Below, piece by piece: positions 1 through 40,207 of a stretch of DNA of 40,207 bases (the first letter of the stretch is position 1; each line of letters opens with the position of its first letter). The notes beneath the pieces were generated by a model that searched no databases, was not told where the DNA came from, and saw nothing but the letters and a program-made list of their open reading frames with translations. A program made the position numbers and the translations under genes. Source of the stretch: an uncultured Clostridia bacterium (GTDB lineage Bacteria > Bacillota > Clostridia > Christensenellales > Borkfalkiaceae); the NCBI GenBank assembly GCA_947626005.1, contig CANQQM010000010.1, positions 1 through 40,207 on the forward strand, read 5' to 3'.

Positions 1-128
1 TTTGCCGCTTGGATATCCCGTGCGTGCGCGGCGTTTTGTTCGAGTTGCGATTCTATAACGTCAGCCCGATACTTCATTTGATTGTTCTTGTTCCCCATGA
101 AAGGGTCAAAATACACTTTCTTCGCCAT
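1..128 (-). CDS. Hypothetical protein, N-terminal fragment (cut by window edge)
   Basis: An open frame begins with ATG at 128 and runs off the left edge of the window without a stop, giving about 42 residues that start MAKKVYFDPF and are rich in Asn, Gln and Ala. A Shine-Dalgarno-like AGGGGGA lies in the 15-nt gap after the stop of the phosphatase gene, so the two are probably co-transcribed. The visible part has no signal peptide or membrane segment, and the repeated Asn/Gln/Glu residues suggest a soluble helical start. I do not recognise a family. The real end lies outside the window. Confidence 0.6.
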   Translation of the reverse strand, partial: MAKKVYFDPFMGNKNNQMKYRADVIESQLEQNAAHARDIQAA

Positions 129-143
129 AAAATCCCCCTAAAC

Positions 144-1247
144 TCAGCCGATGAGAATGAGCGGCACGAGCATCTCCTCCGTAAGAGAGGTGTGGTGTCC
201 CTTATAGGGGCGGCTGCGCGGGGTGAGACGGAAGATCTTATCCGTCGTCCCGACGGCAAGATAGTCCCCGAGAAGGGTCTCATGCTCTCTGTTTCCGCTT
301 CCGAAATAATTTTGTCGGATGAGCTCCTTCGACCCGAAGAGGGCAAAATCCTTGCCGTACTTCTCCCGAAAGAGCGCTTCGAACTTTTCACGGCAGCGCT
401 CCTTGACCCGAAACGCCGCCGCCCGCGCCTCGAGATAGGGCCGACATTCGAGAAGGGAGAGAAGTTCTTCGTCCTCGTAGAGGGCGAAGTTGCCGCGAAT
501 ATCGATCTGTCCGTGGTCCGCCGTGACGAGGAAGAGGGTATCGGAGAGGGAGGAGGAGAGCGCCTCGACGCCCTTCGAGAGCGCGGCGATCGTCGCCCTT
601 GCCTCGGCGGAGGTCACCCCGAATTCGTGCATGACGGAATCGGGCTGAGTGCAATAGGCATAGACGAAATGCTTTCCTTCCCGCCTGCAAAAGGCGGAGA
701 TGTGATCGAAAAACTCGTCGACCGTATTCCAGATGAGCCTGTCTTCCTCACCCTCCCAGAAGGGCGGGACGACCGCGCCGATCTTATATTCCGTGCTTGC
801 ATGCGTGTAGAAGGGGGTCGTCGGAAGTCTGCGGCTCGAATAGCCCTGTTCGATGGGGTCGCCCGTGAAGGAATCGACGTCGCGGAAGATATCGACCGCC
901 CGATGCAGTTCCTCGAAATACAGGCTCCAGCCGAACCAACCGTGCTGCATGGGATAGGTATTGGTGCGGATGGAGGTCGTGGCGTTGGTGGTCGTGGAGG
1001 GGAATACCGAGGTGAGGACGCGGGCGACGCGGCTCCTCAAAAAGGAACAAGCCTCGGCGTTTTGTTCGAGGGGATACATTCCCAAACCGTCGAAAATGAG
1101 GAGGACGACATTCTTATATCCGCTCTTGAGGGCGCGGGAGAGGTCTTGAAGGACGGGCTTGTCGTTCGGGCAGCCCAAAAATTCCGCGACGGTCGCGGAG
1201 AGATTCACGATGCTGTTTTGAAAGTCCGGTCTAATGAGCGTGCGCAT
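144..1247 (-). CDS. Alkaline phosphatase superfamily protein (type I phosphodiesterase/nucleotide pyrophosphatase-like)
   Basis: A 367-residue protein with the metal-site landmarks of the alkaline phosphatase/nucleotide pyrophosphatase superfamily. These are LIFDGLG (Asp53), a Ser/Thr-rich nucleophile segment FPSTTTNATT (residues 82-91), QPDSVMHEFG (Asp203, His207) and TADHGQ (Asp244, His245). A late GHHTSLTEEM segment near the C-terminus supplies another His. Such enzymes hydrolyse phosphomono- or diesters with two metal ions, but the substrate cannot be read from sequence. No signal peptide is visible, so a cytoplasmic location is inferred. The ATG at 1247 follows a GGAGG ribosome site, with a promoter further upstream. 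The edge-truncated gene follows 15 nt downstream. Family assignment is solid; exact function is open. Confidence 0.85.
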   Translation of the reverse strand: MRTLIRPDFQNSIVNLSATVAEFLGCPNDKPVLQDLSRALKSGYKNVVLLIFDGLGMYPLEQNAEACSFLRSRVARVLTSVFPSTTTNATTSIRTNTYPMQHGWFGWSLYFEELHRAVDIFRDVDSFTGDPIEQGYSSRRLPTTPFYTHASTEYKIGAVVPPFWEGEEDRLIWNTVDEFFDHISAFCRREGKHFVYAYCTQPDSVMHEFGVTSAEARATIAALSKGVEALSSSLSDTLFLVTADHGQIDIRGNFALYEDEELLSLLECRPYLEARAAAFRVKERCREKFEALFREKYGKDFALFGSKELIRQNYFGSGNREHETLLGDYLAVGTTDKIFRLTPRSRPYKGHHTSLTEEMLVPLILIG

Positions 1248-1266
1248 AGGGGCCTCCGTCCTCTTT

Positions 1267-1295
1267 ATGATAGCATACTTTCCTCAAAAAGGCAA
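1267..1295 (-). promoter_or_regulatory. Sigma-A promoter of the phosphatase gene
   Basis: Reading the minus strand, TTGCCT (1290-1295) and TATCAT (1267-1272) are separated by 17 bp. A TGn extended -10 directly precedes TATCAT. Transcription would start about 12-15 nt before the ATG at 1247. Confidence 0.55.
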
Positions 1296-1477
1296 ACGGA
1301 ATGCGCCCATAACACCGAAAGAGGGGAAAAAGATGGGTAAAATAGGGGAATGGGGGACGGTTTTCGGCTTTTGCGGCGAAATCGGTCGAATTTCTGTTTA
1401 AGAAGGTCGAAAACGCGGTATAGGGAATATAGGCGGGTCGTTGCCCGAAGAGGCGTTCCCGCCGAGGAGAATATGTT

Positions 1478-2572
1478 ATGTTGATCGCTGTCATTGTCGG
1501 ACTCTTGTTTGTGTTTCTGGCGGCGGGCGGCATTGCGCTTTCCGTCGTCATGTGGAAGCGGCACAACCGTACATTCCAATGGGTCGGGATGGGCTGCGGC
1601 ATCCTCTTTGCGGTGCTCTTCCTCTTCATCCCGTTCAGTATCCATACCGTCGATACGGGGGAGGTCGCCGTCGTCAAGCACCTCGGGAAGGCGACCGTTG
1701 TCCGCACTCCCGGGACTTATTTCGACTTTTGGATGACCGAGGAATACGCCCGTTACGACGCCAAAGTGCAAAACCTCGAGCTTGACGCCAACACCTATTC
1801 GAAGGACGCCCAGACGATGGATATCGCGATGGTCGTGCAGTATTCCATCCGTCAGGAAAAGACGCTCTCGATCGCCGAACAGTACGGCTCTTTGACGGCG
1901 CTCGGGAACCGCATCAGCTCGATCGCCGAGGCGACGACCAAGTCGACGCTCTCCGCGTATTCGGCGATGGAGATCATCGAGAGCCGCGCTTCGATCTCGG
2001 TGGAGGTCGAGTCCGCCGTGAAGGGAGCGATCGACGATACCTTCTTTGTCAACATCGAGAAGGTCGTCCTCACCAATATCGACTTCTCCGATGCGTTCGA
2101 ACAGACCGTCGAGGACAAGATGATCGCCGAACAGGAAAAGCTCAAGGCGGAGTATGAAAAGGAGACGGCGCTCGTCAAAGCGGAGCAAGAGCTCGAAGTC
2201 GCAAAGCTCAACGCCGAGGCGCGGATCGCCGCGGCACAGGGCGATGCGGAGGCGACCCTTCTCATCGCACAGGCGGAGGCAAACGCCATCAAGGCGAAGT
2301 CTGTCGAGATCGCAAGGGCGCTCGGGTTTACCATCAAAGAAACCCCCGTCATGGAGACGGACGAGGAGGGGAATGAGGTGCAGACGGGCGTCGAGTACGA
2401 GATCGACTTCACGGACAAGAGCGACGCGCAGATCGCGCTCATCACCGAATACCTCAAATACATCGAATACCTCGAGGCATGGGACGGAAAACTGCCCGAT
2501 ACCGTTGTGACGGGGGAGGGCGCAAGTCTCATTCTTCCGCTTCCCGATCCCGGGGCGAGCGAAACGCCGTAA
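1478..2572 (+). CDS. SPFH/band 7 (prohibitin-like) membrane protein
   Basis: A 364-residue protein with two N-terminal hydrophobic segments (about 1-23 and 35-53). The next part has the SPFH signature: VDTGEVAVVKHLGKA, strands typical of band 7, and AYSAMEIIESRASISVEVES. An Ala/Glu/Lys-rich helical stretch (about 205-275) follows, with AEARIAAAQGDAEA as in HflK and prohibitin families. These proteins form ring- or scaffold-like oligomers on membranes and often organise proteases or lipid domains. The C-terminal 80 residues (VMETDEEGNE onward) are acidic and not obviously conserved. The ATG at 1478 is preceded by GAGGAG. The gene stands alone, with a strong terminator 18 nt after its stop. No promoter upstream was convincing. 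Confidence 0.85.
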   Translation: MLIAVIVGLLFVFLAAGGIALSVVMWKRHNRTFQWVGMGCGILFAVLFLFIPFSIHTVDTGEVAVVKHLGKATVVRTPGTYFDFWMTEEYARYDAKVQNLELDANTYSKDAQTMDIAMVVQYSIRQEKTLSIAEQYGSLTALGNRISSIAEATTKSTLSAYSAMEIIESRASISVEVESAVKGAIDDTFFVNIEKVVLTNIDFSDAFEQTVEDKMIAEQEKLKAEYEKETALVKAEQELEVAKLNAEARIAAAQGDAEATLLIAQAEANAIKAKSVEIARALGFTIKETPVMETDEEGNEVQTGVEYEIDFTDKSDAQIALITEYLKYIEYLEAWDGKLPDTVVTGEGASLILPLPDPGASETP

Positions 2573-2589
2573 CGGTGTGCAATTTTCGG

Positions 2590-2617
2590 GGGAGACGGCG
2601 AAAGCCGTCTCCCTTTT
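2590..2617 (+). terminator. Rho-independent terminator after the SPFH gene
   Basis: A perfect 10-bp stem (GGGAGACGGC / GCCGTCTCCC) closes on a GAAA tetraloop and is followed by TTTT. It ends the SPFH transcript before the surface-protein promoter at 2733. Confidence 0.9.
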
Positions 2618-2732
2618 CGCGTCATATCGGGAAAATTTATCAAAGCGGGGTAAAAATGCGTTTGTAAGAAGAAATTTCCTGCCCGAAAAACGCGTTTTGC
2701 ACCGCTTTTTTTCTTGAATACGGCCGATACGG

Positions 2733-2761
2733 TTGCAAATATTTTAATAATATGTTATAAT
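2733..2761 (+). promoter_or_regulatory. Extended sigma-A promoter of the first surface protein
   Basis: TTGCAA (2733-2738), a 17-bp spacer and TATAAT (2756-2761), with TGT just before the -10 forming an extended -10. The AT-rich leader to the ATG at 2813 is about 45 nt. Confidence 0.85.
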
Positions 2762-2812
2762 TCGTCTGAAAGAATATTTATTCACGCGCATAACAATAAA
2801 GGAGGGAAGCTC

Positions 2813-5800
2813 ATGAAACGACTGACCGCGGCGATCGCAGCAGCGGCGCTTGCCGTCTTTCTCGGCGTTCAAGCGCCTCTTTCCGCACGCGCCGAAGCCT
2901 CCTCCTACGATTTTGCCCGCGTCGGGAACGAATCGGGGGCGATCAATGTGCGCTCCGCCGATCTTCTCTCTTCCATCCTCGCTTCGCCCGTTTCGGAGGC
3001 GGAGCGGAGCTTCCTCGACCGCACCGAACCCGTCTCCTTCCGCTACAGCGGGACGGTCGCCGTCTCCAACGTCTTGGCGGAGATGGAGGAAGAAACTCTC
3101 CGCGTTCGGGCGCGGGAATATTCCTATGATGCGGTCAACGGAAGCACCGTCGTTTGGCGTCCCGTCGCCATGAACGGGATTCCGAATGGGGAGGGGGAGT
3201 GGACGCTTCCTCTTACCGACTATACGGAGGACTTTGTCACCGTCTCCTACGAGGCGCAGTTCGGTTTTTCCGCGGAGACGGTCGACCTTCTCAAAAATGC
3301 CTGGCGGGTCGCCGCCGAAGAGGCGAAGGGGCACATCGACGCGGAAGAGAGCCGCTACTTGGCGGAGATGCAGAAGTATGAGGGCGACCTCGCCGCGCGG
3401 GAGGGCTATCTTTCCGCGAAGAAGAAGTACGACGAAGAACTCTATCCCGCCTACCGCAAATATGTCGAGGACTACGGCGTGTGGTCGCGGAAAAACGACG
3501 ACTATAATCGCTATCTCGAGGAATATGCGCGCTATGAACGGGAGCTCGAGGAGTACGAGCGCTACGATCCCGTCGCCGCACAGCAAAAATACGAGGCGCA
3601 ATTACAGGCGCACCGCGAATATCTTGCCGGTCTTGACGAATATAATCGGAAATATGCGGAATATCTCGAGCTTCTTTCCTCGGACGAGGTCCGCATCTCC
3701 CGCGAACATCTTGCGGCGCTTGCCTATATTTTAACGCCGGCGCCCAACAATCAGACGCTCTACGGATCGATCATGGGCAATACGGTCACGCAGGTGCTTA
3801 CGCGCAAGAACGAGCTTTTGCAGTTCGACGTCGACGAACAGGCGATCGATCTTGCGGGCGATGCGACCGAATCGCTCCGCCGCCTCTTTGCGCAGTACGA
3901 CAGCCGTAAGACGGACGCCGCGCGCTACGAGTTCTACATCACCTGTCATGATCAGCTCCGCGATTCCTTCAAAGACCTTTTACAGGCGCTCGACTACCTC
4001 TTTACGCGGGGGGTCGTGCGGAAGGGAATCGTTGCGCTCCGCGGCGATGAGGGATTGGTGAAATTCCGCATCCTCCTTGCCCAGCTCTACATGATCGCGA
4101 ATGCGCTTCACGACGGAACGTTCTACCGCTACCGTTCGATGAATAAGTTCGATTCGTCTTATCTCATCGACGGCAGTACGCCCGCCTCTTACCTCGGGGA
4201 GGGCGTCCTTGCGGACACCGAGAACGCTGCGCCGCTTGCAAGCGGCTATCCCGTCTGCGATCCGCCCGACAAGCCCGAGGAAGTGCCTCTTCCCGAGACG
4301 CCGCAGCGGCCCTCCATGCCCAAGGAGCCCGAGCCCGTCTCCTCCCCCGGAGCGGCGCCCGAGCAGGTGGAGGAGCCGACTGCGCCCCAATTCGTGGCGG
4401 AGCCGACCGCACCCGTTCCCTATCTTCCGACCGAAGAGGAAACGTCCCTTGCGGGGAGTTTGGAAGCGGGGGAGATCCCCGTCCGCGAAGGGGGAGAGGG
4501 GTACACCTATACCGCCAAAGCGGAGGTTATAAAGAACTTCCGCAATCTCCACGAGATCACGGTCCACTTCTTCGGGAGCACGGAGGACGAAACGCCCCTC
4601 TTCTCCACGACGGTGGAATCGGGGGACCGCGTCGAATACGCGGGACCCATTCCGACAAAGACCCGCGAAGGGTACACGTGCACATTCGACGGCTGGACGG
4701 ATGAAACGGGGAGACTTGTCGACCTCGACGCCCTCGTCTCCGACCGCTCCGACCTCCTTCTCTATTCCCACTTCACCGAGACGCCGAACAGCTATCCCGT
4801 CGTTTGGAACGTGGCGGGCAGGCAAATTTCCTCCGAGGCGGCGTACGGCACCCTTCCCGTCTATCCCTACGGGACGCCCGAAAGGGAGGCGGAGGGAGCG
4901 CGTTTGTTCCGATTCTTAAATTGGGACCGCCCGATCGCGCCGATAGGGACGGAGGGTGCGGAATACACCGCCGTGTTCGAAGCGGGGATCCTCATCGATT
5001 GGGTCGTCGGAGGCAGCCGCGAGACGGTCTGCGTGTGGAAGGGCGATACGCCCGTCTATCCCCATGCCGAGCCCGTCAAAGCGTCGGACGAATACTGGTA
5101 TTACCGCTTTACGGGGTGGGAGCCGACGATCGCCGCGGCGGAGGAGGATACCGCCTATACCGCCCGTTTCGAGCAGCTTCGCCTCGTCGTTTGCGAAGGA
5201 TCCGCAAAGGTGCAAAAGACGGGGGAAGGCTACGTCGCCGACTGTACGGACGCGGGCTACGACGAGAGCATCGGGTTTTCGCCCCTCATGCTCCTTGCGA
5301 ACCGAGACGGGTGCGCGGTGACGGTTGTCCGCGCCGACTGCGCCCTGTACTTTTCCGCAGGCGTCGTCTACGACCTCGTCCGCGCCGACGTTGCCGCTTT
5401 TTCCGTGAGCGTTGCCCGCTCGGGAGCGGACCGCTACAGTTACCGTACCCGCTTTACGGACAGCGCGGGGGAGGAGGTCGGCGGCTTTACCTTCCGCATC
5501 ACCCTCAAGGGGAATTATCATCCCGACCGCTCCCGTCTCTACCGCATCGATGGGGCGGGGGAGCGCGCGGAGGTGCGCTTCGAACTCAGCGGAGGGGAGC
5601 TCTCCTTCACGATGCACCCCAACGAGACGTACGAGATCTTGCCCGAGTTCCATGTCAACGTCATTGCAAGCGAATTTGTTTCCGTTGAGGCGGATGCGTC
5701 GCTTGTCAGCGCGGGGACGGTCGTGCGGCTCACCCTCGGCGACCTTCGCGCGGGAATGTATCTCGGCGAACTTTACGTCGTCGACGGAGAGGGGAAGGAC

Positions 5801-6286
5801 GTCCCGCTCGGGGGCGATCATACCTTCGTGATGCCCTCCTCCGATGTGACGGTGGGGGCCGTCTGCCTCTACATCGAATACACCGTCACCTTCAAGGCAG
5901 AAGGGAAGGTGCTCTCTTCCGCCGTCTACTTCTACGGCAGTATGCCGACCCCGCCCGCCGATCCCGTCAAGGCGAGCGACGGCGTCCACGAATACACCTT
6001 TGCGGGGTGGGGAGAGGAGATTGTCCCCGTCACGGAGGATAAGGAATATAACGCGGTGTTTACCGAGACCGATCTTCCCGAACCGCCCGAGCCCCCGACG
6101 AGTGTTCTCGAAAAAGTGTTCATTGCGGTCGGCGTCGTTCTCGGCGCCGCGGGGGCGGGGCTCGTCGCAGCCGTCGCCGTCCTTACCGTAAAACTGGTGC
6201 GCAAAAAGGGCGAAAAGTCGGACGCCGCTCCCGAGAAGAAGGAGAAAGAGGGAAAAAATCCGAAAAATCCGCCTTCCGTGCAATAA
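2813..6286 (+). CDS. Large single-pass surface protein with coiled coil and InlB-type repeats
   Basis: The ATG at 2813 follows GGAGGGAAG and opens a typical signal peptide (MKRLTAAIAAAALAVF... ARAEA), giving 1157 residues. In-frame codons further upstream overlap the promoter and are rejected. Residues about 165-290 are charged and strikingly Tyr/Glu-rich (for example EEYERYDPVAAQQKYEA), predicting a long coiled coil. A Pro/Glu linker follows at about 485-560. From about 580 there are several beta modules ending in FDGW, FTGW or FAGW, the pattern of Listeria-Bacteroides/InlB B-type repeats. A membrane helix at about 1098-1128 precedes a Lys/Glu-rich cytoplasmic tail. No LPXTG motif is present. 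Ligand and role are unknown; adhesion or envelope scaffolding is inference. Confidence 0.8.
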   Translation: MKRLTAAIAAAALAVFLGVQAPLSARAEASSYDFARVGNESGAINVRSADLLSSILASPVSEAERSFLDRTEPVSFRYSGTVAVSNVLAEMEEETLRVRAREYSYDAVNGSTVVWRPVAMNGIPNGEGEWTLPLTDYTEDFVTVSYEAQFGFSAETVDLLKNAWRVAAEEAKGHIDAEESRYLAEMQKYEGDLAAREGYLSAKKKYDEELYPAYRKYVEDYGVWSRKNDDYNRYLEEYARYERELEEYERYDPVAAQQKYEAQLQAHREYLAGLDEYNRKYAEYLELLSSDEVRISREHLAALAYILTPAPNNQTLYGSIMGNTVTQVLTRKNELLQFDVDEQAIDLAGDATESLRRLFAQYDSRKTDAARYEFYITCHDQLRDSFKDLLQALDYLFTRGVVRKGIVALRGDEGLVKFRILLAQLYMIANALHDGTFYRYRSMNKFDSSYLIDGSTPASYLGEGVLADTENAAPLASGYPVCDPPDKPEEVPLPETPQRPSMPKEPEPVSSPGAAPEQVEEPTAPQFVAEPTAPVPYLPTEEETSLAGSLEAGEIPVREGGEGYTYTAKAEVIKNFRNLHEITVHFFGSTEDETPLFSTTVESGDRVEYAGPIPTKTREGYTCTFDGWTDETGRLVDLDALVSDRSDLLLYSHFTETPNSYPVVWNVAGRQISSEAAYGTLPVYPYGTPEREAEGARLFRFLNWDRPIAPIGTEGAEYTAVFEAGILIDWVVGGSRETVCVWKGDTPVYPHAEPVKASDEYWYYRFTGWEPTIAAAEEDTAYTARFEQLRLVVCEGSAKVQKTGEGYVADCTDAGYDESIGFSPLMLLANRDGCAVTVVRADCALYFSAGVVYDLVRADVAAFSVSVARSGADRYSYRTRFTDSAGEEVGGFTFRITLKGNYHPDRSRLYRIDGAGERAEVRFELSGGELSFTMHPNETYEILPEFHVNVIASEFVSVEADASLVSAGTVVRLTLGDLRAGMYLGELYVVDGEGKDVPLGGDHTFVMPSSDVTVGAVCLYIEYTVTFKAEGKVLSSAVYFYGSMPTPPADPVKASDGVHEYTFAGWGEEIVPVTEDKEYNAVFTETDLPEPPEPPTSVLEKVFIAVGVVLGAAGAGLVAAVAVLTVKLVRKKGEKSDAAPEKKEKEGKNPKNPPSVQ

Positions 6287-6333
6287 AAAATGTCATTATT
6301 ATCGAATTTTTTACGAATTTTGTCTGTAAAGTC

Positions 6334-6362
6334 TTGACAAGGTTGCGATAAATGACTAAAAT
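6334..6362 (+). promoter_or_regulatory. Sigma-A promoter of the giant surface protein
   Basis: Consensus TTGACA (6334-6339), a 17-bp spacer and TAAAAT (6357-6362). The leader to the ATG at 6477 is roughly 108 nt, unusually long for this window, and no convincing hairpin or riboswitch fold was recognised in it. Confidence 0.8.
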
Positions 6363-6476
6363 AAGGATAGGTAAAAATGGTATCTTGTAACTTCTGCCCT
6401 TTTTGACCGCAACATTTTGCGGTTTGGAGGAAAAGTTGCAACCAAAAAAACGAAAACAAATAAGGGAGAGACTCTT

Positions 6477-9400
6477 ATGAAAAAGGTTTGCAGTAAGTTG
6501 ACGCTTGCGCTCCTCATGCTGCTCTCGATCGTTTTCATGATCGGCGCCACGGTGCCCATGTTGACGGCGAAGAGACCCGAGGCGGCGCCTGCAAGTGCCG
6601 CGACCATCGAAGAGGGGGCGTGGTACTCCGTCGACTCGAGCGAAACGGCGCTCACGGTGCTCTTCACCGCGGACACGGCCCGTTTGGCCGATGTGACGCG
6701 TGAGGAGATCGCGACGCTCAAGAACGATCTCGTCGCAGCGATGCAGCAGATTCTCATCGACGGTCTGCTCGACAACGTTCCCGCAGCTCACGGGATCGCG
6801 ACGGTCGACCTCGAGATCCCCGGGATTCCCGAGGAGATCACGAAGGGCGGCTACGAGAAGTTCAGAGACTACGTCAAGGAACGCCTCAGCTCGGAAGAGG
6901 AACTCGAGAAGTATTTGAACGGCGAGTACGACGTCCTCATCAAGTATGCTGCCAACGAGTATGTGCAGCAGAAAGAAGAGGCGGGCGAAGAGCCCAACGT
7001 CACCGAACTCCTTGAAAAATTCAAGCAAGAGGTCAATCAGCTCGTCGACGAAGTCATCGAAGAGGTCTACGATGGCGACACGGACGCGATCGAGCACGCC
7101 AAGGAACTCAGCCAGGAGGCGACGGACAGAGTCGCCCAGCAGGTCGAAGAGGGCAACGGCGAGATCACGATGGAGGATGTCCGCTCTGCGCTCCGCTCCG
7201 TTTCCGTCGACGCGGGCAACGGCTACGTCCCGATCTACGTCAACACGGCGGAAGGGGAGTTCGGCATCGAGATCGCGGGCGTGAAGGAGATCCTTCTCAA
7301 CCTTCCCCGTCCCTCCGATATCATTAACCGCACCGACGACGAGATGCGTCTCGACTACGGCATCTCCGTCGAGACGGGGTTCGGTTCCGTCGCGTTCAGC
7401 TTTACGGTCGGACTTGAGGGCGACAGCTCTTCCATCCGCTCGTTCATCAAGCGCGTCACCGAGTACGTCGACTTCTACAAGACCGAAAACGGGACTTATA
7501 CGGTCAACGTCCGTGCGCCGCAGCCGCTTCAGACCTTCCTTCTCAAGGTCGCAAACACGGGGCGCATTCCCGATACGGATAAGAACAAGATCTTCTCTCT
7601 CTTCGGAAAGACGAGTTCGGAGATCTTCGATCAGTTCGCAGGGTACTCCTACGACGAGCTCCTCGACCTTCTCAAGAGCGTCGACTATAAAACATTATTT
7701 AATAATGTATTCAGCGCAGAGCTCATCAACGGGTATTTCGCGGACTACGGCATCACCGCCGACCGCGTCTATACGCTGATCGACAAGATCTTCGCGGCGT
7801 TCGCCCGTCTCGACAACTACAGCAAGCAGGACATCAAGGACTTCTTCTCGAAGTATGTGCCCGAACTTGCGACGAGCGAAAAGTTCGATAATGCGGCAGG
7901 CCGCTTCGTCGAACTCCTCGACAAGATCGACTTCACCAAGTACGATGCGGAATTCATCAAGGAAGTCTGCAGCGAAGATTCCGCCTACACAAACGAGAAC
8001 TTCTATGCGTTTATCGACCGCTTCGCAAACTACGAAGATCTCTACAACACCCTCCTCGGGTATGCGGAAGATCTCTTCAACGCCCTTCCCGAAAAGGTAA
8101 AGAACGGCTCCGTTCTCGACCTCTACAAGGGCTCGGGCGAACTCGCCTGGAACGGCGAAGTCAAGATCGACCTCAACAACATCTTCGAACGCATTTCGAA
8201 CTATGCTTCCCGCAAGGGCTACGATAGCGTCCGCGAGAAGCTGAACGGCGTGCTTGCTTCCCTCGACCAGACCGTGTTCGACTTCAAGGCAAGCATCAAT
8301 GTTTCCGTTCCCAACGTCCACAAGATCACGTACGTTGCGGAGGGGACCGAGATCCGTTCCGGTCTTCTTCCCGAAGGCGCCAACGTCCTTACGTTTGCCA
8401 ACGTGACCGAATGGGAGGACGGCGAGATCGTCGCATGGGAAGACGAGAACGGCAACGTCTATAACGAAGAGTCGTTCGCGATGCCCGCAGGCGACGTCGT
8501 CTTAAACGCCGTCGTTGTCCGTCCCCTCGAAGTGACCGTCGAGTGGCCCGAAGTCAACTCCTTCGTGTTCACGGCCGAGGCGCAGCAGTATCTGCCCACC
8601 GTCACCCTGAACGGCGAATACAGCGCGGAAGAACTCCTCGATATCGTCTATGAGGGCACCGAAGAGACGAATGCGGGGGAGGGCTACACCGCGAAAGTCA
8701 CGATCACCGTAAAGGATCCCACGAGATTCAAGATCGTCAACGGCAACGAAGAGGGCGTTTATGAATCCGAGGCAACTTGGTCCATCACCAAGGCGGAGAT
8801 CGACCTCAGCGGCGCCGCGATCGGCTACAGCAGGACCGAGGGCGGCGAATATACCGAATACACCGATGAGACCGCGCTCGTCTACGACGGCAACGCTTAC
8901 TGGTTCGGCCTTATCTATGAGACCGACGCCGTGGACGTCGAAGTCGTTTGGGACGGCGAAGGTTGGACGGGCACGAATGCGGGGACGTACACAATTGATC
9001 CCGCAACGATCGCCCTCGACGGCGCAAATAAAGACAACTATACGATCGTCGGCCTTCCCGAAGAGGTTTGGACGTGGACGATCGAAAAGGCGGAAATCGA
9101 CCTTGGCAGCGCGAAGCTCGGCTACAGCAGATCCGCAAGCGGCGCTCTTACGGCGTACACCGCAGAAGCAAATCTCACCTACGACGGCGCGGCCTTCTAC
9201 TTCGGCCTCATGGGATTCGAAGTCTCCGTTTCCGGCATCGAAGTTGTTTGGAGCGGCGAAGGCTGGACGGGCACGAATGCAGGGACGTACACCATCGATC
9301 CCGCGACGGTCACCCTCGACGGTGCCAATAAAGACAACTATACGATCGTCGGTCTTCCCGCGGACGGTTGGACGTGGTCGATCGCGAAGCAGACGATCGA

Positions 9401-11441
9401 TTTCAGCGGCACGAAGCTCGTCTATAGCAGAACGCAGGGCGGCCAGACGGCCGACTTCCCCAACAACTACACCGTAACTTACGACGGGAACGACTATTTC
9501 GTCGAAATCACGGGGTATCCCACCTCCCTTCCCGAAGGGGTCTCGATCGGCCGCGGCGGCGAAGGTTGGACGGGTAAGGTCGCAGGGAACTATACGATCA
9601 CGATCAGCCTTCAGGGCGTCAACAGCGAAAACTATTCGCTCGTCGGTTTTGTCACCGAATGGAGCTGGACGATCGCCAAGGCAACGGTCGATGTTACCTC
9701 CTACAAGTGGAACTATTCCGAACCGTTCACCTACGACGGCACTGCAAAGACGGTCGAAATCGAATCCACGATCTCGAACTTCCTCAATGTAACTTACACC
9801 AACAACTCCAAGACGGAAGCCGGCGCCTATACGGCGACCGCGACCTTCACCGTCAAGGAAGCCTACGATGCGAACAGCATCACGATCACGGGGAGCCCTC
9901 TGACCCTCAGCTGGGAGATCAAGGCACAGGCAGATAAGCCCGATCCCGGTGAGGACGAACCCAAGCCCGGCGACAAGGGTGAGACCTATCCCGGTGCAGA
10001 CGGCAAGGTCTCCGTCGAGGATAAGACGGGTGCGGCCGCAGGAAGCACCCTTTCCACGCAGGAACTCAGCGAGAAGGATCTCGGCAAAGTCGACTATTCG
10101 AATGTGCTCGGCAAGCGCGAACGGGCGAAGCTCGGCGCGGCGTACGACATCCACTTCGAAAAGGACGGCGCGGAGAACAAAGTGAACGGCACCTTCGTCG
10201 TCCGCCTTGCGATCCCCGAAGACCTCCGCGACGGTGAGAGAAACCTCAAAGTCGTCTATATCGACGAGAACGGCGTGGCGACCGAAGTCGATCCCGCTGC
10301 GACCCGCGACGGCGACTACATGCAGTTCACCGCGGAGCACTTCTCCATCTATGCGGTCATCGAAGTGACGAAAGCTCCCAACCTCTGGTGGTTGTGGCTG
10401 CTCATCGCGATCATCATCATTCTTCTCATCATCATCATAATCCTTCTTATCATCATCAAGAAGAAGAACAGCGATGAAGAGGAAGAGGAGAAGGTCGAAG
10501 AGCCCGCAGAGCCCGAGGCGGAGAAGCTCGAAGCCGTCGAGGAGAACACCGAGCCCGAGGAGCCCGTAGAAGAGGCGCCCGTCGATGAGGTTCCCGAGGA
10601 ACCCGTCGAGGAAGCGCCTGTCGAAGAGGAGCCCGTCGAGGAAGAACCCGAACCCGTTCCCGTCGAAGCGGTCGAGGAGATCCCCGAAGAGCCCGTCGAG
10701 GAAGCTCCCGTCGAAGAAGTTCCCGTTGAAGAGGAACCTGTCGTCGAAGAGCCCGTCGAAGAAGCTCCCGCAGAAGAGGAACCCGTCATCGTTCCCGTTG
10801 TCGAGGAGACCCCTGTCGAAGAGCCCGTCGAGGAAGCTCCCGCGGAAGAGCCCGCTCCGATCGCGGAGATCGCGGTTGCGGCAGCGGCTACCGCTACGGC
10901 TGCGGCGTTCATCCTTCCCGCAAGCGAAAAGGAGCAGAATGCGCTTCTCAACAGAAGCTTCACGGCAAGACTCATTCAGTCCGACGCGGAGACGCAGAGC
11001 TACTACTCCGAGATCAAGAACGCAATGCTCAGCTACAAGGGTGTCAAGTCCCGTATGAGTTGGGGATTCGATACCTTCAACAGAGGCAGAGACAAGTGCG
11101 CAAAGATCCAGATCCGCGGCAAGTCGCTCGTCGTATACTACGCGCTCGATCCCGAATCGCTCAATCCGAAGTATCACCACAAGAACGTCTCGGATAAGTC
11201 GAAGTATGCCGCTGTTCCGACGATGCTCAAGGTGAAGAGCAAGCGCTCTCTCAAGTACGCGCTCGAGCTCGTCGACGTCCTCATGGGCCTCTACGAGATC
11301 CCTCGTACCGACAAGCGCAAGTACGACTACACCCGCGAATACAAGACGACCGAACAGCTTATTCAGGAAGGTCTCATCAAATTCAAGCGCGGTGCAAAGC
11401 CGAACTTTGAAAAACTCAACAGCAACAACGAAGAGAAGTAA
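6477..11441 (+). CDS. Giant single-pass surface protein with MBG-like repeats and a cytoplasmic C-terminal domain
   Basis: The ATG at 6477 follows a GGGAGAG ribosome site and gives 1654 residues. A signal peptide (LTLALLMLLSIVFMIGA, cleavage probably near APASA) is followed by a mostly helical, acidic region to about residue 615. Next come beta-rich Ig-like/MBG-type modules, including about four 82-100-residue repeats beginning at Trp768 (landmarks WTGTNAGTYTID and NKDNYTIVGLP). A very hydrophobic helix at about 1303-1328 is followed by KKK. The acidic Pro/Glu/Val linker (about 1335-1465) and a basic domain (about 1490-1654, starting NRSFTARLIQSDAETQ) must then be cytoplasmic. I do not know a function for that last domain. 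Together with the preceding gene it forms a surface-protein pair, each with its own promoter. Confidence 0.8.
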   Translation: MKKVCSKLTLALLMLLSIVFMIGATVPMLTAKRPEAAPASAATIEEGAWYSVDSSETALTVLFTADTARLADVTREEIATLKNDLVAAMQQILIDGLLDNVPAAHGIATVDLEIPGIPEEITKGGYEKFRDYVKERLSSEEELEKYLNGEYDVLIKYAANEYVQQKEEAGEEPNVTELLEKFKQEVNQLVDEVIEEVYDGDTDAIEHAKELSQEATDRVAQQVEEGNGEITMEDVRSALRSVSVDAGNGYVPIYVNTAEGEFGIEIAGVKEILLNLPRPSDIINRTDDEMRLDYGISVETGFGSVAFSFTVGLEGDSSSIRSFIKRVTEYVDFYKTENGTYTVNVRAPQPLQTFLLKVANTGRIPDTDKNKIFSLFGKTSSEIFDQFAGYSYDELLDLLKSVDYKTLFNNVFSAELINGYFADYGITADRVYTLIDKIFAAFARLDNYSKQDIKDFFSKYVPELATSEKFDNAAGRFVELLDKIDFTKYDAEFIKEVCSEDSAYTNENFYAFIDRFANYEDLYNTLLGYAEDLFNALPEKVKNGSVLDLYKGSGELAWNGEVKIDLNNIFERISNYASRKGYDSVREKLNGVLASLDQTVFDFKASINVSVPNVHKITYVAEGTEIRSGLLPEGANVLTFANVTEWEDGEIVAWEDENGNVYNEESFAMPAGDVVLNAVVVRPLEVTVEWPEVNSFVFTAEAQQYLPTVTLNGEYSAEELLDIVYEGTEETNAGEGYTAKVTITVKDPTRFKIVNGNEEGVYESEATWSITKAEIDLSGAAIGYSRTEGGEYTEYTDETALVYDGNAYWFGLIYETDAVDVEVVWDGEGWTGTNAGTYTIDPATIALDGANKDNYTIVGLPEEVWTWTIEKAEIDLGSAKLGYSRSASGALTAYTAEANLTYDGAAFYFGLMGFEVSVSGIEVVWSGEGWTGTNAGTYTIDPATVTLDGANKDNYTIVGLPADGWTWSIAKQTIDFSGTKLVYSRTQGGQTADFPNNYTVTYDGNDYFVEITGYPTSLPEGVSIGRGGEGWTGKVAGNYTITISLQGVNSENYSLVGFVTEWSWTIAKATVDVTSYKWNYSEPFTYDGTAKTVEIESTISNFLNVTYTNNSKTEAGAYTATATFTVKEAYDANSITITGSPLTLSWEIKAQADKPDPGEDEPKPGDKGETYPGADGKVSVEDKTGAAAGSTLSTQELSEKDLGKVDYSNVLGKRERAKLGAAYDIHFEKDGAENKVNGTFVVRLAIPEDLRDGERNLKVVYIDENGVATEVDPAATRDGDYMQFTAEHFSIYAVIEVTKAPNLWWLWLLIAIIIILLIIIIILLIIIKKKNSDEEEEEKVEEPAEPEAEKLEAVEENTEPEEPVEEAPVDEVPEEPVEEAPVEEEPVEEEPEPVPVEAVEEIPEEPVEEAPVEEVPVEEEPVVEEPVEEAPAEEEPVIVPVVEETPVEEPVEEAPAEEPAPIAEIAVAAAATATAAAFILPASEKEQNALLNRSFTARLIQSDAETQSYYSEIKNAMLSYKGVKSRMSWGFDTFNRGRDKCAKIQIRGKSLVVYYALDPESLNPKYHHKNVSDKSKYAAVPTMLKVKSKRSLKYALELVDVLMGLYEIPRTDKRKYDYTREYKTTEQLIQEGLIKFKRGAKPNFEKLNSNNEEK
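8778..9911 (+). repeat. Tandem extracellular repeat modules (about 82-100 codons each)
   Basis: In-frame tandem modules begin at Trp codons 8778, 9075, 9375 and 9666, with periods of 99, 100 and 97 codons and a shorter last copy. The second halves of copies one and two are nearly identical in DNA, sharing WTGTNAGTYTIDPAT and DGANKDNYTIVGLP. Copies three and four are more diverged. The pattern resembles MBG/YDG-type bacterial Ig-like modules. Confidence 0.85.
10540..10860 (+). repeat. Degenerate acidic EEPVEEAP-type repeat linker
   Basis: About 105 codons of imperfect short repeats of the type EEPVEEAPVEE, encoded by repeated gagcccgtcgaggaag-like DNA. It follows the membrane helix of the giant surface protein, so it is predicted to be a stiff, negatively charged cytoplasmic spacer. 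Confidence 0.85.
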
Positions 11442-11454
11442 TTTCTCAAGGAAA

Positions 11455-11484
11455 AAGGGCCGCACGGATGTGCAGTCCTTTTTT
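11455..11484 (+). terminator. Terminator after the giant surface protein
   Basis: An 11-bp stem (AAGGGCCGCAC with GTGCAGTCCTT, one mismatch and one G-U pair) has a GGAT loop and a TTTT tail, 13 nt after the stop codon. Confidence 0.75.
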
Positions 11485-11488
11485 ACGC

Positions 11489-11516
11489 AAAAAAATTCCC
11501 GCAGCAGGGGCGGGAA
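11489..11516 (-). terminator. Terminator after smpB
   Basis: On the minus strand a 7-bp stem TTCCCGC / GCGGGAA with a 7-nt loop is followed by seven T (A-run 11489-11495 on the plus strand). It lies 8 nt beyond the smpB stop and next to the oppositely oriented terminator, closing two converging transcripts. Confidence 0.85.
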
Positions 11517-11523
11517 GGGGTAC

Positions 11524-11976
11524 TTACTTAAAAATTTCTTTGACGGCGCGGTCGGTGGCGCGTTTCTCGTCGCGTTCGCGGAGGGCCTGCTTCTTGTCGT
11601 AGGTGTGCTTGCCCTTACACAGCGCGACCTCGACTTTTACGAGGGCGTCCTTCAAATAGATCTTCAAAGGGACGAGGGTGAATCCCTTCTCGTTCACACG
11701 ACCGACGATCTTGGAGATCTCCTCGCGGTGGAGAAGGAGCTTTCTGTCCCGCCTTGAATCGCGGGTCGAGAAGGCGCCGCTCTTGTCGTAGAGGGCGATG
11801 TGCATGTTTTTGATGTAGATCTCGCCCCCGCGGATCTCGCAGAAGCTCTCCCCAAGCGACGCCTTGCCGCTCCGAAGAGACTTGACCTCCGCGCCTTCGA
11901 GCACGATCCCCGCCTCGTATTTGTCCTGAATAAAGTATTCGAAGGAGGCGGATTTGTTGACGGCTATGATTTTCAT
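11524..11976 (-). CDS. smpB: SsrA-binding protein SmpB
   Basis: A 150-residue protein of usual SmpB length. Landmarks are the beta-barrel segment YEAGIVLEGAEVKSLRSGKA, NMHIALYD and the late basic helical tail GKHTYDKKQALRERDEKR. SmpB binds tmRNA and delivers it to stalled ribosomes for trans-translation. The ATG at 11976 follows an almost ideal AGGAGGT site, 12 nt after the rnr stop, so it is the last gene of a secG-rnr-smpB cluster as in many Bacillota. The tmRNA gene (ssrA), often next to smpB, is not in the adjacent sequence. Confidence 0.97.
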   Translation of the reverse strand: MKIIAVNKSASFEYFIQDKYEAGIVLEGAEVKSLRSGKASLGESFCEIRGGEIYIKNMHIALYDKSGAFSTRDSRRDRKLLLHREEISKIVGRVNEKGFTLVPLKIYLKDALVKVEVALCKGKHTYDKKQALRERDEKRATDRAVKEIFK

Positions 11977-11988
11977 CGTAAGACCTCC

Positions 11989-14085
11989 TCAGCGGCCGAT
12001 TTTTTCGAGATAACGGAAGTGGACCCGCCGCGCGCCCCAGTCGACGCCCTCGACGCGAATGCGGATCGCTTCGCCGAGGGCGAAGCTGTTGCGCGTTCCG
12101 CGGAGGAGGAAGCGGTCCTCGAAGTAGTCGTAGCTGTCCTCGGGCAGCGTCTCGACGGGGATATATCCCTCGACGGTGTTCTTGAGTTCGGCAAAGACGG
12201 CAAAGGACGTAACGCCCGAGATGACCGCCTCGTACACTTCGCCGATATGGTCCTCCATGTACGCGACGATGTAGAGAGCGTCGGCGTCCCGTTCGGCATC
12301 CGCGGCGTTTCTCTCACAGAGGGAGGACTGCACCGACGCCTCCCGCACGAAGTCGCGGTAGTTCTTTGTGGCGCGTTCGGGGGAGCGGAGCGCCTCTTTG
12401 ATCATGCGGTGGATGCAGAGGTCGGGATAGCGGCGGATGGGGGAAGTGAAGTGACAATAACACTCGGACGCAAGCCCGAAGTGCCCGACGTTCTCGGGTG
12501 AATAGACGGCCTTCATCATCGAACGCAGCATGACGCGGTTGACGAGGGGATAGAGCGGAGAATTTTCGAGGGAACGGAGGGTCTTTTCGTAGTCCTCGGG
12601 CGTGACGTGTTCGGGGTCGAATCGGGCACGGATGCCCGCCTCCGCAAGGAAATCGGCAAAGGCGCGTGCCTTTTCGGGTGAGGGACGCTCGTGGACGCGG
12701 TAGACGAAGGGGACCTTCTTTTCCGTCATGATCGTCGCGACGCTCTCGTTGGCAAGCACCATGAACTGTTCTATCATTTCGTGTGCGAGGGTGCGTTCGG
12801 CGTTCGGAATGCTGATCTTCCCGTCTCGGTACTCGATTTTGGCCTCTTTTACGTCGAGCGCGACGCCGCCTCGGCTCTCCCGCGCTACCTTCAGGATCTT
12901 CGTGAGCTTCATCGCCGTTTCGACGAAGGGAACGAGGTCGGGATAGCGCTTCACCGTCGCTTCGTCGCCGATGCGGATGTGTTCGATCTCGGTATAGGTC
13001 ATGCGGTGACGGGAACGGATGACGGAGGGGACGATGCGCTTTTCGAGCACCTTCCCGCGCGTGTCTACGGTCATGAGACAGGAGAGGGTCAGGCGGTCGA
13101 CGCCCTCGTTGAGGGAGCAAATTCCGTTCGAGAGGGCCGCGGGGAGCATGGGGAGGACGCGGTCGGGGAAGTAGACGCTCGTGCCGCGGCGGAAGGCCTC
13201 ACGGTCGAGAGGGGAATTCCGCGCGACGTAGTGGCTGACGTCGGCGATGTGCACGCCGAGCTTATAGGTGTTTTTGCTTTTTTCGATGGAGATCGCGTCG
13301 TCGATGTCGCGGGTGTCCTCTCCGTCGACGGTAATGATGAGCTCCCCGCGAAGATCGAGCCGCCCCGAAAGGTCGTTGGCGCCCCGATTTTCCTGCGCTT
13401 TTGCCTCTTCGAGGACGTCGTCGGGGAACTTTTCCCGCAGCGCGTGGGCGCGGATGAGGGCAAGCTCCTCGGTGAAGAGGTCGCCGTTGTCGCCGAGGAC
13501 TTCGGTGATCTCCCCGATGAGGTGCTCGTAGGAAGTGATGCGCGCGACCGCCTTCTTTCCGTCGGCGCAGCCCGCCGTTTTCCCCGGGGCAATGGCGATC
13601 TCGGAGGCGAATTTGCGCTCGTCGGGGCGGAGAATGCCCGCTCTGCCGCTCCGATAAAAGGTGCCGACGACTTCGCGGAAGCCGCGCTCGAGAACGGCGA
13701 CGATCTCGCCCTCGTCCTCCGATCTGCCTTCGACGCGGATCGCAAGCACGGTGTCGCCGTGGAGGGCGCCGCCGAGGGCACGGCGGGGGATGAAGAGGTC
13801 GCCCGAACCGTCGCTCGGCGTGAAAAAGCCGAATCCGCGCTCGTTTTTAGAGAGCGTTCCCGTTTTTGCGCAGAACTGTTCCGCCGTCCCGAAACGGGAA
13901 CGGCTGTCGACGAGAAGTTCGCCCTCCCGCACGAGTGCAAGAAGGTATTTTCTTACGGCAAGCGCTTCCTTCCTCCCGAGTTTGAGTTTTCTCGAGATCT
14001 CTTCGTCGGTGAGAAGGGCAAAGGCGCCGCTTCGGATCTGTTTTAAGAGAGACTGTTTTGCGTTCAAATGATGTTCCTGCCGCAT
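11989..14085 (-). CDS. rnr: Ribonuclease R (RNB-family 3'-5' exoribonuclease)
   Basis: Up to 698 residues in RNase R order: an N-terminal winged-helix-like segment (about 10-65), cold-shock domains (about 75-200), the RNB catalytic domain, and a C-terminal S1 domain. The active-site cluster is DGEDTRDIDDAIS, with Asp254, Asp260, Asp262 and Asp263. It degrades structured RNA and cooperates with tmRNA/SmpB, matching its place before smpB. The ATG at 14085 has no clear ribosome site. A TTG six codons later (14067) is preceded by AGGA at about 7 nt and may be the true start. A strong hairpin lies only about 10 nt upstream of the ATG. Confidence 0.95.
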   Translation of the reverse strand: MRQEHHLNAKQSLLKQIRSGAFALLTDEEISRKLKLGRKEALAVRKYLLALVREGELLVDSRSRFGTAEQFCAKTGTLSKNERGFGFFTPSDGSGDLFIPRRALGGALHGDTVLAIRVEGRSEDEGEIVAVLERGFREVVGTFYRSGRAGILRPDERKFASEIAIAPGKTAGCADGKKAVARITSYEHLIGEITEVLGDNGDLFTEELALIRAHALREKFPDDVLEEAKAQENRGANDLSGRLDLRGELIITVDGEDTRDIDDAISIEKSKNTYKLGVHIADVSHYVARNSPLDREAFRRGTSVYFPDRVLPMLPAALSNGICSLNEGVDRLTLSCLMTVDTRGKVLEKRIVPSVIRSRHRMTYTEIEHIRIGDEATVKRYPDLVPFVETAMKLTKILKVARESRGGVALDVKEAKIEYRDGKISIPNAERTLAHEMIEQFMVLANESVATIMTEKKVPFVYRVHERPSPEKARAFADFLAEAGIRARFDPEHVTPEDYEKTLRSLENSPLYPLVNRVMLRSMMKAVYSPENVGHFGLASECYCHFTSPIRRYPDLCIHRMIKEALRSPERATKNYRDFVREASVQSSLCERNAADAERDADALYIVAYMEDHIGEVYEAVISGVTSFAVFAELKNTVEGYIPVETLPEDSYDYFEDRFLLRGTRNSFALGEAIRIRVEGVDWGARRVHFRYLEKIGR

Positions 14086-14094
14086 TCGGATATC

Positions 14095-14124
14095 AAAAAC
14101 GGGCGTGCCGTATCGGCTCGCCCG
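14095..14124 (-). terminator. Intra-operon terminator/attenuator between secG and rnr
   Basis: On the minus strand a hairpin of CGGGCG / CGCCCG enclosing a second GCCG / CGGC stem (one T-T mismatch between them) is followed by TTTTT. It sits 19 nt after the secG stop and immediately before rnr, so rnr-smpB expression depends on read-through or on an unseen promoter inside secG. Confidence 0.75.
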
Positions 14125-14142
14125 CTCGCGTTCATGTTTCGA

Positions 14143-14466
14143 TCAAGCACCCCAGATCGCGTTGATCTGCAGGATGAAGAATACCACTGCAAACACCGCA
14201 AGGACTGCGAGGCAAATGATCGTCCACAGTTTGAGTTTGGCTTCGGTGGACTTGCCTTTATTCTTTCCATAGAAGGTTTCGCTCGAACCGCCGAGCGCGT
14301 CGATCCCCTGCGAATTCCCCGGCTGAAGCATGACGAGGACGATCGCCGCGATCGAGGCGACGCCCATCGCGATGATGAGCACAAGACTGACCGTGCGGTA
14401 GGTCACATACATCGCGTCGCTCGGAAGGGGAGCGAGAAGATTCGCGATCACAGAAAGCACATTCAT
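14143..14466 (-). CDS. secG: Preprotein translocase subunit SecG
   Basis: A 107-residue membrane protein starting at the ATG at 14466 (AAAGGAAAAAGG just upstream; a longer in-frame start is less likely because it overlaps the -10 region). It has two membrane helices (about 20-43 and 81-103) separated by the SecG signature LQPGNSQGIDALGGSSETFYG-like loop. SecG is the small accessory subunit of the SecYEG channel. The N-terminus has a hydrophobic extension (MNVLSVIANLLAPLP) before the usual first helix, longer than in many SecG proteins. It heads the secG-rnr-smpB cluster. Confidence 0.9.
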   Translation of the reverse strand: MNVLSVIANLLAPLPSDAMYVTYRTVSLVLIIAMGVASIAAIVLVMLQPGNSQGIDALGGSSETFYGKNKGKSTEAKLKLWTIICLAVLAVFAVVFFILQINAIWGA

Positions 14467-14501
14467 ATCCTTTTTCCTTTTATAGCCAAAATACAGCATA
14501 C

Positions 14502-14530
14502 AGTATAACATACCCGCACTAAAAAGACAA
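14502..14530 (-). promoter_or_regulatory. Sigma-A promoter of secG
   Basis: Minus strand TTGTCT (14525-14530), 17-bp spacer and TATACT (14502-14507), with TGT forming an extended -10. The leader to the secG ATG is about 30 nt. Confidence 0.75.
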
Positions 14531-14561
14531 CTCTTTTTGCGCGTTTTTCGAAAAATCGTAC

Positions 14562-14590
14562 AAAAAAACCCTCTCCCGAGGGGGAGAGGG
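14562..14590 (-). terminator. Terminator after the small lipoprotein gene
   Basis: On the minus strand a 9-bp stem CCCTCTCCC / GGGAGAGGG with a 4-nt loop is followed by seven T, 14 nt after the lipoprotein stop. Confidence 0.9.
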
Positions 14591-14604
14591 GAAGAAAAAC
14601 TTTC

Positions 14605-15021
14605 TTATTTCGTGCCCTTGAAGATGTCTCCCCCTGCGACGCCGCAGAAGAAGCAGTTGCCGTTGACGGTGTCGAGCTTCTGAAGTTCGTCGTAGACGTT
14701 CTTCGCATCCTCGGCGGTCACCTTGTCTTTGAGCATCTCTTCCATTTCCTTGGTGGACTTGAATTCGACGATGATCGCAACCGATGCGATGAGGCCGTCG
14801 CCCTTCTTCATGACGTGGACGGTGAAAGCCGATTCCTTGTCTTTGCCGAAGATCCCTTCGATGATCGCGGTCTGCGTCGCTTCGGCGTCGGTCTCTTCGT
14901 ATCCTTCCTTTTCATAGGCGGATTTGATCTTGCCCCACGTGGAACCGCAGGCGCAAAGGGAGACCAACATCACGACGATGAGGGCCATGGCGCTGACAAT
15001 CAAGCCAAGTTTCTTTTTCAT
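14605..15021 (-). CDS. Small lipoprotein of unknown function
   Basis: A 138-residue protein with a lysine-rich start, a hydrophobic core and a lipobox ending LVSLCAC (first lipobox Cys near residue 23), so it is probably lipid-anchored outside the membrane. The mature part is small, mixed alpha/beta in appearance and acidic, and ends with an unusual CxxC (NCFFCGVAGG) about 15 residues from the C-terminus. I do not recognise a family. It is monocistronic, with a consensus promoter 30 nt upstream and its own terminator, which implies substantial independent expression. GAAGGAGT-like AAGGAGTAG precedes the ATG. Confidence 0.8.
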   Translation of the reverse strand: MKKKLGLIVSAMALIVVMLVSLCACGSTWGKIKSAYEKEGYEETDAEATQTAIIEGIFGKDKESAFTVHVMKKGDGLIASVAIIVEFKSTKEMEEMLKDKVTAEDAKNVYDELQKLDTVNGNCFFCGVAGGDIFKGTK

Positions 15022-15050
15022 GTTTCTACTCCTTGTTTGTTATTGCCGTT

Positions 15051-15079
15051 ATTATAATACGAAGGAAAAAAATTGTCAA
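15051..15079 (-). promoter_or_regulatory. Consensus sigma-A promoter of the lipoprotein gene
   Basis: Minus strand TTGACA (15074-15079), 17-bp spacer, TATAAT (15051-15056): perfect hexamers and spacing. The leader is about 24 nt. Confidence 0.9.
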
Positions 15080-15155
15080 GCGGAAAACAATCATTCCGCT
15101 GAATTTGTAAAAAGAAATTCCCGATGTAAAAATTTGCGCGATGCTTTTCAAGCGC

Positions 15156-15184
15156 TTGATAAAAATGCGCAAGTATGGTACAAT
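15156..15184 (+). promoter_or_regulatory. Extended sigma-A promoter of the panE-TIR-gltX-thyA-folA operon
   Basis: TTGATA (15156-15161), 17-bp spacer, TACAAT (15179-15184) with TGG before the -10. It is the only convincing promoter for the five closely spaced genes that follow. Confidence 0.75.
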
Positions 15185-15235
15185 ATTACGGAAACAAGGG
15201 CTTAGCGGGGAACAATTCCCGCAGGAGAGAAAAGG

Positions 15236-16210
15236 GTGAGGATCTGTGTCTATGGCGCAGGCGCGATGGGAACGTCGCTCGGCGCATTTTTGACGGAAGG
15301 CGGGACGGCGTGCGAGCTCATCTCGAGGAATGCCGAGCACATCGCGGCGCTCCGCGGACGGGGCGCGCGGATCGTCACGAAGAGCGAAGCGCGTACGGTG
15401 CCCGTGAAGGCGCTCCTTCCCGAGGAGATTTCGGGGAAGTACGACGTCGTCTTTCTTGCGACCAAACAGCGCGAAAACAGGGCGCTCCTTCCTCTTCTCT
15501 CCGAGCTTCTTCGCCCCGACGGGGTGCTCGTGACCGTTCAGAACGGGCTTCCCGAGCGGGAACTTTCCGAAGGGCTTTCAAACAGCGTCTATGGCGCGGT
15601 GCTCAGTTGGGGCGCCGAGCGCACGGAGGCGGGGACGGTGCGGGTGACCTCCGAGAGCGGCTACCGCTTGGCCCTCGGTGCATTCAATGAGGGCACGCGG
15701 CTCGAGGAGCTCAGAGCGCTCTTTTCGGGGAGCGCGATCGAGGCGGAAGTCGGGGATCTTCACGAGATCCGCTTTGCGAAACTTGCCGTCAACGCCTCTT
15801 TTTCCACCCTCTCAGCGATCTCGGGGCTGACGTTCGGGGAGATCGCCGCCCGTCATCGCCGCGACGCCGCCGAACTTTTGAAGGAAGTGTTCCGTGTCGC
15901 CCGCGCATACGGATGCAAACGCCTTCCGCTCAACGGACACGACCTCTTCCGCGTATTCAAAGTGCCGAGTCTCACCCTTCCCATTGCGATGAAAAAGTAC
16001 AGGGAGACGCGCTCGGGAATGCTCCTCGACCTCATGGCGGGGCGGCGCACGGACGTCGACTTCGTCGCGGGGGCGTGCGTTGCGGCGGGAAAGGCCCGCG
16101 GGGTGGAGACGCCGCTACTTCTTCGCGGGGTGGAGATCGTACACGAGATCGAAAACGGGCTTGCGGAGATCGCACCCGAAAGTCTGTACCTCTTACGAAC
16201 GAGAATTTAA
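15236..16210 (+). CDS. panE: Ketopantoate reductase family protein (2-dehydropantoate 2-reductase-like)
   Basis: A 324-residue protein starting at GTG 15236, supported by AGGAGA about 9 nt upstream and by the nucleotide-binding motif beginning immediately (MRICVYGAGAMGTSLG). The order matches PanE/ApbA: an N-terminal Rossmann fold with VFLATKQ and VQNGLPE, a central RFAKLAVNASFSTLSA segment holding the catalytic Lys, and a C-terminal helical domain with LLDLMAGRRTDVDFV. The family reduces 2-dehydropantoate to pantoate with NADPH in coenzyme A synthesis. No other pantothenate genes are nearby, so a related 2-oxoacid reductase role is possible. The gene is first in the operon, 10 nt before the TIR gene. 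Confidence 0.85.
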   Translation: MRICVYGAGAMGTSLGAFLTEGGTACELISRNAEHIAALRGRGARIVTKSEARTVPVKALLPEEISGKYDVVFLATKQRENRALLPLLSELLRPDGVLVTVQNGLPERELSEGLSNSVYGAVLSWGAERTEAGTVRVTSESGYRLALGAFNEGTRLEELRALFSGSAIEAEVGDLHEIRFAKLAVNASFSTLSAISGLTFGEIAARHRRDAAELLKEVFRVARAYGCKRLPLNGHDLFRVFKVPSLTLPIAMKKYRETRSGMLLDLMAGRRTDVDFVAGACVAAGKARGVETPLLLRGVEIVHEIENGLAEIAPESLYLLRTRI

Positions 16211-16220
16211 GGGGAAAACC

Positions 16221-17951
16221 ATGGAAGAATATGTACGCAGCGAATGTCCGTGCTGCAGCGCGCCCATCGATCCGAGCGCCGCGGTGCGCGGGGTATTGAC
16301 CTGCAAATATTGCGGAAACATCCTGACGATCCCGAAGGAGACATCGAATAAGGAGGCGCTCTCCTATCTTCGGCAGGGAGAACTTCTTCTCGACACGGGA
16401 AGATTTTCCGACGCGTGGTCGGCGTTTTTCAAGGCGTCCGAGATCGACGCGTCCGAGCCCGAGGCCTATTTCGGCATGGCGCGCGCCCGTTTCGGCGTAC
16501 GCTATCTGCGCGACGAGACGGCCGATCCGCCCTGTATTCGGCCGATTGCGGAGATCTTCTCGGAGGAACGTTTCTCCGAGGACAAGGACTTCCGCCGCGC
16601 CCTCGAGACGGCGACCTTCGAACAGGCAGACGAATATCGGCGGAAGGCGGGGGAGATCGACCGCATCCATGACGAATTTCTCCGCCTCAAAAAGGCAGGC
16701 GTTTCCTACGACTGTTTCCTCTGCGTCAAGGTGACTTCGGAAAGCGGCATGACGACGCAAGACAGCCACGAAGCGCTCAAGCTCTATCATTTTTTACAGC
16801 GCGAAGGGTACCGCCCCTTCTATTCGGAGGTGGAGACGGGAGAGCGCGCCGGGGTCGACTATGAGGCGCTCATCCTGTATGCGCTCTATTCTTCGGACTG
16901 CATGGTGGTCGTCTGCTCCAACGAGGAATATCTGCGCACCAAGTGGGTGAGCAACGAATACAAGCGCTTTCTGCACCTCATCGCCGATGAGGAAAAGGAG
17001 CGCGACGCCGTCACGATCGCCTACCTCGGCAAGCCTGTCGAACGCCTTCCGGGGCGGGAGGGAAAGCTGCAGGGGGTCGATCTGTCCCGTCCCGACGCCT
17101 ATACGAAGATCCTGGCGTTCGTCGAGCGGCATACGCCCGCCGCACGGGAACGCCGCGGCAAGGCGCGGGAGGAGGCGCTCAGCGAGGCCGAGCGGCGGGA
17201 ACGCGAACTTTCCGAGCTTCGGATGAAGCTCGAACGGCTCGAAGAGGAACGCGCCGAGGCGAAAAAGGAGGAGGAAGATCACTTCTTCGACGACCTCACG
17301 CCCGAGGAACGGGCACGGCTCGAACGGAAGGAGGCGGAGCGTCGGCTTCGGGAGGGGATCGAACGAAAGATCCGAAGCGCCGTCGAGTTCACCATCGTCG
17401 GCGGCGTCCTCAAACGGTATAAAGGGCGGGGCGGGGAAGTCGTCATTCCGCCCGACGTCACGGAGATCGGCGAGGACGCCTTCCGCGGGAACGTTAAAGT
17501 GACTTCGGTCATGATCCCGTCCTCCGTCAAGGAAATTTCCGCACACGCCTTTTTCCGCTGTGAAAATCTGGCGCGCGTCGTTTTCGGCGAAGGGCTGACG
17601 GTGATCGGGAAGGAAGCATTCGCCGAATGCATCCGCCTGACCGCGGCGCCGCTTCCCGACACGATCCGAGAGATCGGCGTAAAAGCCTTTTCCCGCTGTG
17701 AGCGGCTCGAGGACGTTCGTCTCCCCGACGGGCTCTACAGGGTCGAGGACAAGGCGTTTTCCGAATGCAAACGGCTCAGCGGGGTGCTCGTTCCCGAAGT
17801 TACGCACATGGGGAAGAACATCTTCCGCGGCGGTGGGGAGGAGTTAACGCTCTTCTGTAAGCCCGCCGCGCGCCCCAAGAAATGGAAACGCGGTTGGTGC
17901 AAGCGCGGATGCGTCAAAAAATATGCAGTCGTCTGGAATTACCGCGGCTGA
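16221..17951 (+). CDS. Zinc ribbon-TIR-coiled coil-leucine-rich repeat protein
   Basis: A 576-residue multidomain protein (ATG 16221 after AAGGGG). An N-terminal zinc ribbon (Cys9, Cys12, Cys28, Cys31) is followed by a short TPR-like helical part (about 45-95). A TIR domain (about 160-290) opens with YDCFLCVKV, contains SDCMVVVCSNEEY and ends KWVSNEYKRFL. Glu246 there aligns with the catalytic Glu of TIR NADases (the WVHKEI region of SARM1). A charged coiled coil (about 310-385) leads to BspA-type LRR_5 repeats (about 387-540; IPSSVKEISAHAFFRCENL and similar). The C-terminus is Lys/Arg/Cys/Trp-rich. No signal peptide, so cytoplasmic. NAD cleavage on ligand sensing is inference. It sits between panE and gltX in the operon. 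Confidence 0.85.
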   Translation: MEEYVRSECPCCSAPIDPSAAVRGVLTCKYCGNILTIPKETSNKEALSYLRQGELLLDTGRFSDAWSAFFKASEIDASEPEAYFGMARARFGVRYLRDETADPPCIRPIAEIFSEERFSEDKDFRRALETATFEQADEYRRKAGEIDRIHDEFLRLKKAGVSYDCFLCVKVTSESGMTTQDSHEALKLYHFLQREGYRPFYSEVETGERAGVDYEALILYALYSSDCMVVVCSNEEYLRTKWVSNEYKRFLHLIADEEKERDAVTIAYLGKPVERLPGREGKLQGVDLSRPDAYTKILAFVERHTPAARERRGKAREEALSEAERRERELSELRMKLERLEEERAEAKKEEEDHFFDDLTPEERARLERKEAERRLREGIERKIRSAVEFTIVGGVLKRYKGRGGEVVIPPDVTEIGEDAFRGNVKVTSVMIPSSVKEISAHAFFRCENLARVVFGEGLTVIGKEAFAECIRLTAAPLPDTIREIGVKAFSRCERLEDVRLPDGLYRVEDKAFSECKRLSGVLVPEVTHMGKNIFRGGGEELTLFCKPAARPKKWKRGWCKRGCVKKYAVVWNYRG

Positions 17952-17965
17952 AGGGAGAGGAGAAT

Positions 17966-19615
17966 ATGGACTATCAAAAACTTGCGGAGCGGCTCTTGCC
18001 CGGCGAATATCCTTCGCCCGAATTCTATGAAGAAAAATATCCCCCGCGCAACCTTCCCGAAAAGGCGGAAGTCACGCGGCTTGCTCCGTCGCCGACGGGA
18101 TTCATCCACCTCGGCAATCTTTTTGCGGCGATCGCGAACGAGCGGGTCGCCCATAGAAACGGCGGCGTTTTATATCTTCGCATCGAAGATACCGACTTAA
18201 AGCGGAAAGTGGACGGCGCGGTCGAGGCGGTCATCCGTGCGCTCAAGTATTTCGATATCACCTTCGATGAGGGCGCTGAGATCGGCGGGAACGACGCTTA
18301 CGCCCCCTGGTATCAGCGTCAGCGCGCCGAAATTTACCGTACGTTCGTCAAAAAGCTCATCGCCGAGGGGAGGGCGTACCCTTGCTTCTGCACCGAGGAG
18401 GAGCTCTCCGCCCTCCGCGAAGAGCAGACCGCCAAAAAGGAGATCACGGGCTATTACGGCAAGTACGCCAAGTGCCGCAACCTTTCCGAGGAGGAGATCT
18501 ATAAGAACCTCGACGAGGGCAAGCCCTTCGTTATCCGCCTCAAGTCCCTCGGCGACCCGAAGAACAAAATCACCTTCCGCGATGCGATCAAAGGGGAGAT
18601 CACGGTCACGGAGAACGATCAGGACGTCGTCATTCTGAAGTCGGACGGCATTCCCACCTATCATTTCGCCCATGCGATCGACGATCATTTCATGCGGACG
18701 ACGCTCGTCATCCGCGGGGAGGAGTGGCTTGCCTCTCTTCCCATTCACCTCGAACTCTTCGACGCGCTCGGCTTCCGCCGTCCGCGCTACGGGCACAACT
18801 GTTCGCTCATGAAGCAGGACGGTGAGACCCGCCGCAAGCTCTCCAAGCGCAAGGACCCCGAGCTTTCCCTCGAATTTTACAGAAAAGAGGGGTACTATCC
18901 CCGCGCCGTCAAGGTGTACATGCTCACCCTCCTCAATTCCAACTTCGAGGAGTGGTACCAAAAGAATCCCGACGCCGACCTCGCGGAATTCCCCTTCAAG
19001 GTCGAAAAGATGGGGAAGAGCGGCACGCTCTTCGACCTCGACAAGCTCAACGACATTTCGAAGAACGAACTTTCGAAGCTCACGGAGAGGCAAATGGCGG
19101 ACTTTCTCCGCGGTTGGGCGGAGGAGTTCGGCACCGAGGCGCAGCGCGCTTACTTCAAGGAGGAGGAAAAACTCCTTGCGGCGCTTACGCTCTGCATGGG
19201 GATCGGCGGAAAGAAGCGCAGAAAGGACTTTAAGACGGCTTCTCAGGCAATGGAATTTCTCTCTTACTTCTTTGCCGCTCCCGAAAGCTACGACGAGTCG
19301 GGCCTCGACCTTAAAACGAGGAAGACGATCGCGGAGGAGTTCCTTGCCGTGTATTCCTATGAGGACGACGCCGCGGCGTGGTTTTCGAAGGTCCGTTCGA
19401 TCGCCGAAAAGTACGGCTTCGCAACGGATATGAAGGAATATAAACTTAGCCCCGAAAGCTACAAGGGGAGCGTTGCGGACGTCGCGGAGGTGCTTCGGAT
19501 CGCCACGACGGGCAAGGCAAACACCCCCGATCTTTGGACCATTCAGCACATTTTGGGGGAGAAGGAGACGCGTTCCCGCCTGAAGAACGCCGTTTCCGCA
19601 TGGGAGAAAGCATGA
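17966..19615 (+). CDS. gltX: Glutamate-tRNA ligase (GluRS)
   Basis: A 549-residue class I aminoacyl-tRNA synthetase. The ATG at 17966 follows GGAGAGGAG. The HIGH box appears as APSPTGFIHLGN (about 43-54), with YLRIEDTDLKRKVDGA after it, and the KMSKS box is KLSKRKDPE. Discrimination from GlnRS rests on LAPSPTGFIHLGN and the overall GluRS layout; the C-terminal anticodon-binding part is helical and Lys/Glu-rich. It charges tRNA-Glu, and a non-discriminating activity on tRNA-Gln is possible but cannot be decided here. It overlaps thyA by 4 bp (ATGA), so translation is probably coupled. Confidence 0.93.
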   Translation: MDYQKLAERLLPGEYPSPEFYEEKYPPRNLPEKAEVTRLAPSPTGFIHLGNLFAAIANERVAHRNGGVLYLRIEDTDLKRKVDGAVEAVIRALKYFDITFDEGAEIGGNDAYAPWYQRQRAEIYRTFVKKLIAEGRAYPCFCTEEELSALREEQTAKKEITGYYGKYAKCRNLSEEEIYKNLDEGKPFVIRLKSLGDPKNKITFRDAIKGEITVTENDQDVVILKSDGIPTYHFAHAIDDHFMRTTLVIRGEEWLASLPIHLELFDALGFRRPRYGHNCSLMKQDGETRRKLSKRKDPELSLEFYRKEGYYPRAVKVYMLTLLNSNFEEWYQKNPDADLAEFPFKVEKMGKSGTLFDLDKLNDISKNELSKLTERQMADFLRGWAEEFGTEAQRAYFKEEEKLLAALTLCMGIGGKKRRKDFKTASQAMEFLSYFFAAPESYDESGLDLKTRKTIAEEFLAVYSYEDDAAAWFSKVRSIAEKYGFATDMKEYKLSPESYKGSVADVAEVLRIATTGKANTPDLWTIQHILGEKETRSRLKNAVSAWEKA

Positions 19616-20442
19616 GCAGAGCCGACGAGATCTTCATTGCAAATTGCAAGGATATCCTCGAAAACGGGGTTTGGGACACGGATCTTTCCGTCCGCCCGCA
19701 CTGGGAGGACGGGACGCCCGCGCACACCGTCAAGAAGTTCGGGATCATCAACCGCTACAATTTGCAGGAGGAATTTCCCATTCAGACCATCCGCCGCTGC
19801 GCCTTCAAGAGCTGCGTCGACGAGATCCTCTGGATCTGGCAGAAAAAGAGCAACAACATCCGCGACCTCCATTCCCACATCTGGGACAGCTGGGCGGACG
19901 AGAGCGGAAGCATCGGCAAGGCGTACGGCTATCAGCTTGCGCAGAAGTCCAAATACGCGGAAGGGGAGTTCGATCAGGTCGACCGCGTGCTCTACGACCT
20001 CAAGCACAATCCCGCCTCGCGTCGGATCCTTACAAACCTCTACAACTTTTCCGACCTCCACGAGATGCACCTCTATCCCTGCGCATATTCTGTGACCTTC
20101 AACGTCTCGGGGGACACGCTGAACGCCATCCTCAACCAGCGTTCGAACGACATGCTCACCGCAAACAACTGGAACGTCGTGCAGTATGCCGTCCTTCTTG
20201 TCATGTTTGCGCAAGTTTCGGGGCTGAAGGCGGGGGAGCTCGTGCACGTCATCGCCGACGCCCACCTCTACGACCGCCACATTCCCATTTTGCAAAAAGT
20301 GCTTGAAAACGAGCCGAAGAAGGCGCCGAAACTTGTCGTCGACCCGACGGTTACGAACTTCTACGACTTCACGGTGGACAGCTTCCGCCTCGAGGGGTAC
20401 GAGTATTCTCCGCTCGATGCGAAGATCCCCGTCGCCATTTGA
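19612..20442 (+). CDS. thyA: Thymidylate synthase
   Basis: A 276-residue ThyA-type enzyme starting at ATG 19612, inside the gltX stop (ATGA overlap). It converts dUMP to dTMP with methylenetetrahydrofolate. Landmarks are the N-terminal RPHWEDGTPAHTVKKFG, the catalytic Cys in LYPCAYSVTFNV, the dUMP-binding LNQRSNDMLTANNWNVVQYA and the late DAHLYDRHIPILQKV. The catalytic loop reads PCAYS where many ThyA proteins have PCH, a modest departure. The next gene is dihydrofolate reductase, which recycles the dihydrofolate made by this enzyme, so gene order and chemistry agree. Confidence 0.96.
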   Translation: MSRADEIFIANCKDILENGVWDTDLSVRPHWEDGTPAHTVKKFGIINRYNLQEEFPIQTIRRCAFKSCVDEILWIWQKKSNNIRDLHSHIWDSWADESGSIGKAYGYQLAQKSKYAEGEFDQVDRVLYDLKHNPASRRILTNLYNFSDLHEMHLYPCAYSVTFNVSGDTLNAILNQRSNDMLTANNWNVVQYAVLLVMFAQVSGLKAGELVHVIADAHLYDRHIPILQKVLENEPKKAPKLVVDPTVTNFYDFTVDSFRLEGYEYSPLDAKIPVAI

Positions 20443-20451
20443 GAGGAAATC

Positions 20452-20946
20452 ATGAAGGCCATTTTCCACGCGGATAAAAACTGGGGGATCGGAAAGGGGA
20501 ACGGCTTGATGTTCTCCCTTCCCAAGGACATGAAGTTCTTCCGCACGGCGACGACGGGGAAGGTCGTCGTCATGGGGAGGAATACCCTGCGCTCCTTTCC
20601 GGGCGGGAGGCCCCTCAAAAACCGCACAAACATCGTGCTCTGCCCCGAAACGGTGGAGGATGTTCTCACCGTTCATTCCCTCGAAGAGCTCTTTGCGGAG
20701 GTCAAAAAGTATCCCGAGGAGGACGTCTTTGTCATCGGCGGGGCAAGCGTGTACCGCGAACTTCTTCCCTATTGCAGGGAGGTTTTGGTGACGAAAGTGG
20801 ACGCGGACGGGGGTGCGGATGTGTTTGTCCCCGACCTCGACAGGGAGAAAAACTTCGAGCTCGTCTCTGAAAGCGCCCCCGAAGAGGACAACGGCTACAC
20901 GATTCGCTTCTGCACCTATCGCAACAACGCCGTAAAACAGTTTTGA
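20452..20946 (+). CDS. folA: Dihydrofolate reductase
   Basis: A 164-residue protein of normal DHFR length, ATG 20452 after GAGGAAATC and 9 nt after thyA. Landmarks are ADKNWGIGKGNGLMFSLPKDMKFF (active-site loop with the acidic Asp in LPKDMKFF), VVMGRNTLRSFPGGRPL for NADPH binding, and VIGGASVYRELLP. It reduces dihydrofolate to tetrahydrofolate. Last gene of the operon; a strong terminator begins 10 nt after the stop. Confidence 0.96.
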   Translation: MKAIFHADKNWGIGKGNGLMFSLPKDMKFFRTATTGKVVVMGRNTLRSFPGGRPLKNRTNIVLCPETVEDVLTVHSLEELFAEVKKYPEEDVFVIGGASVYRELLPYCREVLVTKVDADGGADVFVPDLDREKNFELVSESAPEEDNGYTIRFCTYRNNAVKQF

Positions 20947-20956
20947 AAGAAAAAAG

Positions 20957-20990
20957 CACTCTCCGCGCGAATCGCATGGAGAGTGTTTTT
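20957..20990 (+). terminator. Terminator after folA (bidirectional shape)
   Basis: An 8-bp stem CACTCTCC / GGAGAGTG with a 13-nt loop and a TTTTT tail. An A-rich run on the other flank means it could also act on the minus strand. Confidence 0.85.
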
Positions 20991-20994
20991 CTTT

Positions 20995-21336
20995 CACGAA
21001 GAAAAGCCGCTTAATTCAAGGAAGATCATAAAAGCGGTTGAAAGGGTAGGGAGAGCCGAACTGTTATTTTTCGATCCCGAAGAGAAGATTCGGCTCGATC
21101 CCGAAGACTTGACATATTTTGCTCACCTTCTTTTTGGGTCGGATCGGCAGCTTGATCATCAACCAACAAGTCTCAAGCCCAATGGGTGGAGGTCCGGAAC
21201 TTGCGCGTACTTCTTCCTCAGCATGATAACCTTCGGGATCTACGGTTTGGTTGCTTCGATCTGCAATTTGACCTTCAACCCGGACAACGACCGCAATATC
21301 GGCTATTTCGCGGGCTAACACAACAATTTTGCGCAA
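20995..21336. other. Possible decayed gene region between two terminators
   Basis: About 340 bp between two hairpin terminators without a convincing start, promoter or ribosome site. On the plus strand a frame open to a TAA at 21316-21318 ends in a hydrophobic stretch FFLSMITFGIYGLVASI, reminiscent of DUF4234-type membrane proteins, but its only upstream start lies within the folA terminator. On the minus strand, codons near 21065-21130 read KKVSKICQVFGIEPNLLFGI, close to the C-terminal end of Xre-type helix-turn-helix proteins (compare the Xre gene at 26102). An upstream KLPDP-like segment becomes readable only with two frame changes. Either or both may be gene remnants; I would not call an intact gene here. 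Confidence 0.3.
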
Positions 21337-21372
21337 AAACACCTGAAGCATGAAAACTTCAGGTGTTTTTTC
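21337..21372. terminator. Bidirectional terminator upstream of typA
   Basis: A perfect 10-bp stem ACACCTGAAG / CTTCAGGTGT with an 8-nt loop, A-run on the left and T-run on the right. It lies 20 nt after the TAA of the degenerate plus-strand frame and shields the typA promoter. Confidence 0.85.
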
Positions 21373-21393
21373 TTTGGAATACCCTTGTTTTTG

Positions 21394-21422
21394 TTGTCAA
21401 AATCGCAAGAAAGTACTATAAT
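21394..21422 (+). promoter_or_regulatory. Sigma-A promoter of typA
   Basis: TTGTCA (21394-21399), 17-bp spacer, TATAAT (21417-21422). The leader to the ATG at 21454 is about 25 nt and includes AGGA. Confidence 0.85.
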
Positions 21423-21453
21423 CATCTGTGGATTTTAATTAGGACGAACGGTT

Positions 21454-23283
21454 ATGGTAAGAGAAGATTTACGCAACATCGCAATCATCGCGCACGTCGA
21501 CCACGGCAAGACGACGCTTGTCGACCAAATGCTCAAACAAGCGGGGACCTTCCGCGAAAATCAGGTCGTAGAGGAACGCGTGATGGATTCGGGCGATCTC
21601 GAGCGCGAACGCGGGATCACCATCCTCGCAAAGAATACCTCCATTCACTATAACGGCGTAAAGATCAACATCGTCGACACCCCCGGCCACGCCGATTTCT
21701 CGGGCGAAGTGGAGCGCAGTCTCAAAATGGTCTCGGGCGTACTTCTTCTTGTCGACGCCGCCGAAGGGCCCATGCCGCAAACGCGCTTTGTCACCCAAAA
21801 GGCGCTTGAGCTCGGACTTCGGCTCATCATCGTCGTCAACAAGATCGACCGCCCCGACGCCCGCGTCAACGAGGTCATCGACGAAGTTTTGGAGCTTCTT
21901 ATGGACCTCAACGCGACGGACGATCAGCTCGAGAGCCCGTTTGTGTTCTGTTCGGGAAGGGAGGGGACGTCGTCTCTCGACGCGTCCGAGACGGGGAGCG
22001 ACCTTGTTCCGCTCTTCGATACCATTCTCGAACACTTCCCGCCCCTCGAGCTCGACGACACTTCGCCCCTTCAGCTCCTCGTCTCCTCCATCGACTACAA
22101 CGATTACGTCGGCAGGATCGGCATCGGCAGGATTGAACGCGGCGTCGCGAGGCAAGCGGCGGACGTCGTCGTCTGCAACTACAACCACGGGGAAGTCAAC
22201 GTCAAGGGAAAACTCGTCAACCTCTATGAGATCGAAGGCCTGGAGCGCGTTCCCTGCGAGAGTGCGAGGGCGGGCGACATCGTCTGCTTCTCGGGGCTTG
22301 AGGGCATCAACATCGGCGACACCGTCTGTTCGCCCGACTGCGTGGAGGCCGTTCCCTTCGTCAAGATCTCCGAACCCACCGTCGAGATGATCTTTTCGGT
22401 CAACGATTCCCCGTTTGCGGGGAAAGAGGGGAAGTTTGTGACGACACGTCACCTTCGTGAGCGGCTCTATAGGGAGCTCCTCCGCGACGTCTCCCTCCGC
22501 GTCGAGGACACCGACTCGACAGACGCCTTCCGCGTGAGCGGCAGAGGGGAGATGCACCTCTCCATTCTCATCGAAACGATGCGCCGCGAGGGCTACGAAT
22601 TTCAGGTAAGCGCCCCCAAAGTCCTCTATAAAGAAATAGGCGGGGAGCGCTACGAACCCGTCGAACGGCTCATCGTCGACGTCCCCGAGACGATGACGGG
22701 CCCCGTCTTTCAGAGTATGGGGACGCGGAAGGGAGAGCTCGTCCACATGAGCGCGATGGGATCGCGCATGCGGCTTGAGTTCCTCGTTCCCGCCCGCGGT
22801 CTCTTTGGCTACAAGAGCGAATTCCTCACCGATACCAAGGGCGAAGGGGTCATGAGCTCAGTATTTTACGAATATCAGCCCTATAAGGGAGAGATCCAAC
22901 GTCGGCTTGCGGGGTCGCTTGTCGCCTTCGAGACGGGGGAGGCCGTCACCTACGGGCTCTTCAATGCGCAGGGAAGAGGGGCGCTCTTCATCGGTGCGGG
23001 AACGCAAGTCTATGAGGGAATGGTCATCGGCGTCGCACCCAAAGAGGGGGATATCAACGTCAATGTGTGCAAGCAGAAGCACCTCACGAACACCCGTTCC
23101 TCCTCCTCGGACGAGGCCCTCCGCCTCATCACCCCCAAGAAGCTGAGCCTTGAGGAGGCGCTCGAGTTCATCGGCGACGACGAGCTCGTCGAGATCACGC
23201 CGCAAAACGTCCGTATCCGCAAGCGCATCCTCGACAACGAACTCCGCGCCAAGGCCCGTGCCAAGGCAAAAGCGGGAATGTAA
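21454..23283 (+). CDS. typA: Translational GTPase TypA/BipA
   Basis: A 609-residue ribosome-associated GTPase of full TypA length. It has the P-loop [15 protein letters not shown] (about 13-27), the switch sequence [22 protein letters not shown], and NKIDRPDAR for guanine recognition. The EF-G-like domains III and V follow, and the TypA-specific C-terminal domain contains [18 protein letters not shown] and a basic end. It acts in ribosome assembly and stress or cold adaptation. The gene has its own promoter and is followed by a hairpin before yabP, so it is likely a separate unit. Confidence 0.97.
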
Positions 23284-23289
23284 AAGACG

Positions 23290-23313
23290 GCCGACCCCAT
23301 CGGGGTCGGCTTT
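23290..23313 (+). terminator. Terminator-like hairpin after typA
   Basis: A perfect 9-bp GC-rich stem GCCGACCCC / GGGGTCGGC with a 3-nt loop, but only TTT follows, so termination may be partial. Confidence 0.65.
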
Positions 23314-23342
23314 GCATATCGGGAGTGCTTCTTGCATAGCTT
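23314..23342 (+). promoter_or_regulatory. Possible sigma-E type sporulation promoter of yabP
   Basis: GCATATC (23314-23320), 14-bp spacer, CATAGCTT (23335-23342) resemble the sigma-E pattern known from Bacillus (KMATATT and CATACAMT). The -10 ends only 5 nt before the ATG, so the match needs experimental support. Confidence 0.3.
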
Positions 23343-23347
23343 AGAGT

Positions 23348-23602
23348 ATGCAGGAAACAAATAAAAGCGTACTCACCTTGGAAGCGCAGTCGAAGCTCAC
23401 CCTCTCGGGGGTGACCGCCGTCGACTATTTCGGCGAAAACGAAATCGTTCTCACCGTCGGAGGGAAGAAACTCAAAATTTCGGGCAGCCGCCTCAAAGTG
23501 CTCTCCTTTTCGGAGGGAAGCGGGAATTTTGCCGCAAGCGGGGAGTTTGTCACTCTCAAATTTACCTCGAAGCCAAACTTCGGAAAGTTCTTGCGCTCGT
23601 GA
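23348..23602 (+). CDS. yabP: Sporulation protein YabP (YabP/YqfC family)
   Basis: An 84-residue beta-rich protein. The segment KLTLSGVTAVDYFGENEIVL, then LKISGSRLKVLSFSEGSGNF and a final GEFVTLKF follow the YabP/YqfC pattern in which each strand pair ends at a conserved Gly. In Bacillus, yabP and yabQ are mother-cell genes; YabQ is needed for spore cortex formation, YabP's role is unclear. No clear ribosome site precedes the ATG at 23348. The stop overlaps the yabQ start by 4 bp (GTGA). The yabO/hslR gene that often precedes yabP is absent; typA takes its place. Confidence 0.85.
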   Translation: MQETNKSVLTLEAQSKLTLSGVTAVDYFGENEIVLTVGGKKLKISGSRLKVLSFSEGSGNFAASGEFVTLKFTSKPNFGKFLRS

Positions 23603-23973
23603 AGGAACAGATCTTTTGCATCCTCGTCTGTGCGCTGTTCGGCGTTTCGGGCGGGGCGCTCTACGATGTTTTTTCGCTCCCGTATCGGGCTACCCGCCTC
23701 CGCGCTTTGCGCTGTATTTCGGATGCGCTCTTTTGCGTCGGATTCGGCATTCTCTTCCTCCTGCTCTCCGTAAGACTGCGCCTTCCCGACCTTCGTGCCT
23801 ACATGTTTTTTGCGATTTTGGCGGGATTTTTCCTCTATTTGAAAAGTTTCCATAAAATTGTTGCATTTTTCGTCGGAATCGTGTATAATAGGATCGGAAA
23901 GATACGAAAGGGAAAACGAGTATGGCGAAACAGTGGGGCATTCCGCAAGAGAAAGCGCGTAGGATCGCGGTAG
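23599..23973 (+). CDS. yabQ: Spore cortex biosynthesis protein YabQ
   Basis: A 124-residue membrane protein with a GTG start inside the yabP stop. It opens with a membrane helix followed by GGALYDVFSLPYRATRLRALR, the YabQ-type hallmark Asp/Arg pattern, then two more hydrophobic segments (about 45-63 and 70-95) and a basic tail. YabQ localises to the forespore membrane in Bacillus and is required for cortex formation. The 3' end overlaps the divIC-like gene by 52 bp and contains that gene's promoter. Its presence is the best sign that the organism makes, or recently made, endospores. Confidence 0.85.
   Translation: MKEQIFCILVCALFGVSGGALYDVFSLPYRATRLRALRCISDALFCVGFGILFLLLSVRLRLPDLRAYMFFAILAGFFLYLKSFHKIVAFFVGIVYNRIGKIRKGKRVWRNSGAFRKRKRVGSR
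23861..23889 (+). promoter_or_regulatory. Sigma-A promoter inside yabQ, for the divIC-like gene
   Basis: TTGCAT (23861-23866), 17-bp spacer, TATAAT (23884-23889), lying in the yabQ coding sequence. Transcription would start about 26 nt before the ATG at 23922. Confidence 0.75.
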
Positions 23974-24206
23974 GGGCAACCGCCGCGGGGATCCTCCTTG
24001 TGCTTTTTCTTGTGATCATCCTGATCGTTCAATTCGTTCGGATCGGCGTTTCCAACAGCGAATCGCGCCGCCTCGACGAGGAGATCGAGCATTACAATCG
24101 GCTCATCGAAGATCGGAATTCCGATCTTGAGTACTACGAATCGGAGCTCGGGCTGTATCACCTCGCGCTCGAGCAGGGCTGGCGCACGCCCGACAAAAAC
24201 GCATGA
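23922..24206 (+). CDS. divIC: Septum formation initiator, DivIC/FtsL-like
   Basis: A 94-residue bitopic protein. A short basic cytoplasmic N-terminus is followed by one membrane helix (about 20-42) and an extracytoplasmic coiled coil (SESRRLDEEIEHYNRLIEDR). This is the DivIC/FtsB layout, and the position directly after yabP-yabQ matches Bacillota gene order. DivIC joins FtsL and DivIB in the divisome. The ATG at 23922 lies within yabQ, and the stop overlaps the next start (ATGA). Its own promoter lies in yabQ. Sequence alone does not fully separate DivIC from FtsL; the context favours DivIC. Confidence 0.8.
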   Translation: MAKQWGIPQEKARRIAVGATAAGILLVLFLVIILIVQFVRIGVSNSESRRLDEEIEHYNRLIEDRNSDLEYYESELGLYHLALEQGWRTPDKNA

Positions 24207-25060
24207 GTTCGGCAATCATCGATATCGGTTCGAATTCCGTCCGCCTGATGCTTCGCGCGGACGGAAAAACTTTATATAAGAAGATCGAGACGACCCGTTT
24301 GGGCGCAGGGCTCGCGGCTACGCATGCGCTCTCCGAGGAGGCGATCGAACGGACCGCCCTTGCGGTCCGTGCTTTTTGCGAGGAGGGGAGGGCTTGCGGC
24401 GCGGAGGTCTATGCGTTTGCGACGGAGGCTGTCCGCTCGGCGAAAAACGGCGGCGCGTTCTGTAATCGGGTCAAGGAGCTTTGCGGGCTCGAAGTCGACG
24501 TCGCATCCGGGGAGGAAGAGGCGCGGCTTGCCGTCCTCGGGGCGCTTTCCGGGCGCGACGGCGGGATCGTCGATATCGGCGGCGCAAGCACGGAAGTCAG
24601 CTATGTGAAGGGGGGTGAAAGGGCCTTTTCGACAAGCATCCCCATGGGCTGCGTTCGGCTTTACGACCTCGCCTCCGACAAGAAAGAAATGCTTGAAAAG
24701 GTCATTTCGGGCGCGATCTCGCCCCTTTCCGCGGCCGAACCCTTCGGGACGACGTACGTTGTCGGCGGCACCGCTTCGACACTTGCAAGCATTCTTATGG
24801 GGCTTGAAACGTACGACGGGGAAAAACTTCAGGACTTCGAGATCGGGATCCGCAGCGCCGAAGAGACGGCGGATATGCTTCTTTCGATGACCGTAGAGGA
24901 GAGGAAGAGAGTCCGCGGGATGGACCTTCCCCGTGCGGATATCATCGGCGGAGGGGTGCTTCTCCTTGCGCGGATCATGCGAATGCTCCGCCTTGAGAGC
25001 GTGCGCTTTTCCGACCGCGACAATCTCGAAGGATATGCGACCTTGAGGGGGATCTCATGA
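24203..25060 (+). CDS. Exopolyphosphatase/guanosine pentaphosphatase (Ppx/GppA) family protein
   Basis: A 285-residue ASKHA-fold protein with the phosphate-binding loops IIDIGSNSVRLML (about residues 5-17) and VDIGGASTEVSYVKGG, and the late GGTASTLASI segment. This is the short form of the family, equal to the catalytic N-terminal half. Such enzymes remove terminal phosphate from polyphosphate or pppGpp; which one cannot be read here. The ATG overlaps the divIC stop by 4 bp, and its own stop overlaps the M50-like gene by 4 bp, so the chain is translationally coupled. Confidence 0.88.
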   Translation: MSSAIIDIGSNSVRLMLRADGKTLYKKIETTRLGAGLAATHALSEEAIERTALAVRAFCEEGRACGAEVYAFATEAVRSAKNGGAFCNRVKELCGLEVDVASGEEEARLAVLGALSGRDGGIVDIGGASTEVSYVKGGERAFSTSIPMGCVRLYDLASDKKEMLEKVISGAISPLSAAEPFGTTYVVGGTASTLASILMGLETYDGEKLQDFEIGIRSAEETADMLLSMTVEERKRVRGMDLPRADIIGGGVLLLARIMRMLRLESVRFSDRDNLEGYATLRGIS

Positions 25061-25998
25061 GCGGCAGGGCAAAAACCGTTCTCTATGCGATCGTTTCCGC
25101 GGCGCTGCTTTGCGCCGCGCTTGCGGGCGCCTTTTGCATGTGGTACTTCGGCGGAAGGGAGCTTTCCTTCGACTTCGGCTTTTTCGTTCTCGGCTTCCTT
25201 CTTCTGCCTCTCCAGATCCTCATCCATGAGGCGGGGCATCTTCTCGTCGGGTCGATCCTCGGAATGCGCTTTGTCGCGATGCGTATAGGGCACCTTGTAT
25301 TCCGCCGCGAACGGGGTAAGCTGCAGATGAAACTCTCCTTCGGCGGGGAAGCGGCGGGGCAGAGCGTATTCTATCCGCGCCATCCCCGCGCCATGCGTTC
25401 GAGATACGTCGCGACCGCCCTCGGCGGCATCGCCTTTAACTTTCTCTACGCCATCGTCTTTTTCCTTCTGTATTTTCTTCTGCCGCCGCATGCGGGGCTT
25501 CTCTTTTTCGAACTCTTTGCGCCGCTCTGCCTTGCGGAGGGGCTGTCTGCGCTCTATCCCGTCGAACTCAGCGCGGGCAAGTCGGACGGCCGCACCGTGC
25601 TCGGCGTGATGCGCCGCGAAAACGAGGAGCGCGTCGTTCTCCGCGTTCTGACGGCGCAGGGCATTCTCTGCCGCAAGACCTTCGCCTCGGTGCCCGAATC
25701 CCTGCTCTTCGATTCGCCCGTCGTTCGGGAGGACCTTCCCGCGCTGCATGCGCTCCTCCTTCTTCGGGTGCAATACCTTTTGAGCTTCGGCAGGGAGGAG
25801 GAGACGCGCGTCGTCCTCTCCCGCCTCAAAGCCGCCGAGGAATACCTCTCGGAGGAGGCGAAAGAGGAGGTCCTTCGCTACGAAGGGTACTTTACGGGGG
25901 AGTTCGTGCCCTCGGACTTTGAACCGCTCGAAGGAGTGCGCGTCCTCGAGAGCAAACTCGCCTATTTGGCAAAAAAAAATCTGCCTGAGGCAGATTAA
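25057..25998 (+). CDS. M50-like membrane metalloprotease
   Basis: A 313-residue protein with a membrane helix at about 6-30 and a second hydrophobic segment ending in the zinc motif HEAGH (57-61). Two more helices lie at about 125-165. SAGKSDGRTVLG (Asp177) stands where site-2-type proteases have their third zinc ligand in an NPxPxxDG-like motif. The remaining 130 residues are soluble and helical. M50 proteases cut within or near the membrane, and the sporulation protease SpoIVFB belongs here, but this is a different subfamily. It is the last gene of the yabP chain. The stop codon is embedded in a terminator that serves the opposing Xre gene. Confidence 0.75.
   Translation: MSGRAKTVLYAIVSAALLCAALAGAFCMWYFGGRELSFDFGFFVLGFLLLPLQILIHEAGHLLVGSILGMRFVAMRIGHLVFRRERGKLQMKLSFGGEAAGQSVFYPRHPRAMRSRYVATALGGIAFNFLYAIVFFLLYFLLPPHAGLLFFELFAPLCLAEGLSALYPVELSAGKSDGRTVLGVMRRENEERVVLRVLTAQGILCRKTFASVPESLLFDSPVVREDLPALHALLLLRVQYLLSFGREEETRVVLSRLKAAEEYLSEEAKEEVLRYEGYFTGEFVPSDFEPLEGVRVLESKLAYLAKKNLPEAD
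25971..25996 (-). terminator. Terminator for the minus-strand Xre gene, inside the end of the M50-like gene
   Basis: An 8-bp stem AATCTGCC / GGCAGATT with loop TGA. Reading the minus strand, the stem is followed by a long T-run (A-run 25971-25979 on plus). The hairpin occupies the last codons of the convergent M50-like gene. On the plus strand the T-tail is poor, so it mainly stops the Xre transcript. Confidence 0.7.
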
Positions 25999-26101
25999 AG
26001 TTTATTTTGCGCAAAAAGAAAATTTTCACCGTAATTACGGCGACCAAAGATTCTCCGGCGGTAAGCCGATTTTGATATGAAATTGTAAGACGACTGCTCT
26101 T

Positions 26102-26305
26102 TTAATCGGAAAGACCGAGAAGATAGTCGGAGGTCACGTTGAAATAACGTGCGATCTTTGCAATATTCGATGCCGTAGGGTCGCTTTTGTTGGTTTCCCA
26201 ATAGCATACGATTCCCAAACTGACGCTCAGATCCCTTGCTACCGTCGCTTGTGAAAGGCCTCGTTCTTTTCTCAGTTCCATGAGTCGTTCAGCAAAAACT
26301 TTCAT
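26102..26305 (-). CDS. Xre-family helix-turn-helix regulator
   Basis: A 67-residue protein that is one complete HTH domain: RLMELRKERGLSQATVARDL, SVSLGIVCYWETNKSDPTAS and IAKIARYFNVTSDYLLGL are the classic helices 1-5. It probably binds an operator as a dimer; no effector domain is present. Start ATG at 26305. The -10 TATAAT lies just 6 nt upstream, and there is no ribosome site, suggesting a leaderless mRNA. About 105 nt of non-coding sequence separate its stop from its terminator. The target is unknown; autoregulation is a guess. Confidence 0.85.
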   Translation of the reverse strand: MKVFAERLMELRKERGLSQATVARDLSVSLGIVCYWETNKSDPTASNIAKIARYFNVTSDYLLGLSD

Positions 26306-26311
26306 GAATCC

Positions 26312-26340
26312 ATTATACTAAAAAACGACGCAAAATGCAA
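26312..26340 (-). promoter_or_regulatory. Sigma-A promoter of xre with the -10 next to the ATG
   Basis: Minus strand TTGCAT (26335-26340), 17-bp spacer, TATAAT (26312-26317). Only 6 nt (GGATTC) separate the -10 from the ATG, so the start site should fall on or next to the start codon. Confidence 0.8.
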
Positions 26341-26447
26341 TAGTTTTCATAATAAATTTTTTGTAAAGTTGTAAATAAAAAGAGAAATTTATCGAAAATA
26401 TCCGCGCCTGCCCACAAAAGGGCGCCAAAAGAGCCAATATCCTTCGT

Positions 26448-26918
26448 ATGATCGAGATTTTATTTGTCTGTCACGGAAATATCTGCCGTTCGCCGATGGC
26501 GGAGAGCGTGTTTATGGACCGTGTAAAAAAGCGGGGACTTTCGGGTCGCATCCGTGCCGATTCCGCCGCGGCGCACACCGACGAGATCGGAAATCCGCCG
26601 CATTGGGGAACGGTCGAAAAATTAAAACGGGAAGGGATCCCGCTCATTCCGCACAGAGCCCGCCTCATGACAAGGGCCGACGGGGAACGGTACGACCTTC
26701 TCATCGGAATGGACGTCTATAACTGCCGCGACATGAAGCGCATCGTCGGCGAAGGAAATGCGAGGAAGGTCAGAATGCTCCTCGACGGCACGCCTTCGCC
26801 CCGCGCCATCGCCGATCCGTGGTACACGGGGGACTTCGAGGCGACCTTTTCTGACATTTCGGAAGGGGTCGACGCCCTTCTCGACCGCTTCGTCCGCGGT
26901 GACCTTTTGGAAAGTTAG
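26448..26918 (+). CDS. Low-molecular-weight protein-tyrosine/arginine phosphatase
   Basis: A 156-residue LMW-PTP with the active-site loop CHGNICRSPMAE (nucleophile Cys8, Arg14) near the N-terminus and the general acid region DPWYTGDFE close to the C-terminus. In Bacillota the family includes tyrosine phosphatases and the arginine phosphatase YwlE; the discriminating residue is not certain here (Ile after the Asn in CxGNICRS, where Thr is typical of YwlE, favours tyrosine). The ribosome site is weak (CCTTCGT before ATG 26448), and no confident promoter was found in the AT-rich spacer shared with xre. It ends 24 nt from the convergent aroA. Confidence 0.92.
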   Translation: MIEILFVCHGNICRSPMAESVFMDRVKKRGLSGRIRADSAAAHTDEIGNPPHWGTVEKLKREGIPLIPHRARLMTRADGERYDLLIGMDVYNCRDMKRIVGEGNARKVRMLLDGTPSPRAIADPWYTGDFEATFSDISEGVDALLDRFVRGDLLES

Positions 26919-26942
26919 CACGATTTAAGAGGCTGCGGAGCG

Positions 26943-28184
26943 CTACTTTGCAATGCGGCGGAGCGTCTCGAAGTAGTTCGGGAACGTTTTTTTGACGCAA
27001 GCGGGGTCGTCGATCTCGACATTTCCGCAGCGGGTGCCGACGAGCGCAAACGCCATCGCGACGCGGTGATCGCCGAAGGTGCGGATGGTCGCGGGACGCA
27101 CGGGGGCTGGGAAGATCTCAATTTCCTCCGCCTCTGCCCTGCAGGGCACGCCGAGGGCGGTCAAATTTTCCTCGATCGCCGCGATGCGGTCGCATTCCTG
27201 ACGGCGGATGTGCCCGATGCCGCGAAGGCGGGAAGGGGTCGTTGCAAACGGCGCAAGCGCCGCAAGCGTGAGCGTCTGGTCGGAATAGTTTGAAAGGTCC
27301 TCATCGAATCCCTCGAACTCGGAAACATCTCTGCCGTCGGCGACGATGCCGCTTTGGGTATCGGTCACCTTCACCCCGCGGGAAGAAAGAAGGCGGAGGA
27401 AGGCAAGGTCGCCCTGAAGGGATTCGAAACGGACGCCGCGAACGAGCACGCGTGCCCGAAGAAGGAGCGAAAGCGCGTAAAAGTAGCAGGCGGAGGAGAC
27501 GTCGGGCTCGACCGCAAAGACTTTCGGCGGCGTCTGTATCGGGCGGATGCGGCAGTCTTTTTCCGAAAGAAGGCATTCTCCGCCGAAGGAATTTATGCAC
27601 GAAGCGGTCATTTTGAGGTATGAATCCCGTCCCGCCGCGGGGAAATGCAGCGCTAAGGGGCGGGAAACCGCGCCCGTGAGCATGAGCGCACTCGCAAACT
27701 GGGTGCTTTTTTCGGTCTCGACGCAAATTTCCTCGGCGCGGATCCCCTCGGAGTGCATGCGGCGGGGGAAACCGCTCTCTGCGTACTCGAAAGTTACGCC
27801 GAGCGATTCGAGAAGGTCGGTCGGCATCGGACGGGTTTCGAGCTGGCTGGAGCATTTGAACTCGTAGTCGCCGCCGAAAAAGGCAAGCGCCGTCATCAGA
27901 AAGCGCGCCGCCGTTCCCGCACTCCGAAAATCCAATGACGCAGTTCTTTTAGGCGTGCCGCCCTTGACCCAAAATCCGTCTCGGAGGGGAGCAATTTCGA
28001 TCCCGAGCGCGTTCAGACACCCGAGCATGGCCTCCCCGTCCTCTCCGTAGCCGTTTGCAAGGAGATGTACCTCTCCCTTCGTAAAAGCGGAGAGGAAGAG
28101 CGCGCGGCTCAAAAGGCTCTTCGAAGAGGGGACGTCGACTTCAAACTCTGTGCCAAACCCGATTTTGTTTACATTCAGTGCCAT
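26943..28184 (-). CDS. aroA: 3-phosphoshikimate 1-carboxyvinyltransferase (EPSP synthase)
   Basis: A 413-residue enzyme of the shikimate pathway that joins phosphoenolpyruvate to shikimate-3-phosphate. Landmarks are VPSSKSLLSRAL (substrate Lys), RSAGTAARFL, DLSNYSDQTLTLAALA with the catalytic Asp, RRQECDRIAAIEENL and RTFGDHRVAMAFAL. The N-terminal loop reads RSAGTAARFL where many have GNAGTAMRPL, a divergent version. It stands apart from other aromatic genes. The ATG at 28184 sits 6 nt after a TATACT -10 box with no ribosome site, so the transcript may be leaderless. Divergent from the YgjP-like gene. Confidence 0.93.
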   Translation of the reverse strand: MALNVNKIGFGTEFEVDVPSSKSLLSRALFLSAFTKGEVHLLANGYGEDGEAMLGCLNALGIEIAPLRDGFWVKGGTPKRTASLDFRSAGTAARFLMTALAFFGGDYEFKCSSQLETRPMPTDLLESLGVTFEYAESGFPRRMHSEGIRAEEICVETEKSTQFASALMLTGAVSRPLALHFPAAGRDSYLKMTASCINSFGGECLLSEKDCRIRPIQTPPKVFAVEPDVSSACYFYALSLLLRARVLVRGVRFESLQGDLAFLRLLSSRGVKVTDTQSGIVADGRDVSEFEGFDEDLSNYSDQTLTLAALAPFATTPSRLRGIGHIRRQECDRIAAIEENLTALGVPCRAEAEEIEIFPAPVRPATIRTFGDHRVAMAFALVGTRCGNVEIDDPACVKKTFPNYFETLRRIAK

Positions 28185-28198
28185 GACTTCAGTATAAT
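28168..28198 (+). promoter_or_regulatory. Possible promoter of the YgjP-like gene, overlapping the aroA -10
   Basis: TATAAT (28193-28198) on the plus strand with TTTACA (28168-28173) at a long 19-bp spacing. Its -10 overlaps the aroA -10 on the other strand, so only one promoter could be occupied at a time. Confidence 0.45.
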
Positions 28199-28219
28199 CG
28201 CAATTTCAAGGAAAGTCAA
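28191..28219 (-). promoter_or_regulatory. Sigma-A promoter of aroA with the -10 next to the ATG
   Basis: Minus strand TTGACT (28214-28219), 17-bp spacer, TATACT (28191-28196). Only 6 nt (GAAGTC) lie between the -10 and the ATG. Confidence 0.8.
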
Positions 28220-28233
28220 GCGGCGGGAGGAAG

Positions 28234-28866
28234 ATGAACTATAAAGTCATAAAATGCAGGCGCAAAACCCTGTGCCTTACCATCGGAAGGGAGGGCGACG
28301 TCATCGTGCGGGCGCCGCTTACCGTGAAGGACGGGGAGATCGAAGCGTTCGTCATGCGGCACGCTTCTTGGATCGAAAAACGGCTTATAAGCAGAAGCGC
28401 CGACCCGAAGTTCAAAGACGGCGAAATGATTTCGCTTCTTGGGAAGGATTATACGATCGCCCCCGCGCTGAAGCGTGCGCGGATCGTCGGCGATACCCTC
28501 TTCCTCCCCGAAGAGGGACGGGAGGAGGCGCTCGCCTTACTTCTGCGTTCGATGACGCGGGAGCGGATGGGGCGGCTCCTCAGAGAAATTTCCGAAACGT
28601 ACGGCTTCGAATATACTTCGCTCACCGTGACAAGTGCGCGGGGGAGGTGGGGCTCTTGCAGTACGCGGAAGGGGATCTCCTTCTCCTTTCGGACGGCGTT
28701 TCTTCCGGACCCGCTTGCGGAGTATCTTGCGGTGCACGAACTCTGCCACACCCGCCATATGGACCACAGCGCCGCTTTTTGGCGGGAAGTGGGGAACATT
28801 CTTCCCGACTATGCCGCGCGGCGGCGTGCCTTAAAGGGGTATGATTGGGCGGTCCGCTGTCTGTAA
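28234..28866 (+). CDS. YgjP-like metal-dependent hydrolase (DUF45/M48-type)
   Basis: A 210-residue protein with the family's N-terminal strand pattern (YKVIKCRRKTLCLTI), the central SARGRWGSCS motif and the metal-binding HELCHTRHMDHSAAFW (HExxH plus a downstream His). YgjP/DUF45 proteins resemble zincin-type metallopeptidases, but their substrates are poorly known. No signal peptide or membrane helix is seen, so it should be cytoplasmic. The ATG at 28234 follows a strong GGGAGGAAG site. Transcribed away from aroA. Confidence 0.88.
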   Translation: MNYKVIKCRRKTLCLTIGREGDVIVRAPLTVKDGEIEAFVMRHASWIEKRLISRSADPKFKDGEMISLLGKDYTIAPALKRARIVGDTLFLPEEGREEALALLLRSMTRERMGRLLREISETYGFEYTSLTVTSARGRWGSCSTRKGISFSFRTAFLPDPLAEYLAVHELCHTRHMDHSAAFWREVGNILPDYAARRRALKGYDWAVRCL

Positions 28867-29028
28867 TTGGACATATTTTGCAAATTGCGAAGTATTCTGC
28901 GTGACATACTATATGCTTCATATGGTAGAAAATGTATGCGCGGAACACAAGATAGCCCGCTTTTTTGAAAAACTCGAATTTTTTTGCAAGAATCGACGAG
29001 AATCCTTGCGAAAAGGTCTGCGGAATGA

Positions 29029-29057
29029 TTTACAAATTCCGTGAATTGTATTATAAT
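29029..29057 (+). promoter_or_regulatory. Sigma-A promoter of the DUF1934-rho operon with the -10 close to the ATG
   Basis: TTTACA (29029-29034), 17-bp spacer, TATAAT (29052-29057). Eight nt (GGTAAACG) separate the -10 from the ATG at 29066, and no Shine-Dalgarno sequence fits. The 160 bp before it is AT-rich and holds nothing else I could identify. Confidence 0.8.
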
Positions 29058-29065
29058 GGTAAACG

Positions 29066-29455
29066 ATGGATCCTTGTACGGTTTGCATCATACGTCGAAG
29101 CGGCAATGACGAGGCGCGCTTTACCTCGGAAGGGACGATGGAACTTTCGGGCGGGAAGCGGCGGGTCGTCTACTCGACGGAGGGCGATAGGTCCGAACTC
29201 CTCTTCGATGCGGAGCGACTTTTTATGAAGAGGCGGGGCGATGTCACCCTCGACGCCTGTTTCTGCCGCGACGAACCTAAATTTCTTTTCGGCGGCTTCG
29301 GCCGCACGGGGGAGATCCCGCTTTACGATGTAGATCTTGTTTTATCCGAATCGGAAAAGTCGATTCTTATCCGTCTTTCTTATTCACTCGGTCCCACCGG
29401 GACCGCGCTTCGGTCCCGTTTGGATATTTCCATAGAATTTTCGGAGGAAAAATGA
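29066..29455 (+). CDS. DUF1934-like (YwiB-type) beta-barrel protein
   Basis: A 129-residue beta-rich protein whose order of strands (TVCIIRRSGNDEARFTSEGT; RVVYSTEG; GEIPLYDVDLVLSES; SILIRLSYSLG) fits the DUF1934/YwiB lipocalin-like family. Function in that family is not established. The assignment is by pattern, not by a unique motif. The N-terminus has two Cys (CTVC). ATG 29066 has no ribosome site and lies 8 nt after the -10; an internal ATG at 29138 has a GGAAGGGA site but would delete the first strand. First gene of an operon with the MBL hydrolase, rho and ROK; its stop overlaps the next ATG by 4 bp. Confidence 0.65.
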   Translation: MDPCTVCIIRRSGNDEARFTSEGTMELSGGKRRVVYSTEGDRSELLFDAERLFMKRRGDVTLDACFCRDEPKFLFGGFGRTGEIPLYDVDLVLSESEKSILIRLSYSLGPTGTALRSRLDISIEFSEEK

Positions 29456-30111
29456 AAATCAGGTATCTCGGTCATTCGTGCTTTATGTTTACGGAAAGCA
29501 CGGGGACCAGCATTGTAACCGACCCGTACGGCGACATCGGGTATCGGCTTCCGCAGGTCAGTGCGGATGCCGTAACGGTCAGCCACGGGCATTACGATCA
29601 CAATAACGTCAAGGCGGTCGGCGGTTCGCCCGTCGTCATTGATAAAGAGGGGAAATACGAGGTCGGCGGCGTCGTCATCAAGGCGATGAAGAGCTATCAC
29701 GACAACGTTAGCGGCGCCGAACGCGGTGAAAATCTTATTTTCAAGTTCCGCATGGACGGGATCGAGGTCTGCCATATGGGCGACATCGGGGAAGAGTGCT
29801 CGTCGTCTCTTCTCGAACTCCTCCTTCCCGTGCACGTTCTGCTTCTCCCAGTCGGCGGAAATTATACGATCGACGCGGAGCAGGCGAAGGAATACGTCGA
29901 CCGCATCATGCCCTCCGTCGTCATTCCGATGCACTATAAGACGAAGGGGCTCGAGATCGACATCGACAAAGTGGATGAATTCATCGATCTTTTCGACGAT
30001 GACGAAGTGGAAGAGGAGGAAGTCGAGGAAGCGGGGAGCGAGATCGAACTGCTTCGCGACGATCTTACCGAAGAGAGCACAAAAATCATCGTTATGGAGA
30101 GAGCGAAGTAA
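29452..30111 (+). CDS. Metallo-beta-lactamase fold metal-dependent hydrolase (UPF0173-like)
   Basis: A 219-residue protein. It starts MKIRYLGHSCF, has the metal-binding VSHGHYDHNNVK (HxHxDH type), a second His in MKSYHDNVSG, CHMGDIGE and a late PMHYKTKG His. This is the UPF0173/UlaG-like branch of the MBL fold, where most substrates are unknown. After the core, residues about 180-205 form a very acidic insertion (DDDEVEEEEVEEAGSE), unusual for the family. It overlaps the upstream gene by 4 bp and abuts rho directly (stop 30111, next ATG 30112), so translation of all three is probably linked. Confidence 0.88.
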   Translation: MKIRYLGHSCFMFTESTGTSIVTDPYGDIGYRLPQVSADAVTVSHGHYDHNNVKAVGGSPVVIDKEGKYEVGGVVIKAMKSYHDNVSGAERGENLIFKFRMDGIEVCHMGDIGEECSSSLLELLLPVHVLLLPVGGNYTIDAEQAKEYVDRIMPSVVIPMHYKTKGLEIDIDKVDEFIDLFDDDEVEEEEVEEAGSEIELLRDDLTEESTKIIVMERAK

Positions 30112-31554
30112 ATGCAATATTCCAAGTTGGAAAGCGAATGCAGGCAGTTCCTCGACGAACTCCCGCTGTCGACACTGCGCGTGCTCGGCAGAAAGTACGG
30201 CGTGCAGCATGCCTCGTCGGAGAATAAGGACGATCTTATCACCGACCTCACGGCGATCGTCATGGGGGACCGCGATCCCTTCCCGCCGTCGCGGCGGGGC
30301 GCACCCGCAAAACAGACGTATATCGACCCTGCCATCGTCGACAAGATCGAATCGTTCATCCACCGTGCGGAAGAGGGGATGGTTCTCAAGGTCGAATCTC
30401 CCGAGCACGAACCCGAGCCGACCATTTTCTACGAACAGCCCGTCAATACGGGGATCCTCGAAATTACCGCGGGCGGATACGGTTTCCTCCGCGCCAAGAA
30501 CTGTCAGCCCTCGGCGGACGGGGACGTGTTCTTCTCCGCACCCGCCATCCATGCACTCAAACTTCGTGCGGGTGACTACCTCACCTGTATCGCAAAACCT
30601 AAACAGAAGAACGATTCGCCCGCACTCGAAGAACTTTTGAGCGTCAACGGGCTTCCCATCGGGAGCTATGAACAGCGCCCGCAATTCGATTTTCTCACCG
30701 CAAAATACGCAAACGAGAAGATCGCTCTCTCTGCGGGAAACAGCGACATCGCCCTCCGCATCCTCGACCTCTTCGTGCCCATCGGGAAGGGGCAGCGCGC
30801 CCTCATCATCGCGCCGCCCAAGGCGGGGAAAACGACCCTCCTCAAATCGGTTGCGCGGTCCATCTCCGAAAATCATCGGGAGATCGCGCTCATCATTCTT
30901 CTCATCGACGAGCGGCCCGAGGAAGTTACGGATATCCGTTCGAGCGTCGACAGCGCGGAGGTCATTTACTCCACCTTCGACGAGGGGGCGGATCATCACA
31001 TCCGCGCCGCGGAGCTCACCCTCGCCCACGCGAAGAGACTTGCGGAGCAGAAAAAAGACGTCGTTATCCTTCTCGATTCGCTCACCAAGCTCACCCGCGC
31101 CTACAACTATGCGGTAGAGAGCACGGGGAAAACGCTCTCGGGCGGGCTCGACGCGGGGGCGCTTGCCGAACCCAAGCGCTTCTTCGGCGCGGCGCGCAAT
31201 ACCGTCGAGGCGGGGAGCATCACCATCCTTGCGACGGCGCTCGTCGATACGGGGAGCCGCATGGACGACATCATCTACGAAGAATTCAAGGGAACGGGCA
31301 ATGCGGATATCTTCCTCTCGCGCGATCTCGCAGAGCGGAGGATCTTCCCTGCGATCGATATCCGCCGTTCGGGGACGCGGAAGGAGGAGCTTCTCCTTAC
31401 CGCAGAGGAACTTTCGGCGGTCTACAAGATGCGGGAGCGCGGGATCACGGAGAATGCGGCGGGGCTCATCGATATGATGAAGCGCACGCCGTCGAATGCA
31501 GAGTTCGTCGCCCGCCTTCCGGAGTGGCTCAGGATCTACAAAGCAACCTATTAA
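30112..31554 (+). CDS. rho: Transcription termination factor Rho
   Basis: A 480-residue hexameric RNA helicase. The N-terminal Rho_N helical domain contains LPLSTLRVLGRKYGV; the cold-shock-like primary RNA site contains GILEITAGGYGFLRAKN; the ATPase has the P-loop PPKAGKTTLLKS, the Walker B VVILLDSLTKL and the arginine-rich RRSGTRKEE. Between Rho_N and the RNA-binding domain there is a modest linker (about 60-100). Rho terminates untranslated transcripts. Its ATG follows the MBL stop with no gap, which is uncommon and implies coupling or use of an upstream ribosome site (GAGAGCG). Confidence 0.97.
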   Translation: MQYSKLESECRQFLDELPLSTLRVLGRKYGVQHASSENKDDLITDLTAIVMGDRDPFPPSRRGAPAKQTYIDPAIVDKIESFIHRAEEGMVLKVESPEHEPEPTIFYEQPVNTGILEITAGGYGFLRAKNCQPSADGDVFFSAPAIHALKLRAGDYLTCIAKPKQKNDSPALEELLSVNGLPIGSYEQRPQFDFLTAKYANEKIALSAGNSDIALRILDLFVPIGKGQRALIIAPPKAGKTTLLKSVARSISENHREIALIILLIDERPEEVTDIRSSVDSAEVIYSTFDEGADHHIRAAELTLAHAKRLAEQKKDVVILLDSLTKLTRAYNYAVESTGKTLSGGLDAGALAEPKRFFGAARNTVEAGSITILATALVDTGSRMDDIIYEEFKGTGNADIFLSRDLAERRIFPAIDIRRSGTRKEELLLTAEELSAVYKMRERGITENAAGLIDMMKRTPSNAEFVARLPEWLRIYKATY

Positions 31555-31563
31555 GGAAGAATT

Positions 31564-32511
31564 ATGATCATCGGGATCGATCTCGGCGGGATGTCGGCAA
31601 AGGCCGCCTGCCTGAGTGGAGAAAAACTTTCCGAACGCGTGCGCGTGGAGACCTCTGCGCGGTCCTCGCGTGAGGAGACGGCCTCGGCGCTTGCGGGGCT
31701 TGCCCGTGCGGCCGCCGAAAAGGCGGGCGCGGACTTTTCCGAAGTCGAGGCGATCGGGATCGGTTCCCCCGGCGTCATCGACGGTGAGAGCGGGGTCGTC
31801 GTCAACTGGTCGAATTTCGGCTGGAAGGACGTTCCGCTTGCCCGCCTCGTCTCGGAAAAGACGGGGAAGCGGGTGTTCGTACTCAACGACGCGAACGCCG
31901 CGGCGCTCGGCGAAGCGCGGTTCGGCGCGGGAAAGAAGTATCGTGACTGCGCGATGCTCACGATCGGAACGGGGATCGGGAGCGGCGTCGTCCTCGGCGG
32001 CGAGATCTATGAGGGATTCCGCGGCGCGGGGGCGGAGTTCGGCCATACCGTCGTGCGGGCCGGAGGAAGAAAGTGCCCCTGCGGCAGAAAGGGGTGCTTT
32101 GAAGTGTATGCCTCGACGAGGGCCCTCATCCGCTTCACGAAGGAGGCGATGCACGCCCATCCCGAAAGCCGCATGTGGAAATTTGCGCCGACCGTTCAAA
32201 GGGCGGGCGGAAGAACGGCGTTCCTTGCGGATGCGGAAGGGGACGAAGTCGCCCGCGCCGTCATTTCGAAATTTGTATTCTACCTCGGCGAAGGGATCGT
32301 CAACCTCGTCAATCTTCTCCGTCCGCAGGCGGTCATCCTCGGCGGAGGGATTTCGGCGGAGGGGGAAAACCTCCTCTCCCGCGTTCGAGAGTACGTTTTG
32401 CCGCGGCTGTACGTCTCGGTCGGATATGCGCCGCTCGAGATCGTCTGCGCCTCCCTCGGCAACGATGCGGGGATCTACGGCGCGGCGGCCTATGCGGCTT
32501 CCAAAATTTAA
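31564..32511 (+). CDS. ROK family sugar kinase (glucokinase-like)
   Basis: A 315-residue ROK protein beginning directly with the ATP-binding loop IIGIDLGGMSAKAACL, so it lacks the N-terminal HTH of ROK repressors and should be a kinase. Other marks are VLNDANAAALGEARFG (catalytic Asp), TIGTGIGSGVVLGGEIYEG, EFGHTVV and the zinc motif CPCGRKGCFE. Glucose is the most common substrate, but others in the family act on fructose, N-acetylglucosamine or N-acetylmannosamine. ATG 31564 follows AAGGAAG; the gene ends the DUF1934-MBL-rho-ROK operon. Confidence 0.9.
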   Translation: MIIGIDLGGMSAKAACLSGEKLSERVRVETSARSSREETASALAGLARAAAEKAGADFSEVEAIGIGSPGVIDGESGVVVNWSNFGWKDVPLARLVSEKTGKRVFVLNDANAAALGEARFGAGKKYRDCAMLTIGTGIGSGVVLGGEIYEGFRGAGAEFGHTVVRAGGRKCPCGRKGCFEVYASTRALIRFTKEAMHAHPESRMWKFAPTVQRAGGRTAFLADAEGDEVARAVISKFVFYLGEGIVNLVNLLRPQAVILGGGISAEGENLLSRVREYVLPRLYVSVGYAPLEIVCASLGNDAGIYGAAAYAASKI

Positions 32512-32523
32512 GCATTTCAACAA

Positions 32524-32557
32524 AAGAAAAAAGCCGACCGCGGTCGGCTTTTTTCTT
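32524..32557. terminator. Bidirectional palindromic terminator between ROK and PadR genes
   Basis: A 34-nt perfect palindrome centred on CCGCGG (32531-32550 is the GC core AAGCCGACCG / CGGTCGGCTT), flanked by A-run and T-run. It ends both converging transcripts; the PadR stop lies 6 nt to its right. Confidence 0.9.
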
Positions 32558-32562
32558 ATCTT

Positions 32563-34914
32563 TTAGCGGTTGTTCTTGAAGGGACGGGTGAGTTCGTAGT
32601 AGCTGAAGGCGAAGATCACGATCCCGAAGAAGAAGATGATGGGGACGACGACGAAGGTCGCAAGCTGCGACATGACTGCAAAGTCGATCTTCACGGCGAG
32701 GGCGACGATGAGCGTCACGATCACACAGAGCGAATAGGCGACGATGCCGTTTATGAGCGGTCTGCGCCCGGGCTTGCGAAGGGAACGTTCGCCGTAGTGG
32801 TTCGCATAGGCAAGCAAAGTGACAAGGAGAAGGGAGAATCCAGCCGCCCAGATGAAGCAGGGCAAGAAGAGGGGGATGGAGAAGCGGTTCCGCACGGCGA
32901 ACACGACGATCCCTTCCGCAAGGCAGACAAAGAATACGACGAGTGCGCTGAGGAAAAGCGCCTTCCCCTTGTGCACGACGTTCTCGGCCTGCTCGACGGG
33001 GCGGTCGGGACGGAGGGTCGCGCCGCCGGCTGTCGTCAGTTTGATCCCGTCGCGTGCCGCTCTCGCTTCGAGGTCGCGGAAGTCGATGCCGCTGAGCGAT
33101 TTGGCGCCTTCCGGACGGACGGGCGCATCGCGCTCTGCCTGCACCGTGGAATTATAGATGCGCTGGACGACGGTGCGGTACTGCTCTGCGGGCTGCGGTT
33201 CGGGAAGGGGAGCGGGCTCGGGCTTGCGTTCCTCCGCGTAGGGCGCGGCGTAGTAGGTGTAGTCCGCATTCTCGTAGGAAGCCGCGGGGGGAGCGCTCAC
33301 CAGATCGAGATAGTTCTGATGAAGGAGCTGCTGTTCGCGGCGACGGAAGATGGCTTCCTGTTCCTGACGGATGCGGCGTTCCTGTTCGTCGAGCGCCTGT
33401 GCATGGGCACGCCGCTCGGCTTCGATCTGTTCGTCGCGTTGGCGGAGAAGTTCGGCAAAGCGGCCGCGCTCCTCGGTATAGAATGCTTCGCGCTCCCGAA
33501 GTTCGTCCTCGCGGGCACGGAGCTTTTCCTCGTTCTGGGCGTCGATCGCCTTTCTGCGCTCGGTCGCCTCTTCGAGAAGGTGCTTTCTCAGCGATTCCTC
33601 GTCGTCAAGCGCCTTTCTGCGGGAGGCCTCTTCCTCCTCGAGGGCCTGTTTGCGGCGATCTTCCTCTTCGGTGAGGATGCGTCTGCGCTCCGATTCCTCC
33701 GCCTCGATGCGGCGGTGCATGGACTCTTCCTCTTCCGCGAGGATGCGTCTGCGCTCGGCCTCTTCCTCCTCATAGGATTGCTTTCTCGCCGCTTCCTGTT
33801 CCTCAAGCTCTTGCATCCGCGCGGCGACTTCCTCTTCGAAGGCCTTTCTGCGCTCCGCTTCTTCCTCTTCGAGGGCACGGCGGCGTTCGCCGATCTCGGC
33901 GTCCTCTTCGGCGCGGGCGGCGTCTTTTGCCGCCTGTTCGTCGGCGATGCCGCGGATCTCTTCGGCGCGGAGGGCCTCAAGGCGGGCACGCTCCTCGGCG
34001 ATGTGCTTCTCGCGCTCGGCAAGTTCGCGTTCGCGCCAGTCGCGCTCGCCCTGCATGGCTTCGGTGCGGACGCGCATCTCTTCCTCGAAATTTCTCTTTT
34101 CGGTCTCGAGGGCGGTGCGGTCTGCTTCGAGGGCGCTCGTCTTTTCCGCATAGGCGGCTTCGAGTTCGCTGTTTTTCGCCTCGTATTCGCTTGCGAGGGC
34201 GCTCGACTTCTCCTCGTACTGCGCTTCGAGCTCGCTGTTCTTCGTCTCGTATTCGCTTGCGAGAGCGTTCGACTTCTCCTCGTACTGCGCTTCGAGTTCG
34301 CTGTTCTTCGTTTCGTATTCGCTTGCAAGAGCGGAGTTTCTCTCCTCGTACTCTGCGGCGATGCGCTCACGCTCGGAGGAATCGTCGAAGGTGGGCTCGT
34401 AGTCGAGATCCTCCGCTTCGCCCTCACGCGTCGGGACGCGGGAAGTGGAGCTGCGCAGAACGCGCATATCCACCGCGGTAGGGGCGGGATTGCTGAAATC
34501 GAAATCCTTGTCGGAGATGAGCGAGTCGATGACCGTACGGGAATATTCCCATTCCGATTGATTCTGTTCGGAGATGAGCTTGCCTTCGTCGGTGAGGGAG
34601 AAATATTTTCGTCTCCCGCCGCTGACGGAACCGCCCCAGTACGACGTGACATAGCCTTCCTTTTCGAGGCGCTTTAAGGCGCTGTACAAAGAGGGCTGCT
34701 TGAGGGTATATTGCCCGTGGCTCTTGCGCTCGATCTCCGAGATGATCTCGTAGCCGTAGCGGTCGCCGTCGTACAGGGAGCGAAGAATGATCGTATTGAT
34801 GTGCCCGCGGATGAGGTCGGAGCTTATCGATTTTTCTTCCTTCTCATCCTTTTCCTCGGGGGTTGCGGCTTCGGCCTCTTCCTCTTCGGGGACGGGACTT
34901 GTTTCTTCGTCCAT
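32563..34914 (-). CDS. Membrane-tethered PadR-type regulator with a giant coiled coil
   Basis: A 783-residue protein. An acidic start (1-28) is followed by a PadR winged helix (about 30-120) with DRYGYEIISEIE, QPSLYSALKRLEKEGYV and GGRRKYFSLTDEG. About 180-510 is a continuous charged coiled coil: first 11-residue repeats (EYETKNSELEA type), then long Glu/Arg/Lys heptad-like units. A Pro/Tyr-rich linker precedes four membrane helices (about 652-674, 681-703, 721-741, 751-773), ending TRPFKNNR. The DNA-binding part therefore sits in the cytosol. PadR proteins are normally about 100-200 residues; this extension is exceptional. The ATG at 34914 follows AGGAGG, with a consensus promoter. It has no partner gene, and its target is unknown. 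Confidence 0.85.
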   Translation of the reverse strand: MDEETSPVPEEEEAEAATPEEKDEKEEKSISSDLIRGHINTIILRSLYDGDRYGYEIISEIERKSHGQYTLKQPSLYSALKRLEKEGYVTSYWGGSVSGGRRKYFSLTDEGKLISEQNQSEWEYSRTVIDSLISDKDFDFSNPAPTAVDMRVLRSSTSRVPTREGEAEDLDYEPTFDDSSERERIAAEYEERNSALASEYETKNSELEAQYEEKSNALASEYETKNSELEAQYEEKSSALASEYEAKNSELEAAYAEKTSALEADRTALETEKRNFEEEMRVRTEAMQGERDWRERELAEREKHIAEERARLEALRAEEIRGIADEQAAKDAARAEEDAEIGERRRALEEEEAERRKAFEEEVAARMQELEEQEAARKQSYEEEEAERRRILAEEEESMHRRIEAEESERRRILTEEEDRRKQALEEEEASRRKALDDEESLRKHLLEEATERRKAIDAQNEEKLRAREDELREREAFYTEERGRFAELLRQRDEQIEAERRAHAQALDEQERRIRQEQEAIFRRREQQLLHQNYLDLVSAPPAASYENADYTYYAAPYAEERKPEPAPLPEPQPAEQYRTVVQRIYNSTVQAERDAPVRPEGAKSLSGIDFRDLEARAARDGIKLTTAGGATLRPDRPVEQAENVVHKGKALFLSALVVFFVCLAEGIVVFAVRNRFSIPLFLPCFIWAAGFSLLLVTLLAYANHYGERSLRKPGRRPLINGIVAYSLCVIVTLIVALAVKIDFAVMSQLATFVVVPIIFFFGIVIFAFSYYELTRPFKNNR
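34123..34353 (-). repeat. Hendecad (11-residue) repeats in the PadR coiled coil
   Basis: Seven consecutive 33-bp units encode 11-residue variants of EYETKNSELEA and QYEEKSNALAS; paired units recur every 66 bp with high DNA identity. An 11-residue period suits a nearly straight or right-handed coiled coil rather than the usual heptad form. Confidence 0.85.
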
Positions 34915-34938
34915 TCATTTCCTCCTGTGTTTTTCTCT

Positions 34939-34967
34939 ATTATAATACATCGCGAAGGTTTTGTCAA
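34939..34967 (-). promoter_or_regulatory. Consensus sigma-A promoter of the PadR gene
   Basis: Minus strand TTGACA (34962-34967), 17-bp spacer, TATAAT (34939-34944): perfect hexamers. The leader to the ATG is about 18 nt and contains AGGAGG. No inverted-repeat operator was recognised. Confidence 0.9.
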
Positions 34968-34984
34968 TAGTTGAAGTAATATGT

Positions 34985-35014
34985 GTGACATAATTTTCGA
35001 AAAAAATGTAAAAT
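34985..35014 (+). promoter_or_regulatory. Probable promoter of the YkvI-like gene
   Basis: GTGACA (34985-34990), 18-bp spacer, TAAAAT (35009-35014). Close to the divergent PadR promoter but not overlapping it. Confidence 0.5.
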
Positions 35015-35052
35015 TTTTCATGAATTTTCGCGGTAAGGCATAGGATTTAACG

Positions 35053-36189
35053 ATGAAAACGGCACGCGCAATGTTTGTCATCGTCGGCGGCGCAATCGGC
35101 GCGGGATTCCTCTCGGGGCAGGAACTCGTGCGGTTTTTCGCGGGGCGCGGCGCCTTTCTTTCCGCGATGCTCTCTTCTGCGCTCTTCTTCCTTTTGACGT
35201 GGGCGTTTATGGCGCTCGGAAAAAAGTACGGCGGCTATAGGGAGGCGATGCGGGCGATCTTCGGGAGGGCGGCGCCCGCCGTAAATGGGTTTGTCGCGCT
35301 CTCCTCCTTCATTCCGTGTGCGGGGATGCTTGCGGGGCTCGACGCACTCTTTCCCTCCGTAAAGCCGCTTGCCTCTCTCTGCGGGCTCCTTCTTTCGGCG
35401 CTTGTCGTCTCCTACGGGGTCGGCGGCGTCTCGGCGTTCAATGCACTCCTTGTTCCCGTCCTTATGCTCTTTATCTTGTGTTTCGGGAAGTTCCCCGCGG
35501 CAATTTCCTTTGCCATTTCCGGAAACCTCTTCGGCGGAGCCGTCTATGCGGGGCTCAACGTCTTTTTGGCGGTGCCCGTCCTCATGGACGTCGGGGCGAA
35601 AACGCCGAAACCCGCCGCCGCAGCGCTTCTATCCGCGTTTCTAATTTGCTTTAGCGCCTTCTTTATCCTCGGACGCGTCTTTGCGGCGGGGACGGAGGGG
35701 GCGGAGATGCCTTTCCTTGCGGCACAGAGCGGGAAGAGCGTTCTCTTTGTTGCGGCGGCGCTTGCGATCATGACGTCGCTTGCCTCCTCCCTATATCCGC
35801 TCCTGCGCCTTGCGGAGGGGGCGGGGGCAAAAAAGTACGCCGCGAAGGGGGGGATCCTCTTCGCGGCGTTTGCGCTCTCTCGGGTCGGATTTTCGGAGAT
35901 CGTATCCGTCCTCTATCCCGTAGAGGGGGCGCTCGGGCTCGTGTTTTCAGTTGTCTGTGTTCTTCACGAGGAACTTTTCGAGAAGCACGACGAGAAAGTA
36001 CATTCCCGCGGCAAGAAAGCAGAGGATGACGGTCGCGCTCATCACGAGATCGAGCTTGAACACTTGCCCGCCGTACACGATGAGGTAGCCGAGCCCCGCC
36101 CTCGACACGATATATTCGCCCATGATCGAGCCGATCCACGCCATTCCGACCGCCACTTTCAGCATGGAAATGAAGGCGGCAAGCGATGA
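35053..36189 (+). CDS. YkvI-like multi-pass membrane protein with a run-on C-terminus
   Basis: A 378-residue reading frame. Residues 1-300 form about nine to ten membrane helices and begin ARAMFVIVGGAIGAGFLSGQEL, the YkvI-type start related to amino-acid/cation symporters of the APC/LeuT-like group. Substrate unknown. From about residue 303 (HEELFEKHDEKVHSRGKKAE onward) the sequence becomes hydrophilic and His/Glu/Arg-rich. That part is read across the 3' end of the opposing ABC permease gene, overlapping it by 243 bp. This tail is almost certainly a product of a lost stop codon and not a conserved domain. ATG 35053 follows AGGA. Confidence 0.75.
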   Translation: MKTARAMFVIVGGAIGAGFLSGQELVRFFAGRGAFLSAMLSSALFFLLTWAFMALGKKYGGYREAMRAIFGRAAPAVNGFVALSSFIPCAGMLAGLDALFPSVKPLASLCGLLLSALVVSYGVGGVSAFNALLVPVLMLFILCFGKFPAAISFAISGNLFGGAVYAGLNVFLAVPVLMDVGAKTPKPAAAALLSAFLICFSAFFILGRVFAAGTEGAEMPFLAAQSGKSVLFVAAALAIMTSLASSLYPLLRLAEGAGAKKYAAKGGILFAAFALSRVGFSEIVSVLYPVEGALGLVFSVVCVLHEELFEKHDEKVHSRGKKAEDDGRAHHEIELEHLPAVHDEVAEPRPRHDIFAHDRADPRHSDRHFQHGNEGGKR

Positions 36190-36756
36190 GGGAATGACGA
36201 GCTTTCTCAGGATCTGAAACTTGGATGCGCCCATCGAACGCAGGAGCAGGATCTTATTCTTGTCGGTTTCGATGAAGGCCGAAAGCATGTGCAATATGGC
36301 GACAATGATCCCGACGAGCACCGTCATGAAGATGATCGCTTTGCTTCCCGTCCCGCACCAGACGATGATGAGCGGCCCGAGGGCGATTTTGGGGAGGGCG
36401 TTGAGGACGACGATATACGGTTCGAGCACGCGGCGGAGGGTATCGCTCCACCAGAGGGCAAGCGCGATGAGGCACCCGAGCCCGACTGCGACCGCAAAGC
36501 CGAGAAGGGTCTCCCCGAGCGTGACGCCGATATGATAGAAGAGAGTGCCGTCGAGGTAGAGCGCGCCGATCGTCTTTGCGATGCGGGAGGGGGAGCTCAT
36601 GAGGAAAGGGTCCACCCAGCCGAGGGCGGTGACAAGCTCCCAAAGGCCGAGAAGAAGGACGAGGAGCCCGATGCGGAGCGACCAGATGAGTGCGAGGTTC
36701 TTCTTGCGCTTTTTGAGAAATTTTGCGTGTTCCGCAGAATAGAGCTGCTTTTTCAT
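35947..36756 (-). CDS. ABC transporter permease (SsuC/TauC/ThiX-type)
   Basis: A 269-residue BPD_transp_1 permease with about six membrane helices. The family EAA-like loop, contacting the ATPase, is LLRSMGASKFQILRKLVIPSS, and LNALPKIALGPLIIVWCG is typical of the nitrate/sulfonate/taurine group. The start is taken at 36756: the ATG overlaps the ATPase stop (ATGA), with GGAGGG 9 nt upstream. The longer in-frame start is less likely. It is the last gene of the uptake operon. Its 3' third of about 243 bp overlaps the convergent YkvI-like frame. Substrate not determinable. Confidence 0.9.
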   Translation of the reverse strand: MKKQLYSAEHAKFLKKRKKNLALIWSLRIGLLVLLLGLWELVTALGWVDPFLMSSPSRIAKTIGALYLDGTLFYHIGVTLGETLLGFAVAVGLGCLIALALWWSDTLRRVLEPYIVVLNALPKIALGPLIIVWCGTGSKAIIFMTVLVGIIVAILHMLSAFIETDKNKILLLRSMGASKFQILRKLVIPSSLAAFISMLKVAVGMAWIGSIMGEYIVSRAGLGYLIVYGGQVFKLDLVMSATVILCFLAAGMYFLVVLLEKFLVKNTDN

Positions 36757-37490
36757 GTGTTGAGTTCCCTCCATAGTACTTCGAACCACCCCGAAAACCC
36801 GCTTGCCTCACGGCGCTTCAGCGGGTTTTTCTCTTCGCCGAAGTCGAGTTCGTGGGTGTAGGCGACCCGTGCGGGACGCTTGGTGAGAACGAGGATGCGG
36901 TCTGCAAGCGAGATCGCCTCCGAAATATCGTGCGTGATGAGGAGCGTCGTCTTTCCTTCCCGACGGATGATCTCCGCGACGTCGCCCGTCACGTTCAGGC
37001 GGGTCTGATAGTCGAGTGCGGAGAAGGGTTCGTCGAGAAGAAGGATGTCGGGCTCCGAGGCAAGGGTGCGGATGAGGGCGGCGCGTTGGCGCATCCCGCC
37101 CGAGAGCTCGTGCGGATAGTTTTGCAAAAATCCGCAGAGCCCGTATTTATCGGCAAGGGCGAGGACGCGGGCGCGGTTTCCCAAGGTGTTTTGGTGCTTG
37201 ATCTCGAGGGGGAGACAGATGTTCTTCTCGATCGTCCGCCACGGGAAGAGCTCATCCTTTTGCAGCATGTACCCGAAGGTGCCGCGGCTTATGACCTTCC
37301 CTTCGGAGGGGGAAAGAAGCCCCGCCGCGAGGGAGAGAAGGGTGGTCTTTCCGCACCCCGAAGGGCCGATGATGGCGACAAATTCCCCCTCGTCGACCGA
37401 AAAGGTGAGGTGCTCCGCCGCCGTCACTTCGCCGCGGACGGTGTGATAGGTCAGCGCAACGTCGTCGAATCTCAGGATTTCCTTTTTCAT
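36753..37490 (-). CDS. ABC transporter ATP-binding protein (SsuB/TauB-type)
   Basis: A 245-residue ATPase, start at 37490 with AAGGAAACGG upstream; the longer frame before it overlaps the binding-protein gene and is rejected. It has a Walker A GPSGCGKTTLL, the Q-loop MLQKDELFPWRT, the signature LSGGMRQRAALIRTL, Walker B ILLLDEPFSALD and the switch His in LLITHDISEA. The best fit is the nitrate/sulfonate/taurine/thiamine-precursor group. It partners the permease and the lipoprotein encoded on either side and provides energy for uptake. Confidence 0.95.
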   Translation of the reverse strand: MKKEILRFDDVALTYHTVRGEVTAAEHLTFSVDEGEFVAIIGPSGCGKTTLLSLAAGLLSPSEGKVISRGTFGYMLQKDELFPWRTIEKNICLPLEIKHQNTLGNRARVLALADKYGLCGFLQNYPHELSGGMRQRAALIRTLASEPDILLLDEPFSALDYQTRLNVTGDVAEIIRREGKTTLLITHDISEAISLADRILVLTKRPARVAYTHELDFGEEKNPLKRREASGFSGWFEVLWRELNT

Positions 37491-37519
37491 AAGCGTACCC
37501 GTTTCCTTGGTGAAAGTGC

Positions 37520-38512
37520 TCAGCGCAAGCTCTTTGCCGCCTCTTGCACATAGTGATTGTCGACGAAGAGGGAGAACTCCGCACGGCGGGGAAGTTCCCC
37601 TGCGCTTTCGATGATGTCCTGAAGGCGGTCGAAGCTCTTCTCCGTCATTGCCATGTCGGTGACCCACGCGTCGATCTTCTGATAGCTCTTGATGCTCGTC
37701 GTAATGGAGGCGTAGGAAGTGGAGGGGAATTGCTTATAGAGGTAGGTCGCGATCTCGTCGGGCTCTTTCGTCTCGGCGAATTCGACGGCCCGAAGGAGGG
37801 CGCGGAGGAAGCCTTTTACCGTCTCTTCGTGCGAATCGATCCAGGAGCGCTTGGCGATGAAGCTCGTGTAGGGGACTTCGCCGCCCGCTTCTCCGACTGC
37901 GGCGACGATGTATCCCTTGCCCGCCGCCTGATATTCGGAGGCCGTCGGCTCGAACATCGTGCAGTAGTCCGCGGTGCCCTCCTCGAAGGCCGCCGTCATG
38001 AGGTTGAAGGCGACTTCGAAGTTGAGGTCGATGTCCGCATCGGTGAAACCGTGCTCGCGGAGGATATATTCGAAGGTCATTGCGGGAACGCCGCCCCGAC
38101 GCCCTGCAAGGATCTCCTTCCCCTTGAGGTTTTCCCATTGGAAGTTCTCTTCGGGCTGCCTTCCGACGAGGAAGGAGCCGTCGCGCTTGGTGAGCTGCCC
38201 GAACACGGTGGGGACGTCTTTTGTGCCGCCGAGGGCGACGTAGAGGGCGGCTTCGGGGCCGCAGAAGCCGATATCCGTGTCTCCCGAGAGGACGGAAGCC
38301 ATTACGGCGTCGGCGCCGCCGCCGTTCGTGAGTTCGATTTCGATGCCTTCCTCTTCGAAGTAGCCGAGCGAATCCGCAAGGTACATCGGCGCATAGAAAA
38401 CGGAATGGGTGACTTCGTTGATCTTGAGAGTGGTTTTATCCGATCCGCCGCAGGCGGAGAGCGGAAGGAGGGCGATGAGCGCCGCTCCGAGAATTGCCAT
38501 GAGTTTTTTCAT
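37520..38512 (-). CDS. ABC transporter substrate-binding lipoprotein (NMT1/ThiY/SsuA-like)
   Basis: A 330-residue lipoprotein with a lipobox LLPLSACGG (Cys21). The mature part has the NMT1-type order: VTHSVFYAPMYLADSLGYFEEEG, GGGADAVMASVLSGDTDIGF and GFTDADIDLNFEV. This group binds thiamine precursors, sulfonates, nitrate or riboflavin-like compounds. There is no thiamine riboswitch or biosynthetic neighbour to decide between them. It captures the ligand outside and delivers it to the permease. It is the first gene of the operon; CGGAG precedes the ATG at 38512. A gap of 29 nt separates it from the ATPase gene. Confidence 0.92.
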   Translation of the reverse strand: MKKLMAILGAALIALLPLSACGGSDKTTLKINEVTHSVFYAPMYLADSLGYFEEEGIEIELTNGGGADAVMASVLSGDTDIGFCGPEAALYVALGGTKDVPTVFGQLTKRDGSFLVGRQPEENFQWENLKGKEILAGRRGGVPAMTFEYILREHGFTDADIDLNFEVAFNLMTAAFEEGTADYCTMFEPTASEYQAAGKGYIVAAVGEAGGEVPYTSFIAKRSWIDSHEETVKGFLRALLRAVEFAETKEPDEIATYLYKQFPSTSYASITTSIKSYQKIDAWVTDMAMTEKSFDRLQDIIESAGELPRRAEFSLFVDNHYVQEAAKSLR

Positions 38513-38542
38513 AATGTACTCCGTGAAAAATAAGAATAATAT

Positions 38543-38572
38543 ATTCTATGTGGAGGGCGGAATTATTGACAA
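38543..38572 (-). promoter_or_regulatory. Promoter of the ABC uptake operon, sharing its -35 with valS
   Basis: Minus strand TTGTCA (38567-38572), 18-bp spacer, TAGAAT (38543-38548). The -35 is the complement of the valS -35 shifted by one base. The leader to the ATG at 38512 is about 24 nt. Confidence 0.6.
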
Positions 38573-38594
38573 CGGCTTGAAAAACGATTATAAT
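38566..38594 (+). promoter_or_regulatory. Consensus sigma-A promoter of valS
   Basis: TTGACA (38566-38571), 17-bp spacer, TATAAT (38589-38594): perfect hexamers and spacing. The leader is only about 24 nt, so there is no room for a T-box riboswitch. Confidence 0.92.
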
Positions 38595-38624
38595 GGATAA
38601 GTACTACTTTTTGGCGGAACAACT

Positions 38625-40207
38625 ATGAGAGAAATGCAGACAACCTACAACCCGCGCGAATTCGAGGACAAAATTTACGCGGACTGGATGCGGGAAGATT
38701 GCTTCCGCGCCGAGATCGACCCCGACAAAGTTCCCTTCACCGTGATGATGCCGCCTCCCAATATCACCGGGCAGCTGCATATGGGTCACGCCATGGATGA
38801 GACGATGCAGGATATCGTCGTCCGATTCAAGCGCATGCAGGGCTATTCCGCCCTCTGGATGCCGGGGACCGACCACGCTTCGCTCGCCACCGAGCATAAG
38901 ATCGTCGAAAAACTCCGCGAGGAGGGGACGACGAAGGAGGAGCTCGGTCGGGAAGAATTTCTCCGCCGCGCCTATGCGTGGAAGGAGGAGTACGGCGGAA
39001 GGATCGTCGATCAGCTCAAAAAGCTCGGCTGTTCCTGCGATTGGAAGATGCTCTCCTTCACGATGGACGAAAAGTGCTCCCGCGCGGTGCGCGAAGCCTT
39101 CTTCCGTCTCTACCAAAAGGGGCTCATCTACCGCGGCAGCAGGATCATCAACTGGTGCCCCGACTGCAAGACGGCGCTCTCCGACGAGGAGGTCGCCTAT
39201 CACGAGGACGCAGGGCATTTCTGGTACTTCAACTATCCCGTAAAGGGGAGCGGGGAATCTATCACGATCGCGACGACCCGCCCCGAGACCATGCTCGGCG
39301 ATACGGCGGTCGCGGTCAATCCCTCGGACAAGCGCTATAGCCGCTTCGTCGGTAAGACGCTTCTCCTTCCTCTCGTCGGGCGGGAGATCCCCGTCGTCGC
39401 CGACGACTACGTCGATCCCGAATTCGGAACGGGCGCCGTGAAAATTACGCCCGCGCACGACCCCAACGACTTCGAAGTGGGGCTCCGCCACAACCTTCCG
39501 ATGATCCGCGTCTTGGGAGACGACGGGAGCGTCAACGAAGAGGGCGGAAAGTTCGCGGGGCTCGACCGCTACGAGGCGAGAAAGCGCATCGTTGCCGAAA
39601 TGAAGGAGCTCGGGCTCCTCGTCAAGATCGAAAATCACACCCACAACGTCGGACACTGCCACCGCTGCAATGCGACGATCGAGCCGATCGTCTCCAAACA
39701 GTGGTTCGTGCGCATGGAGACGCTTGCCAAGCCCGCGATCGACGCCGTCGCCAAGAACAAGACGAAGTTCACGCCCGACCGTTTCGCGAAGATCTATTAT
39801 AATTGGTTGGAAAATATCCGCGATTGGTGCATTTCCCGTCAGCTTTGGTGGGGGCACCGCATTCCCGTATGGTATTGCGGGGACTGCGGCGCGGAGATCT
39901 GCTCCAGAGAGGACGTCACCGTCTGCCCGAAGTGCGGCGGCGTGCACTTAAAACAGGACGAGGACTGCCTCGACACCTGGTTCTCCTCGGCGCTCTGGCC
40001 GTTTTCCACCCTCGGCTGGCCCGAAGAGACGCCCGAATTCAAGTATTTCTATCCGACCGACGTACTCGTCACGGGGTACGATATCATTCCATTCTGGGTG
40101 ATGCGGATGATGTTCTCGGGCATCGAATATACGAAGAAAGTTCCCTTCCGCGACGTGCTCATCCACGGCCTCGTCCGCGATGAGTTGGGGCGGAAGATGT
40201 CCAAATC
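38625..40207 (+). CDS. valS: Valine-tRNA ligase, N-terminal part (cut by window edge)
   Basis: The frame starts at ATG 38625 (an in-frame ATG follows at 38634) and is open to the end of the window, about 527 codons. It has the N-terminal [15 protein letters not shown], the HIGH box as [20 protein letters not shown], the editing-domain [17 protein letters not shown] and zinc-like [13 protein letters not shown]. The Trp/Asp-rich [16 protein letters not shown] segment follows, and the window ends at the KMSKS box (RKMSKS). It attaches valine to tRNA-Val and edits threonine. The ribosome site is weak. Divergent from the ABC operon and sharing its -35 element. Confidence 0.96.

Follow-up and report, generated by a model that had tools for sequence, protein, structure and literature searches.

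The stretch of DNA analysed here (the window, 40,207 nucleotides) carries on its plus strand, at 16221..17951, a gene whose translation and Pfam matches give the layout zinc ribbon (ZnR)-TPR-TIR-linker-LRR_5. The frame encodes 576 amino acids from an ATG with zero internal stops. The ATG at 16221 is the gene caller's choice and agrees with the original prediction; in a mechanical list of open reading frames, the same frame begins further upstream, at a TTG at 16080. The gene lies 10 bases from an upstream panE/apbA-like gene with a GTG start (15236..16210) and 14 bases from gltX (17966..19615), which is followed by thyA (19612..20442), folA (20452..20946) and bipA, all on the same strand. Pfam confirmed panE, gltX, thyA and folA as the neighbours named from the sequence beforehand, and a Pfam scan of a subset of the window's neighbouring genes recognised no defence gene.

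The protein begins with a Cys4 zinc ribbon (residues 9-31, 16245..16313), recognised from its sequence and conservation. Its four cysteines are paired at 9/12 and 28/31. No row of the 79-row alignment A1 departs from C28 or C31, and conservation at C9 and C12 is 90% or higher. A1 comprises 79 of the proteins P0001-P0088, query included, the nine left out being near duplicates, partial proteins or the TIR-less P0085. An above-cut-off Pfam match to the ribbon is absent in the window protein (zf-BED, 17.4 bits vs a cut-off of 20.6). A TPR-like helical segment follows (approximately residues 49-96, 16365..16508); TPR_11 and TPR_14 fall below cut-off in the window protein alone, and the family profile matches TPR structures. 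The TIR domain spans approximately residues 157-305 (16689..17135), with a TIR_2 match at residues 179-293 of 43.1 bits against a cut-off of 28, and TIR_2 was matched by all 43 TIR slices of the family. Next comes a charged linker (residues 305-395, 17136..17405), where the variable region starts; its 91 residues include 27 acidic and 24 basic ones, a composition from which we infer a probable coiled coil. The variable tail contains BspA-type LRR_5 repeats (approximately residues 406-537, 17436..17831; Pfam match at 414-536, 95 bits vs a cut-off of 27.7), of which the LRR_5-type solved structures 4fs7 and 4gt6 are homologues. The TIR_2 and LRR_5 matches are not due to chance. Cys pairs, TIR_2 and LRR_5 thus bear out the proposal that ribbon, TIR and repeats share one 576-residue chain; the proposed domain order stands for the parts it named and had missed the TPR-like segment between ribbon and TIR, and of the proposed charged coiled coil the charge was confirmed, the coiled coil itself being read from composition. 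A Pfam scan (E up to 1) found no NB-ARC, NACHT or other STAND NTPase in the window protein. Neither a signal peptide nor a membrane anchor was found in a hydropathy scan: the N-terminus is the zinc ribbon, with no hydrophobic signal seen, and the top 19-residue hydropathy (1.42) lies inside the TIR domain.

The TIR domain and its invariant glutamate

Glu246 (16956..16958, plus strand) is the putative NADase catalytic residue. The original prediction had placed it at the catalytic position of TIR NADases and had named loss of this residue among homologues as an outcome that would count against the idea; the opposite was found. W242, V243, N245 and E246, within the motif KWVSNEYKRF, are invariant in 79/79 rows of A1, and W[VM]xxE occurs downstream of a YEAxI[LF]YA motif in 116/116 fetched motif-bearing proteins. 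Two genes outside A1 keep the W and E and have M in place of V243, one of them also S in place of N245. The wider ZnR-TPR-TIR family retains the Glu in 38/38 slices, obtained from 42 loci (L012 and L301 being one gene).

Profile A3, built from 32 TIRs of near and remote family members, matched TIR domains of the plant proteins RUN1 (E 1.5e-5), ROQ1 and RPV1. The alignments printed for RUN1 and ROQ1 place the family Glu on the plant Glu, the RUN1 motif being WCLDE. By our own count the aligned RUN1 Glu is chain position 81, which would be E100 if the construct consists of residues 23-198 and three tag residues. RUN1 E100 is described as the putative catalytic Glu in the parts of PMC7282519 available to us, where NADase function is said to need this Glu in all examined prokaryotic TIRs. 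Given the invariance of Glu246, the Glu-on-Glu alignment with RUN1 and this precedent, NADase catalysis by the TIR domain with Glu246 is likely. The plant match came from the A3 profile. PDB searches with single TIR sequences yielded nothing above chance level, and in a first TIR profile search designed PPR repeats ranked highest, RUN1 reaching E 0.0078.

We also compared the family with models of defence genes. In PADLOC, zero families were matched by the full window protein (E up to 0.1) or by its TIR slice, and the slice scored 17.6 bits against NCBIfam ThcB4, for which the cut-off is 220. Weak matches were obtained with the wider-family TIR slices of A3, to candidate PDC-S66 (23/32), ThcB4 (26/32) and a TIR-retron model (11/32). 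Among ten full-length members, none matched an NCBIfam TIR-family model at E up to 1e-5, and four gave weak PADLOC matches, neither close-family member being among those four.

TIR genes at housekeeping junctions

The company of panE, gltX, thyA and folA had suggested a role in normal physiology, a suggestion that comparison with relatives did not support. gltX was found in 23 of the 41 genomes searched, and gltX with the adjacent thyA could be read in 20 of the 22 other genus genomes that have gltX (21 with the window). A TIR gene lies between panE and gltX in the window only and between gltX and thyA in two relatives (G003 and G014); the remaining 18 of the 21 genomes have it at neither junction. 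Upstream of gltX the genomes differ: no panE was found nearby in G009, G002 and G019, and in 7 of the 20 genus genomes gltX is preceded by a different gene, of ~240 aa. Further along, between folA and bipA, several genus members carry a two-gene accessory module encoding ~620-640 aa and 223 aa (L165, L174).

Other junctions house relatives of the window gene. In the window's own genome, a second close copy lies between miaB and mutS, with gaps of 13 and 12 bases, and a third between a deaminase gene and a cyclophilin gene followed by purB, with gaps of 0 and 14. Thirty loci were read per junction, taken from the best-matching genomes and hence no random sample. For miaB (best 30 of 56 matching genomes, own included), a TIR core came next in 4, mutS followed within 9-69 bases in 24 and 406 bases on in one, and one locus ended at a contig edge. 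For ruvA (best 30 of 56), a TIR core came next in 2 and ruvB within 7-84 bases in 25. For the cyclophilin gene (best 30 of 55), the deaminase gene lay within 0-61 bases in 27, one locus was at a contig edge, and in G000 and G213 a TIR gene preceded cyclophilin. Altogether, TIR genes were seen at miaB|mutS in G000, G012, G014, L071 and L085 (and next to mutS, at a contig edge, in G003), at deaminase|cyclophilin in G000, G003, G014, L074 and L131, and at ruvA|ruvB in G012, L132 and L134. Since the TIR gene is optional at conserved junctions and its relatives occur in unrelated operons, we rejected the housekeeping neighbours as a clue to function.

These observations bear on the possibility that the protein is a physiological regulator, its tail sensing a metabolite or internal stress and its TIR domain tuning NAD+ or signalling together with translation, folate or repair operons. 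TIR genes beside gltX, thyA, mutS, ruvAB and the cyclophilin-purB pair fit such a role, as does one class of tails that is bL12-like (see below). However, the junctions are mostly TIR-free (4/30 miaB and 2/30 ruvA loci occupied among the best-matching genomes), near-identical cores serve unrelated operons, and tight placement, defined as having a gene of the same direction no more than 40 bases away on each side, is no commoner for TIR genes (13/59) than for other genes (121/554), so that a preference for tight operons was not found. We consider the regulator rather unlikely. Co-direction with neighbours was seen at 135/171 TIR gene ends (duplicate loci included) vs 519/677 for other genes.

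Copies at the same site do not form one clade. They were scattered in a core tree of 68 rows, which left out genes scoring below 200 bits and five rows with a core piece of less than 230 residues. With groups defined by site after the tree was seen, the AU test rejected a single clade for gltX|thyA (p 1.5e-8), miaB|mutS (p 3e-57) and deaminase|cyclophilin (p 0.0096, without L131). Nor did tails follow site, a proposal rejected because median tail identity was 0.40 within sites (29 pairs) and 0.39 both within genomes (10 pairs) and among the other 97 pairs.

Such a pattern could also arise from a spreading family of gene cassettes, for which operon junctions would be a favourable niche and benefit to the host secondary. 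The same junctions are occupied in several genomes by copies that do not form one clade, and the insertions appear to consist of a gene plus its ribosome site, the printed junctions containing ribosome-site-like stretches and no insertion-end repeats visible by eye. Genes of ~265 aa that resemble lone LRR-type genes (LRR_5 by eye) lie between ruvA and ruvB in three genomes (L239, L243 and L252, in G034, G002 and G213); such genes without a TIR domain therefore also occur in housekeeping operons. Against a cassette, neither a recombinase nor end repeats were noticed on unsystematic inspection, and the conserved catalytic motif and a core dN/dS of 0.04-0.27 in a set of orthologous pairs argue for selection on function. 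We regard this explanation as unlikely.

A constant core and variable tails

A search with the whole protein returned 148 homologues, 120 of them among the matches listed, and residues 1-310 as query returned 114 core homologues in a search that could find only proteins of ~317-1008 aa. Precomputed LRR_5 annotation was present in 65 of the 114 and absent in 49 (hand count). The survey of homologues that had been proposed showed that the domain core recurs, with tails and gene neighbours varying. The family is not spread evenly: with the core query at E 1e-15, matches were found in 25 of 151 genomes of the same taxonomic family, own included, with up to 9 matches each, and at class level in 21 of 391 genomes, own included, the others at 26-32% identity. 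In 15 of 76 loci no TIR gene was recovered, probably because the gene caller had been trained on the window. No homologues were found in phage records, plasmids or viral contigs. The window's genome contains four matches to the TIR profile A2, the three close copies and a distant one; this fourth TIR gene (L004:494-2833) encodes ZnR-TPR-TIR followed, by eye, by a membrane helix and LRR_5-like repeats.

Tails other than LRR_5 include TPR with membrane helices, bL12-like and Fe-S classes. The bL12-like tail of P0060 matched TIGR00855 at 120.9 bits, and the tail of P0150 consists of a membrane helix followed by Flg_new and an M23 peptidase. Several unusual fusions were noted: ZnR-TPR-TIR cores joined to domains like ribosomal protein bL12 in P0058, P0060 and P0062, with two such stretches in P0060; a 4Fe-4S ferredoxin (Fer4) between the TIR core and the LRR_5 repeats in P0014 (L090); and, by eye, a second ZnR-TIR module ahead of LRR_5 in P0056. 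In a hydropathy scan, a TM-like stretch was present in the tail of 44/118 proteins and in the core of 3/118. A membrane helix followed by further domains, such as the peptidase of P0150 or LRR_5 (P0061, P0081 and, by eye, L004), might be expected if the family served self/non-self or kin recognition between gut bacteria instead of antiphage defence, with tails reading the molecules of competitors. However, 74 of the 118 tails, that of the window protein included, are without a TM-like stretch, and this role appears improbable.

The contrast between core and tail is the main finding of this study: judged from the sequences compared, these proteins are a multicopy family in which a ZnR-TPR-TIR core of ~300 aa stays constant and the tails vary. 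Among 118 proteins, with pairs prefiltered by shared words and tail length, 72 non-independent pairs had a core identity of at least 80%. The best local tail identity was below 70% in 56 of them; in 70 pairs the tail was less alike than the core, and in 2 it was more alike. In close paralogues, identity drops from about the charged linker onward. Two copies in G003 (C81 at deaminase|cyclophilin and C22 at gltX|thyA) share 95% of the core over 297 aa and 45% of the tail over 513, and a third, cut at a contig edge, is 98-99% identical over the 175 core residues present and 35-53% in the tail. The G012 copies C5 and C16 have a core identity of 97% and a best local tail identity of 51%; in a global alignment scored in 50-aa steps, identity is 88-100% up to residue 350 and 0-55% beyond. 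At the DNA level, such comparisons are mosaic, with exact runs of up to 162 bases amid diverged stretches. Only nine repeats could be anchored, too few for mapping the variation onto LRR positions.

Most of the genomes compared are metagenome-assembled genomes (MAGs), in which short-read mis-assembly of a repeated core could yield copies with the same core and different tails. Several copies do lie near contig ends, and the reversed pair P0023/P0034, with a core identity of 89% and a tail identity of 100% over 382 aa, is either a recombinant or an assembly chimera. An artefact nevertheless seems very improbable as an explanation of the family. The L084 pair stands in tandem on one contig with 98% core identity, scattered core differences, and tails of 398 and 767 residues that are 59% identical over 320 residues; the loci L127 and L125, described next, share flanks on both sides; and P0138, from the genome of Pumilibacter muris strain CLA-AA-M08, shows the full architecture, which is therefore not confined to MAGs.

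Orthologous loci allowed the ages of core and tail to be compared with those of their surroundings. At L127/L125, where the flanks were also scanned against Pfam, dS is 0.22 (dN 0) in the upstream gene, 0.025 in the core, 0.46 (dN 0.17) in the tail and 0.36 (dN 0.011) in the downstream ABC-type ATPase gene, the dN of the tail being ~15 times that of the ATPase gene. The gene after the ATPase (L127:12131-15457, L125:4954-6762) is repetitive, with internal repeat matches, and is itself fast-changing (dS 0.65, dN 0.14), so that the tail is not the sole fast stretch at this locus. At L135/L136, the flanks have dS of 0.16 and 0.21 and the tail windows 0.33-2.4; five windows over residues 0-329 have dS of 0-0.20, and the central three 0-0.03. 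Since core dS is below flank dS in both pairs, the core is younger than the genes around it, hence recently homogenised or transferred, and the tail more diverged. Core and tail dS lacked this contrast at L132/L134 (0.44/0.52), G014 C13/L074 (0.63/0.70) and L127/L130 (0.91/1.36); recent homogenisation of the core, as read from dS, is apparent in two of the five orthologous pairs. Positive selection in the tails was considered and rejected, dN/dS being below 1 in each tail comparison with usable dS (~0.36 at L127/L125).

A proposed receptor family and its relation to known systems

The sequences contain the architecture, a conserved Glu, the contrast between core and tail and optional presence at conserved junctions. 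Taken together, they suggest to us, with a probability of a little under one half, that the proteins are TIR-NADase receptors, most likely antiphage, in which the signalling core is homogenised and the sensor tails diversify. The window gene would belong to a multicopy family of receptors, each encoded by a single gene and having a cytoplasmic part for signalling, in which zinc ribbon, TPR-like helices and TIR domain form the constant core and the C-terminal part, in the window protein an LRR_5 array, the variable sensor, a role for the tail that gains indirect support from the way core and tail have evolved. The tail would bind a ligand that is non-self, a phage component being the likeliest candidate; the receptor would self-associate through linker and core; and the TIR domain would consume NAD+ or make an ADP-ribose-type signal via Glu246, halting growth of the infected cell. 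Recombination between copies would homogenise the cores while tails are replaced and diversify, a uniform core serving a common output and the tails being selected for different ligands. TIR genes at housekeeping operon junctions may be co-transcribed with their neighbours.

Phage defence is the best-known setting of bacterial TIR NADases. For this reason, and because TIRs of the wider family weakly match defence models, we prefer a phage trigger, and an antiphage role appears the most likely one for the family. We propose more tentatively, with the odds somewhat against it, that the family constitutes an innate-immune repertoire whose TIR module is homogenised among copies and across species, whose recognition tails are rapidly replaced and which re-uses housekeeping junctions. 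If so, the repertoire strategy of plant and animal receptors would also operate in bacteria, via a single-gene TIR family, and the family would open a direct route to the ligands of bacterial LRRs. It is also a warning that defence-type genes can sit singly in housekeeping operons, outside the reach of island-based searches. Among the titles and abstract openings of the open-licence literature, we found no description of a ZnR-TPR-TIR-LRR_5 family.

The best-known bacterial TIR proteins belong to defined defence systems, among them Thoeris, in which the TIR protein ThsB works with the effector ThsA. The family resembles ThsB in being a bacterial TIR with a conserved Glu, and up to 8 of the 32 A3 TIR slices weakly match a ThsB model. 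In contrast, the window protein is a single chain with its own tail and with panE and gltX as neighbours, and neither it nor its TIR slice matches a ThsB model. A search for ThsA/STALD effectors gave zero matches in eight genomes and likewise zero in the control genomes. The wider ZnR-TPR-TIR proteins of Clostridia, to which L004 belongs, share the N-terminal order and a WVKNEW-type motif but only 24-35% TIR identity, and no curated NCBIfam family was found for the full-length ones tried. BspA-type LRR_5 proteins have the same repeats, with 4fs7 and 4gt6 as solved homologues. They are typically surface proteins, whereas the window repeats follow a TIR domain in a chain lacking a visible hydrophobic signal.

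Bacterial fusions of TIR to repeats or sensors share the joining of TIR to repeats (PMC9153377, PMC7075850). In the parts of these two papers accessible to us, actinobacterial group 6 TIRs are said often to have C-terminal TPRs, and neither a zinc-ribbon core nor LRR_5 tails nor a family with constant core and variable tails is mentioned. The hypervariable NTP-dependent conflict systems (Kaur et al., 2020, PMC7159879) likewise couple variable modules to effectors that include TIR, but are multi-gene and NTPase-centred or DGR-driven, and the present architecture is not described in the portion of that paper available. Plant TIR-NB-LRR receptors such as RUN1 and ROQ1 share the TIR Glu motif and C-terminal LRRs with the window protein. 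These receptors form multicopy families with fast-changing recognition parts. The window protein differs from them in having no NB-ARC/STAND NTPase, LRR_5 repeats, an N-terminal zinc ribbon with a TPR-like segment and a place in a bacterial operon; a repertoire of the kind proposed here would in principle give prokaryotes an equivalent of constant/variable receptor families that works without the NTPase switch.
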